A stretch of DNA of 44,926 nt from IMG/VR virus record IMGVR_UViG_3300045911_000134, positions 1-44,926 of that record; one strand, written 5' to 3'. The notes beneath the pieces are model-generated. The model was not told where the DNA came from. It ran no database searches and was given only the letters and a program-made list of their open reading frames with translations. The position numbers and the translations under genes were made by a program. This document shows, in pieces, positions 1 through 44,926 of this stretch; the stretch's first letter is position 1, and each line of letters opens with the position of its first letter. Source of the DNA: a virus.

Positions 1-127
1 TACCCGAACCCGGGACCCACCAGTTCAGCCAAAGGCGGGTTGAGCGATCCGTCGTTGCCATACAGGTAGAACCTTGACCAGTATTTCAACGAGAACGTGC
101 GCGAGACCCTTGTCTGCGACGGCTCGA
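1..127. repeat. Direct terminal repeat, left copy (circular overlap)
   Basis: These 127 bases are identical to 44800-44926. The repeat lies inside an open reading frame that stays in phase when the ends are joined. The simplest reading is an assembly overlap of a circular (or circularly permuted) genome, not a true phage end, because real terminal repeats rarely sit in the middle of a structural gene. Confidence 0.95.
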
Positions 128-689
128 TGACGGCCACACGTAGGCCGATCACACGGTTCTGGCTGCGGTACACACTGTCAGCCACAGCGACCGTGAGGTC
201 GGGGGCGTTCACCACCGACTTCATGAGCCGCGAGTAGTTGTCCGCAATCGCGGATGTGATGTAGTCGTTCTGATCCGCGGTCAGGATGAACCGGTGACGG
301 ATGAGGAGCTTCGTCGAACTAATCACCTCCGCAGTGACTTCGAGGTTGCGGTGCGTCTCTTGGTACCACGTTCCGTTCCACAGCGTGGCGGTGAACACTT
401 GACCGTTCAACGCACCGGGCGGTATCGTCACGCGATACCCGGGCAGCGCACCGGGAGGTACAACGTTTGGGATGCCGGGCGGCAGGAACAGCGCCGGGTT
501 GAACACCCACGTGGTGCCTTGCACAACAGCGGGCGAGGCATCGTCGAACGTGCCCGACAGCTCGAACTCATACTCCGCACGGATCACCGCGCCAATGGAT
601 CCGTTCGACCTCTCGTTCGGTGCGCCGATGACCGATGACACCAACTCGTTGACGAAGCCGCTGCTGGTGAGTGTGTAGTCGAAGGCCAT
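1..689 (-). CDS. N-terminal part of an 854-residue virion protein that crosses the circular junction
   Basis: The ATG at 687-689 opens a frame that runs off the left edge and continues in phase at 44799 down to the stop at 42924 (about 200 codons here plus 654 there). It begins MAFDYTLTSSGFVNELV and starts 3 bases after the stop of the baseplate-like gene, so the two are co-translated. The N-terminal region is rich in Thr, Val and Pro and looks like beta-sandwich structural protein. Its place after tape measure and baseplate-like genes suggests a distal tail or baseplate component. I do not recognise a named domain in this half. The apparent TTG start at 44888 in the other half is only a consequence of the cut. 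Confidence 0.85.
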   Translation of the reverse strand, partial: MAFDYTLTSSGFVNELVSSVIGAPNERSNGSIGAVIRAEYEFELSGTFDDASPAVVQGTTWVFNPALFLPPGIPNVVPPGALPGYRVTIPPGALNGQVFTATLWNGTWYQETHRNLEVTAEVISSTKLLIRHRFILTADQNDYITSAIADNYSRLMKSVVNAPDLTVAVADSVYRSQNRVIGLRVAVIEPSQTRVSRTFSLKYWSRFYLYGNDGSLNPPLAELVGPGFG

Positions 690-691
690 GG

Positions 692-2416
692 CTACGCTTT
701 ACCGGCGACCAAGATAGTCCGCCTGCTATGGTTGATCGTGATGGAGGTGATGCGACCGTTGATACCACCAGCGATCGGAAGCGGGATGCTGGCGTATGTG
801 TTCATCGTCGCAAGATGTTCGGCGGTGTACTCGAACTCGAACTTGAACCGGATGCGGCGCTCCTCCATGACCTTCGGGTTGTCGATCGCGTGGAACCGCG
901 CGTACAAGTTCCTGCCCGGTGCATCGTGCGCCGGGGCCTCGTTCGGCGCAAGCCCATGCGCGTTGCAGTTCATCGGCCAGTTGTAGGGCTGGTCGAAGCC
1001 GTAGCCCGGTACGTTGTACCGCCGCACCGTGCCGGGGTTGTCGCCGTTCCAGATCAACAACTTCGGCAGCGCCGCGATGCCACGGCTCAACATCATCGCG
1101 TTCCCGTAGAGGTTCTTGCGCGTGAACAGGAACGGGTGCCAAACGAACGTGTCAAGCGTGTCGGCATCGATGCCATCGCGGCGGTTGCGGTTCATGCCGA
1201 ACTTGAACTGCTTCTGTTTCTCGCCTTTCTGCGCAGGGTTGAACGGCTGGTTCCACTCGATGATGTCGCGGTACTGGTCCCGAGCCTCGTTGCCCGGCTC
1301 ATCCATTCCGTCCTCCGAAAAGCCGATGGATGCGTAGGCGGCCGGGGCCTCATCGGCCCATTCGTAGCACAAGTCCCCGACCAGTCTTCCTTCGTCCTTC
1401 AGCTGGATGGGGTCAACCCAAGGGCCAACCGGAGGAAGCATGTCCCGGCGCTCGAACACCAACGTCGGAACGCCAGCGATCACACGAACATCGTAGCGCG
1501 CGTTGAACACTTCGCGCAGGTCCTCCAACAGTCTGTGAGCCGACATGATCGGCCTGTTCTCGTATATGTAGCGCGTGTTGTCGTTGCGCGTGCCCTTCTT
1601 GACCGGAGCGTTGAACAGCACCAAGTTCCAGTAGTCGGACGAAGGGTTGTTCAACACCGATGACTGGAACGCGATGCCGCATGTCTCACACGCCTTGCCT
1701 ATGTAGCGACGAACAAGAGGCGATGGATGCACCCTGCCACACCCGATGATCGTGTCGTATATCCGTTGCCGCACCGCAAGCCATTCTTGGAAGGTGTTGG
1801 TGTCGGGGTTGCCGTCGAAGTCGATACCGTTCACGCCGGGGATCAACGATGCGATAGCGTTGATGACCGTGATCATGACAGCGATCGAGAACACAATGGG
1901 GTTGACTATATCCAGCGTCCACAGCGCGAATTGAGCAACGATCAACACCGAGGCGTGCAGCCAGTCGGGCCGTATCTCATCGCAGTACACCATGCGCGGG
2001 TGACCGGCCTCATCGGTCAGCCCTTCATACACGAGCGTGCTCTTCAGGCAGTCCATCGCAGCGCTGACCTCCGTGCGCTCAACCGCTGTCACCGTTGCGC
2101 TGCACGCGCCCTCGCACCAGTCCACCGCCGATCCCTGCACAACGCCACGGAACACTTCCTTCGGCGGTGTAGTGCAGTTATCCAGCACCACGAAGGGGAC
2201 CTCGCGCAACAACCCGTCGGCAGGCTCGATCAGCTCATCCCTCACGATCTCCCACGCACGGCCGTAGAGCGTGAGCGTCCCGGTGATCGACTTCTTCAGC
2301 CCCTCGCCGTTCTCATCCTCCACGGTGATGATGGTCGTGATGCCGTCCTCGCCTTGGATGTCGTACGGGCCAACAGCCTCGCCGTTCAGCAGCACAGTGA
2401 CCGCAGGACCCTTCAT
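692..2416 (-). CDS. Baseplate or distal tail protein downstream of the tape measure
   Basis: A 574-residue protein whose ATG overlaps the tape measure stop (ATGA, 2413-2416), which implies translational coupling. The N-terminus reads like a beta-rich tail protein (MKGPAVTVLLNGEAVGPYDI). Residues about 155-205 hold two hydrophobic stretches (LHASVLIVAQFALWTLDIV and IVFSIAVMITVINAIASL) that could be membrane-active or buried helices. The rest is rich in Trp, Tyr, Asn and Pro, typical of baseplate hubs. The position directly after the tape measure is where tail-tip and baseplate hub proteins normally sit. No enzymatic motif is seen. The assignment rests on context. Confidence 0.75.
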   Translation of the reverse strand: MKGPAVTVLLNGEAVGPYDIQGEDGITTIITVEDENGEGLKKSITGTLTLYGRAWEIVRDELIEPADGLLREVPFVVLDNCTTPPKEVFRGVVQGSAVDWCEGACSATVTAVERTEVSAAMDCLKSTLVYEGLTDEAGHPRMVYCDEIRPDWLHASVLIVAQFALWTLDIVNPIVFSIAVMITVINAIASLIPGVNGIDFDGNPDTNTFQEWLAVRQRIYDTIIGCGRVHPSPLVRRYIGKACETCGIAFQSSVLNNPSSDYWNLVLFNAPVKKGTRNDNTRYIYENRPIMSAHRLLEDLREVFNARYDVRVIAGVPTLVFERRDMLPPVGPWVDPIQLKDEGRLVGDLCYEWADEAPAAYASIGFSEDGMDEPGNEARDQYRDIIEWNQPFNPAQKGEKQKQFKFGMNRNRRDGIDADTLDTFVWHPFLFTRKNLYGNAMMLSRGIAALPKLLIWNGDNPGTVRRYNVPGYGFDQPYNWPMNCNAHGLAPNEAPAHDAPGRNLYARFHAIDNPKVMEERRIRFKFEFEYTAEHLATMNTYASIPLPIAGGINGRITSITINHSRRTILVAGKA

Positions 2417-5400
2417 TTCCGCGCGTTGATTTGATCGGCCCGCGACAGCTTGCCGCGCACCAACATCGTGATGCCCTGCTCATCCATGCGCACGTAGGTT
2501 TGAGGGATGCCCTCGATGGCCTTGACGATGCGATCTGTGCCATCGCGGGCAACTGGTACAACCGTGGTCTGCCTCTGTGACAGCAGGCGCCCGATGTCAA
2601 CGCGACCACGGTGGATGCGCTCCATCCACTTGCGGTTGTCGCCGACCCTTACGACCTCGTGCGGCATGATGTACTCCTGCCGGTGGTACGTGTAGGGCTT
2701 CGGCCCGAGATGCAAGCTCGGATCGTCCGGATGGCCGGTGCCGGTGTATCCACCCAGCATCGACCAGTCCGCAGCACCGCCCTTGCGGAAGCCTCCGGTC
2801 GGCACACTGCTGGTTGAAAGCGACCTCGCTTGAGCGAAGCCAGCAGCCAGCGCGATCAACGTGGAGGCGATGGTGATGGCAGACAGGAACCCACCCCCTT
2901 CCGCAGCAGCACGCGCGATGGCGACTGTACTTGCTGCAACTGCTTCTACTTGCGCAATGGCAGCGGCCTGTGACGCGGCACGCTTGCGAGCTTCCGTGAG
3001 TTCGGCGAGGCGCCGTTTCTCCTCCTTCAGTATATCCGTGTTGCCCTTCTCTGCCAACTGTAGGGCCTCGCTCACGCGCTGTTCTTGAAGCCTCAACTGT
3101 TGGTCAAGCGATGTCTGTTGTGCATCGGACCACGCACCCCACGCCTGCGCCCCGGCCCGTGCTATCTGCTCCGATGCCTCCGTGACTTCCTCCACCAGTT
3201 CCTTGACACCCTTGGGCTTGACGACAGACGCCGGGATGTTCAACTCCAGCCGCAGTAGTTTGATGCGGTCTTGAATGTCTTGGATCTCCTCCTCGGTGGC
3301 CTTGCCGCTGGCTTGTATGATGGCCAAGCGTTCCAGCTCGAAGTCAAGCTGGATGCGCAACCGTTCGGCCGCAGCGTCGCGCTCAATCGCCGCGATTTGC
3401 TCCGCTGTTGCACCGGCCTGTTCCGCACGCGTCACGGCCGCCTTCTTGTCGAGTTCAGCGATCGCAAGCGCAGTGCTCTCCTCGGACTTCAACCGGTCGA
3501 GCCGCTTCTTCGTTTCATCCTCATCCTTCGGACTGATGACGTCCTGCAACTGCTTCACCTTGCGCTCCGCTTCGAGGGCCGCATCACGAAGGGCGATGAA
3601 GCCCTCCGCATCCTCGGGTAGGTTGGCGAGTTCCTTCCGCAGCTTGGCCAGTTCAGCGTTCAGCGCGTTCAGCGACCCGGGCGGGAACACCTCCTCAGGC
3701 TCGATCAACTCGCGTGCTTCCTTCAGCTTCTTGGCGACCTCGTTGTACTGCCGCGCGACCTCGAAGAACCGCTTCGACCCGATGACGGTCTTCTCGGTCA
3801 ACAGTTCCGAAAGCCTCTTCTGCTCTTCCTGAAGCGCTTTGATCGAGCCGGACAACGGGCCATCGCTAACGCTGTCCCTCCTCAGTTGCGCGAGCAACTT
3901 CCGGCGCTCTTCGATGCTCGCCTTGAACGCCTGTAGTCGTGCCACGTTCTCGTTCAACTCGGCGGCGGTGATGCCCTTCTGTGTGATGAGTTCCGCATCG
4001 AGCCGCTCCTTCGACGTGCTGGCCAAGTACTCGCGCTCCAAGGCGATGTCGAAGCTCCTCGCGGCGTCGGAGTTTGATGCACGCTCCCGTTCAAGTTCAA
4101 GAATGCGCTCATTGCGCTTCCTGCGTTCAGCTTCAATCTGCGCGCTTGCCTCTTTCTCCGCAGCCACTACCTCGACCGCGAGCCTGTTGGCCTCCTCAAT
4201 CTGTTGGTTCACGCGCTGCTCCAACGCGGCCAACTGTTCATCGCTGAGCGTATCGATGGCGCCCACCTGCCTCTCCGTGTCCCGAAGCTCACTGCGCAGC
4301 CTTGCCGCTTCCTTCAAGCGCTTGTTGAACTCTTCCTGCGCCTCGGATGCTTCTTCCGCCTTGTCACCGAAGATCCCAAAGGCAACAGCCGCAGCGCCCA
4401 GAAGCCCCAACAACAAGCCGATGGGGTTGCTCCTCACCACAGCGTTGAACGCGGCCATACGCGTAGTCGCGGCAGCGGTAGCACCAGAAAGGCGCACCTT
4501 GGCGGCTGCGGCAAGCTCAACGCTCGCAGCGTAGGCCCGTTTGATGAGCGACACGGCCGACACTACGGCCTTGTATGCCACGAACACACCGATCAACCCG
4601 CCCACGACCTTGACGATGGTCCGCAGGTTGTTCGAGAGGAACGACACCGCAGCACTGAGCGTGCCTGTCGATGAACGCAGTCCGAGGAACAGGTCTTTGA
4701 TGTTGTTGCCAAGCCGCGTGAACGAGGCCTCCAACGTCGAGTTGTTGGTCGCCTGCTGCTCATACGCTACAGCGGTGCCCGTCACGGCATCGGTGTACTT
4801 CTTGAACGTGCCGATATTGTCGAGCAAGATCTTACCGGCGGTGACGCTCTCCAACCCGAAGCGCTTGACCTCGGCCTCGGCGCGGGCCACAGGGTCTTTG
4901 ATCGCCTCGAACTCCGCACGCTGCTCCTCCAGCGCGGCGTTGATGTTGAACTGCCCATCAACGAAGCCCTTGCCCGCCTGCACCAGTCGCAGGACAACGT
5001 TGCGCAACTGGGTCCCAGCCACGGCGCCCTTCAGCTCCTTCTCCGCGAGCGTCTCCAAAAGGCCGACGCTCTGTTCGTAGGTGATGTTGTTCGCCGCGAG
5101 AACGGTGCCGGTCTTGTTGATGCTCTCGCTGAGGTCGGCGATGTTCGCGGCACCTTCCTTCGATCCCGCCGCGAGAACGTTGATGACGCGGCTCGCATCA
5201 CCAGCGCCCAAGCCGAATTGGTTGAGCGATCCAGCAACTGCCTGTCCAGCCAGTGCGAGGTCGATCTTGGCGGCCTCCGACAACGCGACCGCCTCGCGCG
5301 TCACTGCGGCCAGCGCTTCCTTGTTCTTCAGCAAATCGGGCCGTGCACTGCCGATAGCGGTGAACGCGTTCAGCGCATCGGTCGCGCTCTTCGTGCTCGT

Positions 5401-6240
5401 GCGCCCGACGTCACGTGCGACCTGCTCCAAGAACGCCAAGTCCTCACCCGTGGCACCGGTTATGGCAGAAAGGTTGGCAAGCGCACTCTCGAAGGCGAAC
5501 AACTCCCGCACGCCCGTACTGATCGTCGCGAACAACGACCGCACCAGCGCGTCGATGCCGAAGAACGCCAAGAACTGCTTGGCCAATGAACCGACCAACG
5601 GCGTGCTACGGCCAGCCTTGTTGCCGACGTCGCCCACCGCGTCGCTCAGGTCCTTCGTTTTTTTGCCCGCTTTCTCCGCAGCATCGCCGAGGTCTTTGAT
5701 CTCTGATGCACTACCCACCGATGGGCGGAACGATACTCCGGGACCTGTACCCGGACGAATGAGCGGCGTTCCGGGCACCACCGGCCTCAGTGGTGTGGTG
5801 GGTCCCAGTGGCGTAGCGCGTCCCGCCGCGACCAGTCGCTGGAACGCGGTGGCCGCACCGGATGCCTCTTGCTTCAGGCGCTGTGTCTGGTCCGCGGCCG
5901 CACCCGTTGCTGCTGCTGCCTCACGCTGCGATGTGGATGCCGCCGCTGCCTGCAACCCGATTTTGCGGTACTCCTGCGACGTCTGGACAAGACCCTGTGC
6001 ACCGCTGCGGATCGTCTCGTTCAGCGTGCGCGCGGCAACAGCCCCCTGCTTCTGCGCCTCCTGCGTCTCGCGTGACACACGGCCAACCACCGTGAGCTTC
6101 TTGCCGAACTCATCAACGGTGCGTTGTGCCTTCTTGTACTCCGCGTCCGTCTGCTGAATGCTGGCGGCAAGCTGGCGGGTGTCCTCATCCCCGGCGACCT
6201 CCGACTTCAGTCGGAAGATGACGTTGCGCAATTCACTCAT
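2413..6240 (-). CDS. Tail tape measure protein
   Basis: A 1275-residue protein, the longest single frame in the window. I start it at 6240 (MSELRNVIFRLKSEVAGDE), where the ATG overlaps the frameshifted chaperone stop; the open frame continues 14 codons upstream. The N-terminal third is coiled coil. Near residues 255-420 it has the TP901-type tape measure core (FESALANLSAITGATGEDL, then GTQLRNVVLRL). Hydrophobic segments follow near 530-640 (LLLGLLGAAAVAFGIFG), then long Glu/Arg/Leu heptad regions. It sets tail length and leaves the tail during DNA injection. Its size suits a siphophage tail of moderate length. It lies between the tail assembly chaperones and the baseplate-like gene, as expected for the family. 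Confidence 0.95.
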   Translation of the reverse strand: MSELRNVIFRLKSEVAGDEDTRQLAASIQQTDAEYKKAQRTVDEFGKKLTVVGRVSRETQEAQKQGAVAARTLNETIRSGAQGLVQTSQEYRKIGLQAAAASTSQREAAAATGAAADQTQRLKQEASGAATAFQRLVAAGRATPLGPTTPLRPVVPGTPLIRPGTGPGVSFRPSVGSASEIKDLGDAAEKAGKKTKDLSDAVGDVGNKAGRSTPLVGSLAKQFLAFFGIDALVRSLFATISTGVRELFAFESALANLSAITGATGEDLAFLEQVARDVGRTSTKSATDALNAFTAIGSARPDLLKNKEALAAVTREAVALSEAAKIDLALAGQAVAGSLNQFGLGAGDASRVINVLAAGSKEGAANIADLSESINKTGTVLAANNITYEQSVGLLETLAEKELKGAVAGTQLRNVVLRLVQAGKGFVDGQFNINAALEEQRAEFEAIKDPVARAEAEVKRFGLESVTAGKILLDNIGTFKKYTDAVTGTAVAYEQQATNNSTLEASFTRLGNNIKDLFLGLRSSTGTLSAAVSFLSNNLRTIVKVVGGLIGVFVAYKAVVSAVSLIKRAYAASVELAAAAKVRLSGATAAATTRMAAFNAVVRSNPIGLLLGLLGAAAVAFGIFGDKAEEASEAQEEFNKRLKEAARLRSELRDTERQVGAIDTLSDEQLAALEQRVNQQIEEANRLAVEVVAAEKEASAQIEAERRKRNERILELERERASNSDAARSFDIALEREYLASTSKERLDAELITQKGITAAELNENVARLQAFKASIEERRKLLAQLRRDSVSDGPLSGSIKALQEEQKRLSELLTEKTVIGSKRFFEVARQYNEVAKKLKEARELIEPEEVFPPGSLNALNAELAKLRKELANLPEDAEGFIALRDAALEAERKVKQLQDVISPKDEDETKKRLDRLKSEESTALAIAELDKKAAVTRAEQAGATAEQIAAIERDAAAERLRIQLDFELERLAIIQASGKATEEEIQDIQDRIKLLRLELNIPASVVKPKGVKELVEEVTEASEQIARAGAQAWGAWSDAQQTSLDQQLRLQEQRVSEALQLAEKGNTDILKEEKRRLAELTEARKRAASQAAAIAQVEAVAASTVAIARAAAEGGGFLSAITIASTLIALAAGFAQARSLSTSSVPTGGFRKGGAADWSMLGGYTGTGHPDDPSLHLGPKPYTYHRQEYIMPHEVVRVGDNRKWMERIHRGRVDIGRLLSQRQTTVVPVARDGTDRIVKAIEGIPQTYVRMDEQGITMLVRGKLSRADQINARK

Positions 6241-6987
6241 CGTGCTGACCAGCGGACGCTTGGAGGTCGGCCAGCCGGACAAATGTACTCACCGCCTGAT
6301 AGTAGTCTTCCGTGGTGGAGTTCATCAACCGCGTCACCTCGCTCGGTAGGCGCTTGCCTACGAGGAATGCTTGCGCGTTGAGGTCCTCACGTTTTTCATG
6401 AAGGAAGTTCGCGCACCATCCGAAGCGCCTTTGTGCTCGGGCCTTGCGTGCTTCCTCTCGATCGACTTCATCGCCATGTAGTGCTGCGCCTCCGAATAGG
6501 CTTGGATGTCGTTCCCGGAGAGTTCCGAAGACCCGCGCATGAGCGCGAATGACTGACGCAAAAAAAAAGCGCGGCAGTCGGGGTCGGTGGCGAAGCGCTC
6601 GGCCTTCAACTTGTCGTGCGCTTCGGTCTGCATCTTCAACGGCTCATCGTTGATCACGAAGTAGCATTTGGCCAGCTCCAACAGGCTCTTGTGCTCGCAC
6701 GACCACTTGACGCGCTCCCTGATGTAGTGGAGCGACGCGAACATGTCCACGATCTGCCCAGCGTTCGCATCGGCCACCATCTTGTCCACGTACGCCAGCA
6801 GGTCCTCCGGGGTGAAGTTCATGAGCGCCCACTCCGCCGCCAGTTCAGCAGCGATGGCGCGTGGCGCGGGCATCGACATGGGCCGGTCGAACGCGTACCA
6901 CTTGTTGCCAGCGGCATCCACGTAGCACACCGACGCCGTGTGCTCCATGCCGTTCTCGTCGGTCCAGCTGCGAACGTCTTCGATCAT
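6233..6987 (-). CDS. Tail assembly chaperone, long form by -1 frameshift (gpGT-like)
   Basis: If ribosomes slip back one base on the T9 at 6560-6568, the reading frame continues to a TGA at 6233-6235, overlapping the tape measure ATG by 8 bases and giving a protein of about 251 residues. The extension includes segments such as RRFGWCANFLHEKREDLNAQ and LPSEVTRLMNSTTEDYYQAV, which look like genuine helical protein and otherwise fill an unexplained gap. A fused long form made by -1 slippage is the rule for siphophage chaperones. The zero frame also looks coding for some 35 codons after T9, so the true shift point could lie further downstream. The exact junction is uncertain. Confidence 0.6.
6358..6987 (-). 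CDS. Tail assembly chaperone, short form (gpG-like)
   Basis: A 209-residue soluble protein starting MIEDVRSWTDENGMEH, placed just upstream of the tape measure like lambda gpG. It is Ala/Glu/Lys-rich and mostly helical, with no membrane segment. At residues about 143-145 the codons TTT TTT TTG make a run of nine T (6560-6568), a classic slippery site. The zero frame stops at 6358, leaving about 118 bases before the tape measure start. The -1 frame stays open across that gap (see next entry). The family binds the tape measure and tail tube during assembly. Sequence similarity is weak, so the call rests on position and the frameshift arrangement. Confidence 0.75.
   Translation of the reverse strand: MIEDVRSWTDENGMEHTASVCYVDAAGNKWYAFDRPMSMPAPRAIAAELAAEWALMNFTPEDLLAYVDKMVADANAGQIVDMFASLHYIRERVKWSCEHKSLLELAKCYFVINDEPLKMQTEAHDKLKAERFATDPDCRAFFLRQSFALMRGSSELSGNDIQAYSEAQHYMAMKSIERKHARPEHKGASDGARTSFMKNVRTSTRKHSS
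6560..6568 (-). other. T9 slippery run, candidate -1 ribosomal frameshift site
   Basis: On the coding strand the codons GCT TTT TTT TTG contain nine consecutive T. P- and A-site tRNAs can re-pair perfectly after a -1 step. It is by far the cleanest slippery heptamer in the chaperone gene. Confidence 0.6.
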
Positions 6988-6988
6988 G

Positions 6989-7165
6989 TCAGTTGAGGCA
7001 GATGCGGTGAACGATGCTAACCGCCCTGCGTACGCCTTGCACGCGCACGTAGCCGAGTTGTTTCATGTACACCTCCTGCGGGTAGCTCACGTTGGCGTCG
7101 AAGGTGTAGAGGCCCATGTACTCGAAGCCCCGTTCATCACGCTCGATGACCAACCGCTCCTCCAT
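6989..7165 (-). CDS. Small conserved-looking protein between terminase and tail chaperone
   Basis: A 58-residue protein (MEERLVIERDERGFEYMGLY...), started at 7165 because that ATG follows the terminase stop at 7185 by 19 bases; longer versions overlap the terminase. It ends one base before the chaperone start, so it belongs to the same transcript. It is mixed-charge and soluble, without Cys or membrane segment. I do not recognise it. Its place suggests a packaging accessory or tail assembly role, but nothing in the residues shows which. Confidence 0.6.
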   Translation of the reverse strand: MEERLVIERDERGFEYMGLYTFDANVSYPQEVYMKQLGYVRVQGVRRAVSIVHRICLN

Positions 7166-7184
7166 CGGCGACGAAGGTACGCGG

Positions 7185-8618
7185 CTACGACTTCGGCAGA
7201 TCAACGAAGTTGAACAGTGTGTTGTGCATCGCATAGCGCGTGCAGTCCAAGAGGTGGCCCATGCTCTCGGCCCCCAGTGGTGCGTGCTTCAACTTGCCGG
7301 TCTTCTGGATCTCCACACTGCCATCGCTCGCGCGGCGGATCTCCACGAAGTTCAGGTCGTGCTTGGTCCACTTGCATCGTGGATGGAGGTACACGTTCGG
7401 GAAGCGGCTCCAGATCGAGTTGCAGAACATGCGGCTGTCCGCGATCGTCGGGTTGCTTCGTGAAAGCGTGAAGCGGCTCTCGTCCAAGCCCAGTTCGTTC
7501 GCGATCACGTTGTACTGGCTCAGGTGGTTGCGCAGGCCGCTGATCCTTGCCAGCCCGCTCGCATCACCAGTCACGTACTCATCCGGGTCAAGGTGCCTCC
7601 ATCTGGACTTCAACGCATCGCACACTGAGGGCGTGTCGGCATTCTCCATGCGCACCTCGTCCAAGATGTGGAAGAAGCTCTCTCCATCGGTCTGGAACAC
7701 TACCGCGCATGCAGGATCCACGTTGAAGTCGAACGAGTAGTACAAGGGCCACGCCGGGTCGTACTCAACCTCCTTCACGTGGCGCTTCTCATCGAAAGCG
7801 TACATGAAGCGGCCCTTCAGGTCGATCTCCCACTGCCCCTCGATGTAGCGGGCGTAGGTAACATCGTCGAGGTTGCTCCACTGCTCCCACTGCTCTTGGG
7901 TGACCGTGCTGTTGTCCTTGGCCAGCGCGATCGTGTAGTGGAACGGCACGCTGTCCGGGTCGCTCAACCAGCGCTCGTGTATGACGTTCTTGATCCAGTT
8001 GAACGCCGGGTTGAACGTCGCGAGCACCAACGGCGGCGGCATGTCCTCGATGTAGTACGATCCCGCGCGTTCGATTGCCTTGTTGTACGTGTTCTGACTG
8101 AGTTCTTCGATCTGCTCAAGCAAGAACCCGTTCGTCTCCAAACCCTTGAAGCGGTTGAGGTCCGGGTCACGGTGGAAGTTCTCGCTCAAGAAGTAGATCC
8201 GACTGCCATTGCTGAACTCCACGAAGTACTCGGAGCCGCCACGCTTCCATCGCACGTCGGCATCACCAAGGATCTTCAGCAGGCTCGGCTCGGTGTTGCG
8301 CGTCAGGTCAGGCATGGCCGCTCGAATGATGTGCCAGCGGCTTTTGGGATACCTGCGTGACAAGAGCACGAGGATGACCAAATACAGGAAGGTCTTACCG
8401 CCACGGATCCCGCCACCGTAGAAGAACTGGCGCAACGTGTGCGCTCTGGTCGGTGGCTTCGGTATCGGCCGCAACTTCTTGCCCTGCGCCTTGAGCACCG
8501 CGTTCTCAGCGCGAACCGCCTTGACCTGCTCGTAATAGGCGAGCATGCCCATCACGGCGTTGAACGCCTTGACCTGCTTCGGGTTGGTCTCATCGTTAAT
8601 GTGCGCGGTGACCGCCAT
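7185..8618 (-). CDS. terL: Terminase large subunit (packaging ATPase and nuclease)
   Basis: A 477-residue protein with the two-domain terminase plan. The ATPase half shows a Walker A (GGGIRGGKT, about 68-76), a Walker B with catalytic carboxylate (LLEQIEEL, 166-173) and a coupling motif (ATFNP, 200-204). The nuclease half shows an RNase H-like first acidic strand (SFDFNVDP, 295-302) and a second acidic motif (TGDASG, 350-355). It pumps DNA into the prohead and cuts the concatemer, docking on the portal encoded far away at 38995-40734. It follows the small subunit by 51 bases. Length is normal for the family, and all key residues are present. Confidence 0.96.
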   Translation of the reverse strand: MAVTAHINDETNPKQVKAFNAVMGMLAYYEQVKAVRAENAVLKAQGKKLRPIPKPPTRAHTLRQFFYGGGIRGGKTFLYLVILVLLSRRYPKSRWHIIRAAMPDLTRNTEPSLLKILGDADVRWKRGGSEYFVEFSNGSRIYFLSENFHRDPDLNRFKGLETNGFLLEQIEELSQNTYNKAIERAGSYYIEDMPPPLVLATFNPAFNWIKNVIHERWLSDPDSVPFHYTIALAKDNSTVTQEQWEQWSNLDDVTYARYIEGQWEIDLKGRFMYAFDEKRHVKEVEYDPAWPLYYSFDFNVDPACAVVFQTDGESFFHILDEVRMENADTPSVCDALKSRWRHLDPDEYVTGDASGLARISGLRNHLSQYNVIANELGLDESRFTLSRSNPTIADSRMFCNSIWSRFPNVYLHPRCKWTKHDLNFVEIRRASDGSVEIQKTGKLKHAPLGAESMGHLLDCTRYAMHNTLFNFVDLPKS

Positions 8619-8669
8619 GTGCAGGTTTCTCGAATGTCAGGCCGTGAACTTTTGCAGGTTTCCGGCCAA

Positions 8670-9074
8670 TCACAAGTCGATGGATAGACCGCCCGGAAGG
8701 GTTATGGTCGTGCGCTTGTCCGCGCTACTGAAGTGGTCCTCCGCCTTCTGCCTGTGATGCGCCTTGCCGTGCGCGCGATCGAGCACGTCGTTGAGCACGG
8801 CCCAGCCGCGCTTGTTGCTCAATAGCTCCTTGGCGATGATGCGGACCAAGTAGGGCAGGCTGTCCTCCTTGGACGTGCTCTTCAACTCCTCGTTGGTGCA
8901 GTTGAGCAAGGTCTCCATCACCTCCTCCACCTCGGCCGCCGATACTCGTTCCAGCCCTTCCTCCCTCATGGACTTCAGCACGTTGCTCACCAACTTACGC
9001 GGTCGCCCCTTCGGGTTGCCGGATTGACCTTTTTGGAACGGCTTATTGCCGGGAATTGGGTTGGGTCGCTTCAC
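8670..9074 (-). CDS. terS: Terminase small subunit-like protein (KGxSGNPKGRP family)
   Basis: A 134-residue basic protein beginning MKRPNPIPGNKPFQKGQSGN, with the KGQSGNPKGRPRKL signature at about 15-28 that is common in phage proteins directly upstream of terL and usually annotated as DUF5681 or small terminase. The middle is helical and acidic; the C-terminus is basic. It would recognise the packaging site and hand DNA to TerL. The adjacent position supports the call. It starts shortly after a strong stem-loop (9104-9133) that probably ends the preceding transcript, so its own promoter should lie in 9075-9103 or upstream; I see no clear TAnnTTTG box there. Confidence 0.8.
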   Translation of the reverse strand: MKRPNPIPGNKPFQKGQSGNPKGRPRKLVSNVLKSMREEGLERVSAAEVEEVMETLLNCTNEELKSTSKEDSLPYLVRIIAKELLSNKRGWAVLNDVLDRAHGKAHHRQKAEDHFSSADKRTTITLPGGLSIDL

Positions 9075-9103
9075 GGCTGATATTCGACTGTTCTACACGC
9101 AGC

Positions 9104-9133
9104 GGCGTGGCCGAGAATGTCTCAGGCCACGCC
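9104..9133 (-). terminator. Strong intergenic stem-loop, terminator-like
   Basis: GGCGTGGCC (9104-9112) pairs perfectly with GGCCACGCC (9125-9133), and GAGA/TCTC inside extends the stem to about 13 pairs around a 3-base loop with one bulge. No clear T tract follows on either strand, so it may be a weak terminator or an RNA processing site separating early genes from the packaging genes. Confidence 0.5.
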
Positions 9134-9161
9134 ACATACGCGCCGCAATTTACAGCGGTGT

Positions 9162-9362
9162 TCACATATTCTTTGGGAACAGACCTGCATGCTCAGTGTT
9201 CTGAGCGTCCGATAGCCAATGGTTCAGCATTTCCACCTCCATTGGGTGCGGGTGGTGGTTCTCCAGCTTCGCGCCATCGGTGACGAAGTGGTCGAGGCCC
9301 CTTCCCATGCGCCGACCTTCCGCGTTGTGCTTGTCGTAGGCGAGCAGGGTCCAGTCGATCAT
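9162..9362 (-). CDS. Small protein upstream of terminase
   Basis: A 66-residue protein from the ATG at 9362 (MIDWTLLAYDKHNAEGRRMG...). The frame is open upstream to about 9440, with a possible TTG start at 9413, and the sequence before the ATG (LCEAKKSR) also looks like protein, so the start is uncertain. It is His/Asn/Met-rich and soluble, ending GLFPKNM. I do not recognise a family. It lies between the structured RNA and terS. If the hairpin at 9416-9444 terminates fully, this gene needs its own promoter or depends on read-through. Confidence 0.55.
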   Translation of the reverse strand: MIDWTLLAYDKHNAEGRRMGRGLDHFVTDGAKLENHHPHPMEVEMLNHWLSDAQNTEHAGLFPKNM

Positions 9363-9413
9363 GCGGGACTTCTTGGCCTCGCAGAGCAGCAAGACGGCGT
9401 GCGTCAGAAACAA

Positions 9414-9623
9414 GCGCCCCGGGAGGTGATCGGTCTCCCGGGGCTACTCGCATCGGGTATGGAGGCGCTCCACTACCCGGGTGGCTCCCGCCACAGTGTC
9501 GCCGCGACTTGCACGTGACTGACGCGGCCGCAAGGTATCACGTTGCCCGGAAGGACCAAGGGCGCACACAAACGCACGCCCCCAGTCCTAACCCCGGAAA
9601 CACTCCAACACGACTTGGAGGAC
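9414..9623 (-). ncRNA. Candidate structured non-coding RNA of about 210 nt
   Basis: From the expected start point of the promoter at 9629-9636, nearly the whole stretch folds. H1 is CTCCAA/TTGGAG (9603-9608 with 9615-9620). H2 is AGGAC..GGGCG with CGCCC..GTCCT (9552-9564 with 9577-9589), flanked by pairing CCGG blocks. H3 is ACGTGA/TCACGT (9513-9518 with 9538-9543) enclosing GCGGCCGC. H4 is GTGGC/GCCAC (9481-9494). H5 is CGGGTATGGAG with CTCCACTACCCG (9454-9479). H6 is a perfect 10-bp GCCCCGGGAG stem (9416-9444), followed on the minus strand by CGCTTGTTTCT, a plausible terminator. No convincing frame covers it. Promoter at one end, terminator at the other and no coding in between suggest a discrete RNA; a packaging or regulatory RNA are possible roles. 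Confidence 0.6.
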
Positions 9624-9628
9624 CCCGA

Positions 9629-9655
9629 CAAATGTAGTCGGTTGATCAGATCAAC
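9629..9655 (-). promoter_or_regulatory. TAnnTTTG promoter with an overlapping palindrome
   Basis: The minus strand reads TACATTTG at 9636-9629, matching the Bacteroidota -7 box. Just upstream lies a near-perfect palindrome, GTTGATCAGATCAAC (9641-9655), overlapping the stop of the 52-residue gene and the -33 zone. The palindrome could be an operator. Transcription would start near 9622, at the foot of the first hairpin of the candidate RNA. Confidence 0.6.
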
Positions 9656-9804
9656 GACCAACCGAAGTGGAACAGCTTGACCAGCGCGTGAAGGATGAGG
9701 CCAAGGATGGGCACGAGAGCCAACATGAGCGCGAAGCCGATGACGGGCAAGGCCCACTTCGTCCAAGCGCGTCCGAGGTGGTGGGTGATGAGTTGTTTGT
9801 TCAT
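9646..9804 (-). CDS. Small single-span membrane protein
   Basis: A 52-residue protein starting MNKQLITHHLGRAWTKWALP. A long hydrophobic stretch (LPVIGFALMLALVPILGLIL, about residues 19-38) makes one membrane helix, with a basic N-terminus and a short aromatic C-tail (FHFGWSLI). It is too short for usual gene callers but has good codon structure and sits in a chain of small genes. It might be an antiholin-like or exclusion peptide, but it is far from the lysis genes, so I give no function. Confidence 0.65.
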   Translation of the reverse strand: MNKQLITHHLGRAWTKWALPVIGFALMLALVPILGLILHALVKLFHFGWSLI

Positions 9805-9822
9805 CGTCGGTATGTGTTGCAG

Positions 9823-9945
9823 TTAGTTGTACGCCACCTGAGAGAACGTCAGTGCCTCGGCCAACCGGAAGCGGCAATCCGGTGGGCATTGCCAGCAACC
9901 GCCTCGGCTGACTTTGAACCGCTGACCAATGGCCCGTGAAATCAT
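9823..9945 (-). CDS. Tiny Cys-containing protein overlapping the PAPS reductase-like gene
   Basis: A 40-residue frame (MISRAIGQRFKVSRGGCWQC...) whose ATG overlaps the upstream TGA (ATGA), the usual coupling in this genome. It carries C-x2-C-x3-C in the segment CWQCPPDC, so it might bind a metal. It fills the space before the membrane protein gene. There is no known family, and it could be a chance frame. Confidence 0.45.
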   Translation of the reverse strand: MISRAIGQRFKVSRGGCWQCPPDCRFRLAEALTFSQVAYN

Positions 9946-10703
9946 CGCTCTTCGCAAAAGATGGTGCATTCCGGCATCTTCAAGTACTTCATCGGCCTTC
10001 CAACGGCATCGGCTGGGAGTTCGTCAAGGAACATTCGCTTGCCATTGTACCTTGTCAATTTGCAACCGATGCGCCTTGACTGCTCGGCCCGCTCTGCAAA
10101 CTGCTCCGGGTGAACCTTACGAACGTGGTTCCAGTATGTCGGGCTGGTCGCCTTCACGCACCCGATGCAATTCGCGTTTGGGTATCCAAGTCGGTACATC
10201 AGCGGCAATTCGATGCCTCGGTTGGAGATCAGCTGGAAGCAGTCTTCCTTGCTCAGTCCGGCCTCAATGAGCAACGGCAGCAGGTTGGATCGCTCGGTCT
10301 TCACGAAGTTGTTGTGCCGATTCTCTTCATCAGCCGTGAAGCCCATCACTATCCACTCATGCGGGTTCCTATCCTCGAATTCCTGCCGCGCTTTTTTCTT
10401 TAGCCACGTCGTGCAAGGCGCTCCTTTCACGCCGCTGATGTACTGGCGGTCTTCCCACACCTCTACACAGTCGCCGTTAGGGTACTTGGAACTTGCCGCA
10501 TTCTCGAACTTCATGCCCAGCCATTGCTCTACATCGGCAAGGAAGCGCCTGTTATCAGCGTCTTCCTGTTTGATGTAGTTGTTCACGATGCGAACATTGC
10601 ACCTATGGCCGTAGCATCGCAGCGTAAGCCATGCCGCAACCGCACTCGCAGCCCCGCAAGAGAACCACACCACTATAGTATCACCATCTTTCACTTTGTC
10701 CAT
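9942..10703 (-). CDS. PAPS reductase-like (adenine nucleotide alpha hydrolase) protein
   Basis: A 253-residue protein with the N-type ATP pyrophosphatase loop near its start (VVWFSCGAASAVAAW, about 11-25; the usual SGGxDS loop has become SCGAAS). Conserved-looking cysteines follow in GAPCTTWLKKKAR and NCIGCVKATSPTYWNHV. The family (PAPS reductase, DndC-like) activates a substrate with ATP and often handles sulfur. Phage members are common, with unproven roles in nucleic-acid modification or sulfur metabolism. It lies in the block with the two DNA methyltransferases and the SNF2 helicase, which fits DNA modification. No other phosphorothioation gene is present. Base composition looks more AT-rich than the virion genes. 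Confidence 0.8.
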   Translation of the reverse strand: MDKVKDGDTIVVWFSCGAASAVAAWLTLRCYGHRCNVRIVNNYIKQEDADNRRFLADVEQWLGMKFENAASSKYPNGDCVEVWEDRQYISGVKGAPCTTWLKKKARQEFEDRNPHEWIVMGFTADEENRHNNFVKTERSNLLPLLIEAGLSKEDCFQLISNRGIELPLMYRLGYPNANCIGCVKATSPTYWNHVRKVHPEQFAERAEQSRRIGCKLTRYNGKRMFLDELPADAVGRPMKYLKMPECTIFCEER

Positions 10704-10806
10704 TGGTCAGCGGTTCAGAGAATAAAAAGGCGGCGTACAACTCCGGGTTGTCGCAAGCCCGCCAAATGCGCGGGCCAGCGTCAACCCATGTCCCGTTACC
10801 CGCCAT
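10681..10806 (-). CDS. Tiny protein bridging two genes
   Basis: A 41-residue frame (MAGNGTWVDAGPRIWRACDN...). Its ATG overlaps the stop of the DUF551-like gene and its end overlaps the start of the PAPS reductase-like gene by 23 bases, so it links both in one translational chain. It is Trp-rich for its size (three Trp) and soluble. I do not recognise it. Confidence 0.5.
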   Translation of the reverse strand: MAGNGTWVDAGPRIWRACDNPELYAAFLFSEPLTNGQSERW

Positions 10807-11035
10807 GAGAAAATTCAGAAGGCAATTCAGGGCACGGCATCCAGTACCTCACGTCATCCACGGTGTCGATGCCAATCTCGTACCACCACTCGGTGTCGTC
10901 GTAGAGAGCCTGCTCATACACGCAGCGGCCCATATAGCCGTTGGCGGTGACCACCAGCACGGGGTCGGAGGTGCAGGCGCCGTTGGCCACGTGTGGCGTC
11001 AGAGGCTTGCGGTCGTCAATGTGTATCCAGTCCAT
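10796..11035 (-). CDS. DUF551-like small protein
   Basis: A 79-residue protein. I start it at 11035 (MDWIHIDDRKPLTPHVANGA) because a CCCCCAAACACC leader like that of other genes lies just upstream. It shows the DUF551 layout: W-I-x-DRKPLTP near the start, VLVVTANGYM in the middle, and a closing YWMPCPELP, matching the WMPLPEPP-type end of the family. DUF551 proteins are small phage and prophage proteins of unknown function. It forms an overlapping chain with the 41-residue gene downstream. Confidence 0.7.
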   Translation of the reverse strand: MDWIHIDDRKPLTPHVANGACTSDPVLVVTANGYMGRCVYEQALYDDTEWWYEIGIDTVDDVRYWMPCPELPSEFSHGG

Positions 11036-11080
11036 CGTTGTCGGTGTTTGGGGGTTCATCCTGTAATCCAGCAGTCGCAC

Positions 11081-11167
11081 TCATGAGGAGCGTCCTGAGC
11101 GCTCCACTGCTTCAAACTCCTCCGCGCCCATCGTCTGGGTGATGCCATTGTGGTTGGTGTAGGTCAT
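11081..11167 (-). CDS. Tiny frame after the cytosine methyltransferase
   Basis: A 28-residue frame (MTYTNHNGITQTMGAEEFEA...) whose ATG overlaps the methyltransferase TGA. A competing +1 frame in the same bases (from about 11148) ends PHECDCWITG, closely matching the tail PHERDCWITG of the HTH protein at 12183-12431, and the DNA is also repeated (11062-11089 versus 12210-12238). The stretch may therefore be a remnant of a duplicated gene end, not a functional gene. Confidence 0.4.
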   Translation of the reverse strand: MTYTNHNGITQTMGAEEFEAVERSGRSS

Positions 11168-12186
11168 GGGATGCGCTGAATGAGTGTGTTCCATGCAAGC
11201 ACTAAGGCTGCTGGGCATTGACCGTTGCCGATGGCTTTGAGGCGGTCGGCACGCTTTGGAATGCCCGTTGCCACGCGAGGAACTTCCTCGCCTTCATCGG
11301 CTCCATGGAGGTCCATTGCAGTGGCCACCCCATCAACCATTCCACCCATGTAGGGTTCAGTTGACCACCAACTGTCGCTTGATCGATCCCGCCGCTGCTC
11401 ATTATGCTCTCCTTGGTGTATGCCCCTTTGTAATCCGTTGCCGTGGGCGTAGGCCACATCTTCACCGCTCGCGATAGGGTCACGCTGCGCATGGAACCCT
11501 CCTTCTGCTGTGTGCTCCTCAGCTTGTCCGTGTATGCGTCCGAACAGGTCGGGGTCGGCCATGATCCCAATGGGGTATTGGCCCGAAGCTGTACATGGTC
11601 CGACAATTGCGTGTAGCCCCGTTTCATTGAGTTCAGCGACCCTTGTAAGCTTGGCGTTCTGTAATCGGAGGCTAACGGCGTAGGCCAAGATCCAGATCCT
11701 TTCCCTTCGATGCGGAGCACCGGCGTCGTCAGCTCCCACAACTCCCCACACCGCATCATACCCCAGCGTGGAAAGGTCGCCGAGAACTCGGTCAAGCCCC
11801 CGAGAAGTGAGCATTGGGCTGTTTTCCACGAACGCGAACCGGGGTTGTACCTCGCTAATGATCCGGGCCATCTCGGTCCACAGTCCTGACCGCTCTCCGT
11901 CAAGTCCGGCACCACTCCCGGCGATGCTGATGTCCTGACAAGGGAAGCCTCCGGTAACGATATCGACGCTTCCGCGCCAAGGTCGCCCGTCGAAGGTGCG
12001 CACGTCATCCCAGATGGGGAAGGCGGGCAAGATGCCGTCGCGCTGTCGGGCGAGGAGGATGCTACGCGGATAGGCAGCATACTCAACAGCGCAGACGGTG
12101 CGCCATCCAAGGAGGTGGCCTCCCAATATCCCTCCGCCTGCTCCGGCGAAGAGTGCAAGTTCACGAAGTGCCATGCCATCGCTCAT
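11164..12186 (-). CDS. DNA (cytosine-5-)-methyltransferase
   Basis: A 340-residue C5 methyltransferase with its motifs in order: AdoMet loop (LFAGAGGGILGG, about 12-23), catalytic loop GGFPCQDIS (79-87, nucleophile Cys83), ENSP (121-124, the usual ENV), QRRER-type motif VIII (APHRRERIW, 157-165), a variable target-recognition region (about 170-300) and closing motif X (AIGNGQCPAALVLAW). It transfers methyl from S-adenosylmethionine to cytosine C5, probably shielding phage DNA from host restriction. No cognate restriction enzyme is nearby, so it is an orphan. The target region contains repeated ADP/AYAHG-type pieces. A complete second frame overlaps it (next entry). It follows the HTH gene by ATGA overlap. 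Confidence 0.93.
   Translation of the reverse strand: MSDGMALRELALFAGAGGGILGGHLLGWRTVCAVEYAAYPRSILLARQRDGILPAFPIWDDVRTFDGRPWRGSVDIVTGGFPCQDISIAGSGAGLDGERSGLWTEMARIISEVQPRFAFVENSPMLTSRGLDRVLGDLSTLGYDAVWGVVGADDAGAPHRRERIWILAYAVSLRLQNAKLTRVAELNETGLHAIVGPCTASGQYPIGIMADPDLFGRIHGQAEEHTAEGGFHAQRDPIASGEDVAYAHGNGLQRGIHQGEHNEQRRDRSSDSWWSTEPYMGGMVDGVATAMDLHGADEGEEVPRVATGIPKRADRLKAIGNGQCPAALVLAWNTLIQRIP
11202..12179 (-). CDS. Overlapping +1 frame inside the cytosine methyltransferase gene
   Basis: A 325-codon frame starting 7 bases after the methyltransferase ATG and staying open for almost its full length. It is the longest same-strand overlapping frame I see in the window. Its product has internal order of its own: three WPTP-type repeats (SWPTPLASDY, SWPTPTCSDA, MWPTPTATDY), CSLLGGLTEFSATFPRWGMM in the middle, and GGQLNPTWVEWLMGWPLQWT near the end. 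From memory, proteins with these motifs are annotated in other phages and bacteria, apparently from the same shifted frame; I cannot verify that here. It may be a real dual-coded protein, or a frame kept open by the codon pattern of a conserved enzyme. Confidence 0.4.
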   Translation of the reverse strand: MAWHFVNLHSSPEQAEGYWEATSLDGAPSALLSMLPIRVASSSPDSATASCPPSPSGMTCAPSTGDLGAEASISLPEASLVRTSASPGVVPDLTESGQDCGPRWPGSLARYNPGSRSWKTAQCSLLGGLTEFSATFPRWGMMRCGELWELTTPVLRIEGKGSGSWPTPLASDYRTPSLQGSLNSMKRGYTQLSDHVQLRANTPLGSWPTPTCSDAYTDKLRSTQQKEGSMRSVTLSRAVKMWPTPTATDYKGAYTKESIMSSGGIDQATVGGQLNPTWVEWLMGWPLQWTSMEPMKARKFLAWQRAFQSVPTASKPSATVNAQQP

Positions 12187-12431
12187 CGGTTATTGTCAAT
12201 TAGCGGCCCGGTGATCCAGCAGTCGCGCTCATGTGGATCAAAGTACTCGCTCGGCTCCTTGTACTTCTTATTCCGCTTCGGTGGCCTGATGAGGCCGAGG
12301 CACCTCATTTTGGCGGACACCGCCTTCATCGTGCGACCCATCCGGTGCGCGATCAGGGTCGGTCCAAAGCCCTGCCGCGCAAGCTCAGTCAGCGCGGCGA
12401 GGTCATCAGGCGTCCAGCGTGTCCAAGTCAT
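12183..12431 (-). CDS. Small helix-turn-helix protein
   Basis: An 82-residue protein started at 12431 (MTWTRWTPDDLAALTELARQ), behind a short CCAAACAC leader. Residues about 8-45 form a homeodomain/Myb-like three-helix unit (TPDDLAALTELARQGFGPTL then IAHRMGRTMKAVSAKMRCLG), typical of small phage DNA-binding proteins with a GcrA-like fold. The C-terminus is basic and ends PHERDCWITGPLIDNNR, part of which recurs behind the next gene. It overlaps its upstream neighbour by 26 bases and its downstream neighbour by ATGA. It could regulate this block or help recruit DNA-modifying enzymes. The target is unknown. Confidence 0.65.
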   Translation of the reverse strand: MTWTRWTPDDLAALTELARQGFGPTLIAHRMGRTMKAVSAKMRCLGLIRPPKRNKKYKEPSEYFDPHERDCWITGPLIDNNR

Positions 12432-12606
12432 CGTGTTCGGTTTGGTGTTTCGTTTCGGCCAACGTATAGCGCTCCACGTTAATAGCAAGGTCGTACGCCT
12501 TGTCCGGCAGGCCCCGCATGAACTCCATGCATGCGATGCGGCGATCGCGCAGGATCTCGCAAGGATCCTGCGCGGCGGCGGCTTGGTAGTGGCGTAGGGT
12601 GATCAT
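12406..12606 (-). CDS. Small acidic protein of unknown function
   Basis: A 66-residue protein (MITLRHYQAAAAQDPCEILR...), starting by ATGA overlap with the methyltransferase stop at 12603. It is soluble with an acidic C-tail. The end overlaps the HTH gene by 26 bases, which is long for this genome. I do not recognise a family. Confidence 0.55.
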   Translation of the reverse strand: MITLRHYQAAAAQDPCEILRDRRIACMEFMRGLPDKAYDLAINVERYTLAETKHQTEHDDLDTLDA

Positions 12607-13619
12607 GCGTCTTCCTCGGCCACCTCTTCAACATCAAAGCGCAACTCCAGCGCTTTCTCATTCTCGAAGCGGCTGTAAACATCAGCAAGGTTCATGATAG
12701 CCTGCCGATAGTAGCTTTCCTTCAGCTCGATGCCGATGGCCTTTCGCCCCATGCTCACAGGGCTGTAAACCTCGGACCCCACGCCCATGAACGGCGTGAG
12801 CACCGTCTCGCCGGGGTTGCTGTATAGTTCCACGATGCGGTCGATCACGTCAAGCTGCAAAGGGTGCACGTGCTTTTCGTCTTCCTCTTCCCGCGCCTCT
12901 TTGTATTTCAGCGTGTGATCATTGCGGATGTCATCCCACACCGCAGAGGCATACCGCTGCCATATGATGTGCGAGAGCTTGTTTGTGCGGTGGTCCTTCC
13001 ATTCCGCATACTTGGCTTTGATGTGCTCCCATGGGCCGTATCGCTTCTCCATTTCAGGCAGCAATGGCGTAGCTCCGGCATATCGCTTCAGCCCGTTTCG
13101 ATGTGTTACGGGGACTTCGTTGGATCCAGCACGCTTGAACAGCAGCACATAGTCCGGCATGGCGGTGAAGCACTCCGTGCTATCCTCAATGATGAGCTTG
13201 TGCATGAGACTTCGCACCATGGTGCGGATGCGGACTTTTAGCGGTTCTTTCCACACGGTAATCCGATTGACAAAGTAAAACCCGTTGTCGAGGTGGAGCT
13301 TCACAATCTCGTGCGGGAAGTCGTAGAGGTAGTTTTTCGTCACGTTCACAAGCACATCCTGGCAATGCACTGCCGTGATGCGTCCCGGCTTGGTGACGCG
13401 CGCAATCTCTTTGACCACGAACTCGTATTGCTTCAGGAAGTCCTCATTCGTGTCGCAGTTGCTCATGTCGTTCTCAGAGCTGCTGTAGTTATACAGGCCG
13501 CAGAATGGTGGACTGTACACGCTCAGGTCAATGGATTTGTCCGGCAACGACGGAAGCACATACATGCAGTCCGAGTTGTATATGGCGTAGTCATCGGTGA
13601 TGAGTTGGTCCTTTACCAT
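12603..13619 (-). CDS. DNA N4-cytosine/N6-adenine methyltransferase
   Basis: A 338-residue beta-type amino-methyltransferase. The catalytic motif IV SPPF is at 36-39 and the AdoMet-binding motif I (TPFMGVGSE, 275-283) comes after it, so the order is IV before I. DPPY in adenine enzymes and SPP(W/Y/F) in N4-cytosine enzymes make N4 the likelier base, without certainty. The centre (about 110-250) should hold target recognition. It starts 2 bases after the helicase stop, and the pair looks like a functional unit. It probably protects phage DNA. Codon use appears more AT-rich than the virion genes, hinting at acquisition with the helicase. Confidence 0.9.
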   Translation of the reverse strand: MVKDQLITDDYAIYNSDCMYVLPSLPDKSIDLSVYSPPFCGLYNYSSSENDMSNCDTNEDFLKQYEFVVKEIARVTKPGRITAVHCQDVLVNVTKNYLYDFPHEIVKLHLDNGFYFVNRITVWKEPLKVRIRTMVRSLMHKLIIEDSTECFTAMPDYVLLFKRAGSNEVPVTHRNGLKRYAGATPLLPEMEKRYGPWEHIKAKYAEWKDHRTNKLSHIIWQRYASAVWDDIRNDHTLKYKEAREEEDEKHVHPLQLDVIDRIVELYSNPGETVLTPFMGVGSEVYSPVSMGRKAIGIELKESYYRQAIMNLADVYSRFENEKALELRFDVEEVAEEDA

Positions 13620-13621
13620 GG

Positions 13622-15070
13622 TCAGAGGAAGTTTGGGAGTTGAACAGGTTTGGTGAACTTGTTGCGGTTGTCCGCTTGGTAATTGTTGAGCGTTTTGTTG
13701 AGCCGGTCGAATAGCTCGTTCATCTTGGCTGACTTGCTGAACAGACCCTCGATGACGCGGGTCTGCCCATCGCTGTGAACAATGTCAACCGTGACTGTCC
13801 TCTTCTGTCCGAAACGCCAGAAGCGCCGGATGGCTTGGTAGTACTGCTCATAGCTGAAGGTGGGGAAGTAGACCGTGTGTGCGCAGTGCTGCCAGTTCAA
13901 GCCGAACGCCGTGATCTTTGGCTTGGTGATAAGTCGGCTCACCTGCCCATCGGCAAAGGCCAGAAGCAGCTCTTCCTTCTCGTCAATGTCCATCGAACCG
14001 CTGATCTGTCGGGCATCCTTGTCGATCTCTTCGAGCAGGTTACCCTCGTCGTTGAAGTTGCACCAGTACACCGTTCGGTCATGGCCTGCGCTCAACTCCA
14101 CGGCCTTCTCCACGCGGGGCTTGATTGTCATCTTTTGCTCCTGCCGCACCTCGCTCATGGACTTGGCAACGATGTTGAACATGAGCGCCTGACCATTGAT
14201 GATCCAGTTCTCTTCATTGCGCACCGCGTGAAGGTTGGTGATCTTCTCCGGCAGGATGTGGCGTTCGTCGCTGAACCCGTGGTCCGATGGCTTGCGCATC
14301 GAAATGCTCCAACCGCTCACCCACTCAAAGAACGCATCGTAAGCGTGCGGCTTCAGGTAGAACTTGGTCCCAATGTCATGCGGGCGGATGTTGTTTTCGT
14401 TGTTCGCGAAGAACTTGCCAAGCATGTCCATGTAGCCCATGTGGCCCAGCGCCTCCGAACTTGTACCCAATTCGATGAAGTCGTTTGGGGATGGGGTAGC
14501 GGTGAACAGGTATCGGTATTTCACTTTGCGCATGAACTGCGTGACGTGTGCCTTGATTGCCCCGTCGAAATTCTTGAGGATGCTGCTCTCATCCAGGATC
14601 ACGCAATCGAAATCATCCGCGCTGAACTTGTCGAGCCGTTCGTAATTGCACACCACGATCTTCGTCGTGAACCGGCCATCCTTGGAATAGCTGATGTCAC
14701 CGATACCGAACCGCTCCGCTTCCTTCAGGAACTGGAAGGCGACCGCCAGCGGCGTCAATATCAGTACCGGCTTGTTCGTGTGCTCAACGTAGTTGCGCGC
14801 AACGGTCAGCTCAATGAGCGTCTTGCCAAGCCCGGTATCGAGGAACACCGCGCACCGCCCTTTGCGGATGGCGTACTCGGTGACGTGACGCTGGTAGTCG
14901 AACATGGCGTCCGGCATCCATCGCGCTGCAATGCCTTGATCAGCGGCTACGTGGCGCTTGCTCTTCAGCAGTATTTCATAATCGTTCATCGGCAAAGGAA
15001 AAGCCCCGCAGGTACTTGCATCCGTGTCGGCGGACGCTTTCCCTTTGAGGCTTGTGAGTAGGTCTTTCAT
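13622..15070 (-). CDS. SNF2-family DEAD/DEAH helicase-like ATPase
   Basis: A 482-residue superfamily 2 ATPase. Walker A DTGLGKT is at 78-84, Walker B DESS at 160-163 (SNF2 proteins more often have DEAH/DESH), motif III TATP at 190-193, and motif VI QAIRRFWRFGQ at 412-422 with its arginine fingers. The N-terminal MFDYQRHVTEYAIRKG is the Q-like SNF2 entry. These enzymes translocate on duplex DNA and displace proteins. Pairing with an adjacent methyltransferase is common in phages and recalls restriction-type translocases without a nuclease. Possible jobs are helping methylation, replication restart or counter-restriction. No nuclease domain is visible. Confidence 0.9.
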   Translation of the reverse strand: MKDLLTSLKGKASADTDASTCGAFPLPMNDYEILLKSKRHVAADQGIAARWMPDAMFDYQRHVTEYAIRKGRCAVFLDTGLGKTLIELTVARNYVEHTNKPVLILTPLAVAFQFLKEAERFGIGDISYSKDGRFTTKIVVCNYERLDKFSADDFDCVILDESSILKNFDGAIKAHVTQFMRKVKYRYLFTATPSPNDFIELGTSSEALGHMGYMDMLGKFFANNENNIRPHDIGTKFYLKPHAYDAFFEWVSGWSISMRKPSDHGFSDERHILPEKITNLHAVRNEENWIINGQALMFNIVAKSMSEVRQEQKMTIKPRVEKAVELSAGHDRTVYWCNFNDEGNLLEEIDKDARQISGSMDIDEKEELLLAFADGQVSRLITKPKITAFGLNWQHCAHTVYFPTFSYEQYYQAIRRFWRFGQKRTVTVDIVHSDGQTRVIEGLFSKSAKMNELFDRLNKTLNNYQADNRNKFTKPVQLPNFL

Positions 15071-15088
15071 GCGCTTCCGACAAAGCGG

Positions 15089-15319
15089 TCACTTCGTGAC
15101 GGTGAAAATGTAGCAGCCATGCAGTGGCGCGATACGGGCGGCATGGTGGCAGGGGCTTGGTACGGTTGTAGGCGTGGCACCAACGTCTCCTATGGCGGGG
15201 AGCTTATAGTTGGCCCTTGCGGAGGACGCCTCGTTTTTCGAGCACTTCCCGTAGAGGGAACGCCCTACGATCTCACCCGACCTGCCGGAGATGCTCTCCG
15301 TCCAAACCCCTGCTACCAT
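15089..15319 (-). CDS. Doubtful open frame upstream of the helicase
   Basis: The stretch 15071-15401 has no firm gene. The best frame gives 76 residues from 15319 (MVAGVWTESISGRSGEIVGR...), ending YIFTVTK 18 bases before the helicase start; a GTG at 15361 would extend it. It is Ser/Gly/Ala-rich with no motif I recognise. It fits the spacing pattern of its neighbours but could be chance. I found no tRNA or strong promoter in this stretch. Confidence 0.3.
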   Translation of the reverse strand: MVAGVWTESISGRSGEIVGRSLYGKCSKNEASSARANYKLPAIGDVGATPTTVPSPCHHAARIAPLHGCYIFTVTK

Positions 15320-15401
15320 GTGCCGGTATGTGAAAGAACAGCTGCGCAAAACTACGTGCACACTACGCAGGGCTGCTGGGTGTCACTGGTCATGCCTAAG
15401 G

Positions 15402-15641
15402 CTAATCGAAGTTTTTGCCTTCGATTTCGCGCAACCGAATAATTCCGCCTCCCCGCATCGCGTGTTGCTCCAACTCCATCTTCAGGCGTGCGCGTTCCTG
15501 CTCCAGCTTTACCGCTGTATTGATCCGTGCTGCAAGGTTGGACATTTCCCGTGCCGCAGGCACGCTAATTTCACCATTGTCCAGCTTTTTCATCTGATCC
15601 ATCAAAAGATGGTAGAGGTGTTTTTGGTTCGTTGGTTCCAT
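15402..15641 (-). CDS. Small coiled-coil protein
   Basis: A 79-residue protein (MEPTNQKHLYHLLMDQMKKL...), highly charged and helical, with a Leu/Met/Glu heptad region (about 40-70, VKLEQERARLKMELEQHAM). It ends EIEGKNFD. Similar small Lys/Glu proteins are common in Bacteroidota phage early regions without known function. Its start overlaps the upstream gene end by 40 bases. Confidence 0.65.
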   Translation of the reverse strand: MEPTNQKHLYHLLMDQMKKLDNGEISVPAAREMSNLAARINTAVKLEQERARLKMELEQHAMRGGGIIRLREIEGKNFD

Positions 15642-16306
15642 CGTGTTTGTGTGTATTGTTGTTCTTGTTGTGATTTTGAAAGTAGCTTCTGTGAAGCAAG
15701 AACTTTCAGCATCTTCGCAAGTGCCTCCGTTGTTTTGAAAACTTCACGTCCTTTTTCCAAGGGATTTTTGCCAGGCTCAAGTCCGATGGCAATGAGTAGC
15801 TGGCCGCAATACTCCGCGGCACTGCGTTCACTAAACCTGCCGGCGACCAGTAATTCAATGAAGCGATGCGCAGGTATGACGTTGACCAACCTGTTGTTGT
15901 AGCCCCATTCAGCGACCAATTCATTGTACGCCGAAAGGGTTTCGGGCCAGTCCCAGTTTCCACCCACTTCAAGCCCGCTTGGATCGTCTCCATTCAGTTC
16001 GCACAGGGCAGTGGCAATAGCCTTGTAAAAAGCTCCATGGCTTGTTGATCTTTCGCGCGAAAGGTCATACGCGTAGGAGCAGCACCACAGCGTCATATCT
16101 TTTCCGTTGATGTGCCAGTTGTAGTCGTTCATCCGGCCTTGACATTCGCCCGTCAACTTTGCCGACCATCCCGACCAGTCCATTTCCATAGGATTCCTGA
16201 GAGGCGGATTGCCTGTCGGTATTTCCCCGAATGAGTTGTCTTCAGGCGGCGCCACCTTCATGTGGGCTGTGCTGATGAAGTGCCCGTCCGACAAGCGCAC
16301 TATCAT
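15602..16306 (-). CDS. Hypothetical protein in an AT-richer segment
   Basis: A 234-residue soluble protein (MIVRLSDGHFISTAHMKVAP...). It has Trp/Asp/Asn-rich stretches (NWDWPETLSAYNELVAEWGY) and a Lys/Gln-rich C-terminal tail. There is no Cys cluster, signal or membrane helix, and I do not recognise the fold. Its lower GC compared with the virion genes suggests recent acquisition. It is first in the run leading to the helicase and methyltransferase genes. Confidence 0.7.
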   Translation of the reverse strand: MIVRLSDGHFISTAHMKVAPPEDNSFGEIPTGNPPLRNPMEMDWSGWSAKLTGECQGRMNDYNWHINGKDMTLWCCSYAYDLSRERSTSHGAFYKAIATALCELNGDDPSGLEVGGNWDWPETLSAYNELVAEWGYNNRLVNVIPAHRFIELLVAGRFSERSAAEYCGQLLIAIGLEPGKNPLEKGREVFKTTEALAKMLKVLASQKLLSKSQQEQQYTQTRWNQRTKNTSTIF

Positions 16307-16329
16307 GGCTTACAGTTGTTGCGGTAGTA

Positions 16330-16641
16330 CTACAAGGAGCTGCGCAGACCAATTCGGCGATTGAGAAAGGCCTTGCGCATCACCGACGCGTTGATCACTT
16401 CGGTCTGACCTTGGTACCGCGTCTGGTCCTCCAGCTCATCCATAAGCTCCCGAAGCATGAGGCTCACCTCGGCCTCGGTATAGACGCGCTCGTGCCAGTC
16501 CGTGTCGTGTACCACTAAGGTGACACACCTGCTCCGCTGCGAGCTACCCCAACGGGTCTTCATCACGGAGCATATCAGTCCGGTGCTGTCACCAGTAAGT
16601 ACCAGCGGCTCATCAATGTAGCCCTCGATCTTAGTTGCCAT
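16330..16641 (-). CDS. Hypothetical small protein
   Basis: A 103-residue protein (MATKIEGYIDEPLVLTGDST...) with a beta-rich first half and a helical, acidic second half (LMLRELMDELEDQTRYQ). There is no membrane segment or motif I can name. It lies in the early small-gene run, 18 bases after its upstream neighbour. Confidence 0.65.
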   Translation of the reverse strand: MATKIEGYIDEPLVLTGDSTGLICSVMKTRWGSSQRSRCVTLVVHDTDWHERVYTEAEVSLMLRELMDELEDQTRYQGQTEVINASVMRKAFLNRRIGLRSSL

Positions 16642-16659
16642 CGTTCGTTGTGGTTGCGT

Positions 16660-16941
16660 TTATGGTTTCACTCGTGCAATGCGTGCAAGCCGGGCCACCG
16701 GTGCAAGGCGCTCGCGCAACCGCTTTGCCTCGCTTTCGCACAGTTGGTGGAACTCGGGCTTGGATGCGGTGCGCACGTGCACGCTGTAGTCGCTCAGATC
16801 AATGAACGCGGTGACGTCGATCGAACGACTGTCCATCACCGCCACACGGCCGCGCACTCTGTAGACGTACATCCGGGGTCCGTTGCGCGTGAACACCTTG
16901 CCGTCGATGCCCACGCTCTTCATAAACTGGTCAGCAATCAT
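16660..16941 (-). CDS. Hypothetical basic small protein
   Basis: A 93-residue protein (MIADQFMKSVGIDGKVFTRN...) with a beta-rich core and a strongly basic C-terminal helix (EAKRLRERLAPVARLARIA), which could contact nucleic acid. It overlaps the upstream gene by 11 bases. It is not recognised. Confidence 0.6.
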   Translation of the reverse strand: MIADQFMKSVGIDGKVFTRNGPRMYVYRVRGRVAVMDSRSIDVTAFIDLSDYSVHVRTASKPEFHQLCESEAKRLRERLAPVARLARIARVKP

Positions 16942-17137
16942 GGATCATGGTGTTGAGGCTGGCCCCAAGGTGGGCAAGCCCGTGTTCGAGTATGGCCTTT
17001 CGCGTCCGCAGGAACTCGTATCTCTTGCGCTGGAACTTGAAAGGCGGGAACGAGCGGTACATCTCATCCACCAGCGCCTCGTGTCTGGCTGCGGTGAACT
17101 TGATCCGATCGATGGTGTCTGCGGTCTGCCAAGTCAT
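16931..17137 (-). CDS. Hypothetical basic small protein
   Basis: A 68-residue helical, basic protein (MTWQTADTIDRIKFTAARHE...) with FPPFKFQRKRYEFLRTRK in the middle. It starts by ATGA overlap with the previous gene (17134) and overlaps the next by 11 bases. The basic aromatic core hints at nucleic-acid or protein binding, but there is no named family. Confidence 0.6.
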   Translation of the reverse strand: MTWQTADTIDRIKFTAARHEALVDEMYRSFPPFKFQRKRYEFLRTRKAILEHGLAHLGASLNTMIHDC

Positions 17138-17469
17138 AGCCCTTTGAGCTTTTGGTTCAACATTTCGATTTCGATTTCAGCGCGCTCCTCGATCGCTTTA
17201 CTCAGCATATCGACAAAGTCGCTGAACCGTTCGTAGGCAGCGCCGTGCGCAATGGCTATCTGCGGAGTTCCTTGAATGATCGCAAAGCTCAATGTGCCGC
17301 CAGCCGGGCCCTCCAAGGAAATGAACACGGCGATGTGCTTCACCTTAGTGGTCAAGGCGTCGTCGCCATTCTTCATGCGCACCGCTTCGTGTATCACGTC
17401 AAGCAACTGGCCGACGTTGTCCGCTTTAGGGTAGTTAAGTTCTCCGCCCATCTCAATTAACTTCTCCAT
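17134..17469 (-). CDS. Hypothetical protein behind a leader stem-loop
   Basis: A 111-residue protein (MEKLIEMGGELNYPKADNVG...) with a central beta-rich region (KHIAVFISLEGPAGGTLSFA) and a helical acidic C-terminus (MLSKAIEERAEIEIEMLNQK). No family is recognised. Its start lies 16 bases after a perfect 9-bp stem-loop (17485-17509) that may control read-through or translation. Confidence 0.65.
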   Translation of the reverse strand: MEKLIEMGGELNYPKADNVGQLLDVIHEAVRMKNGDDALTTKVKHIAVFISLEGPAGGTLSFAIIQGTPQIAIAHGAAYERFSDFVDMLSKAIEERAEIEIEMLNQKLKGL

Positions 17470-17484
17470 GGTTTCCGGGGTAAT

Positions 17485-17509
17485 GGGGGCTGGCCAAATA
17501 CCAGCCCCC
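17485..17509 (-). terminator. Stem-loop in the leader of the 111-residue gene
   Basis: GGGGGCTGG (17485-17493) pairs perfectly with CCAGCCCCC (17501-17509) around a 7-base loop. No T tract follows, so it may be an attenuator or RNA-stability element. The gene-free stretch around it (17470-17667) also has a second imperfect hairpin near 17637-17655 (CCGGGTG/CACCCCGG), plus an unconvincing 18-residue frame ending near 17528. Confidence 0.4.
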
Positions 17510-17667
17510 GGTCAATGTTCAGGCGTTTACCGACCCTCGGCCGAATGTCCTTTCAATTCAGCCAAGGCGAGCAGGCCCTCCATTCTTGTCGTGTTACTGA
17601 TGTTTCGGGTGACGGACTACGCGCCGTCTTGCGCCGGGTGCTCACCCCGGAGTTGAGCGTTTATCGT

Positions 17668-17934
17668 TCACCAGCTGGCCTCAGCTTGTGTGTATTCCAA
17701 CAGCTTGTTGATCTGGTCCTCAACCGCTCGGATGTCGCGGTCGATCAACGTCAGGTCATCGTGACCGGTGTGACGGCGCACGATCCGATCCATGATGCCG
17801 CGCCGTGTCCGTAGCATGCGGTCACGCTTCACCTCCAACTTGTTCGCCTCCATCACTCGGCGATGGGCCTCGGGCCTCGGGCAGTCCGAGGCAAGAAGCG
17901 TGAGCGCCGCGCTCATTGTGCTTGATCTCATCAT
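17668..17934 (-). CDS. Hypothetical small helical protein
   Basis: An 88-residue protein started at 17934 (MMRSSTMSAALTLLASDCPR...), directly after a CCCCAAACACCC leader and promoter cassette 1; upstream in-frame codons lie in the promoter and are not used. It is basic in the middle (KLEVKRDRMLRTRRGIMDRI) and helical at the end. It is not recognised. It heads the transcript from cassette 1. Confidence 0.6.
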   Translation of the reverse strand: MMRSSTMSAALTLLASDCPRPEAHRRVMEANKLEVKRDRMLRTRRGIMDRIVRRHTGHDDLTLIDRDIRAVEDQINKLLEYTQAEASW

Positions 17935-17969
17935 CGTGGGTGTTTGGGGTTTTTTGTTCTGTGCTAGGA

Positions 17970-18056
17970 CAAATATAAGGGCGCCGGATGTCTTTTTGCA
18001 ACACTTTGAGCATTTTATTTCCAAATTCTGGCGAGGGTTTCAGAGGGCTGAATGGG
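17970..18056 (-). promoter_or_regulatory. Promoter cassette 1 (copy of a three-fold repeat)
   Basis: The minus strand carries TATATTTG at 17977-17970 and TTGC at 18001-17998, 20 bases apart. Upstream is an A/T-rich block and a GAAACCC-CGCCA block shared with the cassettes at 22098 and 23483. It lies in the intergenic space before the 88-residue gene, whose leader reads CCCCAAACACCC. Confidence 0.7.
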
Positions 18057-18564
18057 GGCCATAATCCGATCCGCCATCGGCGGGGTATGTATCCATCGCA
18101 AGCGCACTCCTGACCCTTGACGCGTACTCACTCGGCGACTGCCACTCATCGCCCGGGCCAAGCGTGAAGCCCCAAAACTCCACCATCCATACCTCGACGC
18201 GGGTCAGGTACTCGCGGAACTGATCGGCCGTCACCTGCGCAAGCGACGGAACCAAGGTGATGTACTCGCCACGGTCCTCGCTCCAGTACGTCGTGCGCAG
18301 AAACCGATACTTAAGGTGCTCATGCACCCACTGCTCAGTGACCGGGCATCCATACTCATCCTCGACACCGGCATCGCTCATCGCCTTGTGCAGCGCGGGC
18401 AGTAGCACGCCTCTGTAGTAGTGGTGGAGGCCGGGCTTCGGCCTGTTGGCCCGCGTCATGATGCGAACCTCAATGCTCCAACCGTCAAGGGTAGCGAGCA
18501 AGTCACGCAGCGGCTTGCTCGTGAACTGCCCGCGTACCCATCGGGTGTAGTAGCGCACGGCCAT
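18040..18564 (-). CDS. Conserved-looking early protein, possible NinB-like recombination protein
   Basis: A 174-residue protein (MAVRYYTRWVRGQFTSKPLR...). The layout WSIEVRIMTRANRPKPGLHH then YYRGVLLPALHKAMSDAG and HEHLKYRFLR resembles a phage protein type next to recombination genes (YYxGVxxP, HExLK), sometimes called NinB-like; I am not certain. No membrane segment. Its start shares one base with the previous stop. The gene end overlaps promoter cassette 1. Confidence 0.55.
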   Translation of the reverse strand: MAVRYYTRWVRGQFTSKPLRDLLATLDGWSIEVRIMTRANRPKPGLHHYYRGVLLPALHKAMSDAGVEDEYGCPVTEQWVHEHLKYRFLRTTYWSEDRGEYITLVPSLAQVTADQFREYLTRVEVWMVEFWGFTLGPGDEWQSPSEYASRVRSALAMDTYPADGGSDYGPHSAL

Positions 18565-19124
18565 CAGTCGCGCTCGTTCTCAGCGTACTCGCCTTGTTCC
18601 TCGTTCACCAGCTGGTCGGGGTCGGTGATCGACGTCTGGGCAGGGCGCTTCGCCTTGCCGCGCAACAACGCCTTGACCTCAACCTCCACGGCCATCACCG
18701 CTTCCTCCAACTGGTCGGCCAGCGGGTAGCTTTCGTCCGAATCGTTGAACCTCACCAAACGGGCAAGCGCGGGGCACGCGTGTCCGGTGCTCAGAACCTT
18801 GTGGCCGTGGATCATCACGCCTTCGTAGTTCTTGCCGGTCTTCCAAAGCACGCCGCCGACCTTGTATTCATTGCTGGCGGCCTCAACTTCACGCTTTGAA
18901 CGCACGGTTCGAGCGTCGTACTCCTCGCGCTCGGTCAGCATCGCGTAGTGCGGTGCGAGCATCTTCATCGCTTCGGTCAAGTCATCGTGCGGCTCCACGT
19001 GCAAGGTGGCCTTCACCTCGGTCTCGATGATCTGCTCCTCATCGTTCAGCCGCCGATCCAAGTAGGTGACTGTGATACCCTTCTTCTTGATCGACAACGA
19101 CAGCACCTTCGGTTCGGTGTTCAT
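18564..19124 (-). CDS. Hypothetical early protein
   Basis: A 186-residue acidic protein (MNTEPKVLSLSIKKKGITVT...) with the segment HVEPHDDLTEAMKMLAPHYA near 42-61 and a charged C-terminus rich in Glu. Proteins of this outline occur in early regions of Bacteroidota phages beside recombination genes, with no known function. It is coupled by one-base overlap with the 174-residue gene, so the two are probably used together. Confidence 0.65.
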   Translation of the reverse strand: MNTEPKVLSLSIKKKGITVTYLDRRLNDEEQIIETEVKATLHVEPHDDLTEAMKMLAPHYAMLTEREEYDARTVRSKREVEAASNEYKVGGVLWKTGKNYEGVMIHGHKVLSTGHACPALARLVRFNDSDESYPLADQLEEAVMAVEVEVKALLRGKAKRPAQTSITDPDQLVNEEQGEYAENERD

Positions 19125-19134
19125 GGTGTTGACT

Positions 19135-19350
19135 TTATGCGCCCAGTTCGTGGAGGATCATCGCTGCGGCCTGAGCACGCCGCTGCGCGTCCATGATATC
19201 GCTTCCAATGGTCTGCGAGTAGTGAGATACCAGCAGGTCATGGCTGGCGGTATGCACCATCCACCTGCCATCAACCCACGCTTGCAGGATCATCCCGTTC
19301 CAGTCACACCGATAAACCATCGGTGTCGCGCGTCGCCACTCAAACTTCAT
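19135..19350 (-). CDS. Hypothetical small protein
   Basis: A 71-residue protein (MKFEWRRATPMVYRCDWNGM...) with a Trp-rich beta-like first half and a helical Ala-rich end (DAQRRAQAAAMILHELGA). It is soluble and not recognised. The 90 bases before it (19351-19440) hold no clear promoter. Confidence 0.6.
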   Translation of the reverse strand: MKFEWRRATPMVYRCDWNGMILQAWVDGRWMVHTASHDLLVSHYSQTIGSDIMDAQRRAQAAAMILHELGA

Positions 19351-19440
19351 CGAACAAGGTGGGTTGGGTGCGCTTCCGGTCTCCGCAATAGCGACGGCTG
19401 GTGGTGCGCCGATTTTATATGGTGTCTTTTGCTCAATGCG

Positions 19441-19590
19441 CTAAAGCAATTCCATTTCGTCATTCGTCACAAATGCGACGACGCTGGATCCGTTGGGAAA
19501 AACGAAGCGTATACGCACCCCGTCTTCCAGCTTTTGCACGATGTGATAGGTCCGGCAATTTTCGCGGTATTTGGCAATTTTGGCACGCAT
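19441..19590 (-). CDS. Small basic protein of 49 residues
   Basis: A short frame (MRAKIAKYRENCRTYHIVQK...) ending DEMELL, preceded by an A-rich leader (AAAAACACCACAAACGCC) like those of neighbouring genes. It alternates basic and hydrophobic residues with a beta-like middle (GVRIRFVFPNGSSVVAFVT). The competing longer frame on the same strand is Arg/Cys-rich and less protein-like. It sits just after repeat element copy A. Confidence 0.6.
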   Translation of the reverse strand: MRAKIAKYRENCRTYHIVQKLEDGVRIRFVFPNGSSVVAFVTNDEMELL

Positions 19591-19623
19591 GGCGTTTGTG
19601 GTGTTTTTTGTTTGAGCTAAGGC

Positions 19624-19699
19624 GGCAGGCCGGGGCGGTTGCGGGCGACCCTCGCGAGCCGCCCGCTCTCCGCATCACCTCTCACAGTCCTGCGGAGGT
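19624..19699 (-). repeat. 76-bp repeated 3' element, copy A
   Basis: This copy matches 22212-22287 at 74 of 76 positions. It covers the last codons (T-S-A-G-L-stop) of the sigma-like HTH gene and its 3' flank. It can form two stems: CTCCGCA/TGCGGAG around the stop codon, and GCGGGCG/CGCCCGC enclosing the palindrome CTCGCGAG. It may act as a terminator or RNA-stability element. Confidence 0.8.
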
Positions 19700-20098
19700 A
19701 TTGGTATTTGGGTTGTTCAACGCACGGCGACACCGCTCGACACGCTCTACGGTGATGCCCAGTATCTCAGCAATCTCCCGATCAGGTAGGTGCCGCATGT
19801 GATACACCTGCCGATGGAGCGGTGACATTTCCCGCAACCAAAAGTACCGGCGGGGCAACAGATGCACGAACGGCACCTCGACGGATAGCAGCTTGTTGGT
19901 CGCTTGGCTGTACAGTCGAGGACGGGTCATCACATCGGAACCATCCTCAACGGTACTGTGGGCCATGCTCACCAAGTGCTTGTCCTTGGCGATGGCCGCG
20001 ATGTCATCGATCGGCGTGCCCTTGTCAAAGTAGGTGCGATCCAAGCAGCCCCTCCGGTCTGCCATTAGCAAATATGCCGCTGTTCGGAGTCTGGTCAT
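19682..20098 (-). CDS. Sigma-region-4-like HTH protein
   Basis: A 138-residue protein started at 20098 (MTRLRTAAYLLMADRRGCLD...), 7 bases after the LRV gene stop. Residues about 90-125 form an HTH like sigma factor region 4 (MSPLHRQVYHMRHLPDREIA then EILGITVERVERCRRAL). The N-terminal 80 residues are unlike any sigma domain I know. Such small proteins often control late phage transcription. This genome has no other clear late regulator, so it is a candidate. It ends TSAGL, exactly as does the unrelated protein at 22270-22725, because both 3' ends lie in the repeated element. Confidence 0.65.
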   Translation of the reverse strand: MTRLRTAAYLLMADRRGCLDRTYFDKGTPIDDIAAIAKDKHLVSMAHSTVEDGSDVMTRPRLYSQATNKLLSVEVPFVHLLPRRYFWLREMSPLHRQVYHMRHLPDREIAEILGITVERVERCRRALNNPNTNTSAGL

Positions 20099-20105
20099 GG
20101 TTGTA

Positions 20106-20477
20106 TCACTTCTTTGGCGTGGAGGGGTGACGGGCTGCGGAATTGCGCACTCGCTCATCGCTATCCTCGACCAACCGCGCGAGCGCATCGGGTGGGGTGG
20201 ATGGGTTGCTGGCTGCGGCTTGTCGCACGTATCTGTTCTCATTCGCGCTGAGCTGCGCGAGAGCATCGGGAGGGGTCGATGAATTGAGGGCCACCAAGTA
20301 GCGCACGGCTGCACTCTCATCATCTGCGAGCTTTCGGAGCGCATCGGGTGGGGCGAAGTGGTTTTTGGCTATCGCAATACGCACCTTTACATCCTCATCC
20401 TCCGCCAGCCGCGCGAGCACGTCGGATGGCGTGAACGGGTCGTATGCCGCATACAGGCGGTCAATCATGTTGCTCAT
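20106..20477 (-). CDS. Leucine-rich-variant (LRV) repeat protein, shorter paralogue
   Basis: A 123-residue protein started at 20477 (MSNMIDRLYAAYDPFTPSDV...), behind a CCCCAAACACCC leader. From about residue 14 it has four or five 24-residue LRV units with the pattern PPDALARLAEDE-VR-AVA-NPST. LRV repeats form right-handed helical solenoids used for protein or nucleic-acid binding. The neighbour at 20564-21211 is a clear paralogue with more units. This copy lacks the Cys-containing N-terminal part. Phage proteins with LRV repeats are, as far as I know, uncommon. Confidence 0.8.
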   Translation of the reverse strand: MSNMIDRLYAAYDPFTPSDVLARLAEDEDVKVRIAIAKNHFAPPDALRKLADDESAAVRYLVALNSSTPPDALAQLSANENRYVRQAAASNPSTPPDALARLVEDSDERVRNSAARHPSTPKK

Positions 20478-20507
20478 GGCATCGTGGGTGTTTGGGGTTT
20501 GACTTGC

Positions 20508-20554
20508 TCCCGGCGGCCTATCGCTGGCCCGTGGCGGTCTGTTCCGCGCCGGGA
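20508..20554 (-). terminator. Stem-loop between the LRV genes
   Basis: TCCCGGCG (20508-20515) pairs perfectly with CGCCGGGA (20547-20554), with an inner GGCC/GGCC pairing. It lies just before the leader of the shorter LRV gene. With no T tract, it may modulate read-through. Confidence 0.35.
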
Positions 20555-20563
20555 AGTGTGGTG

Positions 20564-21211
20564 TCACTTATTGAGCGTGGAGAGGTTGCTTGCCGCGGCC
20601 CGTCGCACGTCTGCACTGTCATCCTCCGCGATCCTTGCAAGCACATTGGGGGGGGTGGAGGGGTTGCAGGCTACAGCGTGGCGCACCCCAATCATAGCGT
20701 CTACTGCGAGCCGTGCCAGCACATCCAGCGGCGTTGATGGGTTGTGAGCAACCGCGTAGCGCACACAAGATTCCTCGTCCTCCGCGAGCCTTGCAAGCAC
20801 ATCCGGCGGCGTTGATGGGTTGAGGGCTGCCCAATAGCGCATCCAGCGTATGTCATTCTCCGCCAGCTTGCGCAGCACGTCGGGCGGCGTGGATGGGTTG
20901 AGGGCTGCGGTATCGCGCACCCACGCCTCCTCATCTTCCACGAGCCGTGCGAGCACTGCGGGCGGTGTGGAGGGATTGCGAGCTGCGAGCCACCGCAGGT
21001 TTGCATCATTTTCCTCGGCGATACATGCGAGCACCTCGCGCGGTATGACTCTATTCGAGGCGCACCAGTATGCGTTTTTCGCTAGTACGGCGACGAACTC
21101 CGCATCGCTCCTTGCCTTGAGGAGCCGCTTGAAATCGCGCTCGCACGCCTTGGCATCCTTACAGCGCTGGATGATTTCATCGCGCTCCTCCTTGGTCAGT
21201 GTGGTGGTCAT
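20564..21211 (-). CDS. Leucine-rich-variant (LRV) repeat protein, longer paralogue
   Basis: A 215-residue protein started at 21211 (MTTTLTKEERDEIIQRCKDA...). The first 60 residues carry Cys in RCKDAKACERDF, YWCAS and LACIAEE. About six 24-residue units follow (NPSTPPDVLARLAEDEE-CVRYAVA), making an alpha solenoid. The founding LRV protein, from Azotobacter, has an N-terminal 4Fe-4S cluster; four Cys here make that conceivable but unproven. At DNA level the units are 72-bp near-repeats, so copy number may vary between strains. It shares a paralogue immediately downstream. Its role is unknown; solenoids of this type usually bind a partner. Confidence 0.8.
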   Translation of the reverse strand: MTTTLTKEERDEIIQRCKDAKACERDFKRLLKARSDAEFVAVLAKNAYWCASNRVIPREVLACIAEENDANLRWLAARNPSTPPAVLARLVEDEEAWVRDTAALNPSTPPDVLRKLAENDIRWMRYWAALNPSTPPDVLARLAEDEESCVRYAVAHNPSTPLDVLARLAVDAMIGVRHAVACNPSTPPNVLARIAEDDSADVRRAAASNLSTLNK

Positions 21212-21230
21212 CGTTGTGGGTGTGGTGATG

Positions 21231-21641
21231 TCAGGCAGCCACGGCATGGCCGAGCACGTAAACGATGTCTTGGTCAATCATCATGTCTATGCAGTAATCG
21301 CACTGGCCGCATGCGTTGCCATCTTCGTCCATGTGGTCGCACTCGTGGCCCTCCCAATCGTAGTTGGTTTTGTCGCCCCAGCGTCCGGTGGAGATATACT
21401 CGGCGGTGGTGTCGGTAACGATGATGTATTCCGGGCGGCTCGCCTCACCATGTGCCAGCACGTAGCGTTCGGCGTTGAGCACATCTACCGCCTCCTGCGC
21501 GGCCTCAATGGTATCGTACAGCATGTAGTCATCCGGGCGTGCGGGATCATCGCCGACGAACTCCACGGCGCGGTCCCCCGCGATGTCCGGGTAGTACATG
21601 CTGCGCAGTACGGCGATGGCGTATTTGGTGTCGGTGTTCAT
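21231..21641 (-). CDS. Hypothetical protein with a Cys-rich cluster
   Basis: A 136-residue acidic protein (MNTDTKYAIAVLRSMYYPDI...) preceded by the CCCCAAACACC leader. Near residues 98-120 lies HECDHMDEDGNACGQCDYC, with C, C, C-x2-C and His that could bind zinc. The first half looks alpha/beta. I do not recognise it. It sits between the HNH and LRV genes in the cassette 2 transcript. Confidence 0.65.
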   Translation of the reverse strand: MNTDTKYAIAVLRSMYYPDIAGDRAVEFVGDDPARPDDYMLYDTIEAAQEAVDVLNAERYVLAHGEASRPEYIIVTDTTAEYISTGRWGDKTNYDWEGHECDHMDEDGNACGQCDYCIDMMIDQDIVYVLGHAVAA

Positions 21642-21662
21642 GGTGTGAGAGGTGTTTGGGGT

Positions 21663-22067
21663 TTAGAGGCTGTTGATGGCTTTGGCTGCGCTACCACGGC
21701 GAGCGATCAATTCCTTGGCCTCGTCCATCGGCAGGGTGCGGCGGCGGCAGCGCTCGATGTGGCTGATGATGTCCTCGGCGGTGGTGCCGTGGTTGATGTA
21801 CTGGGCCACGCTTCCGGCGAATGCCTTCCATGCCCGGTTGCCGCGGCTGCTGTTGCAACGCAAGCAGCAGGTCACGAGGTTGTTCGGAGTATTCTCACCG
21901 CCCTTGCTCCAAGGCTTGAGGTGATCGAGCGTCAGCTTGGCGCCTTGCTCAACGCTGTCGCCGCAGTAGGCGCAGGCGAGGCCGTCGCGCAGGTAGATGG
22001 CGAGGCGCTTCTCTTGGCGGATCCAGTTCATCCCTACATGGGTGGCGGAGCGGTTCGTGCGGGTCAT
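21663..22067 (-). CDS. HNH endonuclease
   Basis: A 134-residue protein with a compact HNH domain: CAYCGD (about 32-37), LDHLKPWSKGGENTPNNL (47-64, with the catalytic DH and the N) and CCLRCNSSRG (67-76). The two CxxC pairs bind structural zinc. The remaining 50 residues are helical. It is not next to terL, so it is unlikely to be the packaging HNH; homing or host-DNA degradation are possible. It is the first gene after promoter cassette 2, with a leader ending AAAACACCTCTCACA. Confidence 0.88.
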   Translation of the reverse strand: MTRTNRSATHVGMNWIRQEKRLAIYLRDGLACAYCGDSVEQGAKLTLDHLKPWSKGGENTPNNLVTCCLRCNSSRGNRAWKAFAGSVAQYINHGTTAEDIISHIERCRRRTLPMDEAKELIARRGSAAKAINSL

Positions 22068-22097
22068 TGTGAGAGGTGTTTTTCTTTATCGCTGGGC

Positions 22098-22190
22098 CAA
22101 AGATAAGGGTACCGGATGTCGATTTGCAAGTATTTGTGCAACTTTTTTTACTTTCTCAGGATTGGCGCGGGTTTCAGAGGGGGTCGAAAG
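22098..22190 (-). promoter_or_regulatory. Promoter cassette 2 (copy of a three-fold repeat)
   Basis: The minus strand has TATCTTTG at 22105-22098 and TTGC at 22129-22126, 20 bases apart, preceded by GTAAAAAAAGTTG and GAAACCCGCGCCAATCCT blocks shared with cassette 3 and partly with cassette 1. It drives the HNH gene and the run below it. Confidence 0.7.
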
Positions 22191-22211
22191 GCCCTTTAAG
22201 GGAGTAATGGG

Positions 22212-22287
22212 GGCAGGCCGGGGCGGTTGCGGGCGACCCTCGCGAGCCGCCCGCCCTCCGCGTCACCTCTCACAGTCCTGCGGAGGT
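22212..22287 (-). repeat. 76-bp repeated 3' element, copy B
   Basis: This is the second copy of the element at 19624-19699, with two differences. It contains the last codons (T-S-A-G-L-stop) of the 151-residue gene, CCTCCGC/GCGGAGG pairing around the stop, and the GCGGGCG/CGCCCGC stem. It lies directly upstream of promoter cassette 2, where a terminator would be useful. Confidence 0.8.
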
Positions 22288-22725
22288 CTTTTTCATCAGC
22301 TCGGCCGCGTAGGCGTCGCACTCCTCCCGGGTGGCTGCGCTGTAGGGTGTGTCACCGCAGCGGCCCTCCGTGTAGTTCAGGTGCAGGCGGTTCAGCAGGT
22401 ACTCCTGCGCCTCCTCCTTGGTGTCGAAAGTGTCTACCAGTCGGTCACGCTTGACGGCGCTGTAGCGCCCCTCGCGCACCTCGTAGCGGGTGACCTCCTG
22501 CCACTCGTCGGATACGGTCTTGTCGGCGTCGTTCGGGTCGCTGTGCCACACTGGCACCTCTTCGGTGACCTCCTTGATGTACAGGGCTTGCGCCGGGTCG
22601 CCCTCGCAGAACTCGCGCAGGAAGGCGCCGAAGGTGGTCTCGCGGATCACAGGTGGTGTGTCCCGGCGCTCCTCCACGTAGTACAGGGGGCTGGCGAAAA
22701 AGTCGAGAGGCAGTTGCTTGTTCAT
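22270..22725 (-). CDS. Hypothetical acidic protein
   Basis: A 151-residue protein started at 22725 (MNKQLPLDFFASPLYYVEER...), just after a CCCCAAACACCCAC leader. It is rich in Glu/Asp/Tyr and ends KKTSAGL. The last five residues equal those of the HTH protein at 19682-20098 because of the shared element. There is no motif I can name; it is soluble. Confidence 0.65.
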   Translation of the reverse strand: MNKQLPLDFFASPLYYVEERRDTPPVIRETTFGAFLREFCEGDPAQALYIKEVTEEVPVWHSDPNDADKTVSDEWQEVTRYEVREGRYSAVKRDRLVDTFDTKEEAQEYLLNRLHLNYTEGRCGDTPYSAATREECDAYAAELMKKTSAGL

Positions 22726-22769
22726 GGCGTGTGGGTGTTTGGGGTTGTGTGTGGGGTTTAGATGCCAGC

Positions 22770-23141
22770 TTACTTGCCGTGGGTCAAAGCAAGGCTCCAT
22801 TGCTCCTCCGTTAACGGGCTTTGGTCTTTCCAATCGTAGTCGATCGGCAGCCCCTGAACCCATTGCATGATCCGATAGTGGACCACCGTTTCATTCGTTT
22901 CCGCATCGCTTCCACACACCGGCAGAGGCATACTGCCGAAGAGGTGCGGGCTGTTTTGTCCGATTTCTTTGAAGTTCAACTCGAATCCATTATCGGCGAT
23001 AAGGAACTCCCTGTATCCATGCTCAAAGCCCAGCGATAGATAGTACCGGTTGATTTGCTCGATATACTCTAACCTCAGAATCCCTTTGTGTTGAGCAATG
23101 CGTTCAAGGTTCCAGTCTTTGAGTTTCCCCTTAGTATTCAT
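22770..23141 (-). CDS. Hypothetical protein
   Basis: A 123-residue protein (MNTKGKLKDWNLERIAQHKG...) with an aromatic-rich centre (INRYYLSLGFEHGYREFLIA). It has a leader of the CCCAAACACCTC type. It is soluble and not recognised. Its C-terminus ends ALTHGK, reminiscent of the VSHGKYAGI end of the next gene upstream, but too short to judge homology. Confidence 0.6.
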   Translation of the reverse strand: MNTKGKLKDWNLERIAQHKGILRLEYIEQINRYYLSLGFEHGYREFLIADNGFELNFKEIGQNSPHLFGSMPLPVCGSDAETNETVVHYRIMQWVQGLPIDYDWKDQSPLTEEQWSLALTHGK

Positions 23142-23189
23142 GGCTGTGAGAGGTGTTTGGGTTTGTGTGTGGGTGTGTGTGATGGGGGG

Positions 23190-23444
23190 TTAGATGCCAG
23201 CGTACTTGCCGTGGCTCACTTGCAGGTTGTTTTCCACGAAGGCGCGGGCGATGACGTAGGCTTGCTTCTCGCTGACCCGTCCGTACTTCTCAACGGTCTT
23301 GGCCACTTCAGAGGCGAAGCCGGTGGTGCTCATCCTGACGTTGAGCACGATCTCCATGACGCTCTCATACTGGTCGCCGATCCGGTAGTAGGGCATGGCG
23401 AGGATGGCCTTCTTGATGTTCTGGATGCGGTCTGCGGTGTTCAT
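23190..23444 (-). CDS. Hypothetical small early protein
   Basis: An 84-residue protein (MNTADRIQNIKKAILAMPYY...), first gene after promoter cassette 3. The second half (KYGRVSEKQAYVIARAFVEN) resembles a motif often seen in small Bacteroidota phage and plasmid proteins (SEKQAYVIA), of unknown function. It is probably expressed early, given the strong promoter. Confidence 0.65.
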   Translation of the reverse strand: MNTADRIQNIKKAILAMPYYRIGDQYESVMEIVLNVRMSTTGFASEVAKTVEKYGRVSEKQAYVIARAFVENNLQVSHGKYAGI

Positions 23445-23482
23445 TGTGAGAGGTGTTTGGGGTTTTTTGTTCTGTGCTGGGA

Positions 23483-23580
23483 CAAATATAAGGGCGTCCG
23501 GTGTCTTTTTGCAAGCGTTTGGGCAACTTTTTTTACATTCCCAGGATTGGCGCGGGTTTCAGAAGGGGTCGAGAGGGGGG
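23483..23580 (-). promoter_or_regulatory. Promoter cassette 3 (copy of a three-fold repeat)
   Basis: The minus strand has TATATTTG at 23490-23483 and TTGC at 23514-23511, 20 bases apart, with the same upstream GTAAAAAAAGTTG and GAAACCCGCGCCAATCCT blocks as cassette 2. It fills part of the gene-free stretch 23445-23633. The rest of that stretch is G-rich on the plus strand, without a gene. Confidence 0.7.
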
Positions 23581-23633
23581 TGTAAGGGGTCCAGAAGGGG
23601 TTCCGGGGGGCGTATGGCAGGTCCACCCATCGT

Positions 23634-24050
23634 CTACGCCCCTGGGTCAAGCTCAAACATGGGGGCGCTGCCCCCGATCACCTCAACAACCACCTCGTAT
23701 CGCGGCCGCCTCCGGTCCACGAACTTACGCATGTGCAGCTCCACCACCTGCTTGTCATCGCGCAGCACCTTGGCCTCCTGTAGCGCATCCAGCAGGCCCT
23801 TGGCGTAGTTGTCGAGGTCGCCGGCGTCGGACTTGCGGTACACGTCGATGCTGACCGATACGGGCTGCTTAATGCAAGGCACGCGATGCACGTTGCGCCA
23901 CAGCTCCAGACGCACCCTCGCGGCCCTCATCCACGCGCGGGCCTCCGTGGACTTCATGACCATCGGGCGGGTGCTCCCCTTAGGATGGACGATGATGTTT
24001 GCCCGGTTCGTGGACATCGGCTCCAGCTCCAACGTGACGGTGTACCTCAT
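23634..24050 (-). CDS. rusA: RusA-family Holliday junction resolvase
   Basis: A 138-residue protein with the RusA core: D70 in SIDVYRK, then GDLDNYAKGLLDAL (77-90, acidic and Lys residues of the active site) and DDKQVVELHMRK (98-109). RusA dimers cut Holliday junctions symmetrically. It sits downstream of RecT, exonuclease and replication genes, consistent with resolving recombination-dependent replication intermediates before packaging. It overlaps the upstream gene by ATGA. Length is normal, and the key acidic residues are present. Confidence 0.9.
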   Translation of the reverse strand: MRYTVTLELEPMSTNRANIIVHPKGSTRPMVMKSTEARAWMRAARVRLELWRNVHRVPCIKQPVSVSIDVYRKSDAGDLDNYAKGLLDALQEAKVLRDDKQVVELHMRKFVDRRRPRYEVVVEVIGGSAPMFELDPGA

Positions 24051-24277
24051 GACACCGCCGAAAAAAAGTAGCTGTCCAAGGTGCGGTAGCCTTTGTCGGT
24101 TTCAACCGTGATGCCCCAGCCGCTCACATATCGAGCTGACTGCACAACGTTGAGCACCTTGCACGGCACCAGCACTTGTCCTTGCAACGTGTTCACCTTC
24201 CTGCTGTTCCAGCCGGTGGGATCTACGACTTGTCCAACGCGGAACGGCGGCTCACTACGCTGCTTCTTGTTCTTCAT
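24047..24277 (-). CDS. Hypothetical small basic protein
   Basis: A 76-residue protein started at 24277 (MKNKKQRSEPPFRVGQVVDP...), using ATGA overlap with the HNH-like gene; the longer frame runs through that gene. It looks like a small beta barrel (GQVLVPCKVLNVVQSARYVS). It is not recognised. It lies between the HNH-like and RusA genes, so a DNA role is possible. Confidence 0.6.
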   Translation of the reverse strand: MKNKKQRSEPPFRVGQVVDPTGWNSRKVNTLQGQVLVPCKVLNVVQSARYVSGWGITVETDKGYRTLDSYFFSAVS

Positions 24278-24642
24278 CGCTTTCCGGTGTTGTACGCGAG
24301 TTTGAGCGCGTGGTATCGCTCCACGATGGGCGCCCAGCGCGGTTCTATCTGCACCAGCTTGTCCTTGTTTTTCTCGGCCTCCCATAGCGCGTGCTGTGAC
24401 GCGGTGACCATCACCACGTTGTCCTCCCATAGTCGCGCACGTCGGTATGATCCCTTGGGCAGCAGATGCGATCCCTGAAGGTGGAAGTGATGATGCGACG
24501 GCGGCAGCAGCAAGCATCCGGTCACTGCACACCGTCCACCCTGTCGCTCGTAGAGCTTGACAAACAGCGCACGCTCACCGGTGACCTTGCGCTTCGATGT
24601 CAACGTGAATCTTTTGCCGAAACCCTTACTACGCCTGAGCAT
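24274..24642 (-). CDS. HNH/NinG-like DNA recombination protein
   Basis: A 122-residue basic protein. CAVTG near residue 38, HHHFHLQGSHLLPKGSY in the middle and ENVVMVTASQHALWEAEK give a His-rich HNH-like pattern as in NinG/Rap-type and related phage nucleases that act on branched DNA. The zinc cysteines of classical HNH are mostly missing. It sits between the replication and RusA genes, fitting a structure-specific nuclease or recombination accessory. It starts inside the end of the upstream gene (14-base overlap). Confidence 0.65.
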   Translation of the reverse strand: MLRRSKGFGKRFTLTSKRKVTGERALFVKLYERQGGRCAVTGCLLLPPSHHHFHLQGSHLLPKGSYRRARLWEDNVVMVTASQHALWEAEKNKDKLVQIEPRWAPIVERYHALKLAYNTGKR

Positions 24643-25510
24643 CGCGCTTCCGGTATTCGTTCAGCAACCAGTCGAACCGTCGAGCCACTTCGTCTGGACT
24701 AAGCCTCATGGCCTCATCGTGCAGCACACGTCGCAGCGCGATATTCTGCGCCACGGCCTGCACGTCCTCCGGCACTGTGCCCCTCTCCATCACCATCCGA
24801 ATGCCCGATACCACGGCGCTGTCCTTGTTCCGACCCACGCGCTTCCGGGCCTCGATCACGTCCGCCGTGGTCACTTCCACGAAGCTCGGCAGGATCTTCA
24901 ACCGCTTCAACACAAGCTCGGCCTGTGCCGTGATGACGTACACGGGCTGCGCACCGCACGCGATTTTCACCACCAACGCCTTCAATACCTCGACCATCTG
25001 GACACGATCGGCGATGGGGTTGCGCGAACGGTCCGCTTCGTATCGCTTAGCCAGTTCGAGCTTGCCCACGACGGTCCGTCTTGCCGCTTGCTGTCGCATC
25101 CTGTACGCCCGAATGATGCCAATGTACCACCGCGCGCTGAACTGCTGGTAATGGTCGATCACGCGGCCCTTGTTATCGCGCGGAACGTACTCATCCAAGT
25201 CGCCGGTGATGAACAGCTCGAACGCGTTCTTCAGGTCAACGATGGTCATCTCGCCGAAGTGCTCGCGCACGATATCCATGAACCGTGCACCGTCGTACGC
25301 ATCCGGAGCCTTGGTGATGCCGAGGTCTCGCATCGCGTTCGCCACCAAGCTGCGGCAGTCACGCAGCAACTCCTCGCCGCTCGTTTCACGGATCGGCTTC
25401 CAGCCCGATGCCTTGAGCAACTTACGATCGGTGCTGTTCAGCAACAAGCCCATCGCGTCGGCCTGCATCACCAAGTCGAGTTCGGTTGCCCGTGCAAGTT
25501 GCGTGCTCAT
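24629..25510 (-). CDS. Replication-module protein of unknown function
   Basis: A 293-residue mostly helical protein (MSTQLARATELDLVMQADAM...). The segment FGEMTIVDLKNAFELFITGD, then YQQFSARWYIGIIRAYRMRQ, matches a protein type often found beside DUF1376-type initiators in Bacteroidota phages. I know no function for it; helicase loading or primosome assembly is an inference from position. It overlaps the initiator stop by ATGA. No ATP-binding motif is seen. Confidence 0.65.
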   Translation of the reverse strand: MSTQLARATELDLVMQADAMGLLLNSTDRKLLKASGWKPIRETSGEELLRDCRSLVANAMRDLGITKAPDAYDGARFMDIVREHFGEMTIVDLKNAFELFITGDLDEYVPRDNKGRVIDHYQQFSARWYIGIIRAYRMRQQAARRTVVGKLELAKRYEADRSRNPIADRVQMVEVLKALVVKIACGAQPVYVITAQAELVLKRLKILPSFVEVTTADVIEARKRVGRNKDSAVVSGIRMVMERGTVPEDVQAVAQNIALRRVLHDEAMRLSPDEVARRFDWLLNEYRKRDAQA

Positions 25511-26268
25511 CGCCCCATCTGCAAGTAGCGCAGCATGTCGTCGGCCTGCTGCTGAGCCTTCGTTTCATCCTGCCTGTGACGCAGTTTTCCCGCGTCCTTG
25601 TCCCGACGCATCGCGCCGGTGACGGTCGATAACCAACCGGCAGCCGTGCGCTTCTTGCGCGGGTTTTGATCGCTCCAGCCCATCAGCGCCTCAAAGTAGT
25701 GCCTGACGTCAACGTTCAGCGCATCTGCTTCGCGGATCGGCGGCAACTGGCTGAACACCTCCCACGTGCCAACGGAGGACTTGCGGAAGGTTGTGAGCTT
25801 GTCGGCATCCGGTTGATCGAACATTGAAAGCGACTGCCGCTCTACTTGTAGTTGTTCATCAACTACAAGTAATGGAGATGGAGATAGAGATGGAGAGCTT
25901 TCGTTTGGGTTTGCAGTGGGTTTGCCAGAAGAAAGGCCTGGGTTTTTGCCCTTGGTGGACGCGGCTTTCGGACGGCCCCCCTTCTTCCCATTCATCGCTT
26001 GTCGATGCCTAAACTGGTCCATTTCAGCCCGCTTTTCCTCCATCCATTCGAGGTACAAACACCCCTCTTTTTGCGCGAACAAAAACCCAACCCTATCCCA
26101 ACCCTTTCCGGCGACCGATGCCACCACTTCGGCCGGTGACGGTCCAGCGTCCCAGAGGTACATCATCGCCTTGCACCAAGCCCCTACGGCCTCACTATCG
26201 GCAAGGATCGGCATCAACTCCCGCAGGCGGTCGCCCGGGTAGAACTGAAATGCGGGTGGACGTTTCAT
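25507..26268 (-). CDS. DUF1376-like replication initiation protein
   Basis: A 253-residue protein started at 26268 (MKRPPAFQFYPGDRLRELMP...). The first 85 residues match the DUF1376 outline (PAFQFYPGD, then AVGAWCKAMMYLWDA), a winged-helix type seen in phage replication proteins. A low-complexity Ser/Pro/Asn/Gln linker follows (about 100-150) before a C-terminal helical part (FEALMGWSDQNPRKKRTAAG). The linker DNA contains a perfect 12-bp hairpin and GGAGAT repeats, an origin-like cluster placed as in lambda gene O. It probably binds the origin and recruits the host helicase. Confidence 0.75.
   Translation of the reverse strand: MKRPPAFQFYPGDRLRELMPILADSEAVGAWCKAMMYLWDAGPSPAEVVASVAGKGWDRVGFLFAQKEGCLYLEWMEEKRAEMDQFRHRQAMNGKKGGRPKAASTKGKNPGLSSGKPTANPNESSPSLSPSPLLVVDEQLQVERQSLSMFDQPDADKLTTFRKSSVGTWEVFSQLPPIREADALNVDVRHYFEALMGWSDQNPRKKRTAAGWLSTVTGAMRRDKDAGKLRHRQDETKAQQQADDMLRYLQMGR
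25843..25897 (-). other. Candidate replication origin inside the initiator gene
   Basis: TACTTGTAGTTG (25843-25854) and CAACTACAAGTA (25860-25871) form a perfect 12-bp inverted repeat around a 5-base loop. Directly beside it GGAGAT-type hexamers repeat about four times (25874-25897). This is the most AT-rich and repetitive spot in the gene and lies in its linker-coding part, as in lambda O. Confidence 0.45.
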
Positions 26269-26273
26269 CCCTG

Positions 26274-26366
26274 TCACGAAGCGCCCCGCACGTTCCCCCT
26301 CCAGCGGGATGCAGCCGCCTTCAGGAGCCCGTGCGGGGCTTGTTTCGTCTCGGGTCTATCGCTCAT
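26274..26366 (-). CDS. Doubtful 30-residue leader frame
   Basis: This frame (MSDRPETKQAPHGLLKAAAS...) ends 5 bases before the initiator start and is laid over the long stem-loop 26283-26339. It could be a leader peptide, or just an accident of the structured sequence. Confidence 0.3.
   Translation of the reverse strand: MSDRPETKQAPHGLLKAAASRWRGNVRGAS
26283..26339 (-). promoter_or_regulatory. Long stem-loop upstream of the replication initiator
   Basis: GCCCCGCACG (26283-26292) pairs perfectly with CGTGCGGGGC (26330-26339). ACGAA/TTCGT outside and CTCC/GGAG plus GCGG/CCGC inside extend the fold. On the plus strand TTGTTTCG follows and on the minus strand CGCTTCGT, so it may be a bidirectional terminator or an attenuator in the 223-base gap 26269-26491. 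Confidence 0.5.
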
Positions 26367-26407
26367 GGTGCGCACCTGCATCCTGCGCACCGCGACTTGT
26401 GATGGCG

Positions 26408-26441
26408 CGAAAGTACGGACACCACACTCCAATGGAGAGTG
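26408..26441 (-). promoter_or_regulatory. Possible promoter and operator before the replication genes
   Basis: The minus strand has TACTTTCG (26415-26408), one mismatch from TAnnTTTG. Just upstream is a palindrome CTCCAATGGAG (26427-26437), flanked by CACTC/GAGTG. A related AATGGAG lies beside the promoter of the HTH gene at 28822, so both may be bound by one regulator. Confidence 0.4.
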
Positions 26442-26491
26442 ACAGTTGAACCGCCCTCCATGTGCTGTTTTCCGCAGATCCGCGCCGGATC

Positions 26492-26764
26492 TCATGTTAG
26501 GTTTTTCGCAGATCCAAAGTCATCGCTCAACGCGTATCCTCGCTTCGGCACGTGCGTCAGCAGCCCAGCCCTCACAAGTTCCTTCCACGCGCTCTGAACG
26601 GCCCATCGTCCATCGGGCACACGGCGCATCACGGCGCTCATCGATAGCTTCTGGTCATCGGGCCAGCAACACAACAGGGCGTACAAGCCACGAGCTTTGA
26701 GGCTCAGTGTGCTCTCCAGCAACATGCTCCTGCGGACCAAGGCGTATGGTATTTGCCGCCTCAT
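26492..26764 (-). CDS. Winged-helix replication protein
   Basis: A 90-residue protein started at 26764 (MRRQIPYALVRRSMLLESTL...), with its ATG overlapping the exonuclease stop. The whole chain looks like one winged-helix domain (LSLKARGLYALLCCWPDDQK, then VQSAWKELVRAGLLTHVPKR), as in the N-terminal part of phage replisome organisers and DnaD-like initiators. The C-terminal domain of such proteins is absent. It may bind origin DNA together with the DUF1376-like protein. A longer frame upstream overlaps the exonuclease and is not used. Confidence 0.7.
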   Translation of the reverse strand: MRRQIPYALVRRSMLLESTLSLKARGLYALLCCWPDDQKLSMSAVMRRVPDGRWAVQSAWKELVRAGLLTHVPKRGYALSDDFGSAKNLT

Positions 26765-27465
26765 CTGCCTTCTGCTGCGATTTCGGCCGAGGTCTGGGAT
26801 AAGTGTAGGGCGTAAGGCTTCCAGCCCGTTACACCGAACTTCTCGGCGTACTCCTCCACGATCTTCAGGAACCGGACCGTCCGCATCGACATCGCCGCGA
26901 TGAACTGATCGTCCCGCTGCACGCGGATGATGCACAGATCGCGCCCATCGGGCACGCCGGGGTGATACGCCACGAAGTCCCATTCGTCCGCTCCCGTGAC
27001 CCACATGCCGCACTGCATCTGCACCATGTCCGAAGGCTTCGGCGCTTGGTCCAGCCAGTAGCGCATGTGCTCAACCGTGTTCCGGCACTTGACCTCAATG
27101 CCGCGGATCTTGCCGTTCGGCAGCTCCACGATACCGTCAGGCGAGGCGCCGACGTCCAACGTGTCGTGCATGAAGAACAGGCCGCGCCGAACCAAAACGA
27201 ACTCGTGTTCCTCGTACGCGTCAAGTGCATGTTCCTCCAGCATCGATCCGCGCTGCATCTCGAAGGTGTTTGGACCATCCTCCGACACGCCCATTCTCTC
27301 TGCCGCCAGTTCCAACGCGTAGTTGAGCGCTGTAGCACCGAACGCATCCTTGTTGCCGCGCTCCCCGGTGAGCACGGCCGCCATGCCCGAGCCGGTCGGG
27401 ATACCCATGCGGCACAAGTGCCACTCGGGTGTGCCTTGCTGTACATCGATCAGCCTGCCCATCAC
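26761..27465 (-). CDS. YqaJ/lambda-type alkaline exonuclease
   Basis: A 234-residue PD-(D/E)xK nuclease: GSMLEE (73-78), catalytic Asp in GASPDG (106-111) and the ExK pair in EVKC (124-127). It would chew 5' ends of duplex DNA to leave 3' tails for RecT, encoded immediately upstream (overlap 27462-27465). The early GTPEWHLCRM is typical of YqaJ proteins. Length and motif spacing are normal. Together they form an annealing recombination system. Confidence 0.92.
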   Translation of the reverse strand: MMGRLIDVQQGTPEWHLCRMGIPTGSGMAAVLTGERGNKDAFGATALNYALELAAERMGVSEDGPNTFEMQRGSMLEEHALDAYEEHEFVLVRRGLFFMHDTLDVGASPDGIVELPNGKIRGIEVKCRNTVEHMRYWLDQAPKPSDMVQMQCGMWVTGADEWDFVAYHPGVPDGRDLCIIRVQRDDQFIAAMSMRTVRFLKIVEEYAEKFGVTGWKPYALHLSQTSAEIAAEGR

Positions 27466-28433
27466 ACCCTAGGGTTGGTCATGTGAGCGATGATGTTCTC
27501 GGCGAACGTGGCCGTGAACTCACCCGCCTCCAGCTTGCTCTTGCACAGGTCTTGGATCTCGTCGCGATCACTGCCCCGGTACGTCTTCCACGTCTCCAGA
27601 ACCTTCCGCACCAACGCACGCGGGTTGTTCTCATCGACTTCGGTTTCCAAGTCGAAGTCCTCGTTGTCGATCGCGATGGCGTTCATCAAAGGCAGGTTGC
27701 GCTCGGTCTTCGGCACGTATTTGAACAGCCGCTTCAGCACGGCCTTGCGCACCATCTCACCCTCCCATTCGTCCCACACCGTAGCGTTGACCGCTTCGCC
27801 TTGCTTGATGGCCTTCAGCTTCGCCTTCTCGCTGTCGCTTTTGCTGCGGATGAGCTTCAGTTCGTCGGCACCGATAGCCTCGACGATCTTCGATCCATCG
27901 TCAAGCGTGGCGATGCCGTAGCACCCGATGAGCTTGCCGCGCTCGTTTCCGTTGAGCCAGTACGGCGTGTGGCTCACTTGCTTGGTGCCGAGGTCGAGGT
28001 TGATCTTGTCCCCCTCATACACGGCCTGCGCCTCGAACTTGCGCACAACGCCGAGGTCCGTCGCGAGCTTCATCAATCCAACGTAGGACGGCATCAACGC
28101 TGCGCGCTTCTCGTACCGCTCGATGCCATCGGACCCTCTCACCTTGGTCTTACGGGTGATGAGGTACGCCTGCTTCAACACCGGGTTCAACGTCAGACCA
28201 ATGTTGGCAACGTTCATCACAGCGCCCAATAGCGATGTGCGCGTGGCGGAGCGCAGATCGGCGTTCTCCTCCATCAACTGCAATGCGAAGGACGCCTCGC
28301 GCTGGAAGGTCTCTTCCCCCATCATCCGCACAAAGCGGTCACGGATGGGCATGAACATATCCAGACGCTTCTCCGTCTGGGTCGGTGCGTTGTCCTGATG
28401 CGCAGGCACGGCACCCGTTGTCGTGTCACTCAT
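27462..28433 (-). CDS. recT: RecT-family single-strand annealing protein
   Basis: A 323-residue protein started at 28433 (MSDTTTGAVPAHQDNAPTQT...). The RecT core is plain: RTSLLGAVMNVANIGLTLNP, AYLITRK and ALMPSYVGLMKLA, then LIGCYGIATLDDGSKIVEAI, with a Lys/Trp-rich region around AVNATVWDEWEGEMVRKAVL. It anneals complementary single strands made by the adjacent exonuclease, giving recombination and concatemers for packaging. The acidic Asn-rich C-terminal part is usual. A 9-bp hairpin in the gap upstream (28447-28483) might regulate it. Confidence 0.93.
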   Translation of the reverse strand: MSDTTTGAVPAHQDNAPTQTEKRLDMFMPIRDRFVRMMGEETFQREASFALQLMEENADLRSATRTSLLGAVMNVANIGLTLNPVLKQAYLITRKTKVRGSDGIERYEKRAALMPSYVGLMKLATDLGVVRKFEAQAVYEGDKINLDLGTKQVSHTPYWLNGNERGKLIGCYGIATLDDGSKIVEAIGADELKLIRSKSDSEKAKLKAIKQGEAVNATVWDEWEGEMVRKAVLKRLFKYVPKTERNLPLMNAIAIDNEDFDLETEVDENNPRALVRKVLETWKTYRGSDRDEIQDLCKSKLEAGEFTATFAENIIAHMTNPRV

Positions 28434-28446
28434 GTGTTTCGGGTTG

Positions 28447-28483
28447 TGGTGATCGAACTGGAGGCACCCGCGCACGATCACCA
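28447..28483 (-). promoter_or_regulatory. Hairpin upstream of recT
   Basis: TGGTGATCG (28447-28455) pairs perfectly with CGATCACCA (28475-28483) around 19 bases. It lies in the 83-base gap between the HTH gene and recT, so it may be an operator or attenuator for the recombination genes. Confidence 0.4.
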
Positions 28484-28516
28484 ATGCGCGAGGCCGTTGA
28501 ACTCGAACGATGGACG

Positions 28517-28801
28517 TCACTCGTCAGCGTCCCCGATCAGGTCGTTGACGTTCGGGGTGCCGAAGAACTTCGACAGCTTCAACAAGTGCCGAAGCCGAAG
28601 GGCGCTCATCCTGTTCCCCCGGTTCCACGACCGAACGAACGCGGTCAGTTCCTTCGTCGTGCGCTTGCGCTGGTTGCCCCGACCACGCGGGTCGGTTATG
28701 TCACCGGCGAGCGCACGCTCGGCCACGTCTTGGTAGGTCAGCTTCTCGCCTTTATCCAGCAGCCGACGTGCAATTAGCTCATCAATCTTCAATCGCTCCA
28801 T
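28517..28801 (-). CDS. Small HTH-type regulator at the head of the early region
   Basis: A 94-residue protein (MERLKIDELIARRLLDKGEK...) with the helix pattern LTYQDVAERALAGDITDPRG, then RTTKELTAFVRSWNRGNRMS and LRLRHLLKLSKFFGTPNVND, resembling an XRE/Cro-type HTH with an insertion. It is the first gene after a TACTTTTG promoter, upstream of recT. It may repress its own promoter, in which case AATGGAG is a candidate site. No integrase or second repressor is present, so it need not mean lysogeny. Confidence 0.55.
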   Translation of the reverse strand: MERLKIDELIARRLLDKGEKLTYQDVAERALAGDITDPRGRGNQRKRTTKELTAFVRSWNRGNRMSALRLRHLLKLSKFFGTPNVNDLIGDADE

Positions 28802-28821
28802 GTCTCACATTGTTTGTGCCG

Positions 28822-28840
28822 CAAAAGTACCCTAATGGAG
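28822..28840 (-). promoter_or_regulatory. TAnnTTTG promoter of the early region
   Basis: The minus strand has TACTTTTG (28829-28822), a perfect -7 box, about 20 bases before the HTH gene ATG. CTAATGGAG beside it (28832-28840) resembles the palindrome at 26427-26437. The -33 box is weak, which suggests activation or repression. Confidence 0.6.
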
Positions 28841-28884
28841 TATCGGAGCGCATATTTTCTTGAACAGCTTATTTGGCGCGGCTT

Positions 28885-29361
28885 TCAGCCGGTATAGCGA
28901 GCGGCAAGCGATACTGAGACGGTGCTCCACCCGAGGAACGGGACAAGGCCCAACCACCACCACCCGGTCAGACCAGATGCATAAGCGAACGCCGCGAACA
29001 CGACCAAGCTGAGCCACGTGTTGAGGCACACAGGGCACACGAACAGCTTCCACCAGTTCACCGGCGCGTGCTTCGGCAGCTTGACCTTCGACGCATCGAA
29101 GCGGTCACCGGGCTTGGTGTCAATGTGGGCGCGGTGGTCAGCCTCGGCCTTCTTGATGGCCTTGGCGACAGCCTGCGCCTCGGCCTTGGCGATCTCGACC
29201 TCGCGGGCGTTGTACTTGTCCAGCAGCCACACCCCGAGCCATGATCCAATTCTACCGCGACGAACATCACCTTCCTGTGGGTCACCCATCGCGAAGAATA
29301 GCAACGCCGTGAACATCCCGGTCCCGGCGGCGAAGAACAGCAGAGAGAGCAGCGTCATCAT
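28885..29361 (-). CDS. Membrane protein with a CPVC motif
   Basis: A 158-residue protein with an N-terminal hydrophobic helix (LLSLLFFAAGTGMFTALLFF), a charged middle (about 30-100, with EIAKAEAQAVAKAIKKAEAD) and one or two C-terminal helices (WLSLVVFAAFAYASGLTGWW). CPVCLNTW before the last helices resembles the CPFCLxxW motif of phage DUF1360 membrane proteins. It follows the tail fibre and is the last gene before the early region. Holin-like or superinfection exclusion functions are possible but unproven. Confidence 0.65.
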   Translation of the reverse strand: MMTLLSLLFFAAGTGMFTALLFFAMGDPQEGDVRRGRIGSWLGVWLLDKYNAREVEIAKAEAQAVAKAIKKAEADHRAHIDTKPGDRFDASKVKLPKHAPVNWWKLFVCPVCLNTWLSLVVFAAFAYASGLTGWWWLGLVPFLGWSTVSVSLAARYTG

Positions 29362-29390
29362 GGCTTATCTGAGTTGATGGAAGCGGTGTA

Positions 29391-31412
29391 TCATGAGAGC
29401 ACTCGTTCGATTACAACAACAAGGCCGGGAGCACCATTGCCGCCCGCGCCAGATGTCGATCCGTTCGTTGCCGCACCACCGCCACCGCCCCCGGCGCCGT
29501 AGTTGCCGCCATTGCCGCCGTTGCCGCCGTTGCCACCAGTCGTGACGCCACACGCCCCACCAGCGCCAGCGGTGCCGAGGCCGACGGTGGTAGTGGTGCC
29601 GTCGAAGAAAAGGCGGAGGCACTTGTTAGCAACACCCGCCGCGCCGTTCGCGCCGGGTGAAGACCCGCCTGATGGCCCGTCCTGCACTGCCCCGGCCTCA
29701 TATACACCGCCACCAGCACCACCGTTTGCGGCTGCGCCATTTGCGGCTGCACCACCACCGCCACCACCACCGGGCGCACCGCCACGACCATCAAAGCCGG
29801 GCTGTCCGGCAAGACCTCCTCCACCGGCTCCACCGTTTCCTCCAGAGCTTCCGTCGATGGCGTTTGGTCCGTAGCTGGGCGTGGATGTGCCTGCGTTGGC
29901 GGAAAAGCCACCATTGGCAGGTGTTGCAATTGTATTACCGCCAATGCCCGGAGCGCCGCCCTTTGCAATAACAAGCGCGCCGAACGATGTATCCCCGCCT
30001 GCCGTGCCCGCATTGCCGCTGGTGGAGTTAGATGATACCCCCGCCCCACCAGTACCACCAGCGCCAATGGTTATCGGTTGCGTTGAGCCGACCATCCCGA
30101 GGTCAGCCGGGACGAGCCTGCGCCATACGATCGCCCCACCTTGGCCTCCTCCGCCGCCCGACCGAGTGCCTGACGCGGCGTTTGTGCGCCCACTCCCCCC
30201 GCCAGCGCCGCCGCCAACAGCGATAGCATACGCCTCCACAAGCCCTGCGGGGTGCGTCCACATAGCCCCCGCGGTGTATTCACGCACCGTGGTGGTGATC
30301 GTGCCGGGGCTACAAGCAGGCAGCACAATGTCCAGCACCCCCGGTCCGGGCGTCACACTCACCGGCGTCACGGTGTTCACGCCATCGCTCAGTTGCACGT
30401 TGAGCGTGCCATTACTGAGCACCGTGGTAGCTGGTGTGCCGTTGACCTGCACGTTGCCGTCCGGCGCCGTCTTGTTGGTTGTGGTGCCAGGCCCGTACAC
30501 ATCGGGGGGGCCGATGTTGTTACCCCCGCCATCCTTGAGCTGCACGGACACATTGAGCGCTTCCTGCGCATCGGTAGGCAGGCAGACGATCACCTCGTCT
30601 ATCACATCCACGGCCTCGGTGAAGCGGAGCAGTTCGCACATCACCGCCGGGCGCTTGCCCGCAGCCCGTATGCAGTCGGTGATCTCCTTGGTGGTGGTGG
30701 CCTCGGTGATGAGCGTGCACAGGCTCTTGGCCGTGGGCACCACCCATTGCTCGCCGATAAACTCTCCGACTGGATCACTATCCTCATTGACCACCTCAAC
30801 GTCAAAGGTTGGCGTAGCGCACGGGTCCTCAATGGTGCCCACCTCCGTATTGTTGATGGTGATGACCACCGGGCACGGCTCAGGCGGAGGGCTCGGATCA
30901 CACGTGCTTCCATCGAACACCGGAGCCATAGGCCAAGGGAATGGCACGGTCTGTAGCTCCCCATCGCAGTCCTTGTACTGGACGTCGGGAATGGCAACGG
31001 TAATCGTCGCGCCACACGGGCTTGCCTCAATGACGCTCAACACCGTCTGGCCGATGGAGTTCAACAGCAAGACCGTCGCCGGTGAGCAGTTTCCAGACGG
31101 CGGCTGCACCTGCCCCATCTGGTACGGCAGCGTGCGCACCCTGTAGCAGTCGTTGCCGCTCGCGGTGACGCGATCACCGTTCGGATCGAGCACGTAGAAG
31201 TACGCGATGAAGTTCTCGTTCAGCGTGCCAACAGGAACAACCAAAGGCGCACCGGCAACGGCCTGAAATACGAAGTGGACGTCGTTGCCCGGGTACTTCA
31301 CCACCATCCGGTACTCGCCCGTCATCGCAGCGATCACAGGCAGTTCAAGCGTGCCAGTCCCGCACGACACGCAGCCGAGGTTCAGCGTCTTTGTGCAGCA
31401 ATTAGCAGACAT
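29391..31412 (-). CDS. Tail fibre with glycine-rich adhesin domain
   Basis: A 673-residue protein. The N-terminus is Cys-rich (MSANCCTKTLNLGCVSCGTG) and probably attaches to the tail. Residues about 130-400 are beta-rich with Ser/Thr/Pro/Val. From about 405 the pattern MWTHPAGLVEAYAIAVGGGA opens a long Gly/Ala/Asn-rich domain to the end, as in phage glycine-rich tip adhesins that form packed polyglycine helices with variable receptor-binding loops. It likely recognises the cell surface. The GGNGG-type codons are highly repetitive, a substrate for recombination and host-range change. It ends VVVIERVLS, the usual closing strand. Confidence 0.85.
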   Translation of the reverse strand: MSANCCTKTLNLGCVSCGTGTLELPVIAAMTGEYRMVVKYPGNDVHFVFQAVAGAPLVVPVGTLNENFIAYFYVLDPNGDRVTASGNDCYRVRTLPYQMGQVQPPSGNCSPATVLLLNSIGQTVLSVIEASPCGATITVAIPDVQYKDCDGELQTVPFPWPMAPVFDGSTCDPSPPPEPCPVVITINNTEVGTIEDPCATPTFDVEVVNEDSDPVGEFIGEQWVVPTAKSLCTLITEATTTKEITDCIRAAGKRPAVMCELLRFTEAVDVIDEVIVCLPTDAQEALNVSVQLKDGGGNNIGPPDVYGPGTTTNKTAPDGNVQVNGTPATTVLSNGTLNVQLSDGVNTVTPVSVTPGPGVLDIVLPACSPGTITTTVREYTAGAMWTHPAGLVEAYAIAVGGGAGGGSGRTNAASGTRSGGGGGQGGAIVWRRLVPADLGMVGSTQPITIGAGGTGGAGVSSNSTSGNAGTAGGDTSFGALVIAKGGAPGIGGNTIATPANGGFSANAGTSTPSYGPNAIDGSSGGNGGAGGGGLAGQPGFDGRGGAPGGGGGGGAAANGAAANGGAGGGVYEAGAVQDGPSGGSSPGANGAAGVANKCLRLFFDGTTTTVGLGTAGAGGACGVTTGGNGGNGGNGGNYGAGGGGGGAATNGSTSGAGGNGAPGLVVVIERVLS

Positions 31413-31926
31413 GGCACTCGGGCACGCACTCAGGCGTCAGTGATAGGTGGTCCTTGTAGGTGACGGTGAAGTCGACCATCACGAGCCGAAGGTCATCGCT
31501 TCTGATCGCATCGTTCCGCTTCGTCTCCTGCTGGTAAATGAACTGCTTGTCGGTGGACACGCGCTGCACCTGAACCGCGTAGCGCAAGGCATCGTACCCC
31601 CGAGCGTTCATGATCGCGAACGCGAAGTATCGTGCAATCTCGTGCTCGTTGCCGCATCGATGAATGAACACCGACCGAAGCCCGGCTACGCTGCTCATGT
31701 TCGGGGCGCTCGACAGTCGACCATCAACCACTGTCATGTCCCACCCATCGCGCAAACGGCAGTAGGCCGTGCCCACGTGACGATCATCAATGCCGACCCA
31801 CTCCTCGGGCTGTTCCTTGACGATGATGCCGCTCACGTCCTGACGCGCAAGAGACTTCCACGCATCCACGAAGGGAAGCTGGCTCACGACCTGCGTGCCG
31901 ATGTGCTCAACGATGGTTTGTATCAT
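31402..31926 (-). CDS. Neck or tail-completion protein
   Basis: A 174-residue protein (MIQTIVEHIGTQVVSQLPFV...). It ends with a Cys cluster, ECVPECHVC, that recurs in related Bacteroidota phage proteins (LTYKD..., C-P-C-C type). Position after another neck protein and before the tail fibre suggests a tail terminator or head-tail joining role. It overlaps the upstream gene by ATGA and the fibre gene by 11 bases. There is no enzymatic motif. Confidence 0.6.
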   Translation of the reverse strand: MIQTIVEHIGTQVVSQLPFVDAWKSLARQDVSGIIVKEQPEEWVGIDDRHVGTAYCRLRDGWDMTVVDGRLSSAPNMSSVAGLRSVFIHRCGNEHEIARYFAFAIMNARGYDALRYAVQVQRVSTDKQFIYQQETKRNDAIRSDDLRLVMVDFTVTYKDHLSLTPECVPECHVC

Positions 31927-32513
31927 CGCATGATGCGGTCAATGGCGGAGTTTGCGGCTTCGGTCAGCCTTTCGACCAGCGCGTCAACTTGCATCTCGGT
32001 CGGCACAAAGATCTCCTTCCCGTAGTTCTCTTCGAGGTGGCCTGCAAGAGTGGCGTTCTCATCGCGCAGGAACTCGATCTTGCTGGTCAGTCCATCGGTG
32101 CCCGACACGATGCTCATCCGCAGGTTGTCCGTGAAGTTCAGGTCAACGTAGGAAGTCTGGCGTCCCATCAACTCCCGCAGGCCCTTGTAGCCTTCTGCGA
32201 AGTACATGGAGCGCCGAGGCTTGCCATTCTTGAACTTGCTGGACCGGCTGTTCTTGCCACGGCCTCTCAACTTGCTGGTCGGCACCTGTGATCCGTAGCG
32301 ACGCCGCGCGCCTTCGATGCTGACATAGCCCTCGTTGCCAACGTACTGACCGATCTTCGATCCATCGGCGGCAAGGCCATCCATGAACACGTGCTGCTTC
32401 AAGTCGCCTTCCATGTCAATGATGGCCAGCGGCTGCTCGGCCTCCAACGCGCGAGTGATCGCAAGCGGAATAGCCCGGATGAACTCAACCGCTTGCTCGG
32501 GCGTCAGGTTCAT
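31923..32513 (-). CDS. Virion morphogenesis or neck protein
   Basis: A 196-residue basic protein (MNLTPEQAVEFIRAIPLAIT...). The segment SMYFAEGYKGLRELMGRQTS, then VDLNFTDNLRMSIV, matches a protein type seen between capsid and tail genes of Bacteroidota phages and resembling gp10-type head-tail connectors. Function is inferred from position. It overlaps the next gene by ATGA. Confidence 0.6.
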   Translation of the reverse strand: MNLTPEQAVEFIRAIPLAITRALEAEQPLAIIDMEGDLKQHVFMDGLAADGSKIGQYVGNEGYVSIEGARRRYGSQVPTSKLRGRGKNSRSSKFKNGKPRRSMYFAEGYKGLRELMGRQTSYVDLNFTDNLRMSIVSGTDGLTSKIEFLRDENATLAGHLEENYGKEIFVPTEMQVDALVERLTEAANSAIDRIMR

Positions 32514-32523
32514 GTCTTCAAAA

Positions 32524-32751
32524 CTAAGCGTCGGTCAGCAGCTTCTCGATCACGCGCTCGTGGCGCTGGATGGCCTCGCTGTGGCTCTTCAGCACGGCGG
32601 TGTGTTTGGCCTGCTCGATCAACAGGCCCTGTATGGTCTCCAATGACCGTTGAGCGACTGCGATGCCCAGCCGCAGAAAGTACGCGAACACCGTCAGCAA
32701 TACGGCGTTCAGCGCCAGCAACACCTCGGCCCGTGTCAGCACCTCTTGCAT
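32524..32751 (-). CDS. Small membrane protein with coiled coil
   Basis: A 75-residue protein with one N-terminal membrane helix (LLALNAVLLTVFAYFLRLGI) and a helical tail (VLKSHSEAIQRHERVIEKLL). It might be a second holin or a membrane anchor, but it is away from the lysis genes. Its ATG overlaps the 36-residue gene end by 16 bases. It is not recognised. Confidence 0.6.
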   Translation of the reverse strand: MQEVLTRAEVLLALNAVLLTVFAYFLRLGIAVAQRSLETIQGLLIEQAKHTAVLKSHSEAIQRHERVIEKLLTDA

Positions 32752-32846
32752 CCCTTCTTTGTTTGGGGCCTCTTCGGCGCCGCGTTTTTCGTGCGAGGTC
32801 GTTGTGCCTTGCCAACGACTTTCAGCCGCAGTCCTCCCTTAGCCAT
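32736..32846 (-). CDS. Very small basic protein
   Basis: A 36-residue Lys/Arg-rich frame (MAKGGLRLKVVGKAQRPRTK...) ending KKGCKRC. It overlaps the previous gene by 8 bases and the next by 16, which supports a real link in the translational chain. It may bind nucleic acid in the virion. It is not recognised. Confidence 0.5.
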   Translation of the reverse strand: MAKGGLRLKVVGKAQRPRTKNAAPKRPQTKKGCKRC

Positions 32847-33822
32847 GGACCTCTTGGTATTGCGCACCCGTACCGCACTCCAAGCAGTCCGGGTCCAACT
32901 GTGAGACGTACGAGGCAAGCGTCTTAATGTGGGTCTTCATGTGGCGCTTCACGTCCACGGTGTCCCACTTCTCCAACATCGACGCGGCCCATTCCTTTGA
33001 ATGGATGCTGAAGTAGTTCGTACGTGACGTGGCGAGCCACTCCTCCAACACCAGCACGCCGAACTGGTACAGAACGGCCCAGCGGAAGCGATGAAGCAGC
33101 AGGCACGCGACCGGCTCTATCGAGCACGTCATGATGACCTCCGCCGACATCCCTCGCAGCGTCTCCAGTTCAAGGCTTCCCTCCAAGCCTCCACCGGCGA
33201 TGTACTTGTACCTCGCGTGCCCAGCGCATGTGCTGCACGTGGTAAAGAACTTGGTGCCCTTGGCGCTGCCTCCTATGGGCTGAACGCGGTCATCCTCGAT
33301 CCATACTTCCACGCGCTTGCCGCGGCTCTCATAGTTCAGCCACACCTCGTTGTCCACGCCGGGCTGCAAGTCAACGGTGACCGAGTGTTGCGTCAGGCCA
33401 TCGGACACGTACACAACGACGTTATCCACAGCGTTGGCGCAGCGAACGAACACGCGGGGAACGACGATCACCGCCATCGGTCCACCATCGATGCGGATGA
33501 CCACGCCGCGCTTGCTCGCCGACGCGGGTAGGACGTCATCGTTGAACGTGCCGATGATGCCACTCTCCTTCGGACGGCCTTCGATCACATAGGTCTCAAG
33601 GTGCGCGCGGATCTGCTCCAGCATCATCAACCCCGCCACCCGCACTTTCTCATCGATGAACGTCTGTGCGTTGAGGTACTTGCCCGGCTCAACGGCAGCA
33701 AGTGACGCGGTGCTGAAGCCCGGAAGATCATCAACGTGCAACCCGCTCGACGGCTTCACATACTGGCCACCGGGACACACCACGCGGGGCGTGATGAAGC
33801 CGCTCATGCAGGCGAGTTCCAT
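32839..33822 (-). CDS. Virion structural protein with Cys pairs
   Basis: A 327-residue protein (start at 33822 or, five codons later, 33807 at MSGFITPRVVCPGGQYVKPS). The first 200 residues look beta-rich. Cys pairs occur in FFTTCSTCAGHARY and at the end in DPDCLECGTGAQYQ, as in structural proteins coded after the capsid in Bacteroidota phages. It may be a head decoration or neck protein. Starting right after the capsid-flanking gene, it belongs to the virion operon. Confidence 0.65.
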   Translation of the reverse strand: MELACMSGFITPRVVCPGGQYVKPSSGLHVDDLPGFSTASLAAVEPGKYLNAQTFIDEKVRVAGLMMLEQIRAHLETYVIEGRPKESGIIGTFNDDVLPASASKRGVVIRIDGGPMAVIVVPRVFVRCANAVDNVVVYVSDGLTQHSVTVDLQPGVDNEVWLNYESRGKRVEVWIEDDRVQPIGGSAKGTKFFTTCSTCAGHARYKYIAGGGLEGSLELETLRGMSAEVIMTCSIEPVACLLLHRFRWAVLYQFGVLVLEEWLATSRTNYFSIHSKEWAASMLEKWDTVDVKRHMKTHIKTLASYVSQLDPDCLECGTGAQYQEVHG

Positions 33823-34179
33823 CTACTTTTCGCTGTTGCTCTTCTTCGAGGTCTTCACAGGCGCCTCTTCCTTCGCGGCGTGTTCCTTGGCCACGCTGAG
33901 CGTCAGGTGTGACGCCTCCAACTTGACTTTTCCAACTCGACTGAAATAGTCAGCGCTGGTTTTCAAAGTTTCGGCCACTTCGTTCAAAGGGTCCTTCACG
34001 TACGTCATCGCACGCACGAGCTTCAGCGTGACCGCATCGGATGGGGCCTTGTCGGTAGCACTTGCGGGCGTGGTATACACCACGTCGATGTGCTTCCTCT
34101 CCAACGTGTTCAGCGCATCCGACAAAGCGTTGCGCAACGCGGGATGAACGGTGTTCAGCTTGTTGATGTTCGCTTTCAT
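33823..34179 (-). CDS. Small capsid-associated protein
   Basis: A 118-residue protein started at 34179 (MKANINKLNTVHPALRNALS...). It is Ala/Lys/Glu-rich and helical, with a charged C-tail (AAKEEAPVKTSKKSNSEK). It is the first gene after the major capsid, separated from it by a strong stem-loop. It may be a head-completion or decoration protein. It is not recognised. Confidence 0.6.
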   Translation of the reverse strand: MKANINKLNTVHPALRNALSDALNTLERKHIDVVYTTPASATDKAPSDAVTLKLVRAMTYVKDPLNEVAETLKTSADYFSRVGKVKLEASHLTLSVAKEHAAKEEAPVKTSKKSNSEK

Positions 34180-34207
34180 CGCACTGGGTTTGATGTGGCC
34201 GAAGATA

Positions 34208-34231
34208 GGGGCGGAGCAAAGGCCCCGCCCC
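34208..34231 (-). terminator. Stem-loop after the major capsid gene
   Basis: GGGGCGG (34208-34214) pairs perfectly with CCGCCCC (34225-34231). The minus-strand tail is TATCTTC, so termination may be partial. This would give more capsid mRNA than downstream message. Confidence 0.55.
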
Positions 34232-34248
34232 ATACTTCATCCATTGTA

Positions 34249-35310
34249 TCAGGCCAGCACCTGCCCGTTGTACAGGAAGGTGTAGTTCACGCCGAAGCGC
34301 TCGTCGTTGTAATTGCCCGGTCCCGGACCGCTGAAGATGCCGGTCGGCATGGAGAACAGTTCGTGGTGCACGCCGAACTGCATCTTCCACACCTCCTCGC
34401 ACTCATCGTAGCGGATCTTGGTGTCCAGTTCGATGCCCTGCACAGGGTCCACGGTGGTGGTCAGCTTGAACTGGTTCTCCACCTCCTTGCGGAACTCGCC
34501 GCGGTACTTGTTGTACAGGCCCAACTGAACGGCGCCCGGCGCGAACACGATGATCGGGTTCACCGGCGTTCCATCGGCGATCTGCGCGACGTCGCGGTCG
34601 CGGTAGAACAGGTAGCTGCTGGCCAGCTCGCCAACGTCCTGTCCGTACTCGTTGCAGCAGCCGATGTTCGCGTGGCGGCTGTAGCGACTGATGACGCCAC
34701 TTCCGACCACGATGGGACGGCCAACGCCGAGGTCGGCCATGTCCTCCAGCATCGTCACTTCGCCATCGGGCACGATGATCTCACGACCGCCCTCCAGCTT
34801 CAGCAGGGGCAGGTTCTTGCCAGCAGCGACGCCGCCGATGAAGCCACCGACGAAGTTCAGATACTGCGCGATCAGCTTGCGGTTCAGCGCGCGGAACACA
34901 CCGCTCATGTGCTGCGCGATGCGCATCGTGACCACCTCGCTCGGGGCCTCGCAGTACTTGCGCAGCTCGGCATCGGTGAACTTCATCACACGGCTGCCCG
35001 TGTACTGGGTGATCTCCACCGTGTCGAGGATGCGAGGCTCCTCCACACCTTCGCCGCAGATGTCCTGCTCCGTGCTTACGGTCTGCGTGTGCGGAATGGG
35101 GATAGACCATTCACGGATGACGAGGTTCTTCTTGCCGTCGAGGTTGTCCACGGCGTAGCGCGTTTCAAAGCCAGCGCGGTTGACCTCACTGTTGACGGCG
35201 TCAAGGAAGCCGGTAGGCTCCCGCTTCAGTGCGGGGTAGTTCTCTCCGGCAAGTTGGTTCAGGTTCTGCTGTGCGGTACGGCAGAACAGCTCCAGATTGA
35301 TGGTAGGCAT
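34249..35310 (-). CDS. Major capsid protein
   Basis: A 353-residue protein started at 35310 (MPTINLELFCRTAQQNLNQL...), after a 104-base leader shared with the probable tail tube gene. Composition and length suit an HK97-type shell protein: a helical start, then beta-rich body (IPIPHTQTVSTEQDICGEGV) and closing NDERFGVNYTFLYNGQVLA. It sits directly after the scaffold gene and before a stem-loop. No HK97 protease is visible, so the scaffold may leave without cleavage. Several Cys (DICGEG, IGCCNEYG) recur across this virion. Confidence 0.85.
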   Translation of the reverse strand: MPTINLELFCRTAQQNLNQLAGENYPALKREPTGFLDAVNSEVNRAGFETRYAVDNLDGKKNLVIREWSIPIPHTQTVSTEQDICGEGVEEPRILDTVEITQYTGSRVMKFTDAELRKYCEAPSEVVTMRIAQHMSGVFRALNRKLIAQYLNFVGGFIGGVAAGKNLPLLKLEGGREIIVPDGEVTMLEDMADLGVGRPIVVGSGVISRYSRHANIGCCNEYGQDVGELASSYLFYRDRDVAQIADGTPVNPIIVFAPGAVQLGLYNKYRGEFRKEVENQFKLTTTVDPVQGIELDTKIRYDECEEVWKMQFGVHHELFSMPTGIFSGPGPGNYNDERFGVNYTFLYNGQVLA

Positions 35311-35414
35311 TGAGTTGAGGTTTGAAGTTGTCGCTCCCCGTTGGAAGGCCGGAGCAGGCACCTCGAACGACCCTTTGAAGGTTGGGCCTCACCTCAACTG
35401 TCGCAGCCCCCCGG
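35311..35414 (-). promoter_or_regulatory. Capsid leader shared with the tail tube gene
   Basis: On the minus strand this leader and 41306-41420 share, in order, the blocks GAGGCC, TTCGAGG, CCTTCCAA, AGCG and TTCAAACC, then TCAA before the ATG. Both genes encode high-copy virion proteins, so the leader may be a strong phage promoter or an expression-enhancing RNA. Confidence 0.55.
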
Positions 35415-36260
35415 CTACGCTTGTTGCACCGCAGCCTGAGCTTTCTTCAAGCCGGGCAACTGGTACTTCACGCTGCTGCCGGTATCATTGGTGCGGATGT
35501 CCTTCCGGACGTCATCGCCCTTGCCGTTGTTCAGCACGAAGTAGCCTTTCCTTTCTCCGATCCGCGTGACAACATCCTCCACGCTCAGAGGCTTGGTGCG
35601 GTCGTTCTCATCGTACACGTCCAAGTCCTTGCCCTTCTGCCGGAGCAGGATCTTCCCGGTGGATCGATCGCGCTTCAGATCGTACTCCGATGCGATGTCA
35701 CCGACCAACAGCTTGGTCACGATGTCCGCATCGAGAACCGTCTTCCTGCCGCCCTTCGTGGCAGCCTGCGCGATATGGTGTTGGATGTGGAAGTTGTCCT
35801 CCACCTCCTCGGCCTTGCGCAACGCGGCGGGTACTTCCTCATCCCTCAACCGCTTTACCTCGGCATCGCGCTCAGCGATCAACTGGTTCAGGCGTTGGAT
35901 CTCCTTGTCCTTGTCGGCATCGCCCTCACCCCCGTTCTTCGACGCTTTCAAGCGCTCGATGGTCAGCTTCATCAACGCGTCGAAGCGGTCCTTCTTGGGC
36001 AGCTTCTCCATGTCCTCGTTGCTCACCACACCTTGAGCAAGGCGCAGCAGTTCGCGCTCGCGGCCTCCGAGCAACTGCCCGGCGAACTCTTGGCGCAACG
36101 GGCCGATGAACCCATCGTCGTTGCGCAGCGCTTGTTGGAGGTTCGACATCGCGGCCGCTGCGATCTCGGCCGTGTCGAAGTCAGCGTTCTCAGCGGTCAC
36201 GGTGTTGATGGCCTCATCGTTCAGGCCCAACTTCTTCAGCAGTTCTTTCAGCTTGCTCAT
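35415..36260 (-). CDS. Scaffolding protein
   Basis: A 281-residue highly charged, coiled-coil protein (MSKLKELLKKLGLNDEAINT...), with a long heptad region (EIQRLNQLIAERDAEVKRLR) and a globular C-terminal part ending PGLKKAQAAVQQA. It matches the outline of gp20-like phage scaffolds and lies directly upstream of the capsid gene. It would shape the prohead and leave before packaging. No Ser protease motif is present. Confidence 0.8.
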   Translation of the reverse strand: MSKLKELLKKLGLNDEAINTVTAENADFDTAEIAAAAMSNLQQALRNDDGFIGPLRQEFAGQLLGGRERELLRLAQGVVSNEDMEKLPKKDRFDALMKLTIERLKASKNGGEGDADKDKEIQRLNQLIAERDAEVKRLRDEEVPAALRKAEEVEDNFHIQHHIAQAATKGGRKTVLDADIVTKLLVGDIASEYDLKRDRSTGKILLRQKGKDLDVYDENDRTKPLSVEDVVTRIGERKGYFVLNNGKGDDVRKDIRTNDTGSSVKYQLPGLKKAQAAVQQA

Positions 36261-36310
36261 GTGTCGTGGTCAACAGGTCCCACAAGTTTTCTTTTTCCGA
36301 GGTGCGAGAA

Positions 36311-36544
36311 TTACTCGCTCTTGCCAGTCTTCTTCAAGACCGGCTTTTGCGCGTTTCCCACAGTGTACCGGTAGATGCGCTGTCCATTCGGCATCTCGAT
36401 GACCGTTTCGGACAGGACCTCGAACTGCTTCGGACGCATCTTCGTCACCGCTCCGGTCAGGTGATCCTTCACGTCGAACATGTTGCTCGGCGCGGCTTCA
36501 TCGGTCGCGACCTTGGGCCTTCCTGCGGGCGTTTTTTTGGCCAT
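36311..36544 (-). CDS. Small basic protein upstream of the scaffold
   Basis: A 77-residue protein started at 36544 (MAKKTPAGRPKVATDEAAPS...), about 20 bases after a TACATTTG box; an upstream ATG would lie in the promoter. The N-tail is basic and the rest beta-like (VIEMPNGQRIYRYTVG). It may be a capsid accessory. It is not recognised. Confidence 0.6.
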   Translation of the reverse strand: MAKKTPAGRPKVATDEAAPSNMFDVKDHLTGAVTKMRPKQFEVLSETVIEMPNGQRIYRYTVGNAQKPVLKKTGKSE

Positions 36545-36562
36545 GGCTTTGTGGTTTGCTGG

Positions 36563-36590
36563 CAAATGTAGGTAGGTTCCAAAGCTTCAA
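36563..36590 (-). promoter_or_regulatory. TAnnTTTG promoter for the capsid genes
   Basis: The minus strand has TACATTTG (36570-36563) with a TTG 17 bases upstream (36590-36588). It lies between the amidase and the 77-residue gene and would serve scaffold and capsid genes separately from lysis genes. Confidence 0.6.
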
Positions 36591-37181
36591 CTACTCGGTC
36601 CACAGGTCGGCAAGCTGCTCCACGGCATACCGGCCGGGACATGCAGTGGACACAAGGTGTCGGTGTGCACGCACACGCTTGTACCCGTAGCGATCCAGCA
36701 GGTGACGAACGAACCGCCGCGTCGCCTGTTCCTGCTGGTGGCCGATGGGGGCTTTGTCGAAGTTGCCGAGCATGGCGAGACCGATGGTTGTGCTGTTGTG
36801 CCCGCGCGTCTGGTTCTGCCTGCGCTCCGGGTCCTGAAGCACGAAGCACTTGCCATCCCAGCTTGTGCCGAAGGCGTAGCCAATGGCCTGCCACTTGTTG
36901 ACCTCAACGTGGAACTGCGCGATCGTGCCCCAGCCCTGTCCGGTGGATGCAGTGTGATGGATGACCAGCGTCTCGGGCTTGCGCGTCCGCATCGGGTACA
37001 GACCACTCGTGGGCAGCTTGTCCCGCATGTCAACGACAACCGGCAACGGCGGTGCGTCGGACACGTCGATGAAGTTCGTGACCTCTCCCGCACCACCACC
37101 GATGGCGGTCATCGCAACGGCGCTCTGAGCGAACGCCCTGCGCATCCAAGCTGATGCGATCATGTTCAGTGCGAACGCCAT
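36591..37181 (-). CDS. N-acetylmuramoyl-L-alanine amidase (endolysin)
   Basis: A 196-residue amidase_2/PGRP-type enzyme started at 37181 (MAFALNMIASAWMRRAFAQS...), overlapping the holin end by 16 bases. Zinc ligands are His75 in VIHHTAS, His173 in RAHRH and Cys181 in TACPG. RGHNSTTIGLAMLGNF (about 126-141) is the family core. It cuts the amide bond between muramic acid and the stem peptide. The hydrophobic, Arg-containing first 30 residues might be a signal-anchor, but it is not a clear signal peptide. With the holin and spanins it forms the lysis cassette. Confidence 0.92.
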   Translation of the reverse strand: MAFALNMIASAWMRRAFAQSAVAMTAIGGGAGEVTNFIDVSDAPPLPVVVDMRDKLPTSGLYPMRTRKPETLVIHHTASTGQGWGTIAQFHVEVNKWQAIGYAFGTSWDGKCFVLQDPERRQNQTRGHNSTTIGLAMLGNFDKAPIGHQQEQATRRFVRHLLDRYGYKRVRAHRHLVSTACPGRYAVEQLADLWTE

Positions 37182-37408
37182 GGCTTGCTCTTTATCCAAG
37201 GCCAGACCTTGTCCCGCACCATGCGCTTGACCGCGTGGTATCCATCGTTGCCGATGGCGAACACCACACCGACGAACAGCGCCACCACCAGCGGCCACTT
37301 CAGCACGCTCATCAGAAACGCACCGGCCTCGAACAACGCACCAGCGGCAGCGGCAACGATGAGCACCACGAGGATGCCGTCACGGTTGCTCTTCCAAACT
37401 TCCTTCAT
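37166..37408 (-). CDS. Holin
   Basis: An 80-residue protein with two membrane helices (ILVVLIVAAAAGALFEAGAF and WPLVVALFVGVVFAIG), a short turn and a basic C-terminus (KSKPWRSH). This is a small two-span holin layout, probably with both ends in the cytoplasm. It lies between the spanin-like genes and the amidase, the expected place. Confidence 0.8.
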   Translation of the reverse strand: MKEVWKSNRDGILVVLIVAAAAGALFEAGAFLMSVLKWPLVVALFVGVVFAIGNDGYHAVKRMVRDKVWPWIKSKPWRSH

Positions 37409-37411
37409 TGT

Positions 37412-37822
37412 TCAACGGGTTAGGACCAACACGACCACCGCTGTTGATGCGACGAACGTCAACAGCTTCCAAGTTCGACGGCCATTCTGGGCCTTGACAT
37501 ACGCCGCAGACATCGAGTCGTACGCATCCTTGTAGTCCTCGTTCGATCGCATGCACGCTTCCAACGCTGCCTTCGTGTGCTGCACGATCTCCTTCTGGTT
37601 CGTCAGTCTGGCCTGTGAGTGAGCGTGCAACAGCCTCTCCAAAGCCAACTTTTCCAGCGCTTCACTGCCAAGGGCGAAGCCCTCGACCACCACCTTCAGC
37701 TTTGCCACGGAGTAGCATATAGTGTCGCTCTCGGTTGACTTCAAACTCTGACACCAAGCTGTCGAGGATGTGGCGCAACTCACCACGAGTAGCGCTATGG
37801 ATGCGAGGCGTGAGATGCACAT
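37412..37822 (-). CDS. Spanin-like lipoprotein with C-terminal membrane helix
   Basis: A 136-residue protein started at 37822 (MCISRLASIALLVVSCATSS...), overlapping the upstream spanin-like gene by 161 bases in another frame. The N-terminus has a signal with a possible lipobox (LLVVSC) or a signal peptidase I site. DTICYSVAKLKVVV and a helical middle follow, then a C-terminal membrane helix (LLTFVASTAVVVLVLTR). Lipid anchor plus C-terminal helix is the layout of a unimolecular spanin, which joins outer and inner membrane during lysis. The nested arrangement recalls Rz/Rz1. Confidence 0.65.
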   Translation of the reverse strand: MCISRLASIALLVVSCATSSTAWCQSLKSTESDTICYSVAKLKVVVEGFALGSEALEKLALERLLHAHSQARLTNQKEIVQHTKAALEACMRSNEDYKDAYDSMSAAYVKAQNGRRTWKLLTFVASTAVVVLVLTR

Positions 37823-38099
37823 AGCGAGCCGTGATGCTGTCCTGCTTGTTGACCAAGGACAAATATAGCCTGAGCAGTCGCTCCTCTTCGGCTTGCGCCC
37901 TCTCGGCCTCCGCCTGATGGAAGCGGACACGCTCCATCATTGCATTGGCTCGCCTCTCATGTTCACGCGCTCTCTGCACGTGGTTGTTCTCGCGGTTGCG
38001 CATCACCACCCAGCACGACGCGTAGCCCAGCAAGAACGCGGCAACGAGCGCCAACAACGCGACAACGAAGCCACCAAGGAGCGTGTGGTTCTGGTTCAT
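37662..38099 (-). CDS. Rz-like inner-membrane spanin subunit
   Basis: A 145-residue protein started at 38099 (MNQNHTLLGGFVVALLALVA...), its ATG overlapping the minor head gene stop. One N-terminal helix (FVVALLALVAAFLLGYASCW) is followed by a charged coiled coil (ERVRFHQAEAERAQAEEERL), the topology of an i-spanin. The second spanin-like gene begins inside its 3' part in another frame. It would link the inner membrane to a partner in the outer membrane. Sequence identity to known Rz is not evident. Confidence 0.6.
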   Translation of the reverse strand: MNQNHTLLGGFVVALLALVAAFLLGYASCWVVMRNRENNHVQRAREHERRANAMMERVRFHQAEAERAQAEEERLLRLYLSLVNKQDSITARYVHLTPRIHSATRGELRHILDSLVSEFEVNRERHYMLLRGKAEGGGRGLRPWQ

Positions 38100-38992
38100 G
38101 ATTGCTTCGTTGGTATCGCCTTGTGGCGGCAGTTGTACCCGCCGCGAAACACGGGCCAAGTCGTGGCAGTGGTGCCGGGTATCATGCCGCTCCCGTTGTT
38201 CAACGCCCACCTCACTTCCTGCGCCAACAGGTGCTCGGGTATGATCTCCATCTTTACCCATCGGCGACACTGAGGCCGCGTTCCGCCTGTCCTGCGACCG
38301 GACTTGCTCACCGTTCCGGGCAGGATGTTCCCGATGTAGCGCCAGTTCTTCAAGTCGTGCAGCTGCGCGATCTCCGCGTGAACCTGTCCCTCATACTGGT
38401 GTAGCGCGTCTCGTGCGACCTGCCCGGCGTATTGGCTCATGAGCCCCGGACGCTGGCGCTCTGTGCCCTTCAGCGTGACGGGCGACAACCTACGACCGGT
38501 GATGAGCGCACGTAGCGCACGCTCCGTCTCCAACACACCCGCACCGAAGTTCACGTGGTTGTAAAGCAGCTTGCGCACGGGATCGGCGAAGCGGGCCTCG
38601 AAGCTCACGTCGATCATGGTCTGCGTGGTCATCTGCACCATGCGGTTCTTGGTGTCGTTCACCAAGGCTTTCGAGACCACGATCCCGCTTTCCTCACCGT
38701 GCAGCATGCGCACGTTCTCCCCGATGCGGTCGAAGTCCGGCAGCAGCTCACGCACCGCGTCGCGCAGGTCCTGTTTGCGCATCACCTGTTCCATGATCCT
38801 CGACAAGTCGGACAGCAGTACCGATGTGCTGTCATCAAACACGAACCGACCGCCACGCGTGGAGAAACGGCTGAGGAACTCCTCCAGCCTGCGCACCAAC
38901 TGGCTCTCTAACTCGGCGAACCGCGCCTCGAAACGCAACGATGCCCTGCTCGCGATGCGCTCCGTACTATCGACCAGCTCGAAGATGGGCAT
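38096..38992 (-). CDS. Minor head protein (Mu gpF / SPP1 gp7-like)
   Basis: A 298-residue protein with helical N-terminal part and the family's C-terminal motif: GGTRPQCRRWVKMEII, then the run to FRGGYNCRHKAIP (near 240-295), where R-x-x-C, GGYNCRH are the typical residues. These proteins enter the prohead with the portal or plug it. It starts 2 bases after the portal stop, as usual. A few copies per virion are expected. Confidence 0.85.
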   Translation of the reverse strand: MPIFELVDSTERIASRASLRFEARFAELESQLVRRLEEFLSRFSTRGGRFVFDDSTSVLLSDLSRIMEQVMRKQDLRDAVRELLPDFDRIGENVRMLHGEESGIVVSKALVNDTKNRMVQMTTQTMIDVSFEARFADPVRKLLYNHVNFGAGVLETERALRALITGRRLSPVTLKGTERQRPGLMSQYAGQVARDALHQYEGQVHAEIAQLHDLKNWRYIGNILPGTVSKSGRRTGGTRPQCRRWVKMEIIPEHLLAQEVRWALNNGSGMIPGTTATTWPVFRGGYNCRHKAIPTKQS

Positions 38993-38994
38993 GA

Positions 38995-40734
38995 CTACTC
39001 GGTGTCTCCGTCAAGGTCCTCCTCGGGAGCGAGTAGTCTCGATGCGGGCATGATCTGCTCCACCATGTCGTCGATCAGCTCGAACACGTTATCCTGCCGA
39101 AGCACCTCCAAGCCCTTCTGCCCGACAAGTCGTTTGATCGCCGAGAAGCCGTACGTGTGGCGGCGGAGCGTGATGTCATCAACAGCGCCGGACATCTTCG
39201 CAGCGGTCACGTCGGCCACGCTCATGCCGAACAACGGGTCGTACTCCTGAAGCATGGACATCACGAGCTGCAACCTCCTGTCGCCGGGGAACCGTTTGAT
39301 CGTGTACTCCACCAGCACTTCGCCCTTCACCATGAACGGGGCCTTCGCCTCGTCAAGGCGTTTGATCTCCTCCACCAAGCTCTCCTCATCGCGAACGATG
39401 AACGTCGGCGGCAGTGTGATGTTGATCGCGCCCTCTTCCAGCCTACGCCCAAGCAACTGGGCAAGGTCCAGTATGGTGTTGTGCATCAACACGCTGAACA
39501 GGTGGAAGCCGATGGCGTCGAGCTTGGCGATCTTCCCCTCGCGATCGATCTGCTTAGCCACACCGCTCTGTGCCTCATCAACGAACAACTGGCTCAGTTC
39601 TTTCTCCAGCCTCTTCAGGTAGTTCTCCCAGAACTCGGAGCCGAACTTCAGAATGTCCACCGGCGGTGCGATGAACTTCACCATGTCGCGCTCGTTCTCC
39701 GAGCTTTCGCCACTCAGCACACCGGCCTCCGGACGCACCAAAACACCGTATGGACCTATCGGCGATATGCGACCGTTGCGACACACCGTGCAGCGACGCT
39801 TGGTGCTCGTGTCATCCGGGCCGCGCTCAGTGATCCATCCGTCCTTGCAGCCGGTCACGGTGCACTTTATCGGACGCACCTCGCGCAACGGGAACCCGGC
39901 AGTGACGACAACGCCTTGGTTGTCGCTCCACTGCCTGACGCACTCGTTGGCGAACGGGATGGCGTGGGCCACGAAGGACTTCTGCCACTCTTCTTCCTCG
40001 CCTGTATCAGGGTTGATTTCAACGTACTCATCACCGCCGAGAACATCGACGGGCAGACGGCCGAGACCGTGAACGTACTGTGGGTCCAGACGGAAGTTGC
40101 GCTGTTCCTTGAAGCCGTACTGCACCAGCTTGTAGTAGGCGTCATTCGTGACGATGTAGAACACCTCACCCTCCTTGCGAACCTCATCGCGCTCGCCGGT
40201 CTTCACCAGTACCTCGCTGCGCTCACCAGACTTCCACGACACGACGTCATCGGTCTTGTGCACGATGTGCGCGGACAGCACCAGTTCAAGGCTCGGCACC
40301 ACGCGCTCGTTCGGCGCGTCGGGAACAGTACCAACCCAACGCACCAACAGCCCGTTGGGGTCAAGTATCATGCGGCGCGGAAGTTTCTTGGTCCACCATG
40401 TGCGCAGGTCCATCTTGTCGAAGTTCCGCCCGTCGATGAAGGCTTCGACAACATCATCATCCACCTCCACGGAAACCTGCGCACTGCCGAACACGCGACT
40501 CAGATCGCTGAGGAAACGCGAGAACGGGCCTTGCGTGATGGGCTCGTAGTTGTCCTTGCGATACTTGGCGATCTCCGGATCCTCATACGGCCTGCGATCC
40601 GATATGAGCTTGTCGGCGAGCTTGCCGTTGACGTGTACAGCAACGGCTTCGTACTCCCCGACCCATCGCTTTTTCAGCGGCGGGCCGGGGAGCTTGAAGA
40701 AGCTCTCGACGTAGGTGTCGATGTCGAACGCCAT
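38995..40734 (-). CDS. Portal protein with a zinc-ribbon-like insertion
   Basis: A 579-residue protein (MAFDIDTYVESFFKLPGPPL...). Size, place before the minor head protein, and the C-terminal helical part (KLDAIGFHLFSVLMHNTILD through the end) fit a portal, the dodecamer through which DNA is pumped. Residues 291-318 contain C-x4-C, then C-x2-C (CTVTGC, CTVCRNG), a zinc-ribbon-like insert not usual in portals, probably on the outer clip or wing. An acidic C-tail follows. It is 31 kb from terL along the map, so packaging and portal genes are not neighbours. Confidence 0.82.
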   Translation of the reverse strand: MAFDIDTYVESFFKLPGPPLKKRWVGEYEAVAVHVNGKLADKLISDRRPYEDPEIAKYRKDNYEPITQGPFSRFLSDLSRVFGSAQVSVEVDDDVVEAFIDGRNFDKMDLRTWWTKKLPRRMILDPNGLLVRWVGTVPDAPNERVVPSLELVLSAHIVHKTDDVVSWKSGERSEVLVKTGERDEVRKEGEVFYIVTNDAYYKLVQYGFKEQRNFRLDPQYVHGLGRLPVDVLGGDEYVEINPDTGEEEEWQKSFVAHAIPFANECVRQWSDNQGVVVTAGFPLREVRPIKCTVTGCKDGWITERGPDDTSTKRRCTVCRNGRISPIGPYGVLVRPEAGVLSGESSENERDMVKFIAPPVDILKFGSEFWENYLKRLEKELSQLFVDEAQSGVAKQIDREGKIAKLDAIGFHLFSVLMHNTILDLAQLLGRRLEEGAINITLPPTFIVRDEESLVEEIKRLDEAKAPFMVKGEVLVEYTIKRFPGDRRLQLVMSMLQEYDPLFGMSVADVTAAKMSGAVDDITLRRHTYGFSAIKRLVGQKGLEVLRQDNVFELIDDMVEQIMPASRLLAPEEDLDGDTE

Positions 40735-40744
40735 TGTGCGCGGT

Positions 40745-41305
40745 TTACGCGGTGGCCAGCACAGCAGCGAGACCGGGCAGCTTGATCGGCTTGGTGATGA
40801 GGCGGCTCTTGATCTCCGCCGTGCACTCGATCACCGCGTCTTCATCGTTCGGCTCCGATCGCGTGTCATCCACGTCCAGCGAGTAGTCCGAGTAGAAGCC
40901 GTACAGCAGGCCGTCGCACGTCAGGAACGCGATGTTCAGCACGTCCTGATACTCATCCACGAAGCTGTAGAAGTCGTACTCGGTCAGGTTCGTGGGATCG
41001 CTGTTGCTGTCCTTCCACTGCCACGAACGCGTGTAGTTGGTCGTGCGCTCAGGCAGGCAGGAAGCCACCCGCCGCTTCGTCGGCGAACCTTTCGGTTTTT
41101 GGCCCAGAACGCGCCCGGTCGAAGCGATGTCACCGCTCGTCAGGGCGGCCGTCCACTCGGCCAAGTCCGTGATGCTCGCGAACTCGTAGTCGCACTTTTT
41201 GAAGATCACGCGGTCGAACCCGGCAGGCTTGGTCACGATCCGACACGCGGCGCCAACGACCTTGGGTATCTCAGCCGGAACGCATCCGGCTCCACAGGTT
41301 ACCAT
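40745..41305 (-). CDS. Probable major tail tube protein
   Basis: A 186-residue protein (MVTCGAGCVPAEIPKVVGAA...). Beta-rich, with a central segment GQKPKGSPTKRRVASCLPER and NIAFLTCDGLLYGFYSDYSL, of the length and type seen for tail tube subunits in Bacteroidota siphophages. Its leader (41306-41420) is homologous to that of the capsid gene, which argues for equally high expression. A tail with tape measure and chaperones needs a tube protein, and I see no better candidate. It lies between a large structural gene and the portal. Confidence 0.6.
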   Translation of the reverse strand: MVTCGAGCVPAEIPKVVGAACRIVTKPAGFDRVIFKKCDYEFASITDLAEWTAALTSGDIASTGRVLGQKPKGSPTKRRVASCLPERTTNYTRSWQWKDSNSDPTNLTEYDFYSFVDEYQDVLNIAFLTCDGLLYGFYSDYSLDVDDTRSEPNDEDAVIECTAEIKSRLITKPIKLPGLAAVLATA

Positions 41306-41420
41306 CTGTATTGAGGGTTTGAATTCGCTGCTCTCTTGGAAGGGTGAACAGCTTCCCCTCGAAAACAGGCCGTGGCCTCAGTGTGGTAGCTGGGGGGTGC
41401 AACCGGTGGCGAAGATAGCG
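41306..41420 (-). promoter_or_regulatory. Tail tube leader shared with the capsid gene
   Basis: This 115-base gap shows the same ordered blocks as 35311-35414 (GAGGCC, TTCGAGG, CCTTCCAA, AGC-GCGA, TTCAAACC). It also holds a small AGGCC/GGCCT hairpin followed by TGTTTTC on the minus strand, a possible terminator for the upstream gene. Confidence 0.55.
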
Positions 41421-42908
41421 CTAGTCGCAACTCGTTTGAACATCGCAGTCGGTCGCGCGAACGGTGAAGTCCGGCCACCAGTGCAGTCCTTCCTCGTTGT
41501 TCTTGCGCAGTCCATCGGCTTCGGTCAACTCTCGCTCATCGATCCAGAACGACTTGGCGGCCAACACCGCGCTGATGCGGCGTGCCACGACTTCAGGGAC
41601 ACCAGTGGTGCGCACGCGCACGCTGCTCATCGAACGACGTGACACCAGCCGCCCGTTCTTGGTCAGCTCCCGCTCGATGGGCAGGGCATCAACCTCCGCC
41701 GTTCCGCTCACGCGGAAGTCGTGCTGGAAGCGGATGAGTTCAAGCGCGGTCTGTGCCTCAGTGCTGTACGACACGTCTACCCACTGCTGGGTCGTTGTGT
41801 CGTACTCCATGATCGCGCCCGGGGGAACGGAGCCCGAGAACAACGGTGTGATGGCCCAGCTTCCGCCGTTCATCACAGACCACAGCGACCCATCGGCTGG
41901 TGTGGGTTGAGCAACCCACACCCCACCTTGCAGCCTGTATACTGTGCCGTCGAACTGGTTCAGGACCACCGCCCCTTCAGTGCCGATGATGGGGAAGTCA
42001 GCGATCATTGACCACGCCCCGATCTCGGTGGCTGGGGAAACGGTGGTGCCAAGTAGGCCGGTCCCCACGTCGTGGTAGAACCCGGTGCAGTCCGTGCCGC
42101 TGTCGATGGACCGGAAACGCACCGTAGGCTCGCCACAACGCACGAACCGATATGTCATGGTGGTGAAGTACGCGAATGGCCTCAGAGACGCCTCAGGGCG
42201 CGGAGGACCGGGCAGTGAAACAAACGACGCGCCTTGCCACCGGTAGTAAGTTCCCGTCGAGACGTCGTACCACACCTCACCCACTTCGTTCGGGCCTATC
42301 TGCACGAAGCCCCCGGCGGTCTGCTCTTGCACTGTGTTGGTGTCGAAGTCCAAGTAGCGCCAGCCGATCGGCACGGCAGTGACCGGTGCGCTCGTGGCGT
42401 TCACGCTGTTGATGGGTTCGTAGCCGCCGAACACTTTCGCGCGGAAGTAGAAGCACTCGGGAAGTCCAGCGACCTGCGCACGGAGCATCTCCATATTCAC
42501 TGCGACGAACTGGTAAGGACCGTTGGGACCGTGCGCGACGTAGAACACCGTGGAGATGTCGCTGGTGTCGCCGGACCAAAGCACCGTGCCATCCAACGCC
42601 ACGACCTCCAGCTCGATGAAGTAGTCGCCGGAGGCCGTGCGCCAACCGACCTCCGGGTTCATCGGGTCATCGTTCACGGTGTCCTGTCCGTGGAACTGCA
42701 ACTGCACGATGTCATCGGGATCGACCAAGTACGCGAATGGCTTCTCGTCGCACCCATCCTGACACCAGTAGCCGGAGCGCGTTGCATACAGCGCGTTCTC
42801 TTGCGGCGGGATGCACTCGCTCGCAACGGGTAGATCGCGTCTCTCCGACACGCTGTTCAGGCGGTAGATTGGACTGGCGGCAGGGGTCATGTCAATGATG
42901 GTTGCCAT
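41421..42908 (-). CDS. Large virion structural protein
   Basis: A 495-residue protein (MATIIDMTPAASPIYRLNSV...) rich in Thr, Val, Pro, Trp and Tyr, with CQDGCDEKPFAYLVDPDDIV in the first 80 residues and repeated beta-sandwich-like stretches. The middle segment IGWRYLDFDTNTVQEQTAGG resembles a short repeat also seen as WSMIADFPIIGTEGAVV. It follows the 854-residue protein by 15 bases. It is probably a tail-tip or fibre-attachment protein. No enzymatic motif. Confidence 0.65.
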   Translation of the reverse strand: MATIIDMTPAASPIYRLNSVSERRDLPVASECIPPQENALYATRSGYWCQDGCDEKPFAYLVDPDDIVQLQFHGQDTVNDDPMNPEVGWRTASGDYFIELEVVALDGTVLWSGDTSDISTVFYVAHGPNGPYQFVAVNMEMLRAQVAGLPECFYFRAKVFGGYEPINSVNATSAPVTAVPIGWRYLDFDTNTVQEQTAGGFVQIGPNEVGEVWYDVSTGTYYRWQGASFVSLPGPPRPEASLRPFAYFTTMTYRFVRCGEPTVRFRSIDSGTDCTGFYHDVGTGLLGTTVSPATEIGAWSMIADFPIIGTEGAVVLNQFDGTVYRLQGGVWVAQPTPADGSLWSVMNGGSWAITPLFSGSVPPGAIMEYDTTTQQWVDVSYSTEAQTALELIRFQHDFRVSGTAEVDALPIERELTKNGRLVSRRSMSSVRVRTTGVPEVVARRISAVLAAKSFWIDERELTEADGLRKNNEEGLHWWPDFTVRATDCDVQTSCD

Positions 42909-42923
42909 GGGTCTACGGGTTGA

Positions 42924-44926
42924 CTAAACCAGCCAGCCTTTCGCGATGAGGTTGTTTCGCGCGGCGATGCCGACGGCGGAAGGTGTGCCCATCAACGGAC
43001 CGATGAAGATAGCCTGGCCGTTCGTCGTTCCGATGCCGTCAAGCTCGACCAACAACCTGTCCACCTCGGGGGTCGGAAGCTGGTTGAAGGAGATATTGAA
43101 GTAGGTCAAGGCCTTACAGTTCACCAACGACGGGCCTACGCTGAGCTGGTTTATTTCCAGCCCGATCTGCATCGCTGTATCCATGTGCCTGATGTCCGGC
43201 GGCTCGGTCAGCGCTGAGTTGTTCAGGTCAAGGATCAGGGGCTTCATACCTCCACCGTGGAAGCGGTCTATGCCCGGCCCTTCGACCTCCAAGTACTGCA
43301 CGTTCGGAACATCAACAGGGTTGCCCTCTTCATCACACACGAAGCAGCACCACACGCCTTCTGCATCGGGCCCGCCGTCGGTCGAAAAGTCGTACTCGTT
43401 CACCGTCTTCACCCCGGCCGGTGATACGCAGGCCCAGTACCGTGTAGGCGTCTCCACTTGCGCGTAGAAGGCCTGCCCGCCTGCGTTGTGGAATGAGAAC
43501 CTCCCGGCACCTTGACACGTGGGCTGCGCGATCACATGCAAGCGAGCCATCACACCCGATGGGATGTGGTCGGGATGAACGATGAACGTCGCAACGCCCG
43601 ATGAGTTGAACACCGCCGGAAGGCTCTGTATCGGCAAGGCCCCAAGCTGCGGAAGCTCTCCCTCGTACGACTGCTCGATCTGCGTACCAGACGGGCGCGG
43701 AAGCAACGGGCTTGCCACGTGTGGTGGCAAGGTCAGTTGCGCCCGAATGTTCCACCTTCGACCGTAGGACAGCGCAGGGTTGAGCCGCACCTCTACAAGA
43801 ACGAGAGACGTCTCGCACAACGACGTGATCGGCAGTCCGGTCTCGAAGTCCAACAGCCGGATGGACTGGATCACCTTCGTGAAGTTGCCGTAAGGATCAA
43901 CCACTATGTTCTGCCTGTACTGGTACTCCAACTGCCCCACGACGGTGTTCAGGGTGAAGGACCACACGGCCTGAAGCGTCATCCCGCTGAAGGTCGGCAC
44001 TCCACCTCCATTGGGCGCGACCATCGGAACCGTCACGGAGTAGTCCACCCATTCCCCATCGACGAACTCCTCAACGGTGTTCGCGCCGGTCCACTGTCCA
44101 CCTTGCTTGGACCAAGGAAGGTTGACCAACACCGCGCCGGTGTCAGCATCAATGATCCGCAGCCGCGCAGACAACATGTCGTTGCTCCACGTGGAACCTC
44201 CGAAGGCTTGCTCGTTGTACGCCTCGGCTCTCACGCCAACCTTGAGCCGCAGGAAGTCACTGACGCAAGTCTCAACAGAGTTCGACAACGTCTTGGTGTT
44301 GTAGTCCGAGATGTCGGAGCGCAGGTCCTCAACCGCGAACACCGGCGCGGGCGGTGCACCGTCGGCGCGTAGGTTCGGGCGGATGAACGAGTTGGTGAAC
44401 GCCTGCGATGGCTGGCCTACAGGCTGAGCACCTACCACTACGGCGATGGAGTAAATGCGCGATGGGTCAAGATCTCCATCAACGCGGAAGCGTATCCGAT
44501 GCGCCGGGGTTCTGTCGTAGGTGATCGCCTCAATGGGTGTCGCGATACCGACTACGCGACCACCAAGCACTTGCCCATCGACAACCGTGTTCGCATCAAC
44601 GTCCACGCCCTGCGTTCCGTACTGCGTCAAGAAGGTGCCCAACTCATTCCAAGGGTTCACCGTCATGTCCAGCACGTACACGCGGAACACGTCCTTCAGC
44701 TCGTACGCTGGAACGTCGGACAAGTACACTCGCACCTCCGTCGGTGCAAGCGCACACAGGTCATCGACGAGCTGACCACCACGCCACAGCTCCATCTCAT
44801 ACCCGAACCCGGGACCCACCAGTTCAGCCAAAGGCGGGTTGAGCGATCCGTCGTTGCCATACAGGTAGAACCTTGACCAGTATTTCAACGAGAACGTGCG
44901 CGAGACCCTTGTCTGCGACGGCTCGA
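42924..44926 (-). CDS. C-terminal part of the 854-residue junction-spanning virion protein
   Basis: This is the larger part of the gene that begins at 689 and wraps through the circular junction; the frame is open at the right edge. It is beta-rich with fibronectin-like segments. The last 110 residues (LNNSALTEPPDIRHMDTAMQ, then LTYFNISFNQLPTPEVDRLL) look like a short leucine-rich repeat ending NNLIAKGWLV, a pattern used in receptor-binding tips of Bacteroidota phages. It may be the tail tip or a central fibre. About 867 bases duplicate none of this beyond the 127-base terminal repeat. Confidence 0.8.
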   Translation of the reverse strand, partial: EPSQTRVSRTFSLKYWSRFYLYGNDGSLNPPLAELVGPGFGYEMELWRGGQLVDDLCALAPTEVRVYLSDVPAYELKDVFRVYVLDMTVNPWNELGTFLTQYGTQGVDVDANTVVDGQVLGGRVVGIATPIEAITYDRTPAHRIRFRVDGDLDPSRIYSIAVVVGAQPVGQPSQAFTNSFIRPNLRADGAPPAPVFAVEDLRSDISDYNTKTLSNSVETCVSDFLRLKVGVRAEAYNEQAFGGSTWSNDMLSARLRIIDADTGAVLVNLPWSKQGGQWTGANTVEEFVDGEWVDYSVTVPMVAPNGGGVPTFSGMTLQAVWSFTLNTVVGQLEYQYRQNIVVDPYGNFTKVIQSIRLLDFETGLPITSLCETSLVLVEVRLNPALSYGRRWNIRAQLTLPPHVASPLLPRPSGTQIEQSYEGELPQLGALPIQSLPAVFNSSGVATFIVHPDHIPSGVMARLHVIAQPTCQGAGRFSFHNAGGQAFYAQVETPTRYWACVSPAGVKTVNEYDFSTDGGPDAEGVWCCFVCDEEGNPVDVPNVQYLEVEGPGIDRFHGGGMKPLILDLNNSALTEPPDIRHMDTAMQIGLEINQLSVGPSLVNCKALTYFNISFNQLPTPEVDRLLVELDGIGTTNGQAIFIGPLMGTPSAVGIAARNNLIAKGWLV
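44800..44926. repeat. Direct terminal repeat, right copy (circular overlap)
   Basis: Identical to 1-127. The repeat length of 127 is a usual largest k-mer size for short-read assemblers, which fits an assembly overlap of a circular contig. Confidence 0.95.

Follow-up and report, generated by a model that had tools for sequence, protein, structure and literature searches.

In phage HK022, the put sites are cis-acting leader RNAs that lie upstream of phage genes, and the put RNAs consist of two short hairpins that act on RNA polymerase. Attenuation leaders, such as those of Bacillus subtilis trp and rplJL and those built on riboswitch or T-box platforms, join a promoter and a long structured leader to downstream co-directional genes, and they carry a terminator-like hairpin with a 5' arm that complements a segment farther upstream. 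The phi29 pRNA (Rfam Phage_pRNA) is a phage-encoded structured RNA associated with packaging genes. In Bacteroides, 5' untranslated regions have a median length of 32 nt, 13.5% of them exceed 100 nt, and some small RNAs share their start site with an mRNA (PMC7366714). The locus described here lies on a phage contig from IMG/VR (44,926 bases), the whole of which was analyzed and is called the window. It combines a promoter, a row of hairpins, and a terminator-like stem, a layout that is real and that is unusual for this genome.

Genome context and promoter

Both ends of the contig are identical over 127 bp, and the phage genome is probably complete; because 127 is also a common assembler overlap, we take the identity as a circular assembly, short of a proven terminal repeat. 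All gene calls fall on the minus strand except for two low-scoring ones near the left end, and the recognizable genes encode TerL, a DUF5681 TerS homolog, a portal-like protein, and a tape-measure protein. The minus-strand genes around the locus include the following: terL at 7185-8618 (Pfam PF03237 and PHROG terminase large subunit); the terS homolog at 8670-9074 (Pfam PF18932, E 1.8e-9; 57-60% identity with sister phages); a small ORF of 66 aa at 9162-9362 (beginning MIDWTLLAYDKH; codon score, 0.30); and a gene at 9646-9804 encoding a 52-aa single-TM-like protein (MNKQLITHH...FHFGWSLI*; codon score, 0.48 bits/codon). Relatives of the 66-aa and 52-aa products were searched for, and none were found. 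The 283-bp gap between these two genes is among the longer gaps of the genome, and the leader unit lies directly upstream of the small ORF, terS, and terL, all in the same direction. Elsewhere in the window, we observed a 78-bp tandem repeat of about 3.5 copies (20706-20986) and perfect in-gene hairpins of 12 bp (25843-25871) and 11 bp (12546-12574, minus strand).

The promoter box claimed at 9629-9636 in the preliminary description is present there on the minus strand as TACATTTG, a -7 box of the Bacteroidota type, with a predicted start at 9624 placed by the rule of a G at -5 (PMC6847099). The stricter form of the motif, TAHHTTTG, which was defined from Flavobacterium johnsoniae transcript ends (PMC6847099), had nine matches in the phage, all nine on the minus (coding) strand and eight of them intergenic; shuffling of dinucleotides gave an expectation of 0.26 in the gaps, with a maximum of 2 in 300 shuffles. 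This enrichment in the coding-strand gaps suggests that the phage very probably uses Bacteroidota-type promoters, and it would point to a Bacteroidota-type host. The looser pattern TANNTTTG had 11 matches on the minus strand and 1 on the plus strand. In addition, a TTG at 9659-9661 (minus strand) lies near the expected -33 position, with a 22-nt spacer to the -7 box, and its position matches that in the promoters at 17970, 22098, and 23483 within 1 nt; judged by its motifs, the predicted promoter at 9629-9636 is convincing. Because terS and terL are co-directional with this promoter and no further TANNTTTG box occurs between 9629 and 6287, a transcript from 9624 would be the obvious source of their mRNA; promoters elsewhere could also feed terS by read-through. 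The promoters at 17970-17977, 22098-22105, and 23483-23490 (minus strand) have a common extended upstream sequence (TTGCAAA, GACA, CCGG, and CCCTTATNTTTG) and probably form a co-regulated set.

Fold, alternative pairing, and coding potential of the proposed leader

About 210 noncoding bases made of hairpins and closing with a 10-bp GC stem had been proposed, and the hairpins were found at the positions listed for them. On the minus strand, the predicted elements were as follows: hairpin 1, CUCCAA/UUGGAG (9603-9620; pair probabilities, 0.90-0.99); hairpin 2, in which a 5-bp basal stem carries a 16-bp stem that includes several G-U pairs (9547-9597; 0.85-1.0); region 3, with alternative GC-rich pairings (9501-9546; 0.23-0.79); hairpin 4, GUGGC-GGGA-GCCAC, with a GNRA-type loop (9481-9494; 0.95-0.96); hairpin 5, CGGGUA(G)UGGAG-CGC-CUCCAUACCCG (9454-9479; 0.52-1.0); and the terminator-like hairpin 6, a perfect 10-bp GC stem with a loop of 9 nt (9416-9444; core, -21.9 kcal/mol). 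Hairpin 6 extends with G-U pairs to 16 bp (9410-9451; -28.8 kcal/mol) and runs into a U-rich tail, GCTTGTTTCTGA, at 9404-9415. A helix of 9623-9621 with 9498-9500 can close the first half of the fold, and the predicted start at 9624 falls within one base of it.

The minus strand of 9405-9660 (256 nt) folded at -128.5 kcal/mol (z, -4.4; 0 of 200 shuffles as good), compared with -104.9 kcal/mol (z, -2.9) for the plus strand. For the 214-nt leader on the minus strand, z was -4.3, and none of 600 shuffles was as good. The stretch 9399-9618 had the lowest z (-5.1) of 320 minus-strand windows, for which the scan mean was -0.4 (SD, 1.2), and among the 15 gaps of about 100 nt or more, the leader had both the lowest energy per base and the lowest z (-4.3). 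A fold scan of a sister phage showed equally or more extreme windows inside genes, so that a low z is not by itself enough to mark an RNA gene. Perfect intergenic stems of at least 9 bp numbered two in the genome: hairpin 6 and one without a U-rich tail. The latter, a GC stem GGGGGCTGG/CCAGCCCCC at 17485-17509 (minus strand), has no U-tract and lies in a gap (17470-17667) with a z of -3.35. A separate observation concerned the portal-like gene, which has near its 5' end a strong in-gene hairpin (window 40654-40692, minus strand; z, -5.9 in two phages). This hairpin is kept across three sister phages (in the window, at L094:13092-13130, plus strand, and at L087:8540-8578, minus strand), and its main stem shows an A-U to G-C double change; with three sequences only, the signal is not significant against shuffles, but sliding the partners destroys it.

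Upstream of hairpin 6, the candidate antiterminator strand UUUCCGGGGUUA (9600-9589, minus strand) is a 12-nt complement of UAGCCCCGGGAG (9446-9435), and the latter includes the entire 5' arm of hairpin 6; the preliminary description does not mention this pairing. Of 2000 dinucleotide-shuffled leaders, 12 reached a complementary run of 12 nt, and of 1100 other genome stretches, none did; this small probability is post hoc, as the pairing was noticed after inverted repeats had been inspected in a GC-rich, CCGG-rich stretch. Because UUUCCGGGGUUA shares bases with the 5' strand of hairpin 2's basal stem, the antiterminator and basal-stem states are mutually exclusive, an arrangement also known from attenuators and riboswitch platforms. 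When the growing chain was folded, which gives an equilibrium prediction in silico, neither kinetic nor experimental, the antiterminator pairing had a probability of 0.91 with the 3' end at 9437-9422, and hairpin 6 took over fully (1.00) from 9416. In the full-length leader, the terminator fold was favored by about 14 kcal/mol.

As an intrinsic terminator, hairpin 6 has a clear 10-bp GC stem, but its tail, GCTTGTTTCT, is interrupted and possibly coding; the terminator consensus scan did not include the hairpin because its loop is 9 nt. The interrupted U-tract TTGTTTCT contains a TTG that could be the start codon of the downstream ORF. A start at this TTG (9413) would make the small ORF 83 aa long, and it is possible because the 51 nt past hairpin 6 (9363-9413) score as in-frame coding for that ORF (codon score, 0.40). 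If TTG 9413 were the start, hairpin 6 would act on translation initiation instead.

The statement that no frame covers the region proved right for coding signal and wrong for open frames as such. The six frames of the leader scored -0.10 to -0.44 bits per codon, compared with 0.08 to 0.64 for in-frame gene segments; three mechanical ORFs do overlap the leader (9473-9898 and 9193-9453 on the minus strand and 9219-9518 on the plus strand), and none of them had a credible PHROGs match. A short frame, GTG TTG GAG TGT TTC CGG GGT TAG (9611-9588, minus strand), runs up to the antiterminator strand and could conceivably encode a leader peptide, although chance is the likelier explanation.

Sister phages and homology searches

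A search with TerL yielded three sister contigs at 74-78% identity, and the same search of sequenced genomes yielded none. The preliminary description had suggested looking for the fold upstream of terS in related phages, and it was not there: the sisters (TerL about 74% identical) carry other sequence at that position. In one of them (L003), queD- and folE-like genes, as read from the translations, lie directly before terS, and the stretch L003:2557-4839 as a whole contains queuosine-pathway-like genes (QueC, QueE, QueD, and FolE-like, by eye from the translations). In the sister behind L002, a 10-bp tandem array lies right before terS. This array (L086:7645-7956 and the start of L002/L094) has a TGCTAACGGG-like unit in about 25 copies plus 6.5, and these units are candidate pac-type iterons. 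Since the sister phages lack the element upstream of terS, it does not appear to be needed for terminase expression in the group.

Relatives were sought through TerL, a TerL alignment, the 66-aa ORF, the TM gene, the PAPS-reductase-like gene, and the protein at 34249-35310; these protein searches gave only the three close TerL sisters, none with the leader region. A single-sequence covariance model (R1) gave nothing credible over the sisters, 80 PAPS-gene loci (which share the gene at 9942-10703), and the pattern hits. Viral contigs were scanned for exact hairpin patterns of 16-18 nt and genomes for one of 17 nt; these scans returned 0, 14, and 38 stretches, none of them supported by the model. 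We discounted one R1 hit of 23 bits, in Sorangium (L147:1351-1508), because an opposite-strand ORF of 752 aa encloses it, many of its positions are missing, and it does not overlap the pattern hit through which this locus had been retrieved. Rfam had no match in the whole window at the gathering score, and at E values up to 5 it returned only miRNA models, far below the cut-off. The DNA similarity search gave only chance pieces of 25-27 bp in phages and nothing in plasmids, and a ACGTGATACCTTGCG shared after terL in L002, a 15-bp match with an E of 0.8, was taken as chance. Because it is absent from the sisters and the 80 PAPS-gene loci, the leader element appears to be lineage-specific or fast-evolving.

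Candidate functions and comparison with known systems

We tentatively favor, at a little short of an even chance, the reading of the locus as a transcription attenuator, in the form of a structured 5' leader that precedes the small ORF, terS, and terL. This reading is preferred because it explains a promoter that fires into a terminator-like stem and because the alternative pairing dominates the growing-chain folds until the 3' arm emerges. An upstream promoter in the same orientation is provided by TACATTTG, and a mutually exclusive antiterminator fold is predicted in silico. In this model, the sigma-ABfr promoter (Bacteroidota type) at 9629-9636 would give a minus-strand transcript from about 9624, the first 210 nt of which would form the structured leader ending in the terminator-like hairpin. 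By default, much transcription would stop at about 9405, leaving a leader RNA of roughly 210-220 nt; pairing of the 12-nt segment at 9600-9589 with the 5' arm of hairpin 6 would block the terminator, and read-through, promoted when pausing, a protein of the phage or host, or translation stabilizes the alternative fold, would let RNA polymerase reach the packaging genes. The leader would in this way limit or time expression of the small ORF, terS, and terL. We infer the transcription, termination, and switching, together with any trigger and a benefit of timed terminase expression. The leader extends about 260 nt to the small ORF, which is long relative to the Bacteroides median. Against the attenuator stand the interrupted U-tract, the coding score past hairpin 6, the preference for the terminator fold at full length, the post hoc choice of the antiterminator pairing, the lack of the element in the sister phages, and the read-through that promoters elsewhere could supply to terS. 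If the attenuator reading is true, RNA-level control would lie right before the terminase genes in a phage with Bacteroidota-type promoters, and the prediction is precise: two pairing strands, one start, and one stop, in one genome.

Hairpin 6 might also be a plain terminator for upstream transcripts, or a stable structure in the 5' part of the terS mRNA, with the rest being incidental structure in a GC-rich spacer. The last hairpin accounts for about half of the folding excess, and without it only a mild excess of structure is left (z, -2.4, a value reached by 9 of 600 shuffles); the local GC content is 64-66%, compared with 59.6% for the genome, and coding parts hold strong hairpins too. We nevertheless consider this explanation rather doubtful: it leaves to be explained why a promoter would fire directly into its own terminator, hairpins 2, 4, and 5 are each predicted to be stable, and the antiterminator match exceeds what shuffles give.

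The preliminary description had proposed a discrete new noncoding RNA beside the terminase genes. The layout behind that proposal stands, but a long 5' leader is no less likely, because co-directional genes follow directly with no intervening -7 box. Such an RNA, about 210 nt long and acting in trans as a regulator, decoy, or protein-binding RNA, would have its own promoter and terminator, and the downstream genes would be reached by read-through. The complete promoter-to-terminator unit and a number of stable hairpins, of which one has a GNRA-type loop, are consistent with it, and the G-U pairs in hairpin 2 and the folding advantage of the minus strand (20 kcal/mol) point to a minus-strand RNA. 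However, that strand difference compares with 11.2 +/- 4.7 kcal/mol in shuffles and amounts to only about 1.9 SD, no homolog turned up in the collections searched, and the leader accounts for the same layout; we regard a discrete RNA as unlikely. Quite unlikely, too, is a new RNA of one Bacteroidota-promoter phage lineage, acting either as a switch or in trans, that would gate the terminase genes and time packaging.

A DNA-level site for packaging (pac) or replication, with the palindromes read as DNA, is improbable. The locus adjoins terS, a frequent pac location, the 127-bp identical ends are compatible with circular permutation and headful packaging (or with an assembly overlap), and the sister behind L002 has its tandem array right before terS; yet no direct-repeat (iteron) family occurs at 9340-9720, and pairing rich in G-U functions only in the RNA of one strand. 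The packaging RNA that had been listed as an alternative, of the phi29 pRNA type, shares only a location near terminase genes and a similar size with the locus and is scarcely credible, given that the phage has a TerS homolog and TerL and that Rfam gave no relevant match at E values up to 5.

Among known systems, the phi29 pRNA resembles the leader in being a structured RNA associated with packaging genes, whereas the leader has no Rfam match, accompanies an encoded TerS/TerL pair, and forms a row of hairpins with a terminator-like stem. The HK022 put sites and, by proposal, the leader are both cis-acting phage leaders, their similarity having been compared through Rfam alone. The long 5' untranslated regions and 5'-derived small RNAs of Bacteroides have the same promoter type but are chromosomal and not from a phage (PMC7366714). 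With attenuation leaders, the locus shares the promoter, the long structured leader, the downstream co-directional genes, and a terminator-like hairpin whose 5' arm complements an upstream segment; it differs from them in that no ligand-binding family was recognized, the U-tract is interrupted, the promoter is of the Bacteroidota type, the genes under control would be packaging genes, and the leader is known from one genome. In function, the leader would add one more example to a known class of device, the structured and possibly attenuating leader.
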